From contig NZ_CABHMS010000011.1 of assembly GCF_902167635.1 (NCBI RefSeq), positions 126,501-190,500 of the forward strand: 64,000 nucleotides of DNA. The letters are read 5' to 3'. The notes below the pieces were generated by a model, which saw only the letters and a program-made list of their open reading frames with translations, was not told the origin of the DNA and made no database searches. The position numbers and the translations under genes are program-made. The stretch is from Chitinophaga vietnamensis (lineage in GTDB: Bacteria > Bacteroidota > Bacteroidia > Chitinophagales > Chitinophagaceae). Positions 1 through 64,000 of the stretch are shown here, piece by piece (the stretch's first letter is position 1; each line of letters begins with the position of its first letter).

Positions 1-1200
1 GAAGAATATCCAGCAGAAACAAACGAAGTGGAAAGTAAAGAGAACGCCCAATACCTTGAGCAGATTGCCTTTCCAGCCTTCGAACACAATCTGGCGTTTT
101 TTGAGCCAGTCGATCCGCACTTTGTCGATGGCCAGCAAACTGCCATGCATGCCGCCCCAGAAGATAAAGTTCCAGCTGGCGCCATGCCAGAAACCGCCGA
201 TCAGCATGGTGAGGCCCAGGTTGATATATTGCCGCACCTTGCCTTTGCGGTTACCGCCCAGCGGGATATACAGGTAATCGCGCAACCAGCTTGAGAGAGA
301 AATATGCCATCTGCGCCAGAACTCTGTGATGGAAGAACTTTGATAAGGCGAGTCAAAGTTAGGCGGGATGCGGAAGCCCGTCCAGCGGGCAATGCCCAGC
401 GCCATATCCGAATACCCGGAAAAGTCGCAGTAGATTACTAACGCATATCCATACACGCCGAGCAGGCATTCCAGCCCGGTATGCTTACTTGGATCGTCAA
501 AAATATATTGTACAAAGTTCTGGTAGATGAAATCCGATATCACAATCTTCTTGAACAGCCCGCTCATGATGAGGTACATGCCTTTGCCGATATCCTCTGA
601 TTCAATGCGGTAGGGTTTTGATATCTGCGGGATGAAGTCGGCCGCACGCACGATCGGTCCCATCATCAGTTTGGGGAAGAAAGACAGGAAGAAGAGATAA
701 TCCATGAAACTGTTCACCGGTTCTATCTCATCTCTGTAAACATCTATTGTATAACTCAGGTTTTCGAAGGTATAAAAAGAGATACCAATCGGCAAGGTCA
801 GCTTCAGCAGCGGAATGTGGCCTGCGCCAAAATCGTTGATGATACCGATAAAGAAATTCGTGTACTTAAAATAGAATAGCAGGCCGATATTGAGCAGGAT
901 ACTGAACACCAGCAGCGATTTCTTGACAGCACGGCTGGGCGTACGGTGTATCCAGCGGGAAAGATTGAAATCGACGATCGCCGAAAGGATCACCAGGCCT
1001 ACGTAGTAGCCGCAGGCCTTGTAAAAGAAATAGAGCGAAAAGAGCGTATATACCCACACGCGCCCCGTTTTGCTGCGATGCACGGCGAGGTAGCACATCA
1101 GGAACAATGCAAAATAATAGAAGAAAAAGGCGCTGTTGAATAATACCGGATCTGATGGATTATAAACTAATTCGGACAACAGCTTGTTAAAGTCGATCAT
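1..1200 (-). CDS. MBOAT family O-acyltransferase (AlgI-like), 3' end cut by window
   Basis: Multi-pass inner-membrane acyltransferase expected to move acyl groups, usually acetyl, across the membrane onto an envelope glycan. The minus-strand frame from ATG at 1200 stays open for 400 codons to the window edge, so about 70-80 C-terminal residues of a typical AlgI-type protein are missing. It has repeated hydrophobic segments and the MBOAT signature: TEFWRRWHISLSSWLRDYLY, then GGFWHGASWNFIFWGGMHG with the conserved histidine near residue 339 and a second near 352. The start overlaps the stop of the upstream SGNH gene by 14 bases, which implies translational coupling. The partners (two SGNH proteins and a glucosaminidase) suggest wall or exopolysaccharide O-acetylation. 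The family is clear; the acceptor glycan is inferred. Confidence 0.93.
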   Translation of the reverse strand, partial: MIDFNKLLSELVYNPSDPVLFNSAFFFYYFALFLMCYLAVHRSKTGRVWVYTLFSLYFFYKACGYYVGLVILSAIVDFNLSRWIHRTPSRAVKKSLLVFSILLNIGLLFYFKYTNFFIGIINDFGAGHIPLLKLTLPIGISFYTFENLSYTIDVYRDEIEPVNSFMDYLFFLSFFPKLMMGPIVRAADFIPQISKPYRIESEDIGKGMYLIMSGLFKKIVISDFIYQNFVQYIFDDPSKHTGLECLLGVYGYALVIYCDFSGYSDMALGIARWTGFRIPPNFDSPYQSSSITEFWRRWHISLSSWLRDYLYIPLGGNRKGKVRQYINLGLTMLIGGFWHGASWNFIFWGGMHGSLLAIDKVRIDWLKKRQIVFEGWKGNLLKVLGVLFTFHFVCFCWIFF

Positions 1201-2461
1201 TGGCGGTTAAAATATTTTTCTTTGATTCTCCCAGGTATCTGTTCCACGATTGTTTGATGGCTTCGTACAAGAGCTGGCCTTGCAACTGATAGCCTCTCAC
1301 ATTAAAATGGATATGGTCGCCCGCCCAGGCGCCACTGAACTGCGCATGCTGCGCTTTATTGACAGCATTGAAATTCCAGCAGGCGAGGCCATGTTCACGG
1401 GCATATCCCATTATCTGCTGCGTTACCATAGCGATATAGGGATTCGGGTAATATGAAACGCGATAATAAGTTTTCCACTTCTTTTTACCTACTTTTTTAC
1501 GATAAGAGGTACGTACCGCACGCATGCAATCCGGTGGCGTAGTTAACAGGATATTGACTGCCGGCAATTGCTGGCGGATCAGTTGCACGGTTTTATCGAT
1601 CTCGCCCCGGAACTGGAAAGGATCAAATTTCCCGTAGGCTTCATTGGTACCGAGGGAGATGATCACCAGCTGAGGCGCCAGCACAGCCATCTGCGCCAGC
1701 AGGATATTATTGACATCATTATAGTGTTGGTACATGGCGCCGTTGATGCCAACGCTATGATACAACACGCCACTGTGGCCATTCTTCAGCACGGCCCCAT
1801 AGAAGGTAAGCGGGCCGCTGCCGCCTTCCCAGCGAGCCTGGAACGATTGCTGCTGCTGCAGGAAGCTGAGCGTAGCCATACTGATCGTAGAAGATCCCGG
1901 AAACGGTGTAGGCGTTACCGTTACTTCGGCATCGGGCGCTACCACGGTGGTGTTGGTATTATGGGCATCGTACAGGAGTTGTACCTTATTGAAATTATTG
2001 TCGGGGCCGGCGTCTTGCTTGCCGGTGAAAGCCAGTGTGGGACTATGTTGCAGCGTGGTGATATCAATACCGCCGGGGCCGAGCACCGGTGATTTGGAAC
2101 GATCTACCACGCGATCCGATTGCCAGCGCACCGTGCTGTTCCAGCGGTAGTCTTCCGGGCCATTGGTGCCGGCAACGTTATAAGGGAATACGAAGCCGCG
2201 GCCTGCATTGCCAAACTGTTGTTGCAGCATGATGCCGGTGGCCATCGGAAAATGGCCTGCCTGCACATGTGAATCGCCGAGATGTAATATGGAGATCACG
2301 CTGCTGTCGGCATGTTGCAAACTGTTGAAGAACCGGTACAGTGCTGTATCCTGTTGGATGGTATTACTGCCGGAGAACTGTTGTGCATAGGTCGATATAC
2401 CGGTGAATAGCAGCGTTACCGCCATTATTCCTTTAAGGATGTTGTGCCTGGCTGTACTCAT
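1187..2461 (-). CDS. Secreted SGNH/GDSL hydrolase (O-acetyl esterase/transferase type)
   Basis: 424 residues with a signal peptide (about 1-26, ending STYAQQ). Block I is LGDSHVQAG with the candidate nucleophile Ser64; a later SLGTNEAYG resembles the block carrying the SGNH asparagine; D382 and H385 in GDHIHFNVRG form the C-terminal DxxH. A complete triad therefore looks present. SGNH proteins next to MBOAT proteins (AlgJ/AlgX, PatB) receive or remove acetyl groups on polysaccharides in the periplasm. The gene overlaps the next SGNH gene upstream by 29 bases and the MBOAT gene downstream by 14, so the three are almost certainly one transcript. It could be a transferase or an esterase; sequence alone does not decide. 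Confidence 0.88.
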   Translation of the reverse strand: MSTARHNILKGIMAVTLLFTGISTYAQQFSGSNTIQQDTALYRFFNSLQHADSSVISILHLGDSHVQAGHFPMATGIMLQQQFGNAGRGFVFPYNVAGTNGPEDYRWNSTVRWQSDRVVDRSKSPVLGPGGIDITTLQHSPTLAFTGKQDAGPDNNFNKVQLLYDAHNTNTTVVAPDAEVTVTPTPFPGSSTISMATLSFLQQQQSFQARWEGGSGPLTFYGAVLKNGHSGVLYHSVGINGAMYQHYNDVNNILLAQMAVLAPQLVIISLGTNEAYGKFDPFQFRGEIDKTVQLIRQQLPAVNILLTTPPDCMRAVRTSYRKKVGKKKWKTYYRVSYYPNPYIAMVTQQIMGYAREHGLACWNFNAVNKAQHAQFSGAWAGDHIHFNVRGYQLQGQLLYEAIKQSWNRYLGESKKNILTANDRL

Positions 2462-3854
2462 TCATGATGGCTTTATACAGCAGCGCCCCTACCTTGGCCG
2501 CTCCCTGTCGGTTAAAGTGTGTATAGTCTTTATTGGCGTAAGTGGTATCTCCCTCCACCCACTTGGTCATGGAGCCTTGCCCGCCCATGGCGGCAAAGAG
2601 GTTCCAGTAGCCGGTACCTTTATCTGCGGCCAGTTCGTGTTGTACTTTGAGCAATGCTTCCACACCGGGCGCTGTTACATAACGGTCGCCGCTTTTGTAT
2701 GATTTGTCTGCCGTGCCTACGATCAGGAAAGAGGTGGCGGGCAGGTCGTTGCGTAAAGAGTCGATCACTTTTTTCATCGGGCGCTCGTACCAGCTATAGT
2801 CTGTGAGTTCCGGACGGAACAGTACATTGGCGCCGTAATGCAGTACCACGAGGTCATACGGGCGTTCCTGCTGCATTTTGCGGACCATCTCTGCGGAGAG
2901 GTGGCCCAGCTCTACGCCGCTGATGCCTCTGAAGGAATAGTTATCCACATATACGCCATCGTCGCCTTCGAAACAAACGCCATAGAAGGGGATGGTATTG
3001 CCGCCGCTATATTTTATGACCAGCGCCTGATGGCCGGTATCCTGTTGCAGGTCGAGGCGGTTCACTGGCGCATTGCCGGAAAGCGTATAGGCTTTATCGT
3101 TAATGTTGAGGGTAGCGCCATTACCCGGACCATACAGAACAGATACTTCATCGAATTTATCGAGGCGGGGTTTGCGTACGGGCGAATACCTGATCCAGCT
3201 GCCGGTTCCGGGCAGGAATGTATGGCCGGACAATCCCAGTGTCAGGTCTGAAGGGGGCGAATTTTTATAGTGATAATCTTTCCAGTCGGTGGAGAAGGTA
3301 TGATTGATGGTGGTCCGGAAAGTGGCCACCACGGAGGTAACAGGCATGTATCCTACGCCTTGTCCGCCGAAATAGCGCTGGAGGCTGTCGCGCAGGTCCC
3401 CGGTGATGAGATCTCCTTCTATCATGGAGTCGCCGAAGTAGGCGATACGTACTTTTTTGCGTTTGCCGGCTTTCAGCTCGCGGAGGGCTTGCAGGAAATG
3501 CTGGATACCTTCCGAGGTATCGCCATTGGCGGCGGCGTATTGCATAATGCCGGTATACGACATAAAGTCATGTGTGGCATCAGGATCGGGAATATGGGTA
3601 ACCGAGTCCCCAGGTTGGGTAACTGTAGAGGAGTCCCGGGCAACAGTTTGTTTCCTAGGCGATGTATTAGATAGCTGGCGGTTTTCAGGCTGGGATGCTG
3701 TCCGGAGTTCGGACAGCATATCCAGTTTTTTGAATTGAAAATCTTTATACGAAAAGCTGTAATTAAGTTGGGACAATGCCACGAGGCATACCAATGATCC
3801 AGCGATAATTAAAAAAGGATAGGCAGACTTATTTTTGCCAGGCATCATATTCAT
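2433..3854 (-). CDS. Membrane-anchored SGNH/GDSL hydrolase family protein
   Basis: 473 residues. One hydrophobic segment at about residues 13-30 with lysines before it and no clear cleavage site suggests an N-terminal anchor with the rest periplasmic. A polar linker rich in Ser, Thr and Pro (about 50-95) precedes the catalytic domain. Block I is AYFGDSMIEGD with candidate nucleophile Ser143; D443 and H446 in DYTHFNRQG complete the triad near the C terminus. It shares the overall plan of the downstream SGNH protein but differs in anchor and linker, so the pair may be a transferase plus a carrier or esterase. It lies 49 bases after the glucosaminidase gene. Start is ATG; a second ATG two codons later is also possible. 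Confidence 0.86.
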   Translation of the reverse strand: MNMMPGKNKSAYPFLIIAGSLVCLVALSQLNYSFSYKDFQFKKLDMLSELRTASQPENRQLSNTSPRKQTVARDSSTVTQPGDSVTHIPDPDATHDFMSYTGIMQYAAANGDTSEGIQHFLQALRELKAGKRKKVRIAYFGDSMIEGDLITGDLRDSLQRYFGGQGVGYMPVTSVVATFRTTINHTFSTDWKDYHYKNSPPSDLTLGLSGHTFLPGTGSWIRYSPVRKPRLDKFDEVSVLYGPGNGATLNINDKAYTLSGNAPVNRLDLQQDTGHQALVIKYSGGNTIPFYGVCFEGDDGVYVDNYSFRGISGVELGHLSAEMVRKMQQERPYDLVVLHYGANVLFRPELTDYSWYERPMKKVIDSLRNDLPATSFLIVGTADKSYKSGDRYVTAPGVEALLKVQHELAADKGTGYWNLFAAMGGQGSMTKWVEGDTTYANKDYTHFNRQGAAKVGALLYKAIMNEYSQAQHP

Positions 3855-3903
3855 GAATCGATTTACACATCACCGGTTGCTGCATGGCGGGCCTGCGGTT
3901 TTA

Positions 3904-4437
3904 TCATGATCCCCGGGCTACGCTGTCCATGTTGGCATCCAGCTTATATAGTTTGTATCTGTTAATGATCGAAGTTACGCGTTTTATCCATTCGTGCCCG
4001 GCGGAAGAGTAGCCGCTGTGGTTCATATGTTTGAGCCATACTGCATACTCGGGGTTACCTTTCAGCTGCGTGAACCATTTCTTTTTGGCCAGCAGTTGCA
4101 CAAAATGTTCGTAGGATGCAAGATCAGAAAGATATTGTTTATATCTTGATCTGTGTCCGGGTTTTATTTTGGACATGTTGTTGCTGCCTACAATACCAAA
4201 GTGGTTATGCAGCAGCCTTGCGTTCCTGCTGGTGCCGGTACCGGATTCCAGCATGGCTACGCCCAGTATTACACTGGCGGGGATGCCTGTTTCCTGCATC
4301 AGTTCCACAGAAACCGGTTTAAATTTTTTCAAATAATTGTTTGTGGATTGTTGCGCAAACCCAACATTGCTGAGCATTAGCAATAAAAACACCGCACATA
4401 ACCAACCTTTGCCCCTTAAGAATTTGGGAATTCTCAT
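3904..4437 (-). CDS. Secreted glucosaminidase-domain peptidoglycan hydrolase (FlgJ/LytG-like)
   Basis: Predicted N-acetylglucosaminidase cutting glycan strands of peptidoglycan. The start chosen at 4437 gives a textbook signal peptide (MRIPKFLRGKGWLCAVFLLL, then SNVGFAQQ); an ATG at 4488 would add 17 polar residues. The mature part is essentially one pfam01832-type domain: SVILGVAMLESGTG carries the expected catalytic glutamate, followed by LLHNHFGIVG and a helix with FVQLLAKKKW, ending in YSSAGHEWIKRVTSIINRY. It is first in the apparent operon with the SGNH and MBOAT genes, which suggests the acylated polymer could be peptidoglycan, since O-acetylation controls such hydrolases. That link is inference. 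Confidence 0.85.
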   Translation of the reverse strand: MRIPKFLRGKGWLCAVFLLLMLSNVGFAQQSTNNYLKKFKPVSVELMQETGIPASVILGVAMLESGTGTSRNARLLHNHFGIVGSNNMSKIKPGHRSRYKQYLSDLASYEHFVQLLAKKKWFTQLKGNPEYAVWLKHMNHSGYSSAGHEWIKRVTSIINRYKLYKLDANMDSVARGS

Positions 4438-4617
4438 AGCAGTAGTTTTTGTATCAGGTGATAGTTTGTTGTTTGTTTTCAGCATCACTTCTTACCTCAC
4501 ATATCAACGATGATCACACCGCAATATTACTTTAAAAAATTAAATAATACGTCTTCTCTCTTTCCTTCTTCTTCCGTTAATTTCTTGTTAAAAAATGTAG
4601 TCTTTTATAATTATGCC

Positions 4618-4659
4618 AATCCCCTTTGATGCGGTTTTGCAACCATATCAAAGGGGATT
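4618..4659 (-). terminator. Hairpin after aspS
   Basis: A perfect 13-base inverted repeat (AATCCCCTTTGAT with ATCAAAGGGGATT) with a further GGTT/AACC pairing in its loop, about 40 bases past the aspS stop on the minus strand. No clear T-run follows, so it may be an mRNA 3' stabiliser rather than an intrinsic terminator. Confidence 0.6.
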
Positions 4660-4700
4660 TCCGCTTACGAGGCCAGCAAATAACAAATATTATGCCGACC

Positions 4701-6449
4701 CTATTTAACCAGGCTGATCTGTAATTCGTCCAGCTGCTTTTGATCGATCTCACTCGGCGCATCCAGCATCACATCGCGGCCCGAGTTATTTTTTGGGAAG
4801 GCGATAAAGTCGCGGATGCTCTCACTGCCACCCAGTAACGAGCACAAGCGGTCAAATCCGAAGGCGATACCACCATGTGGCGGCGCGCCATATTCAAAGG
4901 CACCCAGCAGGAAACCGAACTTATGGGCTGCTTCTTCTTTGGACATTCCCAGCGCAGCAAACATTTTCTCTTGCAGGTCGCGCTGGAAGATACGGATAGA
5001 TCCACCTCCTACTTCAGTACCGTTCAATACAATATCGTAGGCATTTGCCTTGATCCGGGCGTATTGTGACATATCGTCCATCAGAACGATGTGTTCCGGC
5101 TTGGGCGACGTAAATGGATGGTGACGGGCCACCCAGCGGTTTTCCTCTTCCGCGTATTCAAACAGCGGAAAGTCTATTACCCACAACGGCTTGAACTCGT
5201 TTTTATTGCGGAGACCGAGGCGCTCGCCCATTTCCAGGCGCAGCTCGCTCATAGCCTTGCGGGTACGTTCTTCTTTGCCAGCCAATACCAGTATGAGATC
5301 GCCCGGCTGTGCCTGGCATTTTTCTGCCCATAACTTCAGTTGACCTTCGTCAAAGAATTTATCCACAGAGCTTTTCAGCGTACCGTCTGTATTATATTTA
5401 ACGTAGATGAGGCCGCTCATGCCGATCTGCGGGCGTTTTACCCATTCTGTCAGCTCATCGAGCTGTTTGCGGGTATATTCCGAGCAACCTTTTGCGGCGA
5501 TAGCCACTACCAGCTCGGCATCATCGAATACTTTGAAACCTTTGTTCTTAACGGTATCGCCGAGGTTTACCAGCTTCATTTCGAAGCGGATATCGGGTTT
5601 ATCGTTACCATAGTATTCCATGGCATCGTCCCAGGTCATGCGCGGGAAGGCGCCGTCGAACTCAATGCCTTTGATCTCCTTGAAGATATATTTCATCATC
5701 TCTTCAAAAGTATGGAGCACATCTTCCTGGTCTACGAAACTCATTTCGCAGTCAATTTGCGTGAACTCCGGCTGGCGATCGGCACGGAGATCCTCATCCC
5801 TGAAGCATTTCACGATCTGGTAGTAGCGGTCGTAACCACTTACCATGAGGAGTTGCTTGAAGGTTTGCGGCGACTGAGGCAGGGCATAGAACTCATTCGG
5901 GTTCATGCGGCTGGGCACTACGAAGTCGCGGGCGCCTTCCGGTGTGGATTTGATCAGGAAAGGTGTTTCTATATCCATGAAGCCTTGCGTATGCAGGAAC
6001 ACGCGCGCAGCGCGGCCTACCCTGTAACGCAGTTCCAGGTTCTGTTTCACGATATTGCGACGCAGGTCGAGGTAGCGGTATTTCATGCGCAGCTCATCAC
6101 CGCCATCGGTATCATCCTGGATGGTGAAAGGCGGTGTTTTAGCGGCGTTGAGGATAGTATAATCCTTCACGGTGATCTCGATATCGCCGGTAGGGAGGTT
6201 CGGGTTCTTGCTGGAACGCTCGGTTACGATGCCCGTTACCTGGATAACGAACTCGCGGCCCAATGGCTGGCTATCAAGTTTTGCATTGAGATTTTCGCCG
6301 AACAACAGCTGCGTGATGCCGTAGCGGTCGCGCAGATCAAAAAAGTTGATGCTACCGAACTTTCTTACTGTTTGTACCCATCCGGCCAGTGTTACTTCCT
6401 GACCAACCTGTTCTATTCTTAATTCCCCGCAAGTGTGCGTCCTGTACAT
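4701..6449 (-). CDS. aspS: Aspartate--tRNA ligase
   Basis: Class II aminoacyl-tRNA synthetase charging tRNA-Asp in the cytoplasm. 582 residues, the usual size of bacterial AspRS. It begins [11 protein letters not shown] with an N-terminal OB-fold tRNA-binding domain. Motif 2 is [20 protein letters not shown], the middle carries the bacterial GAD-type insertion, and motif 3 is [15 protein letters not shown]. The open frame extends upstream to 6575, but that extra 42-residue stretch is unlike AspRS and overlaps a promoter-like -7 element, so the ATG at 6449 is chosen. It is followed by a hairpin and preceded in the same direction by the FAD oxidoreductase gene. No anomalies. Confidence 0.98.
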
Positions 6450-6550
6450 GCGTAAATAATTGATTTTAATAGTTTTATGGAAGAATACCGGGAAAGCCGC
6501 CCATTGTTCATGACCACTATACCTTTGTTCAGCCATACCCGCAAGGGGGG

Positions 6551-6558
6551 CAAAGATA
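6551..6558 (-). promoter_or_regulatory. Candidate -7 element of aspS
   Basis: Minus-strand TATCTTTG matches the Bacteroidota TAnnTTTG element exactly and lies about 100 bases before the chosen aspS start. No TTG sits at the usual -33 distance, so support is partial. Confidence 0.4.
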
Positions 6559-6576
6559 CGGTTTGCCGCGGGCATT

Positions 6577-7635
6577 TTACCCCCGGCGTGTGTTAAAATA
6601 TCTATTCAGGTCCACATCCTGCATCAGTAGCGACTTTCCCAGGATTGCCTCCGTGAAATGCGCGGCCATAAAGGGCGCCAGCGAGCAGCCTTTAGTACCC
6701 AGCCCGTTAAAGATGCCAGCCGCCGGATATGCAGGATGGAAGCCGATGACAGGCCGCCGGTCGTTGCCCGAAGGCCGTACTGCCGCCAGCTGGCCTTCTA
6801 TCGTATAGGGAATCTTTAATAATTGTTGCAGTCCTTTTTCCAGGTGGGCGCGTTGCGCGGCCGTAGGCCGCTCGTCTGTATAATCCCATACGAAAGTAGA
6901 ACCGGCCCAGAACAGGTCTCCGCCCTGCGGCACCAAGGTGATCCCTTTCTTGATGATATCATTTGTTTGCAGGCCTGGAATCCGCACCAGCAGCACTTCT
7001 CCTTTGTTTGGCAAAAACCTGATCGCCTCAAACATAGGGTTAGCCGCGGTGGCCATTCCATCGCAGAAAATAATCTTCTCGGCAATGATCTCTTCATAAA
7101 TAATTTTATCGGGAGAGATATGCAGCGCCGACAGTTCCAGGTGACGCTCCTCCAGGGCGCCCTGTTGCAAAAGGTAGCGCCGATAGGCCGGCAGCAAGGC
7201 TTTCAGGTTCACCGTGGCGCCCCTGATGACTGCCGCGCCGAAAGGCTGATCAAGGATCCCCTCATAACGCAGACTGGCGGGCATTTCCGAGTATTGATCC
7301 GTGATGCCTTTCGCCGATTTGGCTATAAAGGCATCGCGCATTTGCTGCGAAGGAAATACCGTCCACAGTTCGCGCTCCGTAAAGATATCCGTTTGCAGCA
7401 GGGACGATAGTTCATAGTAAGTGCACTGCGCAAAAGGGTAAATCGTTTCGTATAGCCATGCAGGTTCGAAACGCCGGCCCGATACCGGGTTGATGATACC
7501 GGCTGCCACGCGCGACGCGCTATTGGGTTTGGCATCGTCGATCACCAGTACTTTTTTGCCGGCCTTCAGCAGAAACCAGCTGAGCATCGTGCCCGCAATC
7601 CCTTGCCCTGCTATGATATAATCCACTTGCTTCAT
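6577..7635 (-). CDS. FAD-dependent oxidoreductase (DAO / glycine-oxidase-like)
   Basis: 352 residues. The N terminus is a Rossmann FAD-binding motif, [20 protein letters not shown] (GxGxxG at about residues 10-15), followed by an acidic residue at the end of beta-2 and [18 protein letters not shown], which resembles the flavin-contact loop of glycine/sarcosine oxidases and the MnmC C-terminal domain. The C terminus has [20 protein letters not shown], the closing FAD-binding segment of the DAO fold. The substrate cannot be read from the sequence; a free-standing MnmC-like or amino-acid oxidase role is possible. It lies after the A2M terminator and about 130 bases before aspS on the same strand. 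Confidence 0.85.
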
Positions 7636-7642
7636 GATTACG

Positions 7643-7650
7643 CGAAGGTA
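7643..7650 (-). promoter_or_regulatory. Candidate -7 element very close to the FAD oxidoreductase start
   Basis: Minus-strand TACCTTCG, a near match to TAnnTTTG, ends 7 bases before the ATG at 7635 and just beyond the hairpin that ends the A2M gene. If used, the mRNA would have almost no leader. Confidence 0.3.
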
Positions 7651-7657
7651 TTAAAAC

Positions 7658-7687
7658 AAAAACAGGGACGCTGCGGTCCCTGTTTTT
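7658..7687 (-). terminator. Intrinsic terminator of the A2M gene
   Basis: A perfect 12-base stem (AAAAACAGGGAC with GTCCCTGTTTTT) around a six-base loop, about 20 bases beyond the A2M stop. T-rich flanks on both strands allow bidirectional action, but only the minus-strand gene reads into it. Confidence 0.8.
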
Positions 7688-7706
7688 GGCGACTTTATTA
7701 TTTATT

Positions 7707-10700
7707 TTATTCCGCAACTTTAAAATTCAGTCCTTCGCTATGTGCGCTGAACTCCGGAGCATACATGCATTGCGCGGTGCTGATGCCATTGGAGAACTTG
7801 CCTTCGTGGGTGGTGAACAGCGTGTATTCGAACACGTAAGTCCCCTTTGGCAAATAACTGAAGAAGAAGTCTGTACTGGCATCGCGGGTGCTTTCGTAGT
7901 AGCTGAGGCCGTTCTGCCATTTAGCTGCGCTGATAACATTGGCAGGCTCGAAACAGGCGGCACGCATATCTTTCAGATGGATGTATTCCATGCTGCGGTC
8001 GGTGCGCAATACGATGCGCACTTTCACTTTATCGCCTATTTTCAGCTCATGGCCTTCTGTGATCTTTGTGAGCACCGGGCCTTGATCGCTGTTCACTTCC
8101 CTGAACAATTCTTTTTCTATGACGAGTGGTGTTTTGGCGGCGGTAATTTTATCGAGCTGTTCGAAATATTGCCAGTAAACGGCTCCCCAGGAAGGTTGGC
8201 CTTTGCTGTCTTTCACCGTTACGGAGATGTTACCCATGGCTGGTTTTACATCCTTTGTATCGATGCGGGTTTTGAGATAACCGGTGCCTGCTTCCGTTGA
8301 TTCCGTAGCAGAGCTGATGGTCTCATTTCCGAGCTGGATATGCACTTGCGGTGTGGCGGCAAGCCAGTTACTGCCATGCAGCAGCATGGCGTAACATGCG
8401 TCGGCAGTGGCTTTGGTGGTATGCCAGTTATTGGTTTGTTTGTTTTTCAGGAGCCAGGTTTTCATATCTGCTACGGCGTTGGCATCTTTCCCCACCACAT
8501 CAAATGCCTCGATCAGCAATGCCTGTGTTTCGATGGGGGCCTGGTACCAGTCGTATCCGCCGGTAATATCTTTCCAGTACATACCCATCTCTTTGCTGTT
8601 CATCGCATTTTCTTTCAGCGATTTTAGTATAGCCGTTGGCGTTACCTTGTCGTCGTTTTTGAACAAGGTGATGGCGATCATACCCTGGGCAAATTTGCTT
8701 TGCGTGAGCCAGTGTTTTTTCTCCTGGGCGAGGTAATAATCCATAGCAGTGCGGGTAGCGGCGGACATTGGCTCATTGAAGAACGAGCGGGCGTAGAGAT
8801 AATGTACCTGTATCTGCGACAGCTGGTCGGCGTTTTTGTTCTTCGCTTTCTGCACTTCTTTATAATCTGCGACGAGACGTTGATCGAGATAGCCGATCGC
8901 TTTTTTGGCGATCGCCTTTGCATCCGGATCATTAAGTGTAGCGATCTGTTGCAGGTGACCGATACCCGCAAGGATGTATTGCGTGATATAACGATCCTCC
9001 CACATGCCGGAGAACCAGGGGAAGGCCCCATTTCCCAGCTGCTTTTCTTTCAGCGATTTCAGGGCAGCATTGCGACCTTTATCCATGGTGTTCAGATCGA
9101 ACAGCAGGGCGATATTATGTTTCCGTTCTGCTTCATTTTTTGCTTCCAGCACCCAGGGGGTTTGCTGCAGCAGCAAGGATTTCAGCTCTTCATTTTTCTG
9201 GAGATTGCTGAGCAATGCGGCCGTATCTGTTGTTTTCCATTTATCGAAGATGGTTTTGATCGCCGGCACGGTGGCCACGATGTGCGTAGCCAGGGCATTT
9301 GCATAGTAGCGGTTGAACACCTGTTCTGCACACTCGTAGGGGAACTGCATCAGGTATGGCAATGCCTGCACGGCATACCAGGCAGGGTTACTGGTATATT
9401 CTACCGTGATGGCATGTTGTTGCAGTGTTTGTGATTCGCCACTGTGCAGCAGTTTGGTAAAGGTGAATTGTTCTTTACCGTCGCCGCGCATGGCCAGTGG
9501 CATGGATTCCGTTACCAGCATGCGATTGGTGAGCACTGGCAGTGCATTTTCTTCTCCATCGCTGAAATTACCTGCCTGGGCGGTGATGCGGTACAACAAC
9601 GTAGAGGCGAAACCGTTAGGTATCTGTAAGGGGAAGTTCACCACGGCGCTCTGTCCTGCCTTGGCGGTAAAATGTTGCACGGGGAAGATGTTCTGGAACC
9701 AGCCATCTACCGGCTGCATGGTGGCGGCATCGAGGAGTTCGAGGCGCGCATGGCCAATCAGTTGTGTATCGGAGAGGTTACTTACTTTGGCGGAGAAGGA
9801 GATCTTATCGCCTTCGCGCAGGAACCGCGGTGCATTGGGCTGCACCATTAAGGTTTTCTGTGTAACGATGTCGGCGGTTTGGTAGCCGAAGGCCAGTTCT
9901 TTCGTATGTGCAAGACCGAGGAACTTCCATTTGGTCAGGGCTTCCGGCATGGTGAAACCGAAGGTGACATTGCCATCTTTATCGGTATGGAGCGCCGGGA
10001 AGAAGAAGGCGGTTTCGCGGAAATCTTTGCGGGCGATGGCTGTTGGCTCATTGACAGGTTTGCTTTCGCCGCCCTTGCCAGTAGTATCGGCCACCTTCGC
10101 GCCTGCTGCATCATCTGCCTGTACCATCGCCACAGCCAATTCTTTTTTCATCATCCGTCTTTCTGCTGATGGCGCCGGAGCAGCTGGCGCCACACCCATG
10201 CTGGCCACACCTCTTATCCGTACGTTATTACCATAGCGGTATACGGGTTGGCCGATGCTCCAACCAAAGAGGTTGAGTGAAGGGAATATGCGTTCTTTAA
10301 ATATATCAGGGCGTTGATCCATTCCGTTCACCAGCATCACGCTGCTGATATCATCGAAGTTATTGAGGCCTGCAAAAGAGGTGGCGCTGCCGATGTACGG
10401 ATAGATGCCGGGCACCTGCCAATCGTGCGTGCGGAAGGCATCCAGGGAAGCATCGTACATGGTGGCCAGCAATTCGGCAGCGGCCTTGTCGCCATTATGA
10501 CCAGTGATCTGTATGCTCCATTGTTCTTTTTCGCCAGGCTCCAGTTTATTGCGATGCGCCGCCAGCTTCATTTGCAGGTCTTTGCTATCCCAGGGCACTG
10601 CAATTGTTTCATTGATGCTGAACACCCGGCTGTCTTTCACAAACGTGAAAGCGGTGCTGATACCGCCACGATCTTGCTCTGTAGCTTTGACATCGAATTT

Positions 10701-13700
10701 CTTCGTTCCGGAAAAATCAACTACAGAAAATTGCTCTTTGGCATTTTGCCTTCTCAGGGCTTGTACCAGGTGTATGTCTTTAGCTGATGAGCCGAGCAAG
10801 ATGGTAGCCGTTTCGCCGGGTTGAACGCTGGTTGAGGATATGTATTTCCATAGATAGGATGGATAAGGCAGTTCTTTTATATCAGGATTGATGATCTCGA
10901 ATACGGCCCGTTGCTGCACGGTATCGCCCTTATCATCTTTGGCGTTTACCTGCAATTCATACAGTCCTGGCGCCAGTTTGGGAAGATCCAGCGCCACTTT
11001 GCCATCGGAGGTGCTCACCACTTCTTTCTGATACAGCGATGCGCCGCGAGGCCATGTATCCTGCTTATCTTCATCTTTATAAATATCTTTCGGAAACAGT
11101 TTAACATATTCCTCTTCCGCCATCACAAACTGATCCGGCTGTGGCCAGTAACGCGGGCGCAGCAAGCGTTTGCCGGGTTGCACTGGTTTCAGTTGCAGTT
11201 GCATGGTTACGGGAACGAAGGCGCCATTGAGGTTCCGGGTTTGTATGTGCGCCTGTTTGATATCTTTCTGCACGGCAGCTGCTGGCATCGCCATTTCGAT
11301 TTCCAGCGATTGGTAGCCGGCGCTGATATCCTGGCTGCCACTTCTTGTTTCACCGTTGATATCGGTAACATCAGCTGTTACCACATAGGTGAAAATGGGT
11401 TTCGTAGCCGGGTTGATGGTCCTGTCGGGCAATGCAGGGAAGCGCACACTGAAGCTGCCATCTGCGGCAGTCGTGGTGGTGCCACTGGTGATCTCACGGC
11501 TGCTGCCGTAAGGAATATAGCCGCGCGTAAGCCAGGGATAAGGGAAACGCACCCTTCTTTCCACCCGGTATTTTACGGTGGCGCCATCGATATTATTACC
11601 GGCGTACGCCAGGGCTTTGGCGTGGGTGATAACGGTATCGCCTAAACGATAAGCCAGTTTCACGGTATCGAACTTCACTTCAAATTTCGGGCGTTTGTAC
11701 TCTTCTACGCTGAAATAAACTTCCGATTTCGTTTTTTCATCTACCAACCTGTATTCCCCGTTCAAACGGCCTTCCGGCAGGGTGAACTTGCCGGAGTAGG
11801 AACCATATTCATTGGTGAGCTGTACCATCTGGGCTACCTTCTGATAGTTGGCATCATAGAGCAACACGTTGGTGGTAAAGCCTTCCAGCGGCTTGCTCCC
11901 GTTGCCGTCCTTGTCTTTCTGCAATACAATGCCTTTGAAGTAAAGGGTTTGTCCGGGCCGGTAGATGCTCCTGTCGGTAAACAGGAAGGTTTGCGGCTTC
12001 GGCGTCGCCTTTGTTGCCGCCTCATTGGAGTGGTAGAGATAAGCGTCGTTATCGGTAATATAGAGTGAGTCTTTGCCATTGGTCCAGCGAATGAGCACAC
12101 TGTAGTAATCCAGGGATACATCTGTAGAGATGTGGATGCTGCCATCTTTGTTGGTATTGCCATTGAAGATCAGCTTGGGTTCTTTCTTGTCCTGGTAGAT
12201 ATCGTAGGTCCAGAGATCCAGGCGGGCGCCGGCCAAAGGCGCGCCGGTGCTGCGGTCCAGCGCATAGGCATCTTTACCGTTATGGATATACGAAATATTG
12301 GATACGCTGAGCAGCTGGCCCGTCATCAGATTTTTTTCTGAAGAGAAAGAAGGATCGTTGGATACCAGCAGGAAGTATTGTCCTACCGGCAGGGCGTCTA
12401 CTTTTATTTCTGTGCTGTGCGGGAGATAGTCCTGCGGATCGGGCAGCGGCTGATCCCAGGTTTTGAGGCTTGGGGATTTCAGGAAGTTGCTGATCGTTTT
12501 ATTGTTGACATCGAAGCGGCCCTCATACAGCAAGGCTTTGCGGGTATCGTCATTCAAGGGCAGGAGGCGCAGGTATACTTTATTGATGTTGGTGTATTTC
12601 ACGAGCAGGCGGAAGGGTTGTTCAGGCACATTCACTTTTTCCACCGAAAAATCGAGCGATTTGCTGTTGATCGTATACAGCAGGTTGCTGGCTTGTATAG
12701 CGCCGTATGATCCCGGATATTGCGCGATGGCTTTTTCCGCCAGAGCTTTTGCCTGTCTCATTTTTTCCGCATTGCCTGGATGCTCGTTGCCGGCGGGCCT
12801 TCCCTTCATAAAGTATTCGCCTGCCAGCATTGCCATGATCTCTGCCACGCCGCTTTCATGGCTGTAGGTCTGCATCATTTGCGACAATGCTTTTTCGTAT
12901 AGTTCATCATGTTCGGGAGCTACGCTGATCTGCTTCATGTAGCTGATGCGGTCTTTGTCGGCTTCGAGGAGGGCGGCGTTCTGTCCATTTTTTTCATGTG
13001 TGGAGAGGAGTTCCTGAAAGAGCAGCAGGGCGCGGTATTGCAGGGAAGCGCTGTCTGTATTTTTGAAGTGGTGGCTGGCGAAAGTGGCTGCTGGCGCGAA
13101 TGCGGCGGGATCGTCGAGTTCGAACTGGTTGGCCGGGTGTTGCAGGGTACTTTCGCCGGATTTATAATAGTCGAGGGCACGATGCGCGAGGAGATCGTAG
13201 AGCGAGGGCCAGAGGCCATCGGTGTTTTTGCCTTTATCGATCACTGGCGCGAGTGGTTCATAATCTGTTTTCTTCAGCAGGGCGGCTGGTTCCAGGGATG
13301 CCTGGTAGGCGGCTGTGATCTCGCGATTGAGCCGGCTGGCGGTCCAGGTGGTGATGTCGCCGCCTTCGTCGTTGGCGATGGTGGTGAGATTGTAGAGGCG
13401 ATAGCGGTTGTTCATGAGATAGTTCCAGAGCATCTCGCCTCTGAGGCTTTGGAGCACGGCGCGCTGGATGCCGCTGGTACGGGTGATCTCTTTGCTGACA
13501 TGCTCGAGGTTCTGTTGCACGCTGCTGTCGGAGAAGGCGGACGTGTATTTGAGCTGATGTATCAGCGCTTTGAGTTGTTCGCCTTCGTTCTTGTCTTTCA
13601 CAGCCTGATCGTAAATCTCGTTTACAATTTTAAGGGCTGATTTGGGCAGGCCGTTCTTTTCTTCTTTTGCTACCGCATTCCACAGTCCGGTGTATTTGGA

Positions 13701-13763
13701 TTGGGCCATCATGTTGTTGGTGCTAATGATTAAAACAATGACTATGCTGATGAATGATCTCAT
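7707..13763 (-). CDS. Alpha-2-macroglobulin family protein with intact thioester motif
   Basis: A 2018-residue exported protein with a cleavable signal peptide ending in MMAQ; no lipobox cysteine follows, unlike the E. coli lipoprotein homologue. The MG2-like domain near residue 600 has DRSIYRPGQTLYFKG. The A2M domain near residue 1280 has MPEALTKWKFLGLAHTKELA. The reactive thioester is C1478-A-E-Q1481 within FPYECAEQVFNRYY, followed by an alpha/alpha thioester domain with GAFPWFSG. Bacterial A2Ms are thought to trap proteases that enter the periplasm after envelope damage. No penicillin-binding protein 1C gene, its common partner in proteobacteria, lies nearby. The gene is apparently monocistronic. 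Its length is above the roughly 1500-1900 usual for the family, mostly from an extended helical N-terminal region (about 1-350). Confidence 0.95.
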   Translation of the reverse strand: MRSFISIVIVLIISTNNMMAQSKYTGLWNAVAKEEKNGLPKSALKIVNEIYDQAVKDKNEGEQLKALIHQLKYTSAFSDSSVQQNLEHVSKEITRTSGIQRAVLQSLRGEMLWNYLMNNRYRLYNLTTIANDEGGDITTWTASRLNREITAAYQASLEPAALLKKTDYEPLAPVIDKGKNTDGLWPSLYDLLAHRALDYYKSGESTLQHPANQFELDDPAAFAPAATFASHHFKNTDSASLQYRALLLFQELLSTHEKNGQNAALLEADKDRISYMKQISVAPEHDELYEKALSQMMQTYSHESGVAEIMAMLAGEYFMKGRPAGNEHPGNAEKMRQAKALAEKAIAQYPGSYGAIQASNLLYTINSKSLDFSVEKVNVPEQPFRLLVKYTNINKVYLRLLPLNDDTRKALLYEGRFDVNNKTISNFLKSPSLKTWDQPLPDPQDYLPHSTEIKVDALPVGQYFLLVSNDPSFSSEKNLMTGQLLSVSNISYIHNGKDAYALDRSTGAPLAGARLDLWTYDIYQDKKEPKLIFNGNTNKDGSIHISTDVSLDYYSVLIRWTNGKDSLYITDNDAYLYHSNEAATKATPKPQTFLFTDRSIYRPGQTLYFKGIVLQKDKDGNGSKPLEGFTTNVLLYDANYQKVAQMVQLTNEYGSYSGKFTLPEGRLNGEYRLVDEKTKSEVYFSVEEYKRPKFEVKFDTVKLAYRLGDTVITHAKALAYAGNNIDGATVKYRVERRVRFPYPWLTRGYIPYGSSREITSGTTTTAADGSFSVRFPALPDRTINPATKPIFTYVVTADVTDINGETRSGSQDISAGYQSLEIEMAMPAAAVQKDIKQAHIQTRNLNGAFVPVTMQLQLKPVQPGKRLLRPRYWPQPDQFVMAEEEYVKLFPKDIYKDEDKQDTWPRGASLYQKEVVSTSDGKVALDLPKLAPGLYELQVNAKDDKGDTVQQRAVFEIINPDIKELPYPSYLWKYISSTSVQPGETATILLGSSAKDIHLVQALRRQNAKEQFSVVDFSGTKKFDVKATEQDRGGISTAFTFVKDSRVFSINETIAVPWDSKDLQMKLAAHRNKLEPGEKEQWSIQITGHNGDKAAAELLATMYDASLDAFRTHDWQVPGIYPYIGSATSFAGLNNFDDISSVMLVNGMDQRPDIFKERIFPSLNLFGWSIGQPVYRYGNNVRIRGVASMGVAPAAPAPSAERRMMKKELAVAMVQADDAAGAKVADTTGKGGESKPVNEPTAIARKDFRETAFFFPALHTDKDGNVTFGFTMPEALTKWKFLGLAHTKELAFGYQTADIVTQKTLMVQPNAPRFLREGDKISFSAKVSNLSDTQLIGHARLELLDAATMQPVDGWFQNIFPVQHFTAKAGQSAVVNFPLQIPNGFASTLLYRITAQAGNFSDGEENALPVLTNRMLVTESMPLAMRGDGKEQFTFTKLLHSGESQTLQQHAITVEYTSNPAWYAVQALPYLMQFPYECAEQVFNRYYANALATHIVATVPAIKTIFDKWKTTDTAALLSNLQKNEELKSLLLQQTPWVLEAKNEAERKHNIALLFDLNTMDKGRNAALKSLKEKQLGNGAFPWFSGMWEDRYITQYILAGIGHLQQIATLNDPDAKAIAKKAIGYLDQRLVADYKEVQKAKNKNADQLSQIQVHYLYARSFFNEPMSAATRTAMDYYLAQEKKHWLTQSKFAQGMIAITLFKNDDKVTPTAILKSLKENAMNSKEMGMYWKDITGGYDWYQAPIETQALLIEAFDVVGKDANAVADMKTWLLKNKQTNNWHTTKATADACYAMLLHGSNWLAATPQVHIQLGNETISSATESTEAGTGYLKTRIDTKDVKPAMGNISVTVKDSKGQPSWGAVYWQYFEQLDKITAAKTPLVIEKELFREVNSDQGPVLTKITEGHELKIGDKVKVRIVLRTDRSMEYIHLKDMRAACFEPANVISAAKWQNGLSYYESTRDASTDFFFSYLPKGTYVFEYTLFTTHEGKFSNGISTAQCMYAPEFSAHSEGLNFKVAE

Positions 13764-13842
13764 ACAGGGTTTGGATTTAAGGTAAGTTACTTTATCTACA
13801 GCAGATAGATGCGGGGACTAACAGCAATTCCATAAAATAAAA

Positions 13843-13884
13843 AAGGTGAAAAGTGGCGGGTTGGCCCGATTCACTTTTCACCTT
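13843..13884 (-). terminator. Intrinsic terminator of sucD
   Basis: A 13-base perfect stem (AAGGTGAAAAGTG with CACTTTTCACCTT) with an inner CGGG/CCCG pairing. On the minus strand it is followed by a T-rich run, the expected layout for the end of sucD 20 bases upstream. Confidence 0.85.
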
Positions 13885-13903
13885 GAAGATATTGAAGAAA
13901 GGC

Positions 13904-14791
13904 TTACGCGAGTACGCCTTTTTTGCTCAGTACTTCTGCCATTGTTTTACCGATGTTGGCGGGGCTTTCCACAACGTGAACGCCACATTCGGCCATGATC
14001 TTCATTTTAGCGGCGGCAGTATCTTCGGCTCCGCCGATGATAGCGCCGGCGTGGCCCATACGGCGGCCCGGAGGCGCAGTCTGGCCAGCGATGAAGCCAA
14101 CAACAGGTTTGGTACCATTTTCTTTGATCCAGCGGGCAGCTTCAGCTTCCATGCTGCCGCCGATTTCGCCGATCATGATGATACCTTCTGTTTCGGGATC
14201 GTTCATCAGCAGTTCCACAGCATCTTTGGTGGGGGTGCCGATGATCGGGTCGCCACCGATACCGATGGCGGTAGAAACACCGAGACCAGCTTTTACTACC
14301 TGGTCGGCCGCTTCGTAGGTGAGGGTACCGGATTTGGATACGATACCGATCTTGCCTTTTTTGAAGATGAAGCCGGGCATGATACCTACTTTGGCTTCTT
14401 CGGCGGTGATCACGCCTGGGCAGTTAGGCCCGATGAGGCGGGTGTTAGTACCCTGCAGGAAGTTTTTGGCTTTGATCATGTCCTGAACAGGAATGCCTTC
14501 TGTGATACAAACCACCAGGGCAATACCTGCTTCGGTAGCTTCCATGATGGCGTCAGCTGCAAAAGCCGGCGGAACGAAAATGATAGAAACATTGGCGCCA
14601 GTAGCTTTTACGGCATCGGCAACGGTATTGAACACCGGGCGTTCCAGGTGAGTAGTGCCGCCTTTACCAGGCGTAACGCCGCCAACCACCTGTGTACCGT
14701 ATTCGATCATCTGTGTAGCATGGAATGTACCTTCAGTACCGGTAAATCCCTGAACAATCACTTTACTATCCTTATTAACTAAAACACTCAT
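13904..14791 (-). CDS. sucD: Succinate--CoA ligase (ADP-forming) subunit alpha
   Basis: TCA-cycle enzyme subunit that carries the phosphohistidine and binds CoA. 295 residues, standard for the family. Visible features are the CoA-binding start ([19 protein letters not shown]), [11 protein letters not shown], and [13 protein letters not shown] with the active-site histidine at 247, equivalent to His246 of E. coli SucD. The beta subunit (sucC) is not adjacent, so in this genome the two are unlinked. It has its own strong promoter and terminator and is flanked by unrelated genes. Confidence 0.97.
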
Positions 14792-14842
14792 CGCGCTTGT
14801 TTTATTGGTTTATTATTTTATATGTTTATCTGTCAGGTGCGG

Positions 14843-14873
14843 CAAAAATAAGCTGATTTGGACAATTCTGCAA
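14843..14873 (-). promoter_or_regulatory. Promoter of sucD (TTG-N20-TATTTTTG)
   Basis: On the minus strand a TTG (14873-14871) is followed 20 bases later by TATTTTTG (14850-14843), an essentially full match to the Bacteroidota housekeeping promoter. The sucD ATG lies 51 bases beyond the -7 element. Confidence 0.75.
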
Positions 14874-14887
14874 TTTAGTTCCTGCGG

Positions 14888-15709
14888 TTATTTGGAGCCG
14901 CCGCCCTGCTGCTTTTTCAGCTCATCTTTCCAGCTGCCGTCCTTGAAGAGGTCGAGCTGGCGCATTTCCTTGGCTTCGCGGAGGAATTCGGAAGCGAAGA
15001 TAAAGTCGTTCAGGCGCTGGTCCTTGCTGAAAACAATCTCTTTATTATTGCCTTCCCACTGTTTTTGTCCCTGGTACATATACACGATGTTATCACCGCT
15101 TTCCATTACGGTGTTCATATCATGGGTATTGATAACAGTGGTGATATTGTATTCAACGGTCAGTTCCTTGATCAATTTGTCGATCACGAGGGAGGTCTGC
15201 GGATCGAGGCCGGAGTTGGGCTCATCGCAGAAAAGGTATTTGGGATTGAGCACAATGGCCCTTGCGATCCCCACCCTTTTTTTCATACCGCCGCTGATCT
15301 CGGCAGGGAATTTTTTGGCGGCATCTTTCAGGTTCACTCGCTCCAGGCATTCTTCTACCCGCTTTTTCTTCTCTCTGTAACTACCTGTACCGAACATATC
15401 CAGCGGGAACATCACATTCTGTTCTACGGTCATGCTGTCGAACAATGCAGAGCCCTGGAACAGCATTCCAATTTGCTGGCGTACTTCTTTTTTCTGTTTC
15501 TCGTCCATGCTGGTAAAGTCCTGATCGCCATACAGGATCTTGCCGCTATCTACTGCTATCAGGCCTACCATGCACTTCATCATCACGGTTTTGCCGCTGC
15601 CGCTGGCGCCGATGATGAGGTTCACCTTCCCCGACTCCATTACTGCGGATACGCCTTTCAATATTTCCCTGTCGCCAAAGCCTTTTTTTATGTCTTGCAG
15701 TTCAATCAT
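14888..15709 (-). CDS. mlaF: ABC transporter ATP-binding protein, MlaF/Ttg2A family
   Basis: Cytoplasmic ATPase of an MCE-type phospholipid transporter. 273 residues from ATG 15709 (MIELQDIKKGFGD). An in-frame extension up to 15775 is possible but would overlap the mlaE coding sequence and is unlike the family. Walker A is GASGSGKTVMMKC, the signature is EISGGMKKRVGIARAI (the GGMKKR form is typical of MlaF/TGD3-like ATPases), and Walker B is LFCDEPNSGLDP. It lies 16 bases after the permease gene on the same strand. No MlaD-type MCE gene follows here; sucD is next with its own promoter. The symbol follows family resemblance; direction of transport is not predictable. Confidence 0.9.
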   Translation of the reverse strand: MIELQDIKKGFGDREILKGVSAVMESGKVNLIIGASGSGKTVMMKCMVGLIAVDSGKILYGDQDFTSMDEKQKKEVRQQIGMLFQGSALFDSMTVEQNVMFPLDMFGTGSYREKKKRVEECLERVNLKDAAKKFPAEISGGMKKRVGIARAIVLNPKYLFCDEPNSGLDPQTSLVIDKLIKELTVEYNITTVINTHDMNTVMESGDNIVYMYQGQKQWEGNNKEIVFSKDQRLNDFIFASEFLREAKEMRQLDLFKDGSWKDELKKQQGGGSK

Positions 15710-15725
15710 GATTATTCGTAATTGC

Positions 15726-16469
15726 TTACAGTAATATTGCCGACAATGCGTAGTCCATGAAGAGGATAAGCACACAGCTTACTACCACAGAGGTGGTGCT
15801 GGCCTTACCGATCTCGAGGGCGCCGCCCTGCACATTGTAGCCGTAGTAAGCGGATACGCTGGCAATGATAAACCCAAATGTATAGGATTTGGCCATGGCA
15901 AAAAATACGTTGTATGCTTTAAACTCTTGCCGCAGCCCCTGCATAAATTGTTCGCTGGAGATGATGCCGGACAACACGCCCGCTTCTTTACCGCCCCAAA
16001 TACCGAGGAAGCCGGCAATGGCCACCAGCACGGGAATCATGAGCACTGCGGCGAGTATCTTCGGCAGGATCAGGTATCCTTTGGTATTGATGCCCATGAT
16101 CTCCAATGCGTCGATCTGTTCGGAGATGCGCATGTTACCTAATTCTGATGCTATCTTGGAGCCGATCACGCCAGCCAGTACGATAGAAGTGAGCGTGGGC
16201 GCAAATTCCAGGATGATGGTATCTCTCACCACCTGTGCAATGGTACTCTTGGGAATGATAGGGCTGACCAGCTGATAAGCTGTTTGCAAAGTAGTAACAC
16301 CCCCCATGAACAGCGAAATGATGAACACTATCCCGAACGACCCTACGCCGATATCCACACATTGCTGCATAAACTGTTTCCAGTACATCTTCATGTTTTC
16401 CGGCCGGGAAAACATGCCTTTGAGCATGAGCAGGTAGCTTCCGAAATGATAGAAGAATTTAAACTCCAT
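15726..16469 (-). CDS. mlaE: ABC transporter permease, MlaE family
   Basis: 247-residue inner-membrane permease. The N terminus is an interfacial helix followed by hydrophobic segments; the conserved MlaE core shows as MGGVTTLQTAYQL, EFAPTLTSIVLAGVIGSKIASELGNM and EQIDALEIMGINTKGYLILPK. It ends with SFGFIIASVSAYYGYN-like and TTSVVVSCVLILFMDY segments. It pairs with the MlaF ATPase 16 bases downstream and follows a gene of unknown function by 62 bases. In Bacteroidota such pairs normally work with an MCE-domain protein, which is not visible nearby. Confidence 0.92.
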   Translation of the reverse strand: MEFKFFYHFGSYLLMLKGMFSRPENMKMYWKQFMQQCVDIGVGSFGIVFIISLFMGGVTTLQTAYQLVSPIIPKSTIAQVVRDTIILEFAPTLTSIVLAGVIGSKIASELGNMRISEQIDALEIMGINTKGYLILPKILAAVLMIPVLVAIAGFLGIWGGKEAGVLSGIISSEQFMQGLRQEFKAYNVFFAMAKSYTFGFIIASVSAYYGYNVQGGALEIGKASTTSVVVSCVLILFMDYALSAILL

Positions 16470-16531
16470 AACTGGTCAAAGATATGAAGGATTTTTCCAA
16501 TCGTATCCTAAATTCAGATTAAATCAGCTGC

Positions 16532-17563
16532 TTATCTCAAACTGCTTACCAGCAAGCGTTTCAGGCTACGCTCGATAATTTCGCCCATCGTTTTACAGTG
16601 GGCAAAAACGGGATCGTGATAGTAGTCGGCCAGTTCCTGTCCCAGCTGCTGTATCTTTTCGGGGAACGATACCCGGTCGGTCATGATCACATCGCGGAGG
16701 TCTTTGATGCGGTGCCGCTGCACTTTGATACGGCGGGCCATCAGTGCCCGTTCCTCTTGCTGGTATTGTTTCACCACTTCTGCATTGAGGTGCTTCATGG
16801 CCAGCTCCACGAACACGCGGTTCTCCTTGAAGAACTGCGGCATATATAAAGTACGTTTGCCTTCGTAAAACTGCTGATCAAAGTCGATCGCCCTGATACG
16901 GAACTGCACATCATCGAAATCAGGGGTGATATCGAATACGAAATTATAGGAGCGCATATCGCCCAACAGGCGCGCGAAACAGCGCTCATTGAATTTCACG
17001 AACTCTTTGGCGATACGTTTGGGATTAAATTCCGGGCGGTTCAGGTAATGCTCGATGAACTGATCTCCGGGCACACCGGCGATGTGCTCCTCTACCAATG
17101 TATTACCATCTATCAGAAAATTCATCCAGTAGGGAGAAAGGATGTGTTCCAGCTCCAGGCCGTAGATGCGCGATGCATCGGCTATTTTGATGTAGAAGTA
17201 GTCGTAAACTTCGTTGTAATTATTGACGATCTTGATACGGAAAGGATGTGAATTACCAAAGGTGCAATAATCGATCCGTTCGATGTGAAGGTGTTCTTCG
17301 GCGGCCTGGTCGCCACCGGCTTTGAGAATGGAATAAATGCGCTTGAGGCCCGCATGTATAGGCCCCATCATGCTTTGCGGGTAGAAGGCCGTTTCCCATA
17401 AGGTGTCTTTCCCATCCTTATCATATACGGCGATAGCATGATCATAATAACGCAGCTCTTCGTAAGATAATGGCAGCTTCACTTCCCGCTCGTACAACTT
17501 GAGATAGTTGCGGAAAGCCTGATTGATAGGAAAGAATATCTTTTTGCGGGAGATCGTTTGCAT
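16532..17563 (-). CDS. Unrecognised 343-residue protein with kinase-like motif spacing
   Basis: I do not recognise the family by name. The protein is soluble, with no signal peptide or membrane segment, and ends in a basic helical region (about 270-343). Three segments occur in the order and spacing of a protein-kinase-like (APH/HipA-type) fold: FYIKIAD with Lys126 like a strand-beta3 lysine; LLGDMRSYNFVFD with D202 and N207 spaced five apart as in a catalytic loop; and RIRAIDFDQQ with D227 like the metal-binding aspartate. VEEHIAGVPG (about 158) could be a hinge. It precedes mlaE-mlaF by 62 bases on the same strand and may be cotranscribed. The fold is my inference; the function is unknown. 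Confidence 0.75.
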   Translation of the reverse strand: MQTISRKKIFFPINQAFRNYLKLYEREVKLPLSYEELRYYDHAIAVYDKDGKDTLWETAFYPQSMMGPIHAGLKRIYSILKAGGDQAAEEHLHIERIDYCTFGNSHPFRIKIVNNYNEVYDYFYIKIADASRIYGLELEHILSPYWMNFLIDGNTLVEEHIAGVPGDQFIEHYLNRPEFNPKRIAKEFVKFNERCFARLLGDMRSYNFVFDITPDFDDVQFRIRAIDFDQQFYEGKRTLYMPQFFKENRVFVELAMKHLNAEVVKQYQQEERALMARRIKVQRHRIKDLRDVIMTDRVSFPEKIQQLGQELADYYHDPVFAHCKTMGEIIERSLKRLLVSSLR

Positions 17564-17570
17564 TTACGAA

Positions 17571-17640
17571 TGTAAGGATTTTCGGATTTTTTGATTGAGG
17601 GAGACTCTCCCACCAATCAAAAAATCCGAAAATCCTCACA
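17571..17640. repeat. Intergenic palindrome, GGATTTTCGGATTT family
   Basis: Inverted arms of 27 bases with one mismatch (left 17571-17597, right 17614-17640), containing AAGGATTTTCGGATTTTTTG, closed by a GGGAG/CTCCC inner stem. It fills the gap between the malic enzyme stop (17652) and the next start (17563), ending 8 bases before that ATG. It probably ends or buffers the malic enzyme transcript. Confidence 0.85.
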
Positions 17641-17651
17641 TCCCTAAATAT

Positions 17652-19958
<2,307 letters not shown>

Positions 19959-20010
19959 ATAAATATATAGATTGTTATTGGGCGTGCAATATACGAACTA
20001 TTGTGCTAAG

Positions 20011-20036
20011 GAGGTCTACCAAAATAGTGTGACCTC
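20011..20036. promoter_or_regulatory. Operator-like dyad over the malic enzyme promoter
   Basis: GAGGTC (20011-20016) and its inverted copy GACCTC (20031-20036) are 14 bases apart, centre to centre 20 bases, straddling the predicted -7 element. The geometry suits a dimeric regulator, but six-base arms could be chance. Confidence 0.3.
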
Positions 20037-20048
20037 TACGGGATACAA
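20020..20048 (-). promoter_or_regulatory. Promoter of the malic enzyme gene (TTG-N19-TATTTTG)
   Basis: Minus-strand TTG (20048-20046), 19-base spacer, then TATTTTG (20026-20020), one base short of the TAnnTTTG consensus. The predicted leader is about 60 bases. Confidence 0.55.
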
Positions 20049-20092
20049 CATAAATTTACTTACTTTTACAGCGTTAAACATTCATAAATATC

Positions 20093-20533
20093 ATGATACA
20101 ACGCATCCAGAGTCTTTACCTCCTATTGGCTGCCGGTGCTGGTGCGGCCACCCTGTTCTATAATCTTTGGAAGGCCAAATTAAGCAATGGCACTGAATCC
20201 TACGTGAATGCATCCAGCAATTACGTGATGTACGTGATTTATATTGTGATCATACTGTTGGCATTGGGCTGCATCTTTTTGTACAAGCGGAGAAAGCTCC
20301 AGTTCCGGTTAACGGTGTTCAACATCCTTTTTGCGATTGGCGCGCTGGTGCTGCAATATTCCATTGTACAACAAACGGCTAACAAGCTGAATTCCGGCGG
20401 CGTTACCATCACGAGCGCTACTTACCTGCCCGCGTCTTTTCTGCCGGTGGCCCTGATCATATTGCTGTTCCTCGCTGCGAGAGGGATTTATAAAGATGAG
20501 AAATTGATTAAATCATTGGATAGGTTGAGATGA
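20093..20533 (+). CDS. DUF4293 family membrane protein
   Basis: 146-residue integral membrane protein with four hydrophobic segments: LLLAAGAGAATLFYNLW, VMYVIYIVIILLALGCIFLY, FNILFAIGALVLQYSI and FLPVALIILLFLAARGI. It starts MIQRIQSLYLLLAA, the usual beginning of this Bacteroidota family, and ends in a basic tail (KLIKSLDRLR). Function is unknown. It is divergent from the malic enzyme gene and convergent with uvrA. Its TGA stop sits inside the left arm of a 60-base inverted repeat. The start is the first ATG after the intergenic region. Confidence 0.9.
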   Translation: MIQRIQSLYLLLAAGAGAATLFYNLWKAKLSNGTESYVNASSNYVMYVIYIVIILLALGCIFLYKRRKLQFRLTVFNILFAIGALVLQYSIVQQTANKLNSGGVTITSATYLPASFLPVALIILLFLAARGIYKDEKLIKSLDRLR

Positions 20534-20664
20534 CCAGGATTAAACGGATTTATAAGATTAATAAGATTTTACGGCGAGATCTTCTGGAAGATTATATTTA
20601 TTCCTCCAGAAGATCTCGCCGTAAAATCTTATTAATCTTATAAATCCGTTTAATCCTGGTCATC
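20529..20664. repeat. Perfect 60-base inverted repeat between convergent genes
   Basis: The left arm 20529-20588 and right arm 20605-20664 are exact reverse complements over 60 bases, separated by a 16-base AT-rich spacer. The arms reach into the stop codons of both converging genes (TGA at 20531-20533 on plus; TGA at 20663-20665 on minus). Arms carry degenerate GGATTTATAAGATTAATAAG-type runs like the other intergenic palindromes here. Probably a bidirectional terminator, though far longer than one needs. Confidence 0.95.
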
Positions 20665-23479
20665 AAAGGAATCTGGCTGTATAACTTTCCTTCACTTTCT
20701 TCAAGCCTTCCGGAACGCCCGCGTAGAGCAGGTTTCCGCCGCCGGCGCCTCCTTCGGGGCCGAGGTCTATGGCCCAGTCGGCACTGCGTATCACATCGAG
20801 GTTATGTTCTATTACCAGTACGGTATGGCCCTGGTCGATCAATGCGTTGAAAGAGTTGAGCAATTTCTTGATATCGTGGAAATGCAGGCCCGTAGTGGGT
20901 TCGTCGAAGATGAAGAGGATATGCCCCTGCGCTTTGCCTTTACCAAGGAATGATGCCAGCTTCACACGTTGCGCTTCGCCGCCGGAGAGCGTATCACTGC
21001 TCTGGCCGAGTTTCACGTAGCCAAGACCAACATCACTGAGCGGTTTGATCTTGTTACATACATCTTTCTCATCTTTGAAAAATTCCAAGGCTTCGTCTAC
21101 GCCGAGTTCGAGTACGTCGTAGATGTTTTTGCCTTTGTAGGTCACTTCCAGCACTTCTTCTTTAAATCGTTTACCACCGCAGCTTTCGCAGGTCAGGTGT
21201 ACATCTGCAAGGAACTGCATTTCTACGATCACTTCTCCTTCTCCTTTGCAGGCGTCGCAACGGCCGCCGTCCACGTTGAAAGAAAAATGTTTCGGCTGGA
21301 AACCGCGCATCTTGCTCAGCGGCTGCCGTGCAAAGAGATCGCGTATTTCGTCGTATGCCTTGATGTACGTTACCGGATTGGAACGCGATGATTTACCGAT
21401 CGGGTTCTGATCGATCATCTCGATCTGCGTAATATCATCTACCGCTCCTTTCAAAGCACGGTGATTGCCCACTTTCTCGGCAAATTCACCTTTCAACTTC
21501 ATCAACGCAGGATACAGGATTTGCTTTACCAGCGTGGTTTTGCCGGATCCGCTCACCCCGCTCACCACTGTAAATACCTGCAAAGGAAAATCTACGGTGA
21601 TATCTTTCAGGTTGTGCTGACGGCATCCTTCGAGGGTGATCGCTTTTTTCCATTTGCGGATCTTCAGTGGCGGGTCGATGCGGTAGTTACCGCTGAGATA
21701 CTTGCCAGTCAAGCTTTTCGGATCGGTCAATATCTCTTTGTAAGTACCTTCAAAGATCACTTCACCACCGAGATGACTGGCCAGCGGCCCCATATCGATG
21801 ATGTAATCTGCTTCCGCCATCAGTTGCTCGTCGTGCTCTACTACCACTACCGTGTTGCCGAGATCGCGCAACTCTTTCAGTACGCCGATCAAGCGGTGCG
21901 TATCCCTGGCGTGCAGACCGATACTCGGTTCATCGAGGATATAAAGAGAATTAGTAAGATTACTGCCTAATGAACGGGTGAGTTGTATACGCTGACTTTC
22001 CCCACCACTGAGCGTGTTGGCTACGCGATTGAGTGTGAGATAGCCCAAACCTACGTCCAGCAAAGTTTTCAGACGGTGGTTAATTTCTATGAGGATACGT
22101 TTCCCTACCTGTTGATCGTATTCGCTGAGTGCGAGAGAATCAAACCAGGCTTTCAGGTCTGATACCGGCATATCTACCAGCTCGGCGATATTGCGGCCGC
22201 CCACTTTGATGTAGAGCGCTTCTTTGCGCAGCCTGCCGCCGCCACATTCATGACATACGGTGCGGCCACGGTAGCGGGCTTGCAGCACGCGATATTGCAC
22301 TTTGTACAGGTTCTGTTCTACCATTTTGAAGAACTCGTTGAGCCCATAAAAATGTTCATTGCCTGTCCATAACAGTTTGTATTGTTCGTCGGTAAGATCG
22401 GCGATCGGCTTGTGTACCGGGAAGCCGAACTTGCGGGAAGCCTTGATCAGCGCCTCTTTGTATTCACCCATCTTCTCCCCTCTCCAGGGCGCGATAGCGC
22501 CTTCGTATACGCTCAGGCGTTTGTCGGGTATCACGAGGTCTGCGTCGATGCCGAGCACCTGTCCAAAACCTTCACACACAGGGCATGCGCCATAGGGATT
22601 GTTGAAGGAGAAGAGATTGGGCACCGGTTCTTCAAATTGCAATCCATCGAGTTCAAAGCGGTTGGCAAAATGTTGCATTGCGCCCCCGTCGATCTCTACA
22701 TAGCAATCACCTTCGCCCTCATAAAATGCAGTTTGCACGCTGTCGGCTATACGATGTTGGTCATCTTCATTAAAATCCTTCACCACGAGGCGATCGATGA
22801 GCACCCAAGTATTTTCGTTGATGGCGGGCTTTTTCTGTTCCAGCAGCTCTTCGATGCGGAGCAGGCCATTGCCTTCGCTACCGGCCACGTATAAACGAGA
22901 AAAACCTTTCTGCATGAGGATATTGAGCTCTTCTTTTGCATCTCTCTTGGCATGACGGCGGAAAGGCACCAGCAGCAATACTTTGCTGCCATGTTTGAGT
23001 TTCACGATATAGTCCACCACATCGCTCACTTCATGTTTTTTTACGAGCTGGCCGGAGATGGGGGAATATGTTTTACCTACGCGGCCAAAGAGCAGGCGCA
23101 GGTAATCGTAGATCTCTGTCATGGAACCCACGGTGGACCGCGGCGTGCGGGTGATCACCTTTTGTTCGATGGCGATGGCCGGGCAGATGCCTTTGATGTA
23201 ATCCACATCCGGCTTGTTCATCCGCATGAGGAACTGACGTGCATATGCACTGAGGCTTTCCGCATAGCGGCGCTGGCCTTCGGCATATAAGGTGTCCATA
23301 GTGAGGGAAGATTTTCCCGACCCTGAAACACCTGTTACCACAATCAATTTATTGCGGGGAATAGAGACGCTCACATTCTTGAGGTTGTGTACCCTGGCGC
23401 CTTTTATGAAAATATTGTCCTGAGGTTTAACTACCTGAGGATCAATTCTAGTTTCCTGTTTCTTAACTTTTGTACCCAT
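20663..23479 (-). CDS. uvrA: Excinuclease ABC subunit A
   Basis: Damage-recognition ATPase of nucleotide excision repair; works as a dimer with UvrB on DNA. 938 residues, normal length. The first Walker A is [11 protein letters not shown] (50-60) and the second [15 protein letters not shown]. Zinc modules show as [18 protein letters not shown] and CDACKGEGE with a later CESCGGKRF. Both ABC signatures are present ([16 protein letters not shown] and [16 protein letters not shown]), as are the Walker B motifs [10 protein letters not shown] and [10 protein letters not shown]. Monocistronic, convergent with the DUF4293 gene. A TAAATTTG element ends only 7 bases before the ATG. No odd features. Confidence 0.98.
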
Positions 23480-23486
23480 TACAGAA

Positions 23487-23494
23487 CAAATTTA
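23487..23494 (-). promoter_or_regulatory. Candidate -7 element of uvrA
   Basis: Minus-strand TAAATTTG matches TAnnTTTG exactly and ends 7 bases before the uvrA ATG, so transcription would start at or next to the start codon. A TTG lies 15 rather than 19-20 bases upstream. Confidence 0.45.
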
Positions 23495-23622
23495 AGGGAA
23501 AAGATGTTTCAATAAAGCTAGTTGATTGGCTTTTAGGCGGCTACCAAAAAAGCGCAACAATAACCCCTTGCGGGAGCCGCTGAAAGGCAAAACAGCCAAC
23601 GGCTGAAAGCTATTTTTATTAT

Positions 23623-23652
23623 TTGTTTTATTGAACTATTCTTTTATATTTG
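23623..23652 (+). promoter_or_regulatory. Consensus promoter of the ECF sigma gene (TTG-N19-TATATTTG)
   Basis: TTG at 23623-23625, a 19-base spacer, and TATATTTG at 23645-23652 match the Bacteroidota primary-sigma promoter exactly. The resulting leader is about 140 bases, long enough for post-transcriptional control. So the gene appears to be read by the housekeeping sigma rather than only by itself. Confidence 0.8.
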
Positions 23653-23797
23653 CAAAGGACGTATGCTATACCTTGGATCAACAATAATTTCTTTAACTTT
23701 TTAAACTGCTCATTATCGCTTAAACTCTACGTAATCAAAGCAACCAACAGGCTGTAAAGTCCGTATTATTTACTAACCCGTCTAGTTGTAGAAGTTT

Positions 23798-24379
23798 ATG
23801 CAAATAATGTACAAATTGTGCGACGAGCAGTTGATCACCCTTTTTAAGAAAGGTCATACTTCAGCTTTAGAAGAATTGGTCCATCGCCATAAGGATAAGG
23901 TATATACTTCTATCCTCCTGTTGGTTAAAGATCCATTTCTCGCCGAAGACATCTTCCAGGACACCTTCATAAAAATAATCGATACCATTCGGGCAGAACG
24001 TTATACGGAGAAAGGAAAATTTTTACCTTGGGCCATGCGTATCGCGCATAACCTTTGTGTAGATCATTTCAGGAAGATCAAACGTACGCCGATGATCAAA
24101 ACCGGCGACGACAAAGATATTTTCGATGTATTAGGTTTTAGCGACAGCTGCGCAGAAGAAAAGATCATCACCCGTCAGAGCCACGACCGCGTACGCCGTA
24201 TGCTGGACATGCTCCCGGAAGAACAACGGGAAGTGATCATCCTCCGCCATTATGCAGAACTGAGCTTCAAAGAAATTGCAGACCTCACACAGGTTAGTAT
24301 CAATACCGCACTGGGTCGTATGCGGTATGGACTGATAAATCTCCGCAAGATGATGACGGAGAAACAAATTTGTCTATGA
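23798..24379 (+). CDS. RNA polymerase sigma factor, ECF (sigma-70) family
   Basis: 193-residue two-domain sigma factor. Sigma-2 covers about 20-95 (LVKDPFLAEDIFQDTFIKII and LPWAMRIAHNLCVDHFRK); sigma-4 covers about 130-185 (LPEEQREVIILRHYAELSFK, then a helix-turn-helix EIADLTQVSINTALGRMRYG). No anti-sigma gene follows; the next gene is on the other strand. This fits the widespread Bacteroidota ECF-like factors without an adjacent anti-sigma. ATG 23798 is used; ATG 23807 (MYKLCDEQ) is an equally good start. The promoter is strong, the leader long, and a terminator follows within 30 bases. Confidence 0.93.
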   Translation: MQIMYKLCDEQLITLFKKGHTSALEELVHRHKDKVYTSILLLVKDPFLAEDIFQDTFIKIIDTIRAERYTEKGKFLPWAMRIAHNLCVDHFRKIKRTPMIKTGDDKDIFDVLGFSDSCAEEKIITRQSHDRVRRMLDMLPEEQREVIILRHYAELSFKEIADLTQVSINTALGRMRYGLINLRKMMTEKQICL

Positions 24380-24405
24380 ACGACCCTTTTTTTGCTTGCC
24401 ATCAG

Positions 24406-24443
24406 CGGGCGGCCGGATGTAATGTCCGACCGCTCGTTTTTTT
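24406..24443 (+). terminator. Intrinsic terminator of the sigma gene
   Basis: A 13-base stem (CGGGCGGCCGGAT with GTCCGACCGCTCG, allowing G-U pairs and one mismatch), a five-base loop, then seven T residues on the plus strand. Confidence 0.85.
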
Positions 24444-25359
24444 ATGCCGGCTCCTTCTTCCGGCTGATCAGCAACACACCGGCCAATACCAGCGCTGTTC
24501 CGATCAGCTGCTGCCAGGTCACCGCCTCCTGTAAAAATAATGCTGCCAGCAAGATGGTGGCCACCGGCCCCACACTCGCAATGATCGCAGCATTGCCGGC
24601 GCCCACATATTTAATCCCTGCCGATAGCAGGAAAGTAGGCATCACCGTGGAGATAACGGCAATGCACAAACTCAGCCACAACGTATAAGCGGAAAAGTGC
24701 CGCGGCGTAGCGCCATACTTCACGAAGTAATGCGTAAGCACGCCCAGTGCGGCAAACGACAAAGCATAGGCAGTGAATTTCATCGCGCCCACCTGCGGGA
24801 TGATCTCACCGCCGCCTACCATATAAAATGCATAGGTAACCGCGCAAGCCGCCACCAGCAAGGATCCTATGAGCAACTTACTATCAAAGCCCTGGTGCTG
24901 CATATCTCCCACAAAAGCGATACACATGCCCGCATAGGCCAGCAACATCGCTTTCCATTGCAGAGATGTGATCTTCTTCTTGAAGAAGGTGGCCGACATC
25001 AGCAGGGCAAAAGTGGGATACAGAAAGAGGATCAGCCGTTCCATGCCTGCGGAGATATATTGCAATCCCATGAAATCGAAAATGCTGCTGAGGTAATAAC
25101 CGAAAATGCCCAGCGCAGCTATACCCAGCCACTGGCGGGCATTCAGGCGCTGGTTACCTTCACGGCGCCACAACACCAGCGCAGTGATCACATAGAACGG
25201 CAGAGAAAACAACATACGCAGCGCCAGCACAGAAATAGCATCTACAGGCGCTGCGCGATAGATCAGTTTGATGAAGATGGCCTTGGCAGAGAAGCAGACG
25301 GCGCTCAGCAGCACCAACATGCATCCCCACAAAAAAGAAGGCTCTTGCTTAGTTGGCAT
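24442..25359 (-). CDS. EamA/DMT-family transporter
   Basis: 305-residue inner-membrane protein with about ten hydrophobic segments in two repeated halves, as in drug/metabolite transporters. It begins GCMLVLLSAVCFSAKAIFIK, and EamA-like motifs include YISAGMERLILFLYPTFALL in repeat one and VGAGNAAIIASVGPVATILL in repeat two. The substrate cannot be inferred; family members export amino acids, metabolites or drugs. It starts 15 bases after the thiolase stop, so the two are probably cotranscribed. Confidence 0.9.
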   Translation of the reverse strand: MPTKQEPSFLWGCMLVLLSAVCFSAKAIFIKLIYRAAPVDAISVLALRMLFSLPFYVITALVLWRREGNQRLNARQWLGIAALGIFGYYLSSIFDFMGLQYISAGMERLILFLYPTFALLMSATFFKKKITSLQWKAMLLAYAGMCIAFVGDMQHQGFDSKLLIGSLLVAACAVTYAFYMVGGGEIIPQVGAMKFTAYALSFAALGVLTHYFVKYGATPRHFSAYTLWLSLCIAVISTVMPTFLLSAGIKYVGAGNAAIIASVGPVATILLAALFLQEAVTWQQLIGTALVLAGVLLISRKKEPA

Positions 25360-25374
25360 GACGAATCAAGGTAC

Positions 25375-26574
25375 TTAGGGTTTCTCGAAAATAATGGCAG
25401 CGCCCTGCCCTACGCCCACGCACATGGTGGCGAGGCCGTATCTGGCGCCGGGCCTGCGTTTCAGCTCATGCAGCAAAGTGGCGGTGATACGCGCGCCGCT
25501 GCATCCGAGCGGGTGCCCGATAGCGATGGCGCCACCATTCACATTGATGATGTCTGGATTGAGGCCGAGGTCGCGCGTGCAGGCGAGCGACTGTGACGCG
25601 AAGGCTTCGTTCAGCTCTACGAGGTCGAGTTGGGATACCTGCAAACCTGCGCGGCGCAAGGCTTTCTGCGAGGCTGGTACCGGTCCGATGCCCATGATCG
25701 AAGGATCCACGCCGGCCACCGCCATGCTTCTGATCATTGCCAACGGCTTTAAATTGAACTGTTTCAGCGCCTTTTCAGATACCACCAGCACCGCAGCCGA
25801 GCCGTCGTTGATACCGGAAGAGTTACCGGCGGTAACGCTGCCATCCTTCATGAATGCAGGTTTCAGGCCGGCGAGCTTTTCCAGCGATGTATCGCGCGGT
25901 GGTTCATCTTTGGAGAACACTACCTGCTCTTCCTTATTGGGTGTGATCTCCACAGGGATGATCTCATCATTCCATTTGCCGGCCAGCAATGCCTGTTTAT
26001 AGTTTTGCTGGCTACGGAGGGCAAAGCGATCCTGATCTTCCCGGCTGATCTGCCACTGACGGGCTACGTTTTCCGCCGTTTCGCCCATGGAATAGGGATG
26101 GTACATATCGGCCAGTTTCTTATTGGTAAAGCGCCACCCGATGGTGGTGTCAAATATCTCTGTTTTGCGGCTGAAGGGGCCGTCGGCTTTGGGCATCACG
26201 AAAGGCGCCCTGGTCATGCTTTCCACGCCGCCGGCGATATATACGTCGCCTTCGCCGCACATGACGGCGCGGGCGGCGTCCATGATGGCTTGCAGGCCGG
26301 AGGCGCAGAGGCGGTTCACGGTATTGCCGGCCACAGTTACGGGCAGGCCCGCCAGCAGGGCCGCCATACGGGCCACATCGCGATTGTCTTCACCGGCCTG
26401 GTTGGCAGCCCCGGCGATCACATCTTCGATCAGCGCAGGGTCGAGGGAATTGTTCCTGCTGAGCAAAGCCTTGATGAGATGCGCGAGCATATCATCCGGG
26501 CGGATTGTGCTCAGTGCGCCACCATAGCGGCCGATAGGGGTTCTGACAGCATCAGCGATATATGCAACTTGCAT
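25375..26574 (-). CDS. pcaF: Acetyl-CoA acyltransferase, PcaF/PaaJ-type thiolase
   Basis: 399-residue thiolase. Catalytic residues are Cys90 in NRLCASGLQ, His354 in GHPLGCSGARI and Cys385 in CVGVGQG. The N terminus (DAVRTPIGRYGGALSTIRPD), the GEDNRDVARMAALLAGLP segment and TTIGWRFTN closely resemble 3-oxoadipyl-CoA thiolases as I remember PaaJ/PcaF. The reaction would be release of acetyl-CoA from 3-oxoadipyl-CoA in aromatic degradation. No other paa or pca gene is in the window, so a general beta-oxidation role is possible. It heads a likely two-gene unit with the EamA transporter. Confidence 0.87.
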   Translation of the reverse strand: MQVAYIADAVRTPIGRYGGALSTIRPDDMLAHLIKALLSRNNSLDPALIEDVIAGAANQAGEDNRDVARMAALLAGLPVTVAGNTVNRLCASGLQAIMDAARAVMCGEGDVYIAGGVESMTRAPFVMPKADGPFSRKTEIFDTTIGWRFTNKKLADMYHPYSMGETAENVARQWQISREDQDRFALRSQQNYKQALLAGKWNDEIIPVEITPNKEEQVVFSKDEPPRDTSLEKLAGLKPAFMKDGSVTAGNSSGINDGSAAVLVVSEKALKQFNLKPLAMIRSMAVAGVDPSIMGIGPVPASQKALRRAGLQVSQLDLVELNEAFASQSLACTRDLGLNPDIINVNGGAIAIGHPLGCSGARITATLLHELKRRPGARYGLATMCVGVGQGAAIIFEKP

Positions 26575-26726
26575 GTTGATTTCCAGTTTTGTTTGATGGT
26601 CGATAAATGATTAACCTGCAAATAAACCATTTCCGGCAACTCCGCCAATAATTAACTTTTAATCGCCTATATAGCGCCTTAAAGGCTAATAGTTAGCGGA
26701 GCACGGGCATTGTCATTGATTTTCTG

Positions 26727-26734
26727 TATCTTTG
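26727..26734 (+). promoter_or_regulatory. Candidate -7 element of rlmN
   Basis: TATCTTTG matches TAnnTTTG exactly and lies 55 bases before the rlmN ATG. The nearest TTG is 14 rather than 19-20 bases upstream, so the -33 element is unclear. Confidence 0.5.
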
Positions 26735-26788
26735 CCGCTGCTTACCGACTGCCGTAAGGGCAGCCAATTGCTTATTTAACGGTCAATA

Positions 26789-27832
26789 ATGAAGTCTGAC
26801 AAAAAGAACATCCGGCATTTAACTTTGCCATCATTACAAGAATATTTCGGGTCTATCGGAGAAAAGGCCTTCCGTGCAAAACAGGTGTACGAATGGTTAT
26901 GGTTACGCCATGCTAGCAGCTTTGAGGCTATGACCAACCTCTCCAAAGAGCTGCGGCACAAGCTGGAAGAGAATTTCAGCCTGCCAGTCGTAAAGGTGGA
27001 CGCCACCCAGCACAGTACTGATGGCACTATCAAGAGCCGTTTCCGCCTGCACGACAGCCACCTGGTGGAGGGCGTGCTGATACCGACAGACTCCCGTCAA
27101 ACCGCCTGCGTATCCTCGCAGGTAGGGTGCAGCCTCAGTTGCAAATTTTGCGCAACCGGCTATATGGACCGTAAGCGTAATCTTGATTTCGACGAGATAT
27201 TTGATGAGGTAGCGCTCATCAACCAGCAATCCCTTGAACATTATGGCAAAAAGCTCAGCAATATCGTATTTATGGGTATGGGCGAGCCTTTGCTGAATTA
27301 TAAAAATGTGCTGCATTCCATCGAACGTATTACTGCACCCGATGGACTGGGCATGTCGCCCAAGCGCATTACCGTATCTACCGCCGGCGTGGCCAAAATG
27401 ATCCGCCAGCTTGGAGATGATCAGGTGAAATTCAACCTGGCGCTGTCTTTACACGCCGCTAACGATACCAAACGCAGCCAGATCATGCCTATCAACGATT
27501 CCAACAGCCTGAAGGAACTGATAGATGCATTGAACTACTTCTACAAAGCAACCGGCAACGAAATTTCGTTCGAGTATATCCTCTTTGATAATTTCAATGA
27601 TTCGAAAACAGATGCTGATGAGCTGATCAAGATCTATCGTCAGGTACCTGCCGACCTGGTGAATATCATTGAATACAACCCGATCGACAATGCCCGCTTC
27701 ATGAAGCCTGATGCGCAAACCGCAGAATCATTCATGGAATACCTCGGCAAAAACCGCGTGAATGCACGTTTACGCCGGAGCCGCGGGAAAGACATAGACG
27801 CCGCCTGCGGACAGCTGGCCAATAAAGGTTGA
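26789..27832 (+). CDS. rlmN: 23S rRNA (adenine2503-C2)-methyltransferase
   Basis: Radical-SAM enzyme that methylates A2503 of 23S rRNA and also tRNA. 347 residues, usual size. The iron-sulfur cluster ligands are C114, C118 and C121 in the CX3CX2C motif GCSLSCKFC; mechanistic cysteines are C107 (QTACVSSQVG) and C340 (DAACGQL). GMGEPLLNY and the SAM-contact region LSLHAANDTKR are also present. It heads a run of three RNA-modification genes on the plus strand, followed after 56 bases by a pseudouridine synthase. Confidence 0.97.
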   Translation: MKSDKKNIRHLTLPSLQEYFGSIGEKAFRAKQVYEWLWLRHASSFEAMTNLSKELRHKLEENFSLPVVKVDATQHSTDGTIKSRFRLHDSHLVEGVLIPTDSRQTACVSSQVGCSLSCKFCATGYMDRKRNLDFDEIFDEVALINQQSLEHYGKKLSNIVFMGMGEPLLNYKNVLHSIERITAPDGLGMSPKRITVSTAGVAKMIRQLGDDQVKFNLALSLHAANDTKRSQIMPINDSNSLKELIDALNYFYKATGNEISFEYILFDNFNDSKTDADELIKIYRQVPADLVNIIEYNPIDNARFMKPDAQTAESFMEYLGKNRVNARLRRSRGKDIDAACGQLANKG

Positions 27833-27888
27833 TCATCAAATATTGCAAATACACAGACCATCTCATGGTCATCATTCAATAATAGTTT

Positions 27889-29127
27889 ATGAAGAAAAGA
27901 ATACCTGCTAAAAAAGGGTTTGCCCCTTTCAAAGAAAATAAACCGGGCAAAACCGATAAGCCAGCAGGCCACCGCAACCGCCCTTCCTCTGATGGCGAAA
28001 GGCCTGGAAGAGCATCTGCAAAAGATCAGCATAACGGCGATGATACACCATCACTCCGCAAACGCAGCTTCGACAAACCGGCCAAAGACGAACAGCCTGC
28101 CCGCAAACGCGGCTTCAGCACCGGCCGCAATGGCGACGATGCCCCCGTGCGTAAGAAATTCTCTGATAGAAAAGAAGGCGATAACAGCTCCTTCCATGGT
28201 GATTTCTCCCGTAAAACCACTGGCAACCGTGAACACCGCGAAACACCCAGTGGCTTTAACCGCAAAAAATTCTTCGATCGTGTAAACGAGCGCTTCGCCG
28301 ACAAACACGAAAGAAAGAGAATGCCTGTTAAAAAGAAAGATACTAACGATCACGAATACACGAAAAAGTCATCCGAGCCCAAAGCTCCTAAAGAAAGCAC
28401 CTTCGGGCCTGGTGAAATGCCGCTCAATAAATATATCGCCCATTGCGGCCTTTGCTCGCGCAGGAAAGCGGTGGACTATATTAAAGAAGGTAAAGTGACC
28501 GTAAACGGTAAAACCGTCACAGAGCCGGCCACCAAAGTAACCGCTGCCGACACGGTTACCCTGCAGGATAAAAAGATCACGCTGCAAAAGAACCTCGTGT
28601 ACATCCTGCTCAACAAACCGAAAGGGTATATCACTACCACCGATGATCCCGAAGGCCGCAAAACCGTGATGGACCTGATTGAAGACGCCGTGGAAAATGA
28701 GCGTGTATATCCTGTGGGCCGCCTGGACCGCAACACCTCCGGTCTGCTGCTCCTCACCAACGATGGCGAGCTGGCGCAGAAACTGGCGCATCCCAAACAC
28801 AATATCAAAAAGATCTACCAGGTGGAGCTGGACAAACCACTCACCAAGAACGACGCAGAAAAGATCCTTGCCGGCGTAACATTGGAAGATGGCGTGGCGC
28901 ATGTAGACGCTCTCGGTTATGTAGATCCCAGGGATAAAAAGCAGGTAGGCATCGAAATCCATAGCGGCAAAAACCGCATTGTACGCCGCATCTTTGAGCA
29001 CATGGAATACAATGTGGAAAAGCTGGACCGCGTGATGTATGCCGGCCTGACCAAAAAAACCCTCAACCGCGGCCAATGGCGCTTCCTGACCGACAAAGAA
29101 GTGATCCTCCTGAAACATTTTAAATAA
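27889..29127 (+). CDS. Pseudouridine synthase, RsuA/RluB family, with long basic N-terminal extension
   Basis: 412 residues. The conserved enzyme begins near residue 177 (MPLNKYIAHCGLCSRRKAVD), an S4 RNA-binding domain, followed by the RsuA/RluB catalytic domain with GRLDRNTSGLLLLTNDG, where D280 is the catalytic aspartate, and GKNRIVRRIFEHM near the end. The first 175 residues are low-complexity, rich in Lys, Arg, Asp, Ser and Pro, and are probably a disordered RNA-binding tail common in Bacteroidota homologues. The likely target is U2605 of 23S rRNA (RluB) or a related site; the exact site is inferred. Only 14 bases separate it from the next pseudouridine synthase. Confidence 0.94.
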   Translation: MKKRIPAKKGFAPFKENKPGKTDKPAGHRNRPSSDGERPGRASAKDQHNGDDTPSLRKRSFDKPAKDEQPARKRGFSTGRNGDDAPVRKKFSDRKEGDNSSFHGDFSRKTTGNREHRETPSGFNRKKFFDRVNERFADKHERKRMPVKKKDTNDHEYTKKSSEPKAPKESTFGPGEMPLNKYIAHCGLCSRRKAVDYIKEGKVTVNGKTVTEPATKVTAADTVTLQDKKITLQKNLVYILLNKPKGYITTTDDPEGRKTVMDLIEDAVENERVYPVGRLDRNTSGLLLLTNDGELAQKLAHPKHNIKKIYQVELDKPLTKNDAEKILAGVTLEDGVAHVDALGYVDPRDKKQVGIEIHSGKNRIVRRIFEHMEYNVEKLDRVMYAGLTKKTLNRGQWRFLTDKEVILLKHFK

Positions 29128-29141
29128 GAGCCGGACATTTG

Positions 29142-29867
29142 ATGCGATTAGAAGATCATATTATACTTGAAACACCCGATTTTGTGGTGGTCAACAAACC
29201 ATCGGGGATGCTTACCCTTCCCGACCGTCATGATAACGAACTGGCTTCGCTCATCGCCATCATGAAGAAGGCGTATGGCGAGATTTTCACTGTTCATCGT
29301 CTGGACCGTGATACCAGCGGCATTATCCTCTTCGCCCGTAACGAGGCGGCGCATAAATATTTTTCCCAGCTTTTTGAAAGCAGAGATGTAAAGAAATTTT
29401 ACCTGGGCATTGTGAATGGCCAGTTGCAGGAGAAGAAAGGCAGTGTGGCGGAGGGTATTATGGAGCACCCGGTGCAGAAAGGCAAGATGGTGACGAACCG
29501 CAAGGGTAAAGCCTCGCTCACTGACTATGAAGTGTTGGAAGAGTTCGGGCTTTACAGCCTGGTGAAGATGCAGATACATACGGGCCGCACGCATCAGATC
29601 AGGGTACATATGAAACACCTGGGGCATCCTATTGCGGTAGATGAATTGTATGGCAGTGCAGAGCCGGTGCGGCTTTCCAGTATCAAGAAGAAATTCAAGC
29701 TGGGGAAGCATACGGAAGAAGAGCGGCCGTTGCTCAACAGGCTGGCCTTGCATGCTTTCATGCTGCAATTCAGGGACCCTAACGGTAAAGAATATACGAT
29801 AGAGGCGCCGCTGCCGAAAGATATGAGCGCCTTGCTCAATCAGCTAAGGAAAACAATTCATAAATAA
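29142..29867 (+). CDS. RluA-family pseudouridine synthase
   Basis: 241 residues from the ATG at 29142 (MRLEDHIILE). The catalytic motif is HRLDRDTSGIILFARN with Asp55; earlier VVNKPSGMLTLP and later IHTGRTHQIRVHMKHLGHPI are the other RluA-family hallmarks. No S4 domain is present. It modifies uridine in rRNA or tRNA; which position is not readable. It is the third gene in the rlmN/Rlu/RluA run, and a perfect 19-base hairpin starts at its stop codon. Confidence 0.94.
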   Translation: MRLEDHIILETPDFVVVNKPSGMLTLPDRHDNELASLIAIMKKAYGEIFTVHRLDRDTSGIILFARNEAAHKYFSQLFESRDVKKFYLGIVNGQLQEKKGSVAEGIMEHPVQKGKMVTNRKGKASLTDYEVLEEFGLYSLVKMQIHTGRTHQIRVHMKHLGHPIAVDELYGSAEPVRLSSIKKKFKLGKHTEEERPLLNRLALHAFMLQFRDPNGKEYTIEAPLPKDMSALLNQLRKTIHK

Positions 29868-29900
29868 CAAGAGGCGCGAAACGCGCCTCTTGTTATTTAT
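29860..29900 (+). terminator. Hairpin ending the RNA-modification gene run
   Basis: Perfect 19-base arms (29860-29878 and 29882-29900) around an AAA loop, with an AGAGGCGCG core. It overlaps the stop codon of the RluA-family gene. The T-rich outer part of the right arm would serve as the release tract. Confidence 0.85.
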
Positions 29901-29907
29901 GGGCAAT

Positions 29908-29933
29908 AAAAAAACGGGGAAAAATCCCCGTTT
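29908..29933 (-). terminator. Terminator of the peroxiredoxin gene
   Basis: A nine-base stem (AAACGGGGA with TCCCCGTTT) preceded on the plus strand by a run of A, which reads as a T-tract on the minus strand, about 80 bases after the peroxiredoxin stop. Confidence 0.7.
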
Positions 29934-30014
29934 CGTAAAAATCAAAAACCAACCATTAAAAAATCTTTATCGCTAGGGGCTGCGGCCTGGTGGTAGCGGC
30001 AGCTTCCGGATATT

Positions 30015-30650
30015 TTATTTGTTGGGTTGCGGTGTTGTTCTCAGATAAGGTTTGATGATCTTATGACCTTTCGGAAAACGTTCCGGGATGTCGGCGGTGG
30101 CTACTGCAGCCGTTACGATAACATCTTCACCGTCTTTCCAGTCGGCGGGTGTAGCAACGCTATACTTCGCGGTGAGCTGGAGGGAGTCGATCACACGCAG
30201 TACTTCGTGGAAGTTTCTGCCGGTAGAAGCCGGGTAGGTGATCGTCAGTTTTACTTTCTTGTCGGGGCCTATTACAAACAGGGACCTTACTGTGAATGTT
30301 TCAGAAGCGTTAGGGTGGATCATGCCATAGAGGTTGGCCACCGTTTTATCTTCATCTGCAATAATAGGAAAAGTTACGTCACAATGTTGTGTTTCGTTGA
30401 TATCTCCTATCCAGCTAAGGTGTTTGTCCAGCGGGTCTACGCTGAGCGCCAGCACTTTAACGTTACGTTTTGCAAATTCTTCCTTTAAAAGCGCGGTTTT
30501 ACCCAGCTCGGTGGTACAAACAGGTGTGAAATCTGCGGGATGCGAGAATAATACGCCCCAGCTATCACCGAGGTAATCGTAAAAACTTATTTCTCCTAAA
30601 GTTGTTTTGGCCTTAAAGTCCGGAGCTGCGTCGCCTAGTCTTAAACTCAT
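30015..30650 (-). CDS. 1-Cys peroxiredoxin (Prx6/AhpC-TSA family)
   Basis: Cytoplasmic peroxidase reducing H2O2 and organic hydroperoxides. 211 residues, typical of Prx6-type enzymes. The peroxidatic Cys45 is in HPADFTPVCTTELG with Thr42 in place, and no resolving cysteine sits at the usual 2-Cys C-terminal position. The C-terminal extension with WKDGEDVIVTAAV and KGHKIIKPYLRTTPQ is characteristic of the Prx6 group. Monogenic, with a terminator and a TATTTTTG element (minus strand, 30678-30671) 20 bases before the ATG. Confidence 0.95.
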   Translation of the reverse strand: MSLRLGDAAPDFKAKTTLGEISFYDYLGDSWGVLFSHPADFTPVCTTELGKTALLKEEFAKRNVKVLALSVDPLDKHLSWIGDINETQHCDVTFPIIADEDKTVANLYGMIHPNASETFTVRSLFVIGPDKKVKLTITYPASTGRNFHEVLRVIDSLQLTAKYSVATPADWKDGEDVIVTAAVATADIPERFPKGHKIIKPYLRTTPQPNK

Positions 30651-30856
30651 AGTTTCTCGATTTACTTGTTCAAAAATAGCATTTTCCTACAAAAGTTATA
30701 GACTTTAAAGGAATTTTTTCGTTTTTTTTCCAGATTTTTTATAAGGGGACTCGGCTAAAATGGGATTGGGGCTAACAAACAGATCGGGTAACAAACCGGA
30801 CAAAAAACAGGGTTAATTCAAACGGATAAAAATATGGTTAGGAAAATATTGTTATA

Positions 30857-31246
30857 TCAGGCGGACTGCTGCAGCTGCCAGGCATAGTAGGCCAGGCTGA
30901 ATTTGGTATCATCAGCCAGGTCTGCTTCCTGCCGGGCGGCTGCATCCTCCAGTTCCAGCTCAAGGTATCCGAGGTATAGGTCGTAGTAGTGGCCCAACGA
31001 TTTCACACATTGCCGGATCTTTTTGTTCACATCTTTACGATGGGTGCTATGATGGGCATTCTTCGCGGCCGCAGGCGGCAACGTAGGCGTAACCGGCGCG
31101 GGTGGCGCCGCTGGCATAGGGATCACTTTTGCAGGTGTCTCTTTCTCTTCCAATGCAAGCCAGTTCACATGTTGCAGGAGGTGCCCGATCAGAACCGGTT
31201 GCTGTGCTTGTACTGCGGATGTATGTGCTGTTTTCATCGCCATCAT
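30857..31246 (-). CDS. Small orphan protein with Pro/Ala-rich linker
   Basis: 129 residues; I do not recognise it. It has an N-terminal helix-like part (VLIGHLLQHVNWLALEEK, about 18-35), a Pro/Ala-rich linker (about 42-63, including MPAAPPAPVTPTLPPAAA), then a predicted helical C-terminal half (KIRQCVKSLGHYYDLYLGYL and an acidic ELELEDAAARQEADLADD). No signal peptide or membrane segment. It is divergent from the WYL regulator 93 bases away, so that regulator may control it. Codon use is like the neighbours, which supports a real gene; start is the first of two adjacent ATGs. Confidence 0.6.
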   Translation of the reverse strand: MMAMKTAHTSAVQAQQPVLIGHLLQHVNWLALEEKETPAKVIPMPAAPPAPVTPTLPPAAAKNAHHSTHRKDVNKKIRQCVKSLGHYYDLYLGYLELELEDAAARQEADLADDTKFSLAYYAWQLQQSA

Positions 31247-31339
31247 GTTTTATTAACGATACAAAAATATCATGGCAACGCGCATTCGATCTGCGTAGTG
31301 AAAAAACTTTACTTATTTTTATTTCCTAAATTTTTGTTT

Positions 31340-32344
31340 GTGCCAAAGAATAAGGATGCGGTATCGCGATACCGCTGGATCGATGAAAGGCTGCGCAACA
31401 AGCGCCTGCCAAAACCTACACTGGAAGCCCTGATCGAGTATGTTTCCGACAAAATGGATACTGCTGTTTCCACCCGTACCATCCAGAAAGATATTCAGGA
31501 TATGCGCCAGGACCCTGAACTGAACTACCTGGCCCCCATCGTATACGACCGCAGCAGCGGTACCTACCGCTATTCCGATGAGAACTTCTCCATCAGCAAT
31601 ATCCCTATTGAAGAAGCCGACCTGCAAGGGTTGGAAATCGCCATCGGCATATTGGAGCAATTCCGCAGTCTGCCGGTGGTGCAACAGTTTGAGGATGCTA
31701 TCCTCAAGATCGCAGCCAGCCTGAAGATGAATCGCGAAGCGCTGCAACACCGGGGCCTGATCAAATTCACGCGCACCACGCAATACAAGGGCGCCGAACA
31801 TATCCCCGAAATAGTGGACGCCATCAAAAACCTGGAAGTGATCCGCATCGCCTACCAGAGCTTCGATCGCGACGAGCCCAAGGAGCATTGGGTAGAACCC
31901 TACCATCTGCGTGAATACCAGCACCGCTTCTACCTCATCGGCAAAAGCCAGCGAACACGCGGTGGCGCAGTGCTCACCTTCGCCCTCGACCGTGTAGTGA
32001 AACTATGGCCTACCATGAAACATTTTGATGAGAAAAATTTCGACGACGCCAGCTATTTTCAGCATGCGATCGGTATTACGGTGCATGACGGAGAGCCGGA
32101 AAACGTGCTGCTGTCCTTCACTCCCCGGCAGGGTAAATATATCAAATCCCAGCCCATACACGCTTCGCAGCGCGTAGTGAAAGACACTGACAAGGAATGC
32201 CGTATATCCCTCAACGTGGTGATCAACCCTGAACTCACGATGACGCTCCTCAGCTATGGCGCCAACGTGAAAGTCCTGGAGCCTGCACACCTGGCCGGCA
32301 AAATGGCCGAAGAAGCCAAAAATATGATGGCCCTGTACAAGTAG
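31340..32344 (+). CDS. WYL-domain transcriptional regulator
   Basis: 334 residues from a GTG start at 31340 (reads MPKNKDAVSRYRWIDERL), which matches the usual N terminus of this family; a longer reading would run antisense into the divergent gene. The N-terminal part (about 1-70) is a winged-helix-like DNA-binding region (PTLEALIEYVSDKM, VSTRTIQKDIQDMR). The middle and C terminus form a WYL ligand-binding domain (IRIAYQSFD, HWVEPYHLREYQHRFYLIGK). WYL proteins sense nucleic acid or nucleotide ligands and often guard defence or DNA-repair genes. The only candidate target visible is the divergent orphan gene. Confidence 0.88.
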   Translation: MPKNKDAVSRYRWIDERLRNKRLPKPTLEALIEYVSDKMDTAVSTRTIQKDIQDMRQDPELNYLAPIVYDRSSGTYRYSDENFSISNIPIEEADLQGLEIAIGILEQFRSLPVVQQFEDAILKIAASLKMNREALQHRGLIKFTRTTQYKGAEHIPEIVDAIKNLEVIRIAYQSFDRDEPKEHWVEPYHLREYQHRFYLIGKSQRTRGGAVLTFALDRVVKLWPTMKHFDEKNFDDASYFQHAIGITVHDGEPENVLLSFTPRQGKYIKSQPIHASQRVVKDTDKECRISLNVVINPELTMTLLSYGANVKVLEPAHLAGKMAEEAKNMMALYK

Positions 32345-32392
32345 AGGCAACCGTTTCGCCGCCGCCAACGTAACAGTTAAAAAACAACTGTT

Positions 32393-32890
32393 ATGCAGTC
32401 CATATCCATCCACAGGCAGTTCAGGCGCCACGCCGCAGCGTGGCTGCTGGCAACAGGCATGCTGTTCTCTGCCTGCAGCAAGAGCAACGACTATGGCGGC
32501 GGCAGCCCGTCGCCATCTACCTACAACCTGAGCGCCTCGCTGAATGGCGCACAGGAAGTACCACCCACTACCAGTTCCGCCACCGGTACCTTCTCCGGCT
32601 CCTATGACCCAGCAAGCTATAAGATCACTTTCACCCTCAGCTGGAATGGCCTCACCGGCCCTCCTACCGCCATGCATATCCACGGCCCTGCCGCGGCCGG
32701 CAGTAATGCTGGCGTGGAAGTGCCCATCACTGGCTTCGCGGCAGCGGCTTCCGGCTCTGTCACCGTTACCGCCACCGTGCTCACACAGGCGCAGGGCACC
32801 GATCTTATCGCCAATAAATATTATGTAAATATTCACACCGCCGCCAATCCGGGCGGCGAAATACGCGGACAGATCAGCGCCTCTAAATAA
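32393..32890 (+). CDS. CHRD-domain lipoprotein
   Basis: 165 residues. The N-terminal lipoprotein signal has a hydrophobic stretch ending LFSACSKSN; Cys24 would be lipidated. A CHRD domain fills the rest: LSASLNGAQEVPPTTSSATG, the AMHIHGPA motif, and VNIHTAANPGGEIRGQI at the end. CHRD domains were first described in chordin, and bacterial copies are common secreted or surface proteins of unknown role. It follows the WYL gene by 48 bases on the same strand. A long inverted repeat overlaps its stop codon and ends it. Confidence 0.9.
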   Translation: MQSISIHRQFRRHAAAWLLATGMLFSACSKSNDYGGGSPSPSTYNLSASLNGAQEVPPTTSSATGTFSGSYDPASYKITFTLSWNGLTGPPTAMHIHGPAAAGSNAGVEVPITGFAAAASGSVTVTATVLTQAQGTDLIANKYYVNIHTAANPGGEIRGQISASK

Positions 32891-32953
32891 TCATTGCATA
32901 AAAAAAGGCCCTGCTGCGAAATGCAGCAGGGCCTTTTTTATGCAATGATTATT
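32886..32953. terminator. Long bidirectional terminator between CHRD and LolA-like genes
   Basis: Arms of 32 and 31 bases (32886-32917 and 32923-32953) complementary except for one extra A, with core AAAAAAGGCCCTGCTGC. A-rich left and T-rich right flanks within the arms serve both strands. The arms touch the stop codons of both converging genes. Confidence 0.9.
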
Positions 32954-33677
32954 ATTGTTGCGGCTTGTTGAACAAAGTATCAGCTACCGGCTTGTTCACA
33001 TCCAGGCGCTGTACCGTAACAATCACGCCCATCGGGCCTTGTGAGGTAGTGCCGGGATATACGTAACCTTCCGCGTTTTTCTTGTAGTCAGACAGTTCTG
33101 TTACCAGCTCCATATCTTTTCCCTGTACGTTCAGGGTATTGGTAGTTTTCACAATGTAGTAAGACCCTGCATCGATATAGGCATAGCCATCTTTACCTTC
33201 TTTGTTGGTCACTTTCAGTTTAAAAGCAGGCTTGCCGTTTACGGTATCTTTACCCATCAGCGCTACTTTCTTGCCTTTGGCGGCATAATCATATAATTCG
33301 CTGCCGGAGATATCCAGCTGGCCTTTCATTACTTTCAGCGTATTGGCGTCCATATCCTGTGGAGAGGTTTGACCCATTACCGGCATCTGCATCCAGCCGG
33401 AATCGCCTCTTACTACCTGGATATTCTGTGTGCCCATCACGTCAAACTCCATGCGCATGGCTTTGTTGTGCTCTACCCATCTTTTGAAAGGCATTTCCTG
33501 ACCCTGCGTAGATACCTGTCCTTCGAGGTATTGCGTTTTCACGCCTTTTATCTTATCTACACCGCCCATAGCAGTGAAATGTTTCTTTAATATTTCTTCC
33601 AGTGATTGACCGAAAGAAACGTGGCTGTTCAGAAACAGCAAGCTGGTAATCAGGGTTAAGATCTTGAAATATCTCAT
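32952..33677 (-). CDS. LolA-like exported protein (outer-membrane lipoprotein-sorting-like fold)
   Basis: 241 residues with a signal peptide (FKILTLITSLLFLNSHVSFG, cleavage near 23). The mature start SLEEILKKHFTAMGGVDKIK and the repeating beta pattern (YLEGQVSTQGQEMPFKRWV, VVRGDSGWMQMPVMGQ, KLKVTNKEGKDGYAYID) fit the LolA/LolB-like half-barrel family often annotated as lipoprotein-sorting proteins in Bacteroidota. No transport role is proven for such paralogues. Monogenic, convergent with the CHRD gene, divergent from ade. Confidence 0.8.
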   Translation of the reverse strand: MRYFKILTLITSLLFLNSHVSFGQSLEEILKKHFTAMGGVDKIKGVKTQYLEGQVSTQGQEMPFKRWVEHNKAMRMEFDVMGTQNIQVVRGDSGWMQMPVMGQTSPQDMDANTLKVMKGQLDISGSELYDYAAKGKKVALMGKDTVNGKPAFKLKVTNKEGKDGYAYIDAGSYYIVKTTNTLNVQGKDMELVTELSDYKKNAEGYVYPGTTSQGPMGVIVTVQRLDVNKPVADTLFNKPQQ

Positions 33678-33740
33678 AAAAAAATTTTATCGAATAAAGA
33701 TAATATAAAAACAACTCCACGCTCCATCTCGCCAATTATT

Positions 33741-33748
33741 TAGTTTTG
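33741..33748 (+). promoter_or_regulatory. Candidate -7 element of ade
   Basis: TAGTTTTG matches TAnnTTTG exactly and ends 4 bases before the ade ATG, so the transcript could be leaderless. No TTG is found 19-20 bases upstream. Confidence 0.35.
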
Positions 33749-33752
33749 CCAG

Positions 33753-35390
33753 ATGAATACATTCCAGATATCCGGTAATCTGATAGATGTCCTGCAACAG
33801 GAGATCTATCCCGCCACGCTGCACATCGTTGATGGACGTATCCGGCGGATAGTACGCAATAATGATACCACGGCGGCAGGCTACATCCTGCCGGGCTTTA
33901 CGGACGCGCATGTACATGTGGAGAGCTCTATGCTCATCCCCTCTGAATTTGCGCGCCTCGCCGTGGTGCATGGCACCATCGCCACCGTGAGCGACCCGCA
34001 TGAAATTGCCAATGTGATGGGGGTGAAAGGTGTGGAATATATGCTCAATAATGGCAAACAGGTCCCTTTCAAATTCAGCTTTGGCGCGCCCTCCTGCGTG
34101 CCGGCCACTGTTTTTGAAACGGCCGGCGCCACCGTTACCGTAAACGATATCAAACATTTGCTGCAACGGGATGATATCGGTTACCTGACGGAGATGATGA
34201 ATTTCCCCGGTGTACTGCACCAGGACCCCGACGTCATGGCCAAGATCGCGGCGGCCAAAGCCGTGAACAAGCCTGTTGACGGCCACGCACCGAGCCTCCG
34301 CGGCGATGATGCCCGCCGCTATATCGCTGCCGGCATCAGCACCGACCACGAATGTTTTACACTGGAAGAAGCACAGGAGAAGCTGTCCTACGGCATGCAT
34401 ATACTCATCCGCGAAGGCAGCGCCGCCAAAAACTTTGAAGCACTGATACCATTGCTCCATGATCACCCGGAAAAGATCATGTTCTGCAGCGACGATAAAC
34501 ATCCCGACAACCTCGAGGAAGGACATATCAACCAACTCGTAAAACGCGCGCTGGCAAAGGGTATCGACCTGTTCAAAGTGTTGCGCGCCGCCTGCGTGAA
34601 CCCGGTACTGCATTACAAGCTGCATAACGGCCTCCTGCGCGAAAACGATCCTGCCGATTTCATCGTGATCGATAACACACAGGATTTTAATGTGCTCGCC
34701 ACTTACATCGAGGGGCAAAAAGTAGCAGAGAAGGGCCGCACGCTGATCCCTTCCGCTCCCTGCGCTCCTGTCAATAATTTTGTATGCGAAACCAAACAAC
34801 CCGCAGATTTTCGTATATCCGTTGACGGTAGCGACCGTATAAAAGTGAAAGTGATCGGCGCCCTGGATGGCCAGCTGATCACACTGAAACAGGAAGCCCT
34901 GCTGCCCGTGGAAAATGGCGCCCTGCAAGGCGATACCATGCAGGATGTACTGAAACTCACGGTGGTGAACCGCTACCGCCCGTCTGCGCCCGCTATGGCA
35001 TTTATACATGGTTTCGGCCTGAAACAAGGCGCCATCGCCTCGTCCGTAGCGCACGACAGCCATAACATTATTGCAGTAGGAACAGATGATGAGCAGATAT
35101 GCGCCGCCGTGAACGCCGTTATTGCTGCCCAGGGCGGCATCAGCGTAGCCGGCAAAGCGGGCGTAGAAGTATTGCCGCTGCCGGTGGCCGGCCTGATGAG
35201 TAACCTCGACGGCTATACGATTGCAGCGCAATACAGCGCGCTCGACAAAGCCGCCAAAGCCCTGGGATCCACGCTGGCATCGCCTTTCATGACCTTATCA
35301 TTCATGGCCCTCCTCGTGATCCCTCACCTCAAACTCAGTGATCTCGGCTTGTTTGACGGAGACAATTTTTCTTTTACGACTATTGACTAA
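33753..35390 (+). CDS. ade: Adenine deaminase
   Basis: Converts adenine to hypoxanthine in purine salvage. 545 residues, matching Ade-type (amidohydrolase superfamily) enzymes rather than adenosine-deaminase-like ones. Metal-binding HxH is in GFTDAHVHVESSML; further signature segments are VSDPHEIANVMG, DGHAPSLRG, STDHECFTLEEAQEKL and CSDDKHPDNL. The C-terminal adenine deaminase domain includes HGFGLKQGAIASSVAHDSHN. Its end overlaps the convergent anmK gene by 11 bases. Confidence 0.96.
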   Translation: MNTFQISGNLIDVLQQEIYPATLHIVDGRIRRIVRNNDTTAAGYILPGFTDAHVHVESSMLIPSEFARLAVVHGTIATVSDPHEIANVMGVKGVEYMLNNGKQVPFKFSFGAPSCVPATVFETAGATVTVNDIKHLLQRDDIGYLTEMMNFPGVLHQDPDVMAKIAAAKAVNKPVDGHAPSLRGDDARRYIAAGISTDHECFTLEEAQEKLSYGMHILIREGSAAKNFEALIPLLHDHPEKIMFCSDDKHPDNLEEGHINQLVKRALAKGIDLFKVLRAACVNPVLHYKLHNGLLRENDPADFIVIDNTQDFNVLATYIEGQKVAEKGRTLIPSAPCAPVNNFVCETKQPADFRISVDGSDRIKVKVIGALDGQLITLKQEALLPVENGALQGDTMQDVLKLTVVNRYRPSAPAMAFIHGFGLKQGAIASSVAHDSHNIIAVGTDDEQICAAVNAVIAAQGGISVAGKAGVEVLPLPVAGLMSNLDGYTIAAQYSALDKAAKALGSTLASPFMTLSFMALLVIPHLKLSDLGLFDGDNFSFTTID

Positions 35391-36477
35391 CCCACAGGGC
35401 GCCACCGATACTATCGCGGCTGGCGCCTGTTACAGACGACAGCACATTATTTTCCTGCCGCCAGCGAAGCGCACCGATAAGCGCCATCACCAGTGCTTCT
35501 TTGAAGCTCACGGTGGTGGCATCCGGCACCGTAACGCTGATGCCCAATGGCGCCAGTTGTTCTGCAATACTATTGACCATAAAAGTATTGAAAGCGCCGC
35601 CGCCGGTGATCAGCATCTTCGCTCCCCCTTCTACCGCCGGCAGCTGACGTTGCAATGCAGCAGCGGCTTTCGCCACCTGCACCGCAATATGATCTGTATA
35701 AGTACGGAGCTTGCCCTGCACCGATATGGACAGCGCGGTGATCATAGGCAGCACGGTGCCGGTGCCGAAATCATTGGCCAGCGATTTAGGCCATGGCTCG
35801 CTGTAGTAGGGCAAGGCATTGAGCTGTTGCAGGAGTGCGGCATCTTTTACGCCGCCTTGCGCCAGTTGGCCGCCATCGTCATAAGGGCGGCCCAGCACGG
35901 CCGCGAGCGCATTGAGCACACGGTTACAGGGGCATATATCGAAAGCCGTAAAGCCATCAGGCAGCGCTGCTGATATGTTGGCGATGCCGCCAAGGTTCAA
36001 CCAGTATTGATATCCGGGGAATAGATATTTTTCGCCGACAGGTACGATGGGAGCGCCTTGTCCGCCGAGTGCCACATCCATCGCGCGAAGATCGCTGATA
36101 ACGGGGAGGCCTGTTACAGCGGCAATAGCGGCGCCATCACCCAGCTGGGCGGTCATCTTGCCCGCAGGAAGGTGAAAAGTAGTGTGTCCGTGAGAAGCGA
36201 TGAAATGTACTTTATGATCCAGCTGATGCGTCTCGATAAATTTCAGGATGCGATGGCCGGTATAATGACCGTATTCACTGTGCAGCAGCAGGTAATCGCG
36301 GGCAGGCAGGGAAGTAGCATTGGTCAGTTTGTTCACCCATTCCGGCTCATATGGCAGGCTTTCGGATGCTTTGATAGCATAGGTCCATTGTCCCCGTACT
36401 TCGGTCAGTTCTGCGAAAACCAGGTCCAGTCCATCAAGAGAGCTGCCCGACATAGTGCCAATCACATTGTATACCAT
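35380..36477 (-). CDS. anmK: Anhydro-N-acetylmuramic acid kinase
   Basis: Phosphorylates 1,6-anhydro-MurNAc during peptidoglycan recycling, giving MurNAc-6-phosphate. 365 residues from ATG 36477 (MVYNVIGTMSGSSLDGLDLV). A TTG six codons earlier is possible but less likely. The ATP-binding GTMSGSSLDG, the HGHTTFHLP segment, the catalytic region MDVALGGQGAPIVPVGE and the late ITGGGAFNTFMV are all present. It is one of several wall genes in the window but not in an operon with them. Tail-to-tail overlap with ade. Confidence 0.96.
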   Translation of the reverse strand: MVYNVIGTMSGSSLDGLDLVFAELTEVRGQWTYAIKASESLPYEPEWVNKLTNATSLPARDYLLLHSEYGHYTGHRILKFIETHQLDHKVHFIASHGHTTFHLPAGKMTAQLGDGAAIAAVTGLPVISDLRAMDVALGGQGAPIVPVGEKYLFPGYQYWLNLGGIANISAALPDGFTAFDICPCNRVLNALAAVLGRPYDDGGQLAQGGVKDAALLQQLNALPYYSEPWPKSLANDFGTGTVLPMITALSISVQGKLRTYTDHIAVQVAKAAAALQRQLPAVEGGAKMLITGGGAFNTFMVNSIAEQLAPLGISVTVPDATTVSFKEALVMALIGALRWRQENNVLSSVTGASRDSIGGALWVSQ

Positions 36478-36577
36478 CAGATAAAATTTGGGCAAAGGTA
36501 AGCAAAGAGAAAATTTATCTGCGGCTTTATGGAATACTGTTCATCTCCGGCATCATGCCGGCAGAAAATCTTTCCTT

Positions 36578-38386
36578 ATGCGCAGATATCTCTCTTTATT
36601 ATTCCTCTCCTGCCTGATGACACTGCGGGCAGATGCCCAATCCCGGCTGCTTTCCGGCTACGTAAAAGATGCCCAAACCCACGACGCCCTGGCGGGCGTA
36701 TTGGTGCGTGTAGTCAATACCGATATCATGGCCAGCACCGATAAAAATGGCCACTATAGCCTGAAAGTGGCTGGCAGCGTAACGTTGGAGGCCATCTACC
36801 TGGGTTATCAGCGTGCGGTGGTAAAAGTAAGTGAACAAACTACTTCCAAAGATATTTTCCTGCAAGCCGATACCAGGGCATTAAGTGAAGTAGTGGTGGC
36901 CCGCGGCAATTATAACGTCAAAGCCATGAGCATAGTGCCTTCTCCGGCGAAAATATACTTCCGTGGTAACGATGATTTTACCGAGTCTTATGCTGCCATT
37001 CATGAAAACGTTTTCCACAATGTAAGCGACCAGCCCCTCAGCACATTCAGCTCCGATGTAGACCGTGCTTCGTACAGCAATGTGCGCCGCTTTCTCAATA
37101 ACGGCAGCATGCCCGTTCCGGACGCGGTGCGGGTGGAAGAGATGATCAATTATTTCGATTACCATTATAAAGCGCCGCAGGGCAAAGACCCGGTGGCTAT
37201 CTATTCGGATATGGCCGTCTGTCCCTGGAATACCCGTCATCAGCTGGTGCGCATTGCCTTGCAGGCCAAAACCATTGACACCAAAGACTTACCGCCTTCC
37301 AACCTGGTTTTTCTGATAGATGTTTCCGGCTCGATGAATGAGCCCAACAAGCTGCCCCTGGTAAAAAAGGCCTTCAAGGCCTTGGTGCAGCAGCTACGCC
37401 CACAGGATCGTGTAGCCATCGTGGTATACGCCGGCGCTGCCGGCGAGGTGCTGCCTTCCACTTCCGGCGACCGCAAAGCGGATATCATCAAAGCGCTGGA
37501 AGACTTGCAACCCGGCGGTTCCACCGCCGGTGGCGAAGGCATCACCCTGGCGTATAATATCGCCGCCAAGCACTTTCTCAAGAAGGGCAACAACCGCGTG
37601 ATACTGGCTACCGACGGGGATTTCAACGTAGGCCCTTCTTCGGCAGGCGAACTGGAAAGATTGATAGAAAGTAAACGTGATAAAGGCATCTACCTGTCGG
37701 TGCTGGGCTTCGGCATGGGCAACCTTAAAGATGTTACGATGGAAACCATCGCCGACAAAGGCAATGGCAACTATGCCTACATCGATAACTTTGAAGAGGC
37801 CCGCCGCACCTTCGTTACGGAGTTTGGCGGTACCCTGTTCACCATCGCCAAAGATGTGAAGCTGCAGGTGGAGTTCAATCCACGATTCGTACAGGCGTAC
37901 CGGTTAGTAGGCTACGAAAACCGTGTGATGCAAAATGAAGATTTCAACAACGATAAAAAAGATGCCGGCGATATGGGCATGGGCCACACCGTTACCGCTC
38001 TCTATGAAATCATTCCTACCGGCGCCAAAGGCGAAAAAGTAAATTGGGTAGACCCGCTCAAATACCAGCAACCTAAAATTATTGGCAGCGGTTCGGAAGT
38101 GCTGACCGTGAAGATGCGTTACAAACAGCCCGACAGCAACACCAGCGCGCTGGTAGAAGAAGTGTTGCGATACAACGACAACAAGATCGAAAGCAGCAAC
38201 AGCGATTTCCGTATGGCGGCCGCTGTGGCGGCTTTCGGGCAACTGCTGCGCAATTCCGCTTTCAAGGGCACCGCTACCTACGACCAGGTGCTGACATGGG
38301 CCACCAGCGCCAAAGGCGATGATCCTGAAGGTTATCGCGCTGAATTTATTCAGCTGGTAAAAAAAGCGAAGCTCCTCGATAAGTAA
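36578..38386 (+). CDS. VWA-domain protein (YfbK-like) with CarboxypepD_reg-like N-terminal domain
   Basis: 602 residues from ATG 36578. Signal peptide about 1-21 (YLSLLFLSCLMTLRADAQ). The first mature domain (about 24-100, LLSGYVKDAQTHDALAGVLV) is the carboxypeptidase-regulatory-like fold typical of TonB-receptor N termini. Next comes a YfbK-type N region (FSSDVDRASYSNVRRFLNNG, VRVEEMINYFDYHY). A VWA domain with MIDAS motif DVSGSMN follows (about 250-420), then a DUF3520-like C terminus. Known relatives are periplasmic or surface proteins of unclear role; metal-dependent protein binding is likely. Apparently a single-gene unit. Confidence 0.9.
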   Translation: MRRYLSLLFLSCLMTLRADAQSRLLSGYVKDAQTHDALAGVLVRVVNTDIMASTDKNGHYSLKVAGSVTLEAIYLGYQRAVVKVSEQTTSKDIFLQADTRALSEVVVARGNYNVKAMSIVPSPAKIYFRGNDDFTESYAAIHENVFHNVSDQPLSTFSSDVDRASYSNVRRFLNNGSMPVPDAVRVEEMINYFDYHYKAPQGKDPVAIYSDMAVCPWNTRHQLVRIALQAKTIDTKDLPPSNLVFLIDVSGSMNEPNKLPLVKKAFKALVQQLRPQDRVAIVVYAGAAGEVLPSTSGDRKADIIKALEDLQPGGSTAGGEGITLAYNIAAKHFLKKGNNRVILATDGDFNVGPSSAGELERLIESKRDKGIYLSVLGFGMGNLKDVTMETIADKGNGNYAYIDNFEEARRTFVTEFGGTLFTIAKDVKLQVEFNPRFVQAYRLVGYENRVMQNEDFNNDKKDAGDMGMGHTVTALYEIIPTGAKGEKVNWVDPLKYQQPKIIGSGSEVLTVKMRYKQPDSNTSALVEEVLRYNDNKIESSNSDFRMAAAVAAFGQLLRNSAFKGTATYDQVLTWATSAKGDDPEGYRAEFIQLVKKAKLLDK

Positions 38387-38431
38387 GCATCAACTATTTT
38401 CGGTAATTTGCCGGCTCAAAGAGGAAAGCTC

Positions 38432-39085
38432 ATGATTATCAATTTAAGTGAAACTAATTCGCTGGTAGGAGAATGGCTTAGCGAGATCAGGAATATTGAA
38501 GTGCAGCAAGATCGTATGCGCTTCCGCCGCAACATGGAAAGGTTGGGCGAAGTAGCCGCATATGAGATCAGCAAAACGCTGGAATATGTTGAAAAAGAAG
38601 TGACCACTCCTATGGGGATTGCCAACTGCCGTGTGCTGAAATCACAGCCCGTATTGGCTACTATCCTGCGTGCCGGGCTGGCGCTGCATCAGGGATTGCT
38701 TCATTATTTCGACAAGGCAGACCATGCGTTCATTTCGGCCTACCGCAAACATAATCATGATGGTTCTTTTGATATTAGTCTGGAATATGTGAGCAGTCCT
38801 TCCATTGAAGGGCAGGTGCTGATCCTCTCCGACCCCATGCTGGCCACCGGCGCGTCTTTGGTGAAAACTATCGAGCATCTCGAAGAGATCGGAAAGCCGG
38901 TACATATCCATCTTGTAGTGGCGATCGCCTGCACCGTGGGCATCGAATATGTGCTGCGCAATACCAAGGCCAATCTCACGATCTGGGCCGGAGATATCGA
39001 CGACGAGCTCACTGCCAAAGGCTATATTGTACCAGGCCTCGGCGATGCAGGCGATCTCGCCTTCGGCAATAAACTGCAACAATAA
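38432..39085 (+). CDS. upp: Uracil phosphoribosyltransferase
   Basis: Pyrimidine salvage: uracil plus PRPP to UMP. 217 residues from ATG 38432 (MIINLSETNSLVGEW). The family core is clear: ATILRAGLALHQGLLHYFD, the PRPP loop VLILSDPMLATGASLVKTIE, and the uracil-binding end WAGDIDDELTAKGYIVPGLG followed by GDAGDLAFG. Forty-five bases after the VWA gene. Transcript end is probably the palindrome at 39109-39164. Confidence 0.96.
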   Translation: MIINLSETNSLVGEWLSEIRNIEVQQDRMRFRRNMERLGEVAAYEISKTLEYVEKEVTTPMGIANCRVLKSQPVLATILRAGLALHQGLLHYFDKADHAFISAYRKHNHDGSFDISLEYVSSPSIEGQVLILSDPMLATGASLVKTIEHLEEIGKPVHIHLVVAIACTVGIEYVLRNTKANLTIWAGDIDDELTAKGYIVPGLGDAGDLAFGNKLQQ

Positions 39086-39108
39086 TTGTTGGATGTAAGA
39101 ATTTATAG

Positions 39109-39164
39109 ATTTATGGATTTTCGGATTTGAGGGAGCGAATCGATAGATTCGAAAATCCATAAAT
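39109..39164. repeat. Intergenic palindrome, GGATTTTCGGATTT family
   Basis: Outer arms ATTTATGGATTTTCG (39109-39123) and its exact inverse (39150-39164), plus an inner CGAATC/GATTCG stem (39136-39141 and 39146-39151). It lies 24 bases after the upp stop. The left half also contains AATTTATAGATTTATGGATT, the same repeated GATTTAT theme seen in the other copies. Confidence 0.85.
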
Positions 39165-39229
39165 GCTTATCTTCATTAGGGTTCCTTTTTTCTTTTTGTT
39201 AAATAATTCTTTTTATACATGCATTTTAT

Positions 39230-39260
39230 TTGAAATATAACTTAAAATGCCGTACCTTCA
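39230..39260 (+). promoter_or_regulatory. Candidate promoter of the PorP/SprF gene
   Basis: TTG (39230-39232), a 20-base spacer, then TACCTTCA (39253-39260), which keeps TAnnTT of the consensus. The ATG lies 38 bases beyond the -7 element. Confidence 0.45.
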
Positions 39261-39298
39261 CCGGTACTGCATAAACCCTATGCTTTAAGCTTTACATT

Positions 39299-40312
39299 AT
39301 GAAAAGAGCTTTACTATTCCTGACCATATTCTTTTGCGTGAATAACTTGCGGGCGCAAGACCCGCATTTCTCACAATTCTTTGCCTCACCACTGACCCTT
39401 AACCCGGCCTTTACAGGTTTATTCTCAGGCGACTATCGCTTGTCCGGCAACTATCGCTCCCAGTGGCGCAGCATTTCCACTCCTTTTGTAACTGGAACCG
39501 CCGCGATCGATTTCGGCATTTTGAAGAATGTGATTTCCTATACAGACATCTGGGGTGTGGGCATTGAAGCAATGTATGACAGAACCGGTGGCGGCGCACT
39601 CACCTCCAGCTACCTTTCATTCAGCACCGCTTACCACAAAGGCCTGGACCCGGAAGGCAATCATACACTCGCCATCGGGCTACAGGGAACACTGGTGCAG
39701 AAGAGAATAGATAACGACAAACTCCGTTTTGAAAACCAGATCGATAACAACGGCTACAATCCTTCTATCCCGAGTAACGAAACACTGGTGAATCCGAAGA
39801 TATCCTATTTCGATCCCAACATCGGAGTCCTCTATAATGGCTTGATCGGCGACGCCTCCAACATTTACCTGGGCGCCTCCTACTATCATATCACACAGCC
39901 TACCGAATCATTCATGAACGCGACACAAAACCGCCTCAGCTACCGCTGGACGGTGCATGGCGGCGGCTCCGTTCCTGTGAACGGGAAAGACCGCTTCCAC
40001 GCCAGCATACTGTACATGAAACAAAGCACTGCCACAGAATTTACATTTGGCGGAGCTTATGGCTTTACCCTCAGCGATATGGACGACACCCCCACCGTGT
40101 TTTATGTGGGCAGCTGGTACCGCGCCAAAGACGCCGTGATCCCTTACATAGGCATGGAACTGAAAGGATTCCAGGTGGGCCTCACCTACGATACCAACGT
40201 TTCCAGCCTGAAACCCGCCTCCAACTACCGCGGAGGCCTTGAATTATCAGTCATCTACATCCATACCCGCAATCAGAATAACAAATACAAAACCTTGTGC
40301 CCCCGTTTTTGA
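39299..40312 (+). CDS. PorP/SprF family type IX secretion membrane protein
   Basis: 337 residues with a signal peptide (LLFLTIFFCVNNLRAQ). The start of the mature protein, DPHFSQFFASPLTLNPAFTG, is the hallmark of PorP/SprF outer-membrane beta-barrels, and the C terminus has alternating strands (GGAYGFTLSD, YIGMELKGFQVGLTYDT). These proteins help secrete or anchor particular T9SS cargo at the cell surface and are often encoded beside a large adhesin. No adhesin gene is next to it here, so it is either an orphan copy or the core PorP. A promoter candidate lies upstream and a palindrome downstream. Confidence 0.92.
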   Translation: MKRALLFLTIFFCVNNLRAQDPHFSQFFASPLTLNPAFTGLFSGDYRLSGNYRSQWRSISTPFVTGTAAIDFGILKNVISYTDIWGVGIEAMYDRTGGGALTSSYLSFSTAYHKGLDPEGNHTLAIGLQGTLVQKRIDNDKLRFENQIDNNGYNPSIPSNETLVNPKISYFDPNIGVLYNGLIGDASNIYLGASYYHITQPTESFMNATQNRLSYRWTVHGGGSVPVNGKDRFHASILYMKQSTATEFTFGGAYGFTLSDMDDTPTVFYVGSWYRAKDAVIPYIGMELKGFQVGLTYDTNVSSLKPASNYRGGLELSVIYIHTRNQNNKYKTLCPRF

Positions 40313-40324
40313 TGGGAGAATTTA

Positions 40325-40396
40325 TTGATTTACGGATTTATTGATTTACGGATTTATAAATTTATAAATCCGTAAATCAATAAATCCGTAAATCAA
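40325..40396. repeat. 72-base perfect palindrome with internal tandem 16-mers
   Basis: Arms 40325-40360 and 40361-40396 are exact inverses with no loop. Each arm holds two tandem copies of the 16-base unit TTGATTTACGGATTTA. It lies 12 bases after the PorP/SprF stop. As single-stranded RNA it would fold into one 36-pair rod; function as a terminator or stabiliser is inferred. Confidence 0.95.
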
Positions 40397-40463
40397 ATAA
40401 CCAAATAATCCACTATTTTCGTTCATCTTAAAATTATTCTGTTTACACTAAAACTGTTCGGGC

Positions 40464-41228
40464 TTGTTTTCATTCAGAGAAGTGCTGTCGGCTATCCAGT
40501 CATACGGAAAAGCACACCAGTTTATCATGCAGCACAAATTGTGGAAGTGGATTTTGATACCGGGGATCATTTACTGCCTGCTGTTCTTTGCCGGGTTTTA
40601 TTTTGTGTGGGGATATTCCGGGCAATTCGTGGAATACCTCTCTCATTTGCTGCACATCACGGAATGGGTGCAGGACCTGGAAAGCAGCTGGATAAGTTTC
40701 CTGTTTATCCTCGTGGCGTTTTCTGTCCGTATCATCTTTGTATTCTGGTATTTCTCCTATTTCAAATATTTATTTCTCATCCTGGCATCGCCTGTATTCT
40801 CCTATCTGTCTGAAAAAACAGAGGCGATACTCGAATACCGCGATTTTCCTTTCAGCTGGAAACAGCTCTGGAACGATGCTTTGAGAGGTATTAAGATGTC
40901 GTGCCGCAATATCATTTATCAAACGGCCGCGATCCTGATATTGCTCGTAGTGTCATTTGTACCTGTGGTAGGATGGCTTACGCCGATGGTGGGCTTCTTC
41001 ATAGAATCTTATTTCTATGGTTTCTCTATGATGGATTACAGCTGCGAGCGGCATCGTATGAGCATGTCGCAAAGCATACAATTCATCCGGCAGCATCGCG
41101 GCATGGCGCTGGGCAATGGCATGGTGTTCTATCTGTTCATGCTGATCCCCGTGGTAGGCTGGATGTTGGCGCCCTCCTATGCGGTAATCGCCGCCACTAT
41201 TGATTTACAACGTAAAAGACTGATGTGA
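40464..41228 (+). CDS. EI24 (CysZ-like) domain membrane protein
   Basis: 254 residues, integral membrane. The start is a TTG at 40464 (reads MFSFREVLSAIQSYGKAHQFI); an in-frame stop lies just upstream, no ATG is available before residue 22, and the family typically begins this way. Hydrophobic segments include ILIPGIIYCLLFFAGFYFVW, FLFILVAFSVRIIFVFWYF, TAAILILLVVSFVPVVGWL and VFYLFMLIPVVGWMLAPSYA. EI24/CysZ relatives include sulfate carriers, but most Bacteroidota members are uncharacterised. The stop overlaps the next start by one base (TGATG). Confidence 0.87.
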   Translation: MFSFREVLSAIQSYGKAHQFIMQHKLWKWILIPGIIYCLLFFAGFYFVWGYSGQFVEYLSHLLHITEWVQDLESSWISFLFILVAFSVRIIFVFWYFSYFKYLFLILASPVFSYLSEKTEAILEYRDFPFSWKQLWNDALRGIKMSCRNIIYQTAAILILLVVSFVPVVGWLTPMVGFFIESYFYGFSMMDYSCERHRMSMSQSIQFIRQHRGMALGNGMVFYLFMLIPVVGWMLAPSYAVIAATIDLQRKRLM

Positions 41229-41932
41229 TGAATGCTCCTGGCAAAGTGTACCTGGTTCCTACTGTGTTGAGCGCAGATGCCCTCTTCAGCATTCCCGCCT
41301 ATATTACCGCTGTTGTACAACGGCTGACCGTTTTTTATGTAGAGAATGAACGCACCGCGCGCCGCTACCTGAAAGCGCTCGACAGGAATATCAATATCGA
41401 TGCTTTACAGCTGTTGCCCATGCATGAAAACCAGCCGCCGGATACTGCGCTTGCTAAAAAATTACTGCTGGCGGGCACCGATATCGGTGTGCTCAGCGAG
41501 GCCGGATGCCCTGCCATCGCTGATCCTGGCCATCTCATTGTGCAGGTAGCCCACAGCATCGACGCAGCGGTAGTGCCGATGGTTGGCCCCAATTCCATGC
41601 TGCTGGCCCTGATGGCCTCCGGCATGAATGGCCAAAATTTTCAGTTCGTGGGCTATCTTCCGGTGAAGCCTCATGAAAGGGTCAAAGCCATTAAAGACCT
41701 GGAACTGCAATCAGAACGCAAAAAACAAACACAGCTGTTCATCGAAACACCCTACCGCAATAACCAGCTGCTGAAAGATATCCTCGATAACTGTAAAGAC
41801 TATACGAAGATCTGTATAGCCGCAGATATCACCGCACCCACAGAATTTATCAAAACAAAAACAGTGAAGGAATGGCGGAAAGCCTTGCCGGAGTTGCATA
41901 AGCGGCCGGCGATCTTTTTACTGTCTGTTTAA
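41228..41932 (+). CDS. Tetrapyrrole-methylase-fold SAM methyltransferase (RsmI-like paralogue)
   Basis: 234 residues from ATG 41228, coupled to the preceding gene by a TGATG overlap. The fold is that of RsmI: VYLVPTVLSADALF at the start, GVLSEAGCPAIADPGHLIVQ for the SAM site, VPMVGPNSMLLALMASGMNG, then FVGYLPVKPHERVKAI. Classical RsmI has a SDAGTPLISDPG-like loop; here the loop is SEAGCPAIADPG and the start differs, so this is probably the divergent second copy seen in many Bacteroidota rather than true RsmI. Target unknown. Confidence 0.85.
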   Translation: MNAPGKVYLVPTVLSADALFSIPAYITAVVQRLTVFYVENERTARRYLKALDRNINIDALQLLPMHENQPPDTALAKKLLLAGTDIGVLSEAGCPAIADPGHLIVQVAHSIDAAVVPMVGPNSMLLALMASGMNGQNFQFVGYLPVKPHERVKAIKDLELQSERKKQTQLFIETPYRNNQLLKDILDNCKDYTKICIAADITAPTEFIKTKTVKEWRKALPELHKRPAIFLLSV

Positions 41933-41935
41933 AAT

Positions 41936-41962
41936 AAAAATGGCCCCTGAGGGGCCATTTTT
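41936..41962. terminator. Bidirectional terminator
   Basis: A perfect 12-base stem (AAAAATGGCCCC with GGGGCCATTTTT) around a TGA loop, between the converging methylase gene and the small membrane-anchored gene. Confidence 0.92.
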
Positions 41963-41972
41963 GTTAAGTTAT

Positions 41973-42365
41973 TTAGTATGGAACAGATCGTCCGGCAGGT
42001 TCTGTAACGGATATCACGCTATCCACTATAAACGGGCTGTAGCCACGCCAGGGCAGTGCGCCGAGGTATTCTTTGTAATGCAGTTCCACCCATTTGCCGC
42101 TGGCAGTCATGAGCTGATTGGCGATACGTTCATCGGCTACCGAGAACTGAAATTCATTGGATTGAATAGATCCCGTCACCTGGCCTTTGTAGCCTGACTG
42201 GATCAATTTACCTTCATAGGTTTTGAACACGTATCCTTTCTGTACAAAATAATTCAGCTCTCCTGCTTTTACTCCCTTACCAAATACGAAATAGTATTTA
42301 TAGAAGAAAATGCCGCCTAATATCAGTACGATGATCGATACGACGATAAAAACAAATCGGCCCAT
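41973..42365 (-). CDS. Small membrane-anchored protein of unknown function
   Basis: 130 residues from ATG 42365. One N-terminal transmembrane segment (FVFIVVSIIVLILGGIFFY) is followed by a beta-rich soluble domain (GELNYFVQKGYVFKTYEGKL, NEFQFSVADERIANQL, WVELHYKEYLGALPWRG). I recognise it only as a conserved hypothetical type in Bacteroidota. A longer frame exists upstream but runs into the M28 peptidase gene and lacks family-like sequence. It follows the M28 gene by 34 bases on the same strand. Confidence 0.75.
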   Translation of the reverse strand: MGRFVFIVVSIIVLILGGIFFYKYYFVFGKGVKAGELNYFVQKGYVFKTYEGKLIQSGYKGQVTGSIQSNEFQFSVADERIANQLMTASGKWVELHYKEYLGALPWRGYSPFIVDSVISVTEPAGRSVPY

Positions 42366-42399
42366 GTAATTTGCTGGTTTATAGTTTTTAGGTTGATGA

Positions 42400-43773
42400 T
42401 CAGAAATTGAGATCCACCATGTACAACAATGCGGCCATACCGAAGGCGCCCAGTTCCAGTTCACGTTTATTCACTCCTTCGAAAACGTCGTTGGCAGCGT
42501 GATGAATATCAAAATAACGTTGCGAGTCGGGAGAAAGTTCAGCCATCGGCGTGCCCAATGCTGCATGCAGCTGGCCTACGTCCGTTCCGCCGCCTTCTTC
42601 TTCAAAATCGTATATGCCATAAGGTTCGAAGAGGGGCCTCCAGCTTACGAACAGGGCTTTTTTATCTGCGGGCATTTCGGAACTGAAACCTCTCGGGGTG
42701 AAACCGCCGCCATCACTTTCCAGCGCAAAAATATGCTTTTCATTGCGAGCTTTTGCTAATTCAGCATATTTACGTGCGCCGCGGGTACCATTTTCTTCGT
42801 TGGCAAACAATACTACGCGGAGCGTGCGTTGCGGATGTATACCGGCAGCTTTGAAAGCGCGCAGCACTTCGATGGATTGCACACAGCCGGCGCCATCATC
42901 CTGTGCGCCTTCTGCCACATCCCATGAATCAAGGTGACCGCCTACGGTAATATACTGATCCGGGTGCTTGCTGCCACGCAATTCACCGATCACATTATGC
43001 CCGATGGTATCGGCCAGCATCTGGCAATTGGTACGCAGGAATACTTTGGCGTCCGGATCATTTTTGAGGCGGGCGCTCAGGCGGTCCGCATCTTCGAGGC
43101 CGATGGCTACTGCCGGAATTTTCGGATAGGCAGGATCGTATTGCATCGCGCCGGTATGCGGGAAATTGTTAGCGCCATGCGACATCGACCTCACGATCAC
43201 CGCCAGGGCGCCGTATTTGGCGGCACGACTGGCCCCGCCTCCACGATAAGCTACCGCATCACGGTAAGCATGGAAGGTTTTTACGAAAGTGGGATTGAAA
43301 TGATAGTTATAGAAAACGATCTTCCCTTTTACCTGGTCTTTCTTCGCTTCCAGATCCTCGAATGAGGCCACTTCTATCACCGGGGCAGTAACGCCTGCAG
43401 CGCCGCTGCCAACGGAATTGCCCAGCGCCAGTACATTCAGCGGCGGAATGAAATCGCGCCGTTTGGAGATGATGCGGGCTTCCTCTTTGGCGCCACGCAC
43501 CCAATGCGGCACCATACATTCCTGCAGGTATACCGTATCGGCGCCGGCAGCCTTGAGGGCGGCCACGCCCCATTGTTCGGCTTTAGGCATCTGCGGAGAA
43601 CCCGCCAACCGGCCGCCTATCTTCTTGGTTAGCGTTCTAAGGTTTTCGTAGGCCGTACTGTTTGTCAACACTTCGTCGGCTAAATGTCGCAATGTAAGGG
43701 AATCTTGGTGCTGTGCCACTGCCAGCGCGGGGATAGCGCAGGTGAGCAGAATTGGCAAAAGGCTTTTTTTCAT
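42400..43773 (-). CDS. Secreted M28-family zinc metallopeptidase
   Basis: 457 residues with a signal peptide (SLLPILLTCAIPALAVAQ). The zinc site is complete: VGGHLDSWDVAEG (His), AQDDGAGC (bridging Asp), FANEENGTRG (catalytic and metal Glu), ALESDGGGFTP (Asp), and a distal histidine in YFDIHHAANDVF. A protease-associated domain is inserted at about 130-260. It probably acts as an aminopeptidase or carboxypeptidase in the periplasm or outside the cell. The gene has its own upstream promoter and precedes the small membrane-anchored gene. Confidence 0.93.
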   Translation of the reverse strand: MKKSLLPILLTCAIPALAVAQHQDSLTLRHLADEVLTNSTAYENLRTLTKKIGGRLAGSPQMPKAEQWGVAALKAAGADTVYLQECMVPHWVRGAKEEARIISKRRDFIPPLNVLALGNSVGSGAAGVTAPVIEVASFEDLEAKKDQVKGKIVFYNYHFNPTFVKTFHAYRDAVAYRGGGASRAAKYGALAVIVRSMSHGANNFPHTGAMQYDPAYPKIPAVAIGLEDADRLSARLKNDPDAKVFLRTNCQMLADTIGHNVIGELRGSKHPDQYITVGGHLDSWDVAEGAQDDGAGCVQSIEVLRAFKAAGIHPQRTLRVVLFANEENGTRGARKYAELAKARNEKHIFALESDGGGFTPRGFSSEMPADKKALFVSWRPLFEPYGIYDFEEEGGGTDVGQLHAALGTPMAELSPDSQRYFDIHHAANDVFEGVNKRELELGAFGMAALLYMVDLNF

Positions 43774-43885
43774 CTAGCAGTAGATTTTGGTTAAAGCTAA
43801 TTAATTGACCGGGCAAGTACAAATAACAATAAAATGGCTTATGAGCCAGCTTCTATTTGAAAATTCGTAGTTACCTTCGTTGACG

Positions 43886-43915
43886 CAAAGTAATCAAGCT
43901 ATTGGCACTAAACAA
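43886..43915 (-). promoter_or_regulatory. Candidate promoter of the M28 peptidase gene
   Basis: Minus-strand TTG (43915-43913), a 20-base spacer, then TACTTTG (43892-43886), one base short of the consensus. The leader would be about 110 bases. Confidence 0.45.
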
Positions 43916-43971
43916 TCCTGATATTGCTTTTTTTACTGGCAAGGCTTTCCATTCAGAATAAAAAATAAATC

Positions 43972-45117
43972 ATGCGCATAGGAATAGTATGTTATCCGAC
44001 GTATGGTGGTAGCGGCGTTCTGGCCACAGAGCTGGGAAAAGCGCTGGCCGACAAAGGCCATATGGTCCACTTTATTACGTATCAGCAACCTGTAAGATTG
44101 AACGCGTTTCACGCCAACATATATTACCACGAAGTACAGGTGCCCACTTATCCCCTTTTTGATTTTCCTCCTTATGAGTCGGCTCTCAGCAGCACCATGG
44201 TGGATGTGATCCTCAACCAGAAGCTGGATCTGTTACACGTGCACTATGCCATCCCGCACGCCTCTACGGCGTACATGGCCAAACAGATCGTGGCCAAACA
44301 AGGTAAGAACATTCCTTTCATCACCACGCTGCATGGTACCGACATTACGCTGGTAGGAAAAGACAAGACCTATGCACCGGTGGTAACCTTCTCCATCAAC
44401 GAGTCCGACGCCATTACTGCGGTATCAGAAAACCTCCGCGACGAAACGTATAAATCTTTCCAGATCGAAAAAGATATCTCTGTGATCTACAACTTCGTGG
44501 ATACACAACGTTTCGCACGCCGCGAGATGCCGCATTTCCGCCAGGCGATCGCACCTAACGGAGAGAAAATATTACTGCACGTGTCCAACTTCCGTAAAGT
44601 GAAACGTGTGCCCGACGTGGTGAAAATTTTCGCTAAAGTGCGCAAGGAAATACCTGCAAAACTGCTGCTGGTGGGCGATGGCCCCGACAGGCCCACGATT
44701 GAATGCATGTGCAGGGAGATGAATTTATGCGATGATATCCGCTTTGTAGGTAAACAGGAACAGCTGGAAGATGTGATGTCGATCAGCGATCTCTTCATCC
44801 TGCCTTCTGAATACGAGAGCTTTGGTTTGGCCGCCCTGGAAGCAATGGCGTCAGAAGTACCGGTACTGTCGTCCAATGCAGGCGGCTTACCGGAGATCAA
44901 TATTCCCGGTGTTACCGGTTATATGGCGGATGTGGGAGATGTAGACACGATGGCAAAATATGCGATCAACCTGTTGCAAGACGAAGCCCTGCTGAAGAAA
45001 GTGCGCAAAGGCGCATGGGAACAGGCGCAGCGCTTCCATATCGACAATATTATTCCGCAATACGAGGCTTTATATGAGCAGGTGTTGCAAACCAGCCGTC
45101 AGGCACAATTGCTTTAA
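43972..45117 (+). CDS. bshA: N-acetyl-alpha-D-glucosaminyl L-malate synthase (bacillithiol pathway)
   Basis: GT4 glycosyltransferase joining UDP-GlcNAc and L-malate, the first step of bacillithiol synthesis. 381 residues. MRIGIVCYPTYGGSGVLATE, FITTLHGTDITLVG and ISDLFILPSEYESFGLAALE are BshA-like; the last holds the EX7E-type nucleotide-sugar site. Bacillithiol is the low-molecular-weight thiol in many Bacteroidota. bshB and bshC are not in the window. The stop overlaps the convergent EnvC-like gene by 4 bases. Confidence 0.94.
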   Translation: MRIGIVCYPTYGGSGVLATELGKALADKGHMVHFITYQQPVRLNAFHANIYYHEVQVPTYPLFDFPPYESALSSTMVDVILNQKLDLLHVHYAIPHASTAYMAKQIVAKQGKNIPFITTLHGTDITLVGKDKTYAPVVTFSINESDAITAVSENLRDETYKSFQIEKDISVIYNFVDTQRFARREMPHFRQAIAPNGEKILLHVSNFRKVKRVPDVVKIFAKVRKEIPAKLLLVGDGPDRPTIECMCREMNLCDDIRFVGKQEQLEDVMSISDLFILPSEYESFGLAALEAMASEVPVLSSNAGGLPEINIPGVTGYMADVGDVDTMAKYAINLLQDEALLKKVRKGAWEQAQRFHIDNIIPQYEALYEQVLQTSRQAQLL

Positions 45118-46529
45118 CGGCTGCGTATCCATCTTTCCGGGTTCTGCTTCGTCATATTACGGTAGATCTGTAATTCGATCTCACCATTGCCGCCACCGGT
45201 GGCTGGCGCAGCAGAACCTAATACCTGTCCGCGTTTCACGTTCATGCCTTTCTTGACGCGCAGGTCCAGCAAGCGTACATAGTTGGTAAAATATTTTCCG
45301 TGGCGAAGGGTCACCATATATCCGGCGCCCTGGATCATGAACACCATGATCACTTCTCCGTCGAAAATGGCTTTCACGGCGGCTCCGCGCGGTGTGGCGA
45401 AGATCACGCCATTATGGTCCACTTCCACTTTACCGATCATGCCGGTACCGAAATGCGCGCTTACCCGGCCTGCATCCACGGGCCATGGCAGCCTGCCGCG
45501 GTTAGCTTCAAAATTACGTGAGAGCGACAGCGCTTCCGGGCTGGCCGCCAGCACATCTTCGCTGGATGTATTGCTTGCTACCGGCGTATCATCCTCATCA
45601 TCTTCCGGCTCTTCTTTTTCTTTCACGGGCGGCGGAACAGGCTTCGCTTTTTTGCCGGCCTTCTTCGCCGCTGCCAGTGCGGCTTTGCGGGCGGCTTCCG
45701 CTTTTCTCATCTTCTCCTCTCTTTCTTTCTTCTTTCTGGCGGCGAGCGCACGTTTGCGGGCCAGCGCTTCGGCGGCCGCTTTCCTGCGCGCAGCTTCTAT
45801 CTCCCGGCGGATAGCCTCCTGTATCGCATTATCTACCTGGCGGGCTTCTGCCTTGCGCTGCGCAATATTCTGTTGCAGTTCTTTTTCTTTTCCCTGCAAT
45901 TCTTTAATCGTTTGATCGGTTTCTTTTTTATCGGCCAGCAGCGCTATTTTCTGTTGCTGCTCATTATGCAGTACGCCGGCTTTCCGGGCGCGCTGCTGTT
46001 CGAGGGCGGCGAGCTTCTGTCCCAGCAGCTCTTTGGTAGAGAGCAGGTTTTCTGCCTGGCGGCGCCTGTTCTCCCGGTATTGCCGCAGGTATTGAAAGCG
46101 GCGCAGGGCATCGTTGAAGTTATTGGCGGTAAACAAGAAGTTGAGCACATCGAAGGAGGTCCTGGATTTATAGGTGTATACCACCAGCTGGGCATAACGC
46201 GCCCGCAGAGAGTCTACCGTCTTCTCCAGCGTTTGTACGTTATCGTTAGTGTTGCTGATATCGCCTTCTATCTCGCTGAGCTCTGCGTTGATGGTATTGA
46301 TCTGTTCATTGCGGGTGGCGATCTTGCTTTCCAGCTGACGCTGTAAGCCTATATTCTGGCGGGTCGACTTCTTCGTTTCCTGCAAGGTGCGGGTGGCTTC
46401 TTCAATTTCTTTCTGCAGCTGCTGTTTACGCTGTTCCAGTGCAGCGCGCGACTGTCTGCCGCTCTTTTGTGCATACAGCAGGGCGGGCAACAGCCACAAG
46501 GCCATCAACAGAGGGATCAACTTTCTCAA
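45114..46529 (-). CDS. EnvC-like murein hydrolase activator with inactive LytM domain (copy 2)
   Basis: 471 residues. The start is a TTG at 46529 (reads MRKLIPLLMALWLLPALLYA, a signal peptide); an upstream in-frame stop excludes earlier starts. A long coiled coil (about 25-290, rich in Arg, Lys, Gln, Glu) and an acidic linker (EKEEPEDDEDD) precede a LytM/M23 fold (about 350-471). The zinc site is broken: the HxGxD position reads DHNGVIFAT, with Ile for Asp, and the usual HLHFE reads GEIELQI. As in EnvC, this points to an activator of amidases rather than an enzyme. It lies 25 bases after its paralogue. Confidence 0.9.
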   Translation of the reverse strand: MRKLIPLLMALWLLPALLYAQKSGRQSRAALEQRKQQLQKEIEEATRTLQETKKSTRQNIGLQRQLESKIATRNEQINTINAELSEIEGDISNTNDNVQTLEKTVDSLRARYAQLVVYTYKSRTSFDVLNFLFTANNFNDALRRFQYLRQYRENRRRQAENLLSTKELLGQKLAALEQQRARKAGVLHNEQQQKIALLADKKETDQTIKELQGKEKELQQNIAQRKAEARQVDNAIQEAIRREIEAARRKAAAEALARKRALAARKKKEREEKMRKAEAARKAALAAAKKAGKKAKPVPPPVKEKEEPEDDEDDTPVASNTSSEDVLAASPEALSLSRNFEANRGRLPWPVDAGRVSAHFGTGMIGKVEVDHNGVIFATPRGAAVKAIFDGEVIMVFMIQGAGYMVTLRHGKYFTNYVRLLDLRVKKGMNVKRGQVLGSAAPATGGGNGEIELQIYRNMTKQNPERWIRSR

Positions 46530-46554
46530 ACGATCAATGCTTTAGGTTAGTAAG

Positions 46555-48000
46555 CTATCGGTGGCGAATCCATTGCTCAGGATTCTGTTTGGTAACACCT
46601 TTCCAGATCTGCAACTCTACTTCGCCGGTATTTTCAATTTCGTTTACGCTCGCAGTGCCTATCACCTGGCCTGTTCTCACATTGTCTCCTTTTTTCACGC
46701 GTGTAGTTTGCAAACGTACATAAGTGGTAAAGTATTGTCCGTGACGGATGATGATCACATATCCTGATCCGGGCATTACCACTACAGATTTCACTTCCCC
46801 ATCGAAAATAGATTTTACGGGGCCGCCTTTGGTGGTGGCGATCACGATACCATCGGAAGGCACCTGGATATGTTCCATCACCGCATGCTGGTGTATACCA
46901 AAATGTTCGATGATGTTACCGGCATCTACGGGCCAGGGCAGTTTTCCGCGGTTGGCTTCAAAGCTCTCTGACAGGGCCAGGGCTTCGGGCGTAGCTTCCA
47001 GTACGTTTTCGCTGCGGGCCGGTGCTGGTTTTTCGGCAGGTTTCTCTACTGGTTTTTCAACTGGTTTATCCACCGGCTTTTCCGGCGCCGGGTTATTGCT
47101 TGCGTTGTTATTATTAGCGGCAGCGGCTTTGGCTCTTTCGGCGGCGGCGGCTGCCAGCGCGGCTTTGCGGGCTTCTTCTTCACGCCTGCGTTTTTCTTCT
47201 GCGGCTTTACGGCGGGCAGCTTCTTCTTCCATAGCTTTGCGGCGGGCCTCTTCGATCTCACGACGGATTACTGCACGGATGGCGGCCTGCACTTTCTGCG
47301 CGTCTTTATTACGCTGGTTGATATCGGCCACCAGCTCTTTCTCGCGGCCTTTCAGTTTGGAGAGTACTTCGTCTTTTTCTTTCTTGTCTGCTTCGAGGGT
47401 GGCGCGTTGGTCCTGCTCTGTTTTGAGTGCATCCGAGCGTTTCACGCGCTGGTTCTCGAGGCTCTGTATCTTTTTATTCAGCTGCTCCTGCGTGCTCAGG
47501 ATGTTATCGGCCTGACGGCGGCGGTATTCGCGGTATTGTTTCAGGTATTGAAAGCGTTTTACGGCATCGTTGAAACTTTGCGCAGAGAACACGAAGTTCA
47601 TCATATCATACGCAGAGCGGTTCTTGTAAGCGTAAACAACTAACTGTGCGTATTGTGCTTTGAGGGTGTCGAGGTCTTTCTGCAATGTTTTCACATCGCG
47701 GTAGGCTGTGTTGATATCGCCGTTGATGAAGTTGATCTCTTCGTTGATGTTGTTGATCAGTCGGCTACGCAGGGTGATCTTGTCGCGTAAGGCACGCAGC
47801 TGGCCCAGGCTTTCGCGGGTAGATTTTTTCGTTTCTTTCAGCTGTTCGTTTGCTTCATCGATCTCGCGCTGCAGTTCCTTTTTCCTGCGCTCCAGCTCTT
47901 CCCGGGATTGCGATTGCTGTTGCCCGCTCTGGGCAAGCAACACGGTCGGCATCAACCATACAATCAACATTAACGGGATAATCTTCTTCAAATACAACAT
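46555..48000 (-). CDS. EnvC-like murein hydrolase activator with inactive LytM domain (copy 1)
   Basis: 481 residues with a signal peptide (KIIPLMLIVWLMPTVLLAQ). Extended coiled coils (about 30-290), an Ala/Lys/Glu helix, and a linker with repeated PVEKP/PAEKP units (about 310-335) lead to a C-terminal LytM fold. Metal ligands are absent: the first motif reads VPSDGIVIAT and the HxH position reads GEVELQI. It is a close paralogue of the next gene downstream, ending in the same KQNPE-W-I pattern. Probable role: binding and activating an amidase during cell division or wall remodelling. It follows the DUF4292 gene by 77 bases. Confidence 0.9.
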   Translation of the reverse strand: MLYLKKIIPLMLIVWLMPTVLLAQSGQQQSQSREELERRKKELQREIDEANEQLKETKKSTRESLGQLRALRDKITLRSRLINNINEEINFINGDINTAYRDVKTLQKDLDTLKAQYAQLVVYAYKNRSAYDMMNFVFSAQSFNDAVKRFQYLKQYREYRRRQADNILSTQEQLNKKIQSLENQRVKRSDALKTEQDQRATLEADKKEKDEVLSKLKGREKELVADINQRNKDAQKVQAAIRAVIRREIEEARRKAMEEEAARRKAAEEKRRREEEARKAALAAAAAERAKAAAANNNNASNNPAPEKPVDKPVEKPVEKPAEKPAPARSENVLEATPEALALSESFEANRGKLPWPVDAGNIIEHFGIHQHAVMEHIQVPSDGIVIATTKGGPVKSIFDGEVKSVVVMPGSGYVIIIRHGQYFTTYVRLQTTRVKKGDNVRTGQVIGTASVNEIENTGEVELQIWKGVTKQNPEQWIRHR

Positions 48001-48077
48001 GACTATTTTAGTAACTGCGAATTAAATATCAGGTATATAAACGATAAATATACAACGTTTATTAGTTTAATACACGC

Positions 48078-48899
48078 TTAGATGCGTTTATAGCCGGAAG
48101 GCATATTGAACGGGAAACTCAGCGGTGTATCAAAATCATAGCGGGTGAAGTCCAATGCTACTTTCGTTACATTTTTTTCTTCCACATAGATGCGCCTGGT
48201 GGTCGGGAATTTGTGGCCTGCTACAGTGGCATAGTCGCCATAGGTCATTTCGCAGGAACGTTTGCTGCCATTATCTTCTTTATCCATCACCTTGCTCTGC
48301 TGCAATACATAATCATCTGCAAATACATTGAACAGACTGATAAACTGTGGATGATCACAGCTGAAAGATACGATAGACGGGGTTTTCACGACCTGGAAGA
48401 TAGAATCGCCGAGGTACACCGGGTTACCGATCAGCAGGTCTTGCAAGGTTTTGAAATCAAAAGGAATATTCAGTTGTGCTGCGGCGTCCGACAGCTTGCG
48501 GAGCATGAGCTGTTTCTTCAACCGGTTATACATCTTGAGGCTGTCGGGTGTGATGGTGGCGCGTATCACTTCATCAATGATTGGCGCGCTGATAGAGATC
48601 CAGATCACGCTGTCTTTCTGCATGCGGATGCTCAGGGTGAGGCCATTGCGGCTGTCCTGTTCGTTCTCGAATGCAAATTTTGCACGGCCGGAAAAAGTGT
48701 TGAAGTTGATGTGATTGCCCTGAATGCCTTGCAGCATCTGGCTGGTGAATTTAGACAGTTCTTCCGAAGAAGAGCTGTCTTTATGTGCTGCTACCTTGTT
48801 GGTATCAGCAGCAGGAAATGTAGTGCGTGCCAGTTGTTTGGGATGACGGCAGGAAACGGCTGCCAGGCCTATCAGCCCCAGTATTAACATTAATCTCAT
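48078..48899 (-). CDS. DUF4292 lipoprotein
   Basis: 273 residues from ATG 48899. A lipoprotein signal peptide ends LAAVSC, with Cys17 as the lipid site. The mature part has the LolA/LolB-like pattern (INFNTFSGRAKFAFENEQDS, VIWISISAPIIDEVIRATIT, YDFDTPLSFPFNMPSGYKRI). The start overlaps the stop of the TPR gene by 4 bases (ATGA), so translation is coupled. Gene order TPR - DUF4292 - EnvC-like is a common Bacteroidota arrangement as I recall it. Function unknown; an outer-membrane assembly role is plausible. A longer frame upstream runs antisense-free through the TPR gene but is not homologous. Confidence 0.88.
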   Translation of the reverse strand: MRLMLILGLIGLAAVSCRHPKQLARTTFPAADTNKVAAHKDSSSSEELSKFTSQMLQGIQGNHINFNTFSGRAKFAFENEQDSRNGLTLSIRMQKDSVIWISISAPIIDEVIRATITPDSLKMYNRLKKQLMLRKLSDAAAQLNIPFDFKTLQDLLIGNPVYLGDSIFQVVKTPSIVSFSCDHPQFISLFNVFADDYVLQQSKVMDKEDNGSKRSCEMTYGDYATVAGHKFPTTRRIYVEEKNVTKVALDFTRYDFDTPLSFPFNMPSGYKRI

Positions 48900-50632
48900 T
48901 GAATGTATCTTTTTTCTGCAATCTTCCTGGCCAGGTCCACAGAGGATGCTCCTTTGTCTTTGGCCTTTTGCCAGTATTCGACTGCCTTTGTCACATCTTT
49001 CAGGTTGAAGAGAATATCTCCGTAGTGCTCCAGCAGATTCGGATTGTTCTGGGCTTCCGGGTATTGCAGTGCTTTCTCGATCCACACTTTTGCTTCGCTG
49101 TATTTTTCCTGCCGGAAGAGTATCCAGGCGTAGGTGTCCATGTAGGTCGGACTTTCAGGCTCCAGCTCCAGTGATCGTTTTGACATTTCAGCTGCCCTGT
49201 CGAGGTTTTCACCGCGCAGCGACAGGTAATAACTGTAGTTGTTGAGCACCACGGCATCTTTCGGGCGCAGGATCAGCGCGCGTTCATAACTGCTGTCTGA
49301 CTGCGGGTGCTGGCCCGTTGCGTGGTACGCATCTCCCAGTAAAGAATAAATATCCGCAATGAACTTCTTCTCGCCATTGCCTATTTCCAGCGCTTTATTC
49401 AGCGTATTGATCGCATCCGGAAATTGTTGCAGCAGGAAACTTGCTACGCCTTTGAAATAGTAGCCCATGAACTCTTTCGGGAAACGTTGCGTAACGGTAT
49501 CACTGAGCGCCAGCAATGCTTTGGTATTTTCTTCGCGGGAGTAGATCCACATCAGTTGATACCATACGGAGAAGCGGGAAGAATCCAGCTGCAAGGCTTG
49601 CTGGTAGCTGCTTTGCGCGCTGTCAAGCAAATCGCCCTGCGAATACAGGTCGCCTTGCAACGCATATGCTTTGGCATCTTTCGGATGCGCTTTGATGATG
49701 AGCTTCGTGAGCATCAACCCTTCCTGTAGTTTGGCAGTATCAAGCTGCATCATTTGCAGGTAAGGATATACGTACGCTACTTTCTCATCGATGCTGTAAG
49801 TAGGATTGGCAAAGGCTTTGGTAAGATAGCCCCAGTAAGTGGGGAGGTCGTTATTCTTTTTCGCGTAGGATGCCAATGCGATCAATGCGCGCGGGTTGCC
49901 GGGATCGCGCGACAAAATTTCGTTGTACACACGAACGGCATCCGGGAGATGATCATTGGCATCATATAATTCCGCCAGCAGGTAATAGTAGCGTATTTCC
50001 TGCGGGTTAGTATTGATCAGTTTCTGTATTTCGGCGGCGGCCTCATCTACCTTGCTCATTTTGAGCAATACTTTTTGTTTCTGGTAGGTGAGCTCTTCTA
50101 CGGTGCCGGTCTTTTTTTCCAGTTCATTGAAGGCTTCGAGCGCTTCCTCCGGTTCATCGGCCTTGGAGAGCAAGATGCCTTTGTTGAAGAGATAATCATC
50201 ATTATCAGGATACCTTGCTGCGAGGCGGGTGTATACGATAGCGGCGCTGTCGAACTGTTGATTGGCCGTGTAGGCATCTGCCAGGGTGATCTGGTACCAA
50301 TGGTTGGAAGTGTCCATGGAGGCGGCACGGCGGGCACAGCTAAGTGCATATGGGCCGTTCTGTATCTCCAGGAAGAGACGGGCCATTTCGTAATAGATGA
50401 CCGGATTCTTTTTATTCAGCCGCAGGTAATCGGAATACTGTGTGAGCGCGGTGCGGTAGTCGCCCAGCATTTTAGATCGCTGTGCCGCAAAGAAAAGGCT
50501 GTCTGCCCGCTGCTCGAGCAGTGCAGGATCCTTAATGGTGTTGCGGCTTTGGGCGGTAGTACGCCGGGTGCTGGTGCAAGCGGCCATCAGTATTATCCCG
50601 AATAGTCCTATAACGGTGAAGTGTACACGCAT
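48896..50632 (-). CDS. TPR-repeat lipoprotein
   Basis: 578 residues. The signal peptide ends LMAACTSTRR; Cys19 is the probable lipid attachment. The rest is a long tandem array of tetratricopeptide repeats, e.g. NPVIYYEMARLFLEIQNGPY, DSAAIVYTRLAARYPDNDDY, PDAVRVYNEILSRDPGNPRA and DSSYERALILRPKDAVVLNN. Such scaffolds bind partner proteins, here probably at the inner face of the outer membrane. It is 3 bases after dut and overlaps DUF4292, so it sits in the ispF-dut-TPR-DUF4292-EnvC gene string. Confidence 0.92.
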   Translation of the reverse strand: MRVHFTVIGLFGIILMAACTSTRRTTAQSRNTIKDPALLEQRADSLFFAAQRSKMLGDYRTALTQYSDYLRLNKKNPVIYYEMARLFLEIQNGPYALSCARRAASMDTSNHWYQITLADAYTANQQFDSAAIVYTRLAARYPDNDDYLFNKGILLSKADEPEEALEAFNELEKKTGTVEELTYQKQKVLLKMSKVDEAAAEIQKLINTNPQEIRYYYLLAELYDANDHLPDAVRVYNEILSRDPGNPRALIALASYAKKNNDLPTYWGYLTKAFANPTYSIDEKVAYVYPYLQMMQLDTAKLQEGLMLTKLIIKAHPKDAKAYALQGDLYSQGDLLDSAQSSYQQALQLDSSRFSVWYQLMWIYSREENTKALLALSDTVTQRFPKEFMGYYFKGVASFLLQQFPDAINTLNKALEIGNGEKKFIADIYSLLGDAYHATGQHPQSDSSYERALILRPKDAVVLNNYSYYLSLRGENLDRAAEMSKRSLELEPESPTYMDTYAWILFRQEKYSEAKVWIEKALQYPEAQNNPNLLEHYGDILFNLKDVTKAVEYWQKAKDKGASSVDLARKIAEKRYIQ

Positions 50633-50635
50633 TTA

Positions 50636-51079
50636 TCAGGATTTACCGGTATGACCGAAACCTCCGGCGCCACGATCAGTGGAGGTGAGTATTTCCACTG
50701 GTTGTAAAGCCACCTGAACAAAGGGAGCTACGATCATTTGTGCGATGCGGTCGCCAGGTTGTATTGTTTGCGGTTCGTTAGATAAATTGATCATAATAAT
50801 TTTGATCTCTCCTCTGTAGTCCGCATCTATCGTGCCAGGCGTATTGAGCAAGGTGAGGCCCTGTTTGATGGCGAGGCCGCTTCTGGGGCGGATCTGCGCC
50901 TCATAGCCCGATGGGAGCTCTATAAAAAGGCCAGTGGGCACCAAAGTTCTTTCCAGCGACTGGAGGGTGAGCGCTGTTTCCAGGTTGGCTCTCAGGTCCA
51001 TTCCTGCTGCATCTGCCGTTGCATAAGCTGGCAATTCGTTTGCCGACTTATTAATGATTTTCACAATTATTTCAGCCAT
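50636..51079 (-). CDS. dut: dUTP diphosphatase
   Basis: Hydrolyses dUTP to dUMP, keeping uracil out of DNA. 147 residues from ATG 51079 ([17 protein letters not shown]). All five trimeric dUTPase motifs are visible: [48 protein letters not shown], and the C-terminal glycine-rich [11 protein letters not shown] that closes the active site. It precedes the TPR gene by 3 bases and follows ispF by 46. Confidence 0.97.
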
Positions 51080-51125
51080 TCTGCAAAGATATTTGATTAT
51101 AGTGACGATTACAGGATTAAAATGA

Positions 51126-51614
51126 TCACAGGTTTGACTTTTCCAGCAATACAGTGGCATAGGCCACTACGCCTTCTTCGCGGCCTACAAACCCAAGTTT
51201 TTCGGTAGTGGTGGCCTTTATGGATACGTCTTCCGCACTGATCCGCAGCCGGTCGGCAATGACAGCCTGCATCTCGGGTACATACGGTTTTATTTTAGGC
51301 GCCTGCAGGCAGAGGGTACTGTCTACATTCACTACGTGGTATCCTTTCTCGCCTATCAGCTGCGTGCAGCGGGCGAGCAATATTTTGCTGTCAATATTTT
51401 TATAGGCATTGTCCGTATCCGGGAAATGAGTGCCGATATCGCCCAGGGCCAGTGCGCCCAGCATGGCATCGCAGATGGCATGCAGTAAAACATCCGCATC
51501 GCTGTGGCCCAGCGCGCCCTTGTGATGCTGTACCAGCACGCCTCCCAGCCAAAATTCGCGGCCTTCAACCAGTTGATGAAAATCTACACCCGATCCAATA
51601 CGTATTCTGCTCAT
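51126..51614 (-). CDS. ispF: 2-C-methyl-D-erythritol 2,4-cyclodiphosphate synthase
   Basis: MEP-pathway enzyme making MEcPP for isoprenoid synthesis. 162 residues from ATG 51614 ([18 protein letters not shown]). The metal-binding GVDFHQL, the [20 protein letters not shown] segment with its histidine and aspartates, [12 protein letters not shown] and the late [17 protein letters not shown] are all typical. In many bacteria ispD or ispE is adjacent; here the neighbours are porV and dut. Confidence 0.97.
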
Positions 51615-51725
51615 AGTATAAAATAATTTAGTGTTTGCCAATCCGCAAGGTAAGGCATAAAATAACAAATCCTTCCCGAAGGAAGGACTTGTTTTCAACA
51701 GTTTATAATTTTTAACAATTTCTGT

Positions 51726-52910
51726 TTACCATCCCGTCCGGCTATCTTCCCGGTCACGGGCGCCCAGGTCGAAGGTGAGCGTGAAACGCAGGGTATTGGA
51801 GAGCGGGTTCCGCTGGATGCCCGATCCGGAGGGCACCAGGTAGGAGAAATTAAGACCGAAGATATCATACTTGATACCCACGCCGGCCGTGAAATATTTC
51901 CTGTTACCCTTGTATTTATTTTCATTGAAATAACCGGCCCTCACTGCAAACTGCTGGTTGTACCAGTATTCCACGCCGGCGGAATACATCAGCTCCTGCA
52001 GTTCTTCCTTGAGGCCGCCGGGAGCGTCGCCAAAGGATGAGAAGATGCCTTCCAGCACGCTCTTGTTCTTGTAGTTACCGGAAGTATCCGGTGTAGGTAC
52101 CAGCAACTTGTTGATGTCGAGCGCAAAGGTAAGCTGGTTGTATTCATCCATGGCCAGCGTATAGGCGGCGCCGAGACCCAGGTTGGTAGGCAGAAAATCT
52201 TTATTCTGTGCCGAGCTGGTATAAGATATTTTCGTGCCGATATTGGTGATGGCAAAGCCCAGGTTGAGTTTATTCACCCGGCCATCATCTTTCTCATAAT
52301 CTTTCGTATAAAACCCGGAGAGGTCCGCTGCAAAAGCTTTTCCCGCTCTTACCGACTGATCGTTCACTACCTGCCCGCCAGCAAGGTTGGAGTAGATAAA
52401 GCGACCCGCCATACCGATAGAGAAATGCTCCGAGAGCTTACGGGCATAACCCGCATCCACCGCAAATTCGCGCGGATGGAAGTTACCCTGGTCCTGGTTG
52501 GTGACATCCCTGAAGTTGATGCTTCCCAAAGAAAAATATCTTAAAGAGCCGGATACGGCTTCCTTGTCGTTCAATTTCGTATAGCCGCTAACTGTAGCCA
52601 GGAACACATCATTCACCAGCTCTTTGAGCCAGGGCGTGTAGGTAACGGCCAGATTGGAATTTGTAGTGGCAAAAGGTAACTTCGACAGGTTCCAGTAGAT
52701 GGAAGAGGCATCGGGGGAAAGGGCAACACCAACGTCGCCCATGGCGCCGCTGCGGGCGTCAGGCGTAATTCTCAGGAAGGGAACGGCAGTATTAATAGTG
52801 TTTGTACGACCATCTATCTGACCAGTTGAGTCTATACGCTGGGCTGAGGTTTTTAAACTTGTGAAAGTACTGTAAATGAACACTAGGCTCAAAGTTACCT
52901 TTCGGATCAT
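51726..52910 (-). CDS. porV: Type IX secretion outer-membrane protein PorV (LptO)
   Basis: 394 residues with a signal peptide (about 1-23). Outer-membrane beta-barrel of the FadL-like fold that shuttles T9SS cargo from the translocon to the PorU sortase. The start INTAVPFLRITPDARSGAMG, then DVGVALSPDASSIYWNLSKL, is the PorV signature. Strand-rich repeats follow, with a C terminus SNTLRFTLTFDLGARD. It lies 108 bases after porU on the same strand, the expected partner, and 111 bases before ispF. Confidence 0.95.
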   Translation of the reverse strand: MIRKVTLSLVFIYSTFTSLKTSAQRIDSTGQIDGRTNTINTAVPFLRITPDARSGAMGDVGVALSPDASSIYWNLSKLPFATTNSNLAVTYTPWLKELVNDVFLATVSGYTKLNDKEAVSGSLRYFSLGSINFRDVTNQDQGNFHPREFAVDAGYARKLSEHFSIGMAGRFIYSNLAGGQVVNDQSVRAGKAFAADLSGFYTKDYEKDDGRVNKLNLGFAITNIGTKISYTSSAQNKDFLPTNLGLGAAYTLAMDEYNQLTFALDINKLLVPTPDTSGNYKNKSVLEGIFSSFGDAPGGLKEELQELMYSAGVEYWYNQQFAVRAGYFNENKYKGNRKYFTAGVGIKYDIFGLNFSYLVPSGSGIQRNPLSNTLRFTLTFDLGARDREDSRTGW

Positions 52911-53018
52911 GCAATGTTCGTATTTTGATAGGGTGTAAAAATAATCTTATTTATTATATAATTCGGAAAGGGGTTGATTAGGGCGAACGGTAACCATACG
53001 TGTCTTATTTGCATAGGT

Positions 53019-56000
53019 TTACAATAAAACTAATTTTCCGCCCATCATCTTTTTCTTGCCGTTACTGTTGATAGTTAGCCGGTAAAAATAGATGCCTGGT
53101 GATAATTTTGCTCCCGACTCACCAGTTCCATCCCAGGGCATTCCATCAAAACGGCTGCTGTCCGATATTATTGTGTTACGTATTGTTTTCATCAGCTGCC
53201 CGTTCACCGCAAAGATCTCCAGGCTTAGCTGCAATGCCTGTCCCTGCTGATTATGCACAAACGTAAACCGCGTAACATCATGAAAAGGATTAGGATAATT
53301 CCCCAATGCAGATACCATTATGGCTCCCGACCTTACTACTTCAAATTCGATTTCGGTTGTTGCTATGTTATTACACGCGTCCCATGCACTGATCCTCAGG
53401 CGATGTTTCCCCTCCGCGATATCTGACATAGGAAATGCTACAGTTCCTTTACTATAGCTATCCAAAGATGCTTCAAAATAATCATTTAACACAAAATATT
53501 CTGAATTATCCAGTACTGCCACCAGGTTATGCGCCGCCACATTACCGCTGATATTAATACCGGAACTGTCTGTAAGGTCTACCAATAATAAAGGGGAGAC
53601 ATTGACCACGTCTCCGTTCCGGAACAGGCGATTGTTAAGCCAGGCCTGTATCTGCGGGCCCGCCGTATCTTTCGCTGCCGCTCCGGCCGCAGTGGTGAAG
53701 CCTTTATAATAGCCATTGCCATCGATATCATTGTTACTGGTATAATAACTGATCTTGCCTGTACCGCTTGCGCTGGCGTCGGCAGGGATGGTAACAACAG
53801 CTGAAAAACGGCCACCAGACACGGTATGCGTTCCCCTGAACAATACGTGGTCCTGTACCCGGAACGCTGCCACCTGGCTGCCGGCGCTATTGCCCCGTGT
53901 CGTCATCTCGGCAGGGCTGTCATATATCGTCGTATATAGTACGCCGTTATACCCGCTGATCATCTGCCCCTGCATATCTTCCACATGGCCGCTGATCACC
54001 GCTCTGCGCAAGGCTTTCAGGGTATCGGCATTTCCGTTCACCGCTTTGCCGTTAATCGAATCTGTTACTACCCGGTAACGTGGAAAGGCCAGTTTAAGCG
54101 CCGGGTCTCCCAGTAACTGAAATTTACGGTTATTAATAATATCATTAAAGTTATTATGCGTTTGATTTTTAGCTTGCTGCAAAGCCGCGCCCAGACTGGG
54201 CATCAGCCCATCGGCGCCAGGCGTTGTCACGGCTCGCAGATAATTTTGGTGCATCAGGCGGTTGGAAGAGGCATACACCGCCCGGGTTGTGGTCATCAAT
54301 GCAATCGCGCCACTCCGCTGTTGCAGCAACACCTTATGCCCCAGCGATACTACCGCCGGGTTATCGAAGGGCGCAAAATCGCAGGAAGCCGTTACCAGCA
54401 AGGGCAGGCGGTCTTCATTGTGCCAGTCCGCAATGGTATTGGCATCTACCACGCTGGCTTCAGCCAGGCGCGAACTGTTGCCATGACCGCTGTAATTGAA
54501 GATGAGCACGCCCCTGTTAATGGCCGCCGCGATAGCTTTATTCACATCAGGATAGGCGCCATTCACTTTGGGCCAGGCATCGAGGTAAAGCTTGCCTGTA
54601 TTGAGTACCGGCGCTTCGATGGCAATACTGTCGCTCACTGATTCGGCATCACTGAAATGCAGGTTATTATCGCCTTCATCGGCTACAAAGGCAATGCGGT
54701 TGCGCCAATCGCCGAAATGTTGCGGCGCATCGTGATAGTGAATGATCTTGTCTACCGCCAGCGCAGCTTCAGCGGCGTTACGCGCCGGCAGGCGGCCGAT
54801 GCCCAGCGCCACTGGGTTTCGTATATCCGTTCTAGTTATATCGTCATTGTCTCCCAACATACCAAAGTAATCGTCTGTTACATAGGAGCTGAGCGGATTG
54901 AGGGCATTATCACTTTGCCAGGAAGGCACCTCATTGGTATTGTTCTTAACGCGGTAGCGGTAGTCGTAAGACGCGGCGCCAAACAACAGCAGGTAACGGG
55001 GCGCCGGGCCGCGATCATGCAACATTTTGAGAAAGTCGCGCAAGGCAGTAGGATCAGGCGATCCCGAAGCAAATTCATTGTATACCTGGTCCGTGCTCAC
55101 GACCAATACCTCCAGTTGATCGTGCTGGCGATGCCAGGCCGCGAGGCGCTGCGCTTCCGCCAGCAGTGTGCCGGTGGTGATGATCACCAGGCCAGCGGCA
55201 GCCGCAGCATGGATATCCTGGTTAGGCACGGCGCCTGCGGGATACGCCGCCAGAGCCTTGCCCGGATCAAATGCAACGTATTCGTGGAGGCGTTCGTTCT
55301 TCATCGTGAACACCAGCGAATCGCCCTGTTGTACGGCGGGTACCAACAACGGTTGTTGCGGATCAGTGACATCCCATATCTGCGTATAGGCATTGGTGTT
55401 ATATACGGCACAGCGGGCAGCGAGGCCGCTGCCGGCATATTGGGCGGAACGGAAAGGCAGGAAACCGGTTGCTGGCAGCACGGGAGCGCAAGCGGCCTGT
55501 ATCTCGAGGTAGTCCAACCATCCGCGGGCATTGTTATCTCCCGGCAGGAAGTCTACGGTTACCTGCAAGGCAGGATCGGAGGTATACACGCCGCCAGTGC
55601 CGGTAGCGGCGGTACCAAAGGCTTCAAATACGTTGCCGCTAACGGGCAACAGGTACACGGTGGCAGCAGCTTGTTTGTTAATGCTCACATTGAAATTGCT
55701 GCCGTTGATGCCGCGGGCGGCCGCACGGATATTCACCGTCACCGGGCCGCGCGCCGGTGATGGCAGCTGGAAATTATAGCTGTGGCGGATGCCGGCGGCA
55801 GGGTCCAGGCTGAACTCCTGCCCAAACCATTGTTTACCACTGCGCAGGAAATTGAGGCTGTCCCTTTCATAAAACTCGTGATAGTCGATAGTATAAACAT
55901 TAGCTTGCGCAGGAGATGCAGGACTGTCGGGCTTTATACGGGCGCCGGGCGCTTCAAGATTGAGAAAGTACCAGGCCGTATCGCTGTAGATATTGTACTG

Positions 56001-56411
56001 ATGGCTATAGGACTGTGTACCTGAATCGTACTGCCAGCGATGCGGGCCAGGGGCATAGAACAGCATATAGTCGTTACCGTTAAGCTGCCCGTCGCCGCCA
56101 TCGGCGGCGTAGAGGGCTACCGCTTGCAGGTCATCGGGGCGCGGCTGAGCATTCGGCTCCGGCAGCATTTGCCCGCCATTGCCATATAAGCGGATGTGCT
56201 GAGAAGAGATAGCGCTGGTGTTGATGCCCAGCTGTGCGAGCAGGGGCAGGTCGATGCGGTAAATGCCCGGCCCGGTCACGGCCAGCTTGTACCAGTTACC
56301 GGCGGCCAGCACGGAATGCGCCTGGTAACTGCGGGACTGCTGGCCATGCGCTTCCCTGGCCCCTGTGAAGGACATCAGTACAATGGTGATAAAAATACAG
56401 ATGACTTTCAT
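53019..56411 (-). CDS. porU: Type IX secretion sortase PorU (C25 gingipain-like)
   Basis: 1130 residues with a signal peptide. The C25 caspase-like domain has the catalytic dyad: His643 in FNYSGHGNSSRLAE and Cys677 in LLVTASCDFAPFDN. The C terminus is a T9SS-type sorting domain (GNYPNPFHDVTRFTFVHN and a final KMMGGKLVLL), which PorU is known to keep. PorU removes the C-terminal signal of secreted proteins and attaches them to surface lipopolysaccharide. Size matches known PorU (about 1100-1200). PorV follows; gldJ is divergent, 213 bases away. Confidence 0.96.
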   Translation of the reverse strand: MKVICIFITIVLMSFTGAREAHGQQSRSYQAHSVLAAGNWYKLAVTGPGIYRIDLPLLAQLGINTSAISSQHIRLYGNGGQMLPEPNAQPRPDDLQAVALYAADGGDGQLNGNDYMLFYAPGPHRWQYDSGTQSYSHQYNIYSDTAWYFLNLEAPGARIKPDSPASPAQANVYTIDYHEFYERDSLNFLRSGKQWFGQEFSLDPAAGIRHSYNFQLPSPARGPVTVNIRAAARGINGSNFNVSINKQAAATVYLLPVSGNVFEAFGTAATGTGGVYTSDPALQVTVDFLPGDNNARGWLDYLEIQAACAPVLPATGFLPFRSAQYAGSGLAARCAVYNTNAYTQIWDVTDPQQPLLVPAVQQGDSLVFTMKNERLHEYVAFDPGKALAAYPAGAVPNQDIHAAAAAGLVIITTGTLLAEAQRLAAWHRQHDQLEVLVVSTDQVYNEFASGSPDPTALRDFLKMLHDRGPAPRYLLLFGAASYDYRYRVKNNTNEVPSWQSDNALNPLSSYVTDDYFGMLGDNDDITRTDIRNPVALGIGRLPARNAAEAALAVDKIIHYHDAPQHFGDWRNRIAFVADEGDNNLHFSDAESVSDSIAIEAPVLNTGKLYLDAWPKVNGAYPDVNKAIAAAINRGVLIFNYSGHGNSSRLAEASVVDANTIADWHNEDRLPLLVTASCDFAPFDNPAVVSLGHKVLLQQRSGAIALMTTTRAVYASSNRLMHQNYLRAVTTPGADGLMPSLGAALQQAKNQTHNNFNDIINNRKFQLLGDPALKLAFPRYRVVTDSINGKAVNGNADTLKALRRAVISGHVEDMQGQMISGYNGVLYTTIYDSPAEMTTRGNSAGSQVAAFRVQDHVLFRGTHTVSGGRFSAVVTIPADASASGTGKISYYTSNNDIDGNGYYKGFTTAAGAAAKDTAGPQIQAWLNNRLFRNGDVVNVSPLLLVDLTDSSGINISGNVAAHNLVAVLDNSEYFVLNDYFEASLDSYSKGTVAFPMSDIAEGKHRLRISAWDACNNIATTEIEFEVVRSGAIMVSALGNYPNPFHDVTRFTFVHNQQGQALQLSLEIFAVNGQLMKTIRNTIISDSSRFDGMPWDGTGESGAKLSPGIYFYRLTINSNGKKKMMGGKLVLL

Positions 56412-56557
56412 TATCTTGTCCGTCGGTAAAGGATCGTCTCTACAAAGTAGATAAAATAGAAGATAAAAAAATTAAATATATCTTTTTTCTTCTTACAAAT
56501 CATAGATTTAACAGATATCGGGGGGCTTGTATGAGGGTTTCTTACAAATTAAATTAT

Positions 56558-56587
56558 TTCGCTATAAAATAAAAAAGATTACATTTG
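56558..56587 (+). promoter_or_regulatory. Candidate promoter of gldJ (TTC-N19-TACATTTG)
   Basis: TACATTTG (56580-56587) is an exact -7 match with TTC, one base off TTG, 19 bases upstream (56558-56560). The gldJ ATG follows 37 bases later. Confidence 0.6.
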
Positions 56588-56624
56588 CGTTTACTGTAAA
56601 TATAATCGACTAAAGCTGTATCGC

Positions 56625-58175
56625 ATGCGTAGATTAACCTCTTTATCATTGCTCGTAGGTACCAGCGTAATGCTATCCATGACTGCCTGTCATAAAGACG
56701 GCGGGGGACTTTTCGGCAAAAAGAAAGATAAATCTTCTGCTACCGGCTGGACGTATAACGACCCTAAGATGGGCGGGTTCAGCGTAGCCAAGAATAAGGA
56801 CCAGCAAACGGGTCCGGGCCTTGTGTTTGTACAGGGTGGTACTTTTGCCATGGGCGCCACGGAGCAGGACGTAATGGGCGACTGGAACAACATTCCACGT
56901 CGTATTACAGTTTCCTCTTTTTACATTGATGAATCAGAAGTAGCCAACGTGCACTACCGCGAGTACCTGTACTGGCTGGCCCGCGTATACAACGAGTCTT
57001 TCCCGGATGTATACCGCAAGGCTTTGCCCGATACGCTGGTATGGCGTAGTGAACTGGCCTACAACGAGCCGCTGGTAGAATATTATTTCCGTCACCCGGC
57101 ATACAACGACTATCCGGTAGTAGGCGTAACCTGGAAACAGGCCGTTGACTATTGTAAATGGCGCTCCAACCGTGTGAACGAAAAGCTGCTGATGGACAAA
57201 GGCCTGCTCTCCAAAGCAGACGTAACTAATCAGTCGGACGATAATACTTTCGATACCAAATCCTACATGGCCGGCCTGTACGAAGGTACGCCGGGCAAGA
57301 TGTCGAAAGGCACCAAAAGCGAATTTAAAAATCCTGATGGCACGCCGCGCAATGCGCAATTTGAAGATGGTATCATGTTGCCCAACTACCGCCTCCCTAC
57401 AGAAGCTGAATGGGAATATGCGGCGCTTGGCTACATAGGCCAGAACCCTGGCCCTTCCAAGAAAGAAGGCAAACACGGGGAAGAGCTCATCATGAACAAA
57501 CAGGTATATTCCTGGGGCACCAACACCAGCGGCCTGCGTGATATCCGCCGTGGTAACTGGCAAGGTCAGTTCCTCGCGAACTTCAAACGCGGCTCCGGTG
57601 ATAACATGGGCGTGGCCGGCGGCTTGAACGACCGTGCTTCTATCCCTGGTCCGGTACGCTCCTTCTTCCCGAACACCTTCGGTATCTATAACATGTCCGG
57701 TAACGTAGCTGAATGGGTACTGGACGTTTACAGACCACTCACCCCCATCGATGGCGACGACTTCAACTACTTCCGTGGTAACAAGTTCCAGACGGTATAT
57801 CAGAACGAAAACAAAGAGTTCGAAAAAGATAGCCTCGGTCACCTGAAAATGCGCGATGTAACAGATGAAGAAAGCGCCAACCGCCTCAACTACCAGAAAG
57901 GTGATGTGATCAACTACCTCGATGGCGACTCCCTCTCCCAGGTGGAATACGGTTATGGCGTAACTACCCTCATCAACGATAAATCACACGTAGTGAAAGG
58001 TGGTAGCTGGAACGACCGCGCCTACTGGCTCTCACCAGGCACCCGTCGTTTCATGCAGGAAGATATGGCCACCAATACCGTAGGTTTCCGTTGCGCAATG
58101 GACCGCGTAGGTAGCCCTGAAGGTAACAAGTTCAAAACTGGTAACCTGTTCCGCAAGCAAAGACAAAAACGCTAA
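56625..58175 (+). CDS. gldJ: Gliding motility / T9SS lipoprotein GldJ
   Basis: 516 residues. The signal peptide ends SMTACHKD, with Cys22 as the lipid site. The mature protein has an FGE-sulfatase/SUMF1 fold: GPGLVFVQGGTFAMGATEQD, SSFYIDESEVANVHYREYLY, YPVVGVTWKQAVDYCKWRSN, RLPTEAEWEYAALG, NMSGNVAEWVLDVYRP and VVKGGSWNDRAYWL. GldJ and GldK/PorK share this fold; the proximity to porU and porV and the length favour GldJ. It is needed for type IX secretion and gliding in flavobacteria. Ends at a perfect 16-base terminator stem. Confidence 0.9.
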   Translation: MRRLTSLSLLVGTSVMLSMTACHKDGGGLFGKKKDKSSATGWTYNDPKMGGFSVAKNKDQQTGPGLVFVQGGTFAMGATEQDVMGDWNNIPRRITVSSFYIDESEVANVHYREYLYWLARVYNESFPDVYRKALPDTLVWRSELAYNEPLVEYYFRHPAYNDYPVVGVTWKQAVDYCKWRSNRVNEKLLMDKGLLSKADVTNQSDDNTFDTKSYMAGLYEGTPGKMSKGTKSEFKNPDGTPRNAQFEDGIMLPNYRLPTEAEWEYAALGYIGQNPGPSKKEGKHGEELIMNKQVYSWGTNTSGLRDIRRGNWQGQFLANFKRGSGDNMGVAGGLNDRASIPGPVRSFFPNTFGIYNMSGNVAEWVLDVYRPLTPIDGDDFNYFRGNKFQTVYQNENKEFEKDSLGHLKMRDVTDEESANRLNYQKGDVINYLDGDSLSQVEYGYGVTTLINDKSHVVKGGSWNDRAYWLSPGTRRFMQEDMATNTVGFRCAMDRVGSPEGNKFKTGNLFRKQRQKR

Positions 58176-58192
58176 TAGCTTACTACTACATA

Positions 58193-58228
58193 AAATAAAA
58201 AAGGCTCCTCACGGAGCCTTTTTTATTT
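58193..58228. terminator. Bidirectional terminator between gldJ and bcp
   Basis: Perfect 16-base arms (58193-58208 and 58213-58228) with core AAAAAAGGCTCC and a TCAC loop; the right arm covers the bcp stop. A-run and T-run serve both strands. Confidence 0.95.
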
Positions 58229-58684
58229 CCAGATCTCTAATATCTCTTCTGTGTGATTTTTGCTGTGTACTTTCCGGATGATGTGATCGATCACGCCATT
58301 GCCGTTGATCAGGAAAGTGGTTCGGTGCGTGCCATCATAAATGCGGCCCATCATCTGTTTCTCTCCCCAAACCCCGTACTGGTCAATGATCTTATGGTCT
58401 TCATCTGCCAGTAAAGGAAAAGGCAGATCATATTTTGCAGCGAACTTTTTGTGGCTTTTCTCTGAGTCTTCACTCACGCCAATCACTACGTATCCTTTTG
58501 CCAGCAGCGCTTCGTAGTTATCGCGCAGGTTGCAGGCCTGTACGGTGCAGGTAGGCGTATCATCGTGCGGATAGAAATACAATACTACTTTCTTTCCTTT
58601 GAAATCCTTGAGGGATATGGTATTCCCGTGTTGATCCTTTCCTTTGAAAATCGGCGCTTTGCTGCCTTCTTGTAATTCAGTCAT
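58223..58684 (-). CDS. bcp: Thioredoxin-dependent thiol peroxidase (Bcp/PrxQ)
   Basis: 153-residue cytoplasmic peroxidase. The peroxidatic Cys46 and resolving Cys51 lie in FYPHDDTPTCTVQACNLRD, the atypical 2-Cys PrxQ arrangement. GVSEDSEKSHKKFAAKYDLP, a typical Bcp segment, follows. It reduces hydroperoxides using thioredoxin. The gene starts 6 bases after the M23 peptidase stop and is probably cotranscribed with it. Confidence 0.96.
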   Translation of the reverse strand: MTELQEGSKAPIFKGKDQHGNTISLKDFKGKKVVLYFYPHDDTPTCTVQACNLRDNYEALLAKGYVVIGVSEDSEKSHKKFAAKYDLPFPLLADEDHKIIDQYGVWGEKQMMGRIYDGTHRTTFLINGNGVIDHIIRKVHSKNHTEEILEIWK

Positions 58685-58690
58685 GATTTT

Positions 58691-60388
58691 TTATCGTTTG
58701 AAAGATAAACGGTAAGTGCCTGTATTGCCGGCCAGGTCTGTCACTTTCATCACCAGCACATGTGGGCCGGGTTGGCAATGTTCATCGAACGTATAGGTGA
58801 GCACGTTAGCCCTGCGGGAGAACATCAGCCATTTGCCATCCAGCTCTGCGCGGTAGCTTTTGATGCCGCTGGCATCGTTCATGGCGAAAGATAGTTTGGC
58901 CGCCCTGGCGAGATTGGCGCCAGGCTTCACTCCCAGCGGCGTCACTTTGGGCGCTACCGTATCTACTTCGAGGTGAAAATTACCAAAGTCGCGGAAAGTG
59001 CCCTTGTACCAACCATTTTCAAACACGGTACCTGAAGTATTATTACTGCCCAGCGCTTCGCGCACCATCACGATCTTGTCGCGCAGGTGCTCCGGCACAG
59101 GCTTCGACGGACGGATACGCAGATCGAAATAATCGTGGATAGGCACTAATGCCGTATGCAGTTTGTAGATATTGGAATATGCCTTCGGACTGGAGGTGGG
59201 TATCTCCTGGTAGTTGAAGCATATCTTGTCGTACAGCGCATTTTCATCGAGGTAAAACTCTACCTGGTTGTTCTCGAAGATATTGCGGGAATCCGGGTAC
59301 ATAGTGTTGGCGCAGGGCTTTTCCGGTTCATCCGGGCCGGCCTGCTGCAGGCCAAACTTCACGGTGGAAGTATTGCCATAGGCATCTTTCACCAGCAGTT
59401 TAATTTCGTGAACGGCGCCGTCGGCCAGATTGATGGTACCATCTCCTTTCAGATCATGGTAGATATCGAGCTTGTTGCCTAGCAACGGAAATACCAATTG
59501 CAGGTAAGGACCGTCGTTCTTCTTTATTTTGTAATCGATATGTGCGTTGAGGTAGCGGGTTTCTTCATACCCGATATTGTCCAGCTGGAAATCGATGTTA
59601 GGTACCTCGTTATCGAACATGGTCACTTCATATATGCCATAGATATGAGGGGCGCTGTTGATGCGATCCACGGCGGAAACGGCCACACCGGCTTTGGCAG
59701 CTCTCACCTTCAGCACAGGCTGTGCAGGCACATAGGTGCTGCCTACCTTTTTCACGGCTACCATCAAAGGTTGTTGTTCATAGATGCTGCGGCTACGATC
59801 ATAGATAGCGATGCGGTAAACGTCGGGCGCCCTTTCATCTTCGATGTTGAAGCCAAAGAGCAGGGGGTTGAGTGGTTTCTCTGTTTGTGTGTTCCTGATC
59901 TCGAAGTGGAGGTGCGGACCAGCGGAGCCGCCGGTATTGCCGCTCCAGGCAACAAAATCTCCCTTCTTCACCGGAAACATGCCTTGTGGTATCTCCAAGT
60001 CGGAAGCCCAGCTTTCGGCCTTGTATTGCTGCTGTTTCACGTATTGTTCCAATGCCGGGAAGAAGCGGTTCAGGTGAGCATATACAGTCGTATAGCCGTT
60101 AGCGTGAGTGATGTAAAGCACGTTCCCGAAGCCCGTATGCGATACCCCGATACGGCTCACATAGCCATCGGCAGCGGCATGCACGGCCAGGTTCTCCTTC
60201 TGCTGCGTTTTGATATCCATGCCCGAATGGAAGTGGTTAGGGCGTAATTCACCAAAGTTGCCGGCCAACTCAATGGGGATATTCAGCGGGTTTCTGAAAT
60301 AGCCTTGCGGATAATTTTTTACCGGACCGTAAGACTGCGCGTGTAACAATTGCGGTAGTAAGCAAAATAAACCAATGACTCTTCTCAT
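58691..60388 (-). CDS. M23-family peptidoglycan metallopeptidase, catalytically intact
   Basis: 565 residues from ATG 60388 (MRRVIGLFCLLPQLLHAQS, signal peptide). The LytM-type domain sits at the N terminus (about 40-165) with all zinc and catalytic residues: H54 and D58 in NHFHSGMDIK, H105 in TVYAHLNRF, H159 and H161 in GPHLHFEI. The remaining 400 residues are beta-rich and unrecognised, perhaps a binding region. It should cut peptide bridges in peptidoglycan. An ATG at 60415 would add 9 residues but lies before a TACATTTG element. It pairs with bcp downstream. Confidence 0.93.
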   Translation of the reverse strand: MRRVIGLFCLLPQLLHAQSYGPVKNYPQGYFRNPLNIPIELAGNFGELRPNHFHSGMDIKTQQKENLAVHAAADGYVSRIGVSHTGFGNVLYITHANGYTTVYAHLNRFFPALEQYVKQQQYKAESWASDLEIPQGMFPVKKGDFVAWSGNTGGSAGPHLHFEIRNTQTEKPLNPLLFGFNIEDERAPDVYRIAIYDRSRSIYEQQPLMVAVKKVGSTYVPAQPVLKVRAAKAGVAVSAVDRINSAPHIYGIYEVTMFDNEVPNIDFQLDNIGYEETRYLNAHIDYKIKKNDGPYLQLVFPLLGNKLDIYHDLKGDGTINLADGAVHEIKLLVKDAYGNTSTVKFGLQQAGPDEPEKPCANTMYPDSRNIFENNQVEFYLDENALYDKICFNYQEIPTSSPKAYSNIYKLHTALVPIHDYFDLRIRPSKPVPEHLRDKIVMVREALGSNNTSGTVFENGWYKGTFRDFGNFHLEVDTVAPKVTPLGVKPGANLARAAKLSFAMNDASGIKSYRAELDGKWLMFSRRANVLTYTFDEHCQPGPHVLVMKVTDLAGNTGTYRLSFKR

Positions 60389-60393
60389 AAACG

Positions 60394-60401
60394 CAAATGT
60401 A
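60394..60401 (-). promoter_or_regulatory. Candidate -7 element of the M23 peptidase gene
   Basis: Minus-strand TACATTTG, an exact consensus match, ends 5 bases before the ATG at 60388. It argues for that start over 60415 and for a near-leaderless transcript. No TTG at -33; that region is the hairpin at 60410-60439. Confidence 0.4.
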
Positions 60402-60409
60402 CAAATATT

Positions 60410-60439
60410 GCGCATACCCGCCGTACGGCAGGTATGCGC
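60410..60439 (-). terminator. Hairpin after the ABC transporter operon
   Basis: GCGCATACC (60410-60418) pairs with GGTATGCGC (60431-60439), with an inner GCCG/CGGC stem and one mismatch, 8 bases after the ATPase stop on the minus strand. The following bases are AT-rich but not a clean T-run. Confidence 0.7.
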
Positions 60440-60446
60440 GGGATAG

Positions 60447-61256
60447 CTACAGCTGTTCCCTGATCTGTGATATCAGCGCTGTAAACTCTGGCTCACGGCG
60501 CACTTCCGGCTGCCAGGCCAATCCCATCTTGCAAAGGTCATACTCCTGTATAATGGTGGCGCCTTCCCTGCCAGCCTCTTGTGCCATCACCCAAACGGTA
60601 TCGGAGATGGCCGCCGCATTCACAATATCATGGCTCACCAGGATCAGCGTATTTGTTTCCTGTAAGGTGGATACCTTCAGCAGCAGCTGAATTACTTTGT
60701 CGATCATCACCATATCCAGCCCGGAAAAAGGCTCGTCCAGCAAAATGAATTTGTTGCCGGTCAATACCTGCTGTAAAATGCTCACCCGCTGGCGCTGGCC
60801 ACCACTGAGCTGTGCGGGGTATTTCTTCAGATGTGCTGTCAGCTCGAAAGTGGCAGCGTAATCCATAATGATCTCTCTCTTTTCACCTTCCGTCAATCTT
60901 GCACTCGCATTATCCAGTCCTATCTTCAGGTTATTATAGATCGTGCGATGCTGGAACAGGATATAATTCTGCGGCACAATGCCCACCTCTCCTGCTTTTA
61001 CAGGGTGCTGGTCGGCATCGATCCTGATCACGCCTGCAGTAGGCGTCATCAGGCCGGATAATATTTTGAACAGCTGTGTTTTGCCGATACCGCTTCTGCC
61101 AATCAGCGAAACTACTTGTCCCTGCTGCATATCAGGGCGGTGAATATCGTAGACGGAGAAATTAATATCCCGCAGGATGGTTTTGCCGGCATATTGCAGG
61201 CTGATATTTTCAGCAGTTAGCAAGGCCGATGTTTTCGTATATGCTTTGGCGTTCAT
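60447..61256 (-). CDS. ABC transporter ATP-binding protein (NitT/TauT type)
   Basis: 269 residues from ATG 61256, overlapping the permease stop by 4 bases (ATGA). Walker A is LIGRSGIGKTQLFKIL, the signature LSGGQRQRVSILQQVL, Walker B FILLDEPFSGLD, with the H-loop in LILVSHDIV. It resembles the nitrate/sulfonate/taurine import group. It powers the permease encoded immediately upstream and probably serves the unusual OmpA-fused binding protein. Last gene of the apparent operon. Confidence 0.93.
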   Translation of the reverse strand: MNAKAYTKTSALLTAENISLQYAGKTILRDINFSVYDIHRPDMQQGQVVSLIGRSGIGKTQLFKILSGLMTPTAGVIRIDADQHPVKAGEVGIVPQNYILFQHRTIYNNLKIGLDNASARLTEGEKREIIMDYAATFELTAHLKKYPAQLSGGQRQRVSILQQVLTGNKFILLDEPFSGLDMVMIDKVIQLLLKVSTLQETNTLILVSHDIVNAAAISDTVWVMAQEAGREGATIIQEYDLCKMGLAWQPEVRREPEFTALISQIREQL

Positions 61257-62032
61257 GAGTTGCGTGTTTGAAGTTTGGTGTAAGGGAATAACCATTCGCG
61301 GAATTTACCGAGGATGTAGTCGAAGAAGATGCCCAGTAGGAAGATGATCACCAATGTGCTGAACACAGTATCCAGCTGCACGTATTTATTAGCCCTGATG
61401 AGCATCACGCCAAGGCCGCCTTCACTCATGCTGAGGCCTTCCACAGAGGTGATCATCAGCCACGCAATGGCGAAGTTCTGGCGCATCACTTCAAATACCT
61501 GGTCGAGGCGGCCCACCACCACTACTTCCCACAGCGTTTTCCAACTGTTCATGCGCAGGGTGGTGCACAGTTCGAACTCCTGCTTGTTGATGCCATCGAT
61601 CACCGATAACAGCGAGGTTACAAAAAAGGGGACAATACCGAAGATGAGCAGGCTGATCTTGAGATCGTGCCCGTTTTTCGTCCATAGGGTAAACAGGAAA
61701 ATCAGACCCGTTAATGTCAGATACCTGCACTTGATCACGAAGCGCGCTACCGGGCTGAATACCGGTATGATCGAAAGATAGCTGATCACCAGCGCGATGA
61801 AGATAGAGAGGAACATCCCTTTGATCGTGAGCACCACGCTACTGAAAAGGTTATCCACAAATGCAGGATCCTGTATCATATGCCCGAGCGATTGCAGTAC
61901 TTTCAGTGGCGTAGGTATCAGCCCACCACCGCTGATCTGCCAGCAAACCAGCGCCAGCACTATTTCCAGCACAATGAGTGTTGTCATGGAGCGGCGACTG
62001 AGTACCCGCAAAGGCTCAAAGATGTGTTTCAT
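61253..62032 (-). CDS. ABC transporter permease (BPD/NitT-TauT type)
   Basis: 259 residues with about six hydrophobic segments (LIVLEIVLALVCWQI, GMFLSIFIALVISYLSIIPV, YLTLTGLIFLFTLW, LLIFGIVPFFVTSLLSVI, FSTLVIIFLLGIFFDYIL). The EAA-type coupling loop is ELCTTLRMNSWKTLWEVVVV followed by GRLDQVFE. This is the inner-membrane channel of an importer, with its ATPase coupled by a 4-base overlap. It is separated from the binding-protein gene by 163 bases holding a large palindrome. Confidence 0.92.
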   Translation of the reverse strand: MKHIFEPLRVLSRRSMTTLIVLEIVLALVCWQISGGGLIPTPLKVLQSLGHMIQDPAFVDNLFSSVVLTIKGMFLSIFIALVISYLSIIPVFSPVARFVIKCRYLTLTGLIFLFTLWTKNGHDLKISLLIFGIVPFFVTSLLSVIDGINKQEFELCTTLRMNSWKTLWEVVVVGRLDQVFEVMRQNFAIAWLMITSVEGLSMSEGGLGVMLIRANKYVQLDTVFSTLVIIFLLGIFFDYILGKFREWLFPYTKLQTRNS

Positions 62033-62073
62033 TTTAGAAGGGATTTTTTATTCAAGTATGCTTTGGTGAGATA

Positions 62074-62193
62074 ATTTGAGGATGTGAGAATTTTTGGATT
62101 TTCGGATTTGGTTCTATCAAGTCGTTCCTGAAGCTTCAGGAGCGACTTGATAGAACCAAATTTCAACATCCGAAAATCAAAAAATCCTCAAAT
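62074..62193. repeat. Compound palindrome between the OmpA-fused binding protein and the permease
   Basis: The inner 56 bases (62106-62161) are a perfect palindrome with 28-base arms and no loop. Outer arms share ATTTGAGGAT and ATTTTCGG segments with small offsets and carry TTGGATTTTCGGATTT, the family core. It ends 2 bases from the binding-protein stop and begins about 41 bases before the permease ATG side. Likely a 3' stabiliser or partial terminator that gives more binding protein than transporter. Confidence 0.9.
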
Positions 62194-62195
62194 AT

Positions 62196-63962
62196 TTATT
62201 GGCCTAGTACGATCTGTACGCGGCGGTTCTGCGCGCGGCCATCAGCGGTGCTGTTGTCGGCAACGGGTTGAGCGGCGCCATAACCTTTAGACTCGATACG
62301 ATCGGCAGCGAGGCCTTTGCCGAGGAGGTAGTTCTTTACGGCGGCGGCACGTTGCTCAGACAACTGCTGGTTAGCGGTTTCGTTGCCCACATTATCCGTG
62401 TGACCATACACGCCTATCTTCAGGCCTTCAGCTACCACGGCGCTTTTCAGTATCTCGTCCAGCACCACATGGGAGTTGGATCTGATCACGGCGCTACCGG
62501 TTTCAAACTGTATCTGGTACGATTTGGACGATACCGCGCTGGTAATGTTCTCTGCGTACTTTTCCTTGATGGCAGCGCCTTCCAGCAGTTCGGGGTGGTT
62601 GGCCAACACAGAGGCAAGGAATGATTTATCCACCACTGCTGTGTACACTGGATAGGTAGGCATGATATCGGGATACATTTTCACCATGATATCACCGAAG
62701 GTGGTATACACGATCTTGTACCGGTCGATATTATCCTTGCCCATACCGAAGGTGTTGGCGGCATCGGAGAGATTGAATGCCATAGAACCACCGAGGGATA
62801 CGGTTTGCCCCTGTGCATCTTTTTCTTCTGTGCCGTTATAGTACTTCAGCCAGTAGGCGCCATTCTGTTCATTGTACACTTTCGCAGAAACCTCGCCGGC
62901 AAAGGCTTTGGCGTCGTTGAAGGAGCGTACCTGGTCGCCGGCCTGCGCCAGCGCAATGATCAGGTTTTCGATATCCGTACGGTGATCATACGCAAACTTT
63001 TTGATGGTGATGGTGATGTTCGGCATCTGTGAAGCGTATTCACGGGTGGATGCGATGTTCACCAGTCCGCCTTTTTTCTGCGCCACGTTCACGTCGCCGG
63101 GCGTCCAGGTGGCTACGCCATCAACGCCTACGGTCGTGTCTTTGCTGATCTTTTTACCGTCTACGATGAGCTTGCGCGTTTCTTTATACCCGGCGATGTA
63201 TTTGGCGCCGGCATCGAGGAAATCGTTTGCTGCCACCAGGTTGATGGCTTTGGCATCGTAGGTGGTTTCATCGGGGTTCACGCGGATACCGTTGTCGCCA
63301 GCCCATTTCAGCAGGATGTTCACGTCGCCGTCGCGGAGCACACCGGCCACTGTTTTACCGATCGCAGTTTTAGGATCGCGCTTCCAGTCGGCGGGGCCCA
63401 TCAGTTTATCTTCACCATAACTTTTACCCATGGTATAGAATGCGATGGGTTGGTATTCGGGGCCGAGTGGCTCCAACTCCTTACTCAGTGCGGCAAAGAA
63501 GGCGGGCATACCATCGCCCATGAAAGAGGCGAATATGCCGGTAGCATTGGGATTGCTTTTGTACTCCTGTGCAAATTTCGCCAGGTCGGCGATGGATTTG
63601 TTACAGTCATCCTGGCGCACCAGTTCTACCTGCAATTTTGCTTTATCGATGAGCGAGTGCTGGGTGGTATGTTGGCCACCATTGGCATACATGAGCGCGA
63701 ACTGCGAGTTCCAGGCCATTACACGCCAGGAGATCTTCGTACCGCCATTCACCGCTTCCGTATTCCCGGGCAGTGGCAATTTGCTGGCGTTGCCGCTGAG
63801 CGATGCCTCGGGCGCATCGGGCAACTGCACCTTACCGATGTCAGTAGCGGCTTTCGCCTGTTGCGGGCGCTTGTCCCACCAAAATATTTTTGTTGCATAG
63901 ATGGCGCCTAAGAGCAATACGATGCCCATAACCTTTCCACCAGGTTTCACTTTCATAGCCAT
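62196..63962 (-). CDS. Solute-binding protein fused to an OmpA peptidoglycan-binding domain
   Basis: 588 residues. A single hydrophobic segment (about 12-29, MGIVLLLGAIYATKIFWW) looks like an uncleaved inner-membrane anchor. Residues about 75-460 resemble a periplasmic ABC substrate-binding protein (ISWRVMAWNSQFALMYANGG, NATGIFASFMGDGMPAFFAA, INLVAANDFLDAGAKYIAGY). Residues about 480-588 form an OmpA C-terminal domain: IQFETGSAVIRSNS, YGHTDNVGNETANQQLSEQR, NRRVQIVL. D523 and R538 are 15 apart, the same spacing as OmpA D271 and R286, which bind diaminopimelate. The permease and ATPase genes follow. So the protein would span inner membrane to wall. Substrate unknown; I recall similar fusions annotated as phosphate-type. 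Upstream context is outside the window. Confidence 0.88.
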   Translation of the reverse strand: MAMKVKPGGKVMGIVLLLGAIYATKIFWWDKRPQQAKAATDIGKVQLPDAPEASLSGNASKLPLPGNTEAVNGGTKISWRVMAWNSQFALMYANGGQHTTQHSLIDKAKLQVELVRQDDCNKSIADLAKFAQEYKSNPNATGIFASFMGDGMPAFFAALSKELEPLGPEYQPIAFYTMGKSYGEDKLMGPADWKRDPKTAIGKTVAGVLRDGDVNILLKWAGDNGIRVNPDETTYDAKAINLVAANDFLDAGAKYIAGYKETRKLIVDGKKISKDTTVGVDGVATWTPGDVNVAQKKGGLVNIASTREYASQMPNITITIKKFAYDHRTDIENLIIALAQAGDQVRSFNDAKAFAGEVSAKVYNEQNGAYWLKYYNGTEEKDAQGQTVSLGGSMAFNLSDAANTFGMGKDNIDRYKIVYTTFGDIMVKMYPDIMPTYPVYTAVVDKSFLASVLANHPELLEGAAIKEKYAENITSAVSSKSYQIQFETGSAVIRSNSHVVLDEILKSAVVAEGLKIGVYGHTDNVGNETANQQLSEQRAAAVKNYLLGKGLAADRIESKGYGAAQPVADNSTADGRAQNRRVQIVLGQ

Positions 63963-64000
63963 AGCTGTAATATTTAAATTTTTAAGAGGTTTGTTTTTCT

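Follow-up and report, generated by a model that had tools for sequence, protein, structure and literature searches.

A predicted wall-tethered ABC importer and two coiled-coil genes form a conserved five-gene neighbourhood in bacteria and very large phages

Three adjoining reverse-strand genes are located near the end of the 64,000-nucleotide stretch of Chitinophaga vietnamensis DNA that was analysed (the window; contig NZ_CABHMS010000011.1, positions 126,501 to 190,500). The largest (62196..63962), recognised as an open reading frame with profile matches, encodes a 588-amino-acid protein, here called SBP-OmpA, that comprises a membrane anchor (residues 9-27), a linker, an SsuA/TauA-type solute-binding domain (approximately residues 83-457) and an OmpA domain (residues 486-580). 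This architecture agrees with a preliminary description of the locus, in which the protein was read as an N-terminal anchor joined to a binding-protein-like domain and an OmpA domain. The anchor is a single hydrophobic segment preceded by two lysines, and its score of 1.61 is barely above the threshold of 1.6. A segment near the N-terminus scoring above 1.6 is present in 143 of 144 distinct relatives, and a crude lipobox pattern is matched by two of the 144.

The C-terminal region is matched by the OmpA model PF00691 (E 3.1e-22; 79.2 bits versus a cut-off of 27.2) and carries D523 and R538, as had been described, the acidic and the basic residue that make up the peptidoglycan-binding site of this domain. 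It is assigned on this basis to the OmpA C-terminal domain family and is predicted to bind peptidoglycan. When the distinct relatives are scored with the motif of this domain, the Asp in the pattern G-[HNYF]-T-D is retained in 134/144 and the pattern N..LS..RA..V is matched by 128/144.

The central domain is more divergent. Kinship to binding proteins, as previously proposed, stands by profile comparison, but the window protein itself yields no match at E<=0.1 to Pfam binding-protein models. A profile of the window binding domain (five sequences) aligns with a profile of four relatives (three from phages, one bacterial) over 313 columns with 97.6% probability. Relatives of the window domain are matched by SsuA_fam and by NMT1 models, the latter in 20 of 82 aligned members. 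A 15-sequence profile of relatives matches the solved structures of TauA (5e-17) and SsuA (8.5e-15), and a PDB search with the window-type profile returned no match. The window domain is thus classed, through the profiles of its relatives, as a divergent solute-binding domain of the SsuA/TauA/NMT1 type. Among 75 binding-domain sequences from bacteria and phages, S181, G183, D185 and P288 do not vary and at least 90% of the sequences keep D281, W286 and D290; the domains of phages Lak-C1 and G deviate at W286 or D290.

The two remaining window genes encode the ABC importer partners. The permease (61253..62032, 259 amino acids) is matched by the BPD_transp_1 model PF00528 with 30.2 bits versus a cut-off of 26.4, and has four hydrophobic segments above the threshold used. 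The ATPase (60447..61256, 269 amino acids, ending at 60447) is matched by PF00005 with 93.5 bits and contains Walker A, LSGGQ, Walker B and SHD (H-loop) motifs. The permease stop codon and the ATG of the 269-amino-acid ATPase share the letters ATGA, a 4-base overlap; the start in the list of open reading frames, which gives 282 amino acids, lies 39 bases upstream, and in many relatives the ATPase has 263-269 amino acids and overlaps the permease by 1 or 4 bases. The earlier reading of a NitT/TauT-like permease and ATPase joined by such an overlap is therefore upheld, and a BPD_transp_1 permease with an ABC ATPase of intact motifs is the composition of a predicted NitT/TauT importer. Scores against NCBIfam models for solute-specific subfamilies (taurine, sulfonate, nitrate) are far under their cut-offs (TauC, 33.1 versus 342 bits).

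Reading past the window end for further operon members, as the preliminary description had advised, revealed two more reverse-strand genes. These encode a coiled-coil protein with two TM segments, TMC (L011:4503-5489; contig 190502-191488), and a soluble coiled-coil protein, PMC (L011:5493-6164; contig 191492-192163). The three-gene set originally proposed does adjoin as stated, but the unit comprises five genes. Similarity of TMC to the PspA/IM30/Snf7 proteins is weak: it scores 20.9 bits against the PspA model PF04012, under the gathering score of 33.9, and 18 of 71 TMC members match this model at E<=0.01 (best 2.9e-6). The PspA_IM30 model gave five matches in 40 genomes, of which the one above the cut-off is a PspA and the other four are all TMC; of the nine scanned genomes already shown to contain either the set or its PMC-TMC portion, only four yielded such a TMC match. 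In a PDB comparison, TMC scores as well with tropomyosin as with Vipp1. PMC and TMC may represent a membrane scaffold.

Among the best 80 of 363 matches, 65 bacterial loci had flanks long enough for gene order to be scored (11 of the 80 fetched loci were too short and four had one gene truncated). The order PMC-TMC-SBP/OmpA-permease-ATPase is found in 63 of these 65, and the other two lack parts of the set. The survey that had been suggested thus finds the fusion beside ABC genes in most of its relatives; a position far from such genes in all relatives was the outcome named beforehand as speaking against the idea. The same order occurs in the window genome and in 13/13 same-genus loci, using only matches to nearly the whole query (residues 113-588) and with some genomes shared with the 80. 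Neighbours recognised by eye are ordinary genes, for example one for enolase within the genus and those for ATP synthase at locus L244.

Distribution among bacteria is patchy: the window-type binding domain occurs in at least 8 of 395 sampled Bacteroidota genomes and TMC in at least 16, all eight of the former being among these 16, with at most four or five candidates scored per genome and an undercount possible. Searches of plasmids with the window SBP domain gave no match, and a type-2 SBP-OmpA query gave 48 plasmid records, none covering more than 80% of query length; among the 20 matches listed for this query, each covers one domain only. Across 132 loci, identity values correlate between genes at 0.87-0.97, with tighter blocks formed by PMC-TMC (0.93) and by SBP-OmpA, permease and ATPase (0.96-0.97); as locus pairs share ancestry, these correlations are descriptive. 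In bacteria, SBP-OmpA shows the highest conservation among the five proteins (mean identity 0.72). Several loci carry parts of the set: PMC-TMC without any nearby transporter (L234-L237, L242), TMC alone (L233, L243), PMC-TMC with another third gene (L238, L239), and PMC-TMC-SBP/OmpA with no adjoining ABC genes (L048). Coupling of the two parts is therefore not obligatory.

All five genes are also present in 85 of 101 viral contigs with a relative (distinct by name, some being near-copies), including 23/23 of those of at least 200 kb. The complete set is found in LR756500, Lak-C1, phage G and the 735-kb LR756501; in phage G, which has a laboratory Bacillus host, the genes concerned are gp243-gp250. 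Parts of the set are missing from six of the 66 viral loci whose flanks were long enough to score, and proteins of the phage G type no longer have the Asp of their OmpA domain. A search of the literature found no report of this set in phages. Among 30 records examined for phage status, PF03237 matches 15 and Portal_T4 matches 14 (union 18/30), and the remaining 12, including the 416-kb contig of locus L049, are phages by the IMG/VR classification. The TerL nuclease model PF20441 was rejected as a marker; it is uninformative because it matched 0/30 phage records, three named phages included. On a 149-row FastTree tree, for which the 80 best-scoring of 363 bacterial matches were used, phage and bacterium labels change at least five times; the tree gives no direction of change. 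No single branch sets its chosen outgroup apart, long branches join one another, and one of the changes depends on L049, in whose contig neither TerL nor portal was matched. This tree omits 16 loci, namely same-genus copies, L136 and the diverged L116-L119, as well as duplicate sequences and all proteins shorter than 480 amino acids.

The set resembles TauABC and SsuABC (NitT/TauT) in its permease and ATPase families and in the kinship of its binding domain by profile, but differs in that this domain is membrane-anchored and OmpA-fused and that two coiled-coil genes are added. Proteins of the MotB, ZorB and TssL type have a TM segment followed by an OmpA domain. SBP-OmpA shares their N-terminal TM and C-terminal peptidoglycan-binding domain, and its OmpA part matches their models; however, a solute-binding domain is placed between, and the partners are ABC proteins rather than ion-channel or secretion components. 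In the OpuA and GlnPQ importers the binding domain is tethered by fusion to the permease, with no wall anchor. The set described here likewise has a binding domain tethered at the transporter, but with a wall anchor instead of permease fusion.

Ravi et al. 2024 (PMC11237479) had already noted that the fusion occurs next to ABC genes. They describe bacterial operons combining ABC and PBPB-OmpA genes with PspA/Snf7 (example OGG56892.1), point to neighbourhoods in Bacteroidetes where PspA and Snf7 are accompanied by a coiled-coil protein, and propose membrane remodelling linked to solute transport. Those operons share with ours an ABC ATPase, a permease, an OmpA-fused binding protein and, should TMC belong to that family, a PspA/Snf7-type protein with a TM segment. 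However, an AAA+ ATPase is named there as an operon member, which the five genes described here do not include, and the passages on these operons make no mention of phages.

We hypothesize that the five genes constitute an envelope operon in which an importer is physically linked to a scaffold and to the wall and supports the envelope, and that phages use it likewise; we assign this reading a probability of roughly 45%. Its wall-tethered importer part is well supported by the predicted domains, whereas we infer the coupling of importer to scaffold, the ligand and the role. The binding domain of SBP-OmpA would act at the importer, in the space from membrane to wall, and PMC and TMC might assemble into a scaffold of the PspA/ESCRT-III kind at the cytoplasmic side of the membrane, by which scaffold, importer and wall would be physically linked. 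Such an assembly could support envelope integrity under stress while importing a small solute. The suggestions in the preliminary description that the protein senses wall distance or captures ligands derived from the wall are speculative. The same five genes occur in bacteria and in very large phages, and may therefore be an envelope machine common to both.

A plain nutrient importer of the taurine, sulfonate or nitrate type, with a tethered binding protein, coiled-coil proteins that only organise and phage copies that serve as auxiliary metabolic genes, is a serious but rather unlikely account. It would fit the intact catalytic motifs of the ATPase, the finding that, among proteins of solved structure, TauA and SsuA come closest to the related binding domains, and the high conservation of SBP-OmpA, but it leaves unexplained both the near-constant PMC-TMC and the loci where PMC-TMC occurs without a transporter, and no solute-specific equivalog cut-off is reached. 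That the set is instead a sensor in the envelope that stops DNA from entering or brings about lysis of the cell, serving bacterial defence and phage superinfection exclusion, seems improbable to us. The patchy bacterial distribution, the repeated label changes on the tree and the resemblance of the OmpA part to that of ZorB (2.5e-11) would suit such a conflict system; however, the ZorB likeness is limited to the OmpA domain and does not extend to full-length ZorB, PMC and TMC reach only such weak PADLOC scores as coiled coils commonly give (best 6.1e-4), the permease has no PADLOC match, the ATPase matches mads_3 (3e-21) over about 100 residues, a match that may simply reflect an ABC-type ATPase, and the recognised neighbours are ordinary genes. 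Membership in a defence system was set aside after this PADLOC comparison of eight proteins. There is likewise only a slim chance that the ABC pair is no importer but a signalling or mechanical unit in the manner of FtsEX, whose binding domain senses a wall fragment: the wall anchor, the scaffold-like partners and a binding domain far diverged from known families point that way, but the permease is of the ordinary BPD_transp_1 importer type and the residue conservation in the binding domain is as expected for ligand binding, albeit with the deviations in Lak-C1 and phage G.

Under the preferred reading of a scaffold-linked, wall-anchored importer, huge phages might carry the set to keep the envelope of a large, long-infected host cell working, a role in infection suggested by the presence of the genes. 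Somewhat doubtful, in our estimation, is the further proposal that huge phages of 735 kb and smaller possess a full wall-anchored importer with an ESCRT-III-like scaffold, exchanged with bacteria, that rebuilds and holds the envelope of the infected cell, the operon of the window being its cellular form. If these ideas are correct, importers would be held at a set position between the membrane and the wall, solute uptake would be tied to a membrane-remodelling scaffold, and certain phages among those with the largest genomes would retain an envelope function as a block. Both phage G and Chitinophaga strains are in culture, which opens the set to testing.

The three genes of the preliminary description, at the right end of the window (G000:C11:126501–190500, from a Chitinophaga genome of 6.3 Mb), lie on the minus strand, and their coordinates, domains, ATGA overlap and residues D523 and R538 were all verified on the sequence. 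They encode SBP-OmpA (588 amino acids, 62196–63962), a permease (259 amino acids, 61253–62032) and an ATPase (60447–61256). As judged from these sequences, the importer ATPase motifs are intact, the predicted anchor lies near the N-terminus of SBP-OmpA, and its OmpA domain carries the Asp and Arg. The observation was right, though incomplete, as two further genes reside upstream on the same strand, past the window end (locus L011). The first, TMC, is 39 bases upstream of SBP-OmpA and encodes 328 amino acids, with two transmembrane (TM) segments followed by a coiled coil. The second, PMC, is 3 bases upstream of TMC and encodes a coiled-coil protein of 223 amino acids with no TM segment.

Other genes of the window lie on the ATPase side of the set. 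An M23 peptidase gene on the same strand (58691–60415) is located about 31 bases past the ATPase. Inspection by eye indicates that this place is kept in one Chitinophaga group (L035–L040) but not in another set of loci (L041–L046), and the gene is therefore probably a mere neighbour. A gliding/T9SS region (51726–58175) includes a GldJ-like lipoprotein scoring 442.8 bits, slightly below the cut-off of 458.2, and genes that on inspection by eye resemble PorV and PorU.

The query is matched at near full length in 14 of 36 genomes of the same genus, its own included, and all 13 other same-genus loci fetched carry the five genes in identical order. When a single genome from each species was scanned, 363 stretches were found to encode proteins related to the window-type binding domain, and the best 80 of these were analysed; among them, the closest named binding domain is that of Chitinophaga solisilvae (90% identity). 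When the order count was restricted to the 65 of these 80 loci where the gene is complete and flanked on either side by no less than 2.5 kb, the order PMC, TMC, SBP-OmpA, permease, ATPase was observed in 63, with L149 and L169 as the exceptions. In an even sample of 395 Bacteroidota genomes, TMC occurs in 16 and the window-type domain in eight, all within those 16. The set is therefore patchy and accessory.

Pfam searches with the window binding domain alone gave no binding-protein match, the sequence being too diverged, and no PDB chain was matched by a profile of window-type domains. However, a profile of five window-type domains aligned over 313 columns, with a probability of 97.6%, to a profile of four relatives of a second kind, three from phages and one from a bacterium. 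Relatives of this second kind (type 2) are recognised by NMT1 or SsuA models, and a 15-sequence profile built from them matched TauA (5e-17) and SsuA (8.5e-15) in the PDB. Across 75 aligned sequences, from bacteria through phages, S181, G183, D185 and P288 are invariant in the binding domain.

For TMC, the best library match is PspA_IM30, under the curated score, and this model is matched at E ≤ 0.01 by 18 of 71 TMC relatives. When run over 40 whole genomes at E ≤ 0.001, it returned five matches (one PspA over the cut-off and four TMC proteins), and no further protein in those genomes reached this threshold. Nine of the 40 genomes carry TMC, and in five of these nine TMC is not matched by the model. 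Against the PDB, Vipp1 scores no better than tropomyosin. Kinship of TMC with PspA/ESCRT-III proteins is nonetheless likely on these sequence comparisons.

The PMC-TMC pair also occurs apart from the transporter. Two genomes of one family (G148 and G242) each carry two copies of the pair (L234–L237), with no transporter in the 15–16 kb fetched; TMC occurs by itself at L233 and L243, and L242 has a weak pair. At two further loci (L238:6330–7397 and L239:8348–9433), SBP-OmpA after PMC-TMC is replaced by a protein that has a TM anchor and a Ser-rich linker but no OmpA domain. One of these third proteins matches Ppx/GppA below cut-off (E 3.4e-4), and the other matched no Pfam family. Their presence suggests an exchangeable periplasmic part. 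In another family, L048 has PMC, TMC and SBP-OmpA (40% identical to that of phage Lak-C1), with no adjoining permease or ATPase. Across 132 loci, identity values of PMC correlate with those of TMC at 0.93, and those of SBP-OmpA, permease and ATPase correlate with each other at 0.96–0.97; values between the two blocks are 0.87–0.90. We read these patterns as two modules, a putative scaffold pair and a trio for transport, which usually occur together.

A tblastn search of phage records with the window protein matched 37. Among the 20 matches listed, a 462-kb phage was matched over 86% of the query at 34.8% identity, matches to Lak phages and phage G were partial, and there were also hits covering OmpA only. 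With a type-2 query, 36 records were matched. In 20 the match spans at least 80% of the query, and these comprise 15 Prevotella (Lak) records of 540–552 kb, two of 735 kb, two phage G records and a faecal fragment. Surroundings were examined in one record of each phage kind. LR756500 (462 kb), Lak-C1 and LR756501 (735 kb) encode the complete five-gene set, arranged as in the window. In MT835556, four of its members were identified, but no ATPase. Phage G encodes the permease, ATPase, PMC and TMC with two SBP-OmpA genes, which are in tandem, 47% identical and both without the OmpA Asp (L014:6885–10090). The set of LR756511 (595 kb, L209:8893–17455) is altered: besides permease and ATPase it includes a vWA protein and two SBP-like proteins, of which one matches OmpA clearly and the other under the cut-off. 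Two coiled-coil proteins and a lipoprotein in between were also seen by eye in this set.

Scans of viral contigs identified 101 distinct contigs with a relative. All five genes are present in 85, in the window's order in 60 and in that of phage G in 25. Every contig of at least 200 kb with a relative (23/23) has all five, a figure that is not a prevalence among huge phages because only contigs with a relative were counted. Of 30 records tested (27 contigs picked mostly by length, plus three named phages), 18 gave a match to TerL or a T4-type portal. A FastTree tree of 149 rows, drawing on the best 80 of the 363 bacterial matches, mixes bacterial with phage proteins and requires no fewer than five switches between the two, one resting on L049; its chosen outgroup does not form one side of a branch, and long branches meet. 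L049 is a 416-kb contig that gave neither a TerL nor a portal match, and on which NAD synthase-like and nicotinate phosphoribosyltransferase-like genes were seen by eye ahead of the set (L049:1632–6039). A genome of the same genus, G032, carries a phage-type set (L047) whose SBP-OmpA is 62% identical to that of LR756500.

A binding-protein/OmpA fusion beside ABC genes has already been published for bacteria by Ravi et al. 2024 (PMC11237479), who propose that membrane remodelling is linked to solute transport and also mention Bacteroidetes neighbourhoods in which PspA and Snf7 occur with a coiled-coil protein. The bacterial operon is a lightly described system, and the literature searched yielded no experiment on it. 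For phages, the five-gene set goes unmentioned in the literature searches made and in the passages matched by term within papers on huge or jumbo phages or viral transporters, which does not prove absence. A Nature 2020 paper states that huge phages in general encode proteins predicted at the bacterial membrane or surface, and a Jug-phage preprint reports a pspA-like gene next to terD.

We propose that the binding domain would be held between membrane and wall and would deliver to the permease, with TMC and PMC forming a cytoplasmic scaffold at the importer's membrane. Scaffold and importer might jointly stabilise the envelope or repair it; for phages whose genomes are very large, a long infection may be the reason to retain the set. 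The data speak neither for nor against the ideas of the preliminary description that the protein senses wall distance or captures wall fragments. What is surprising is that several of the largest phages carry the set as a block.
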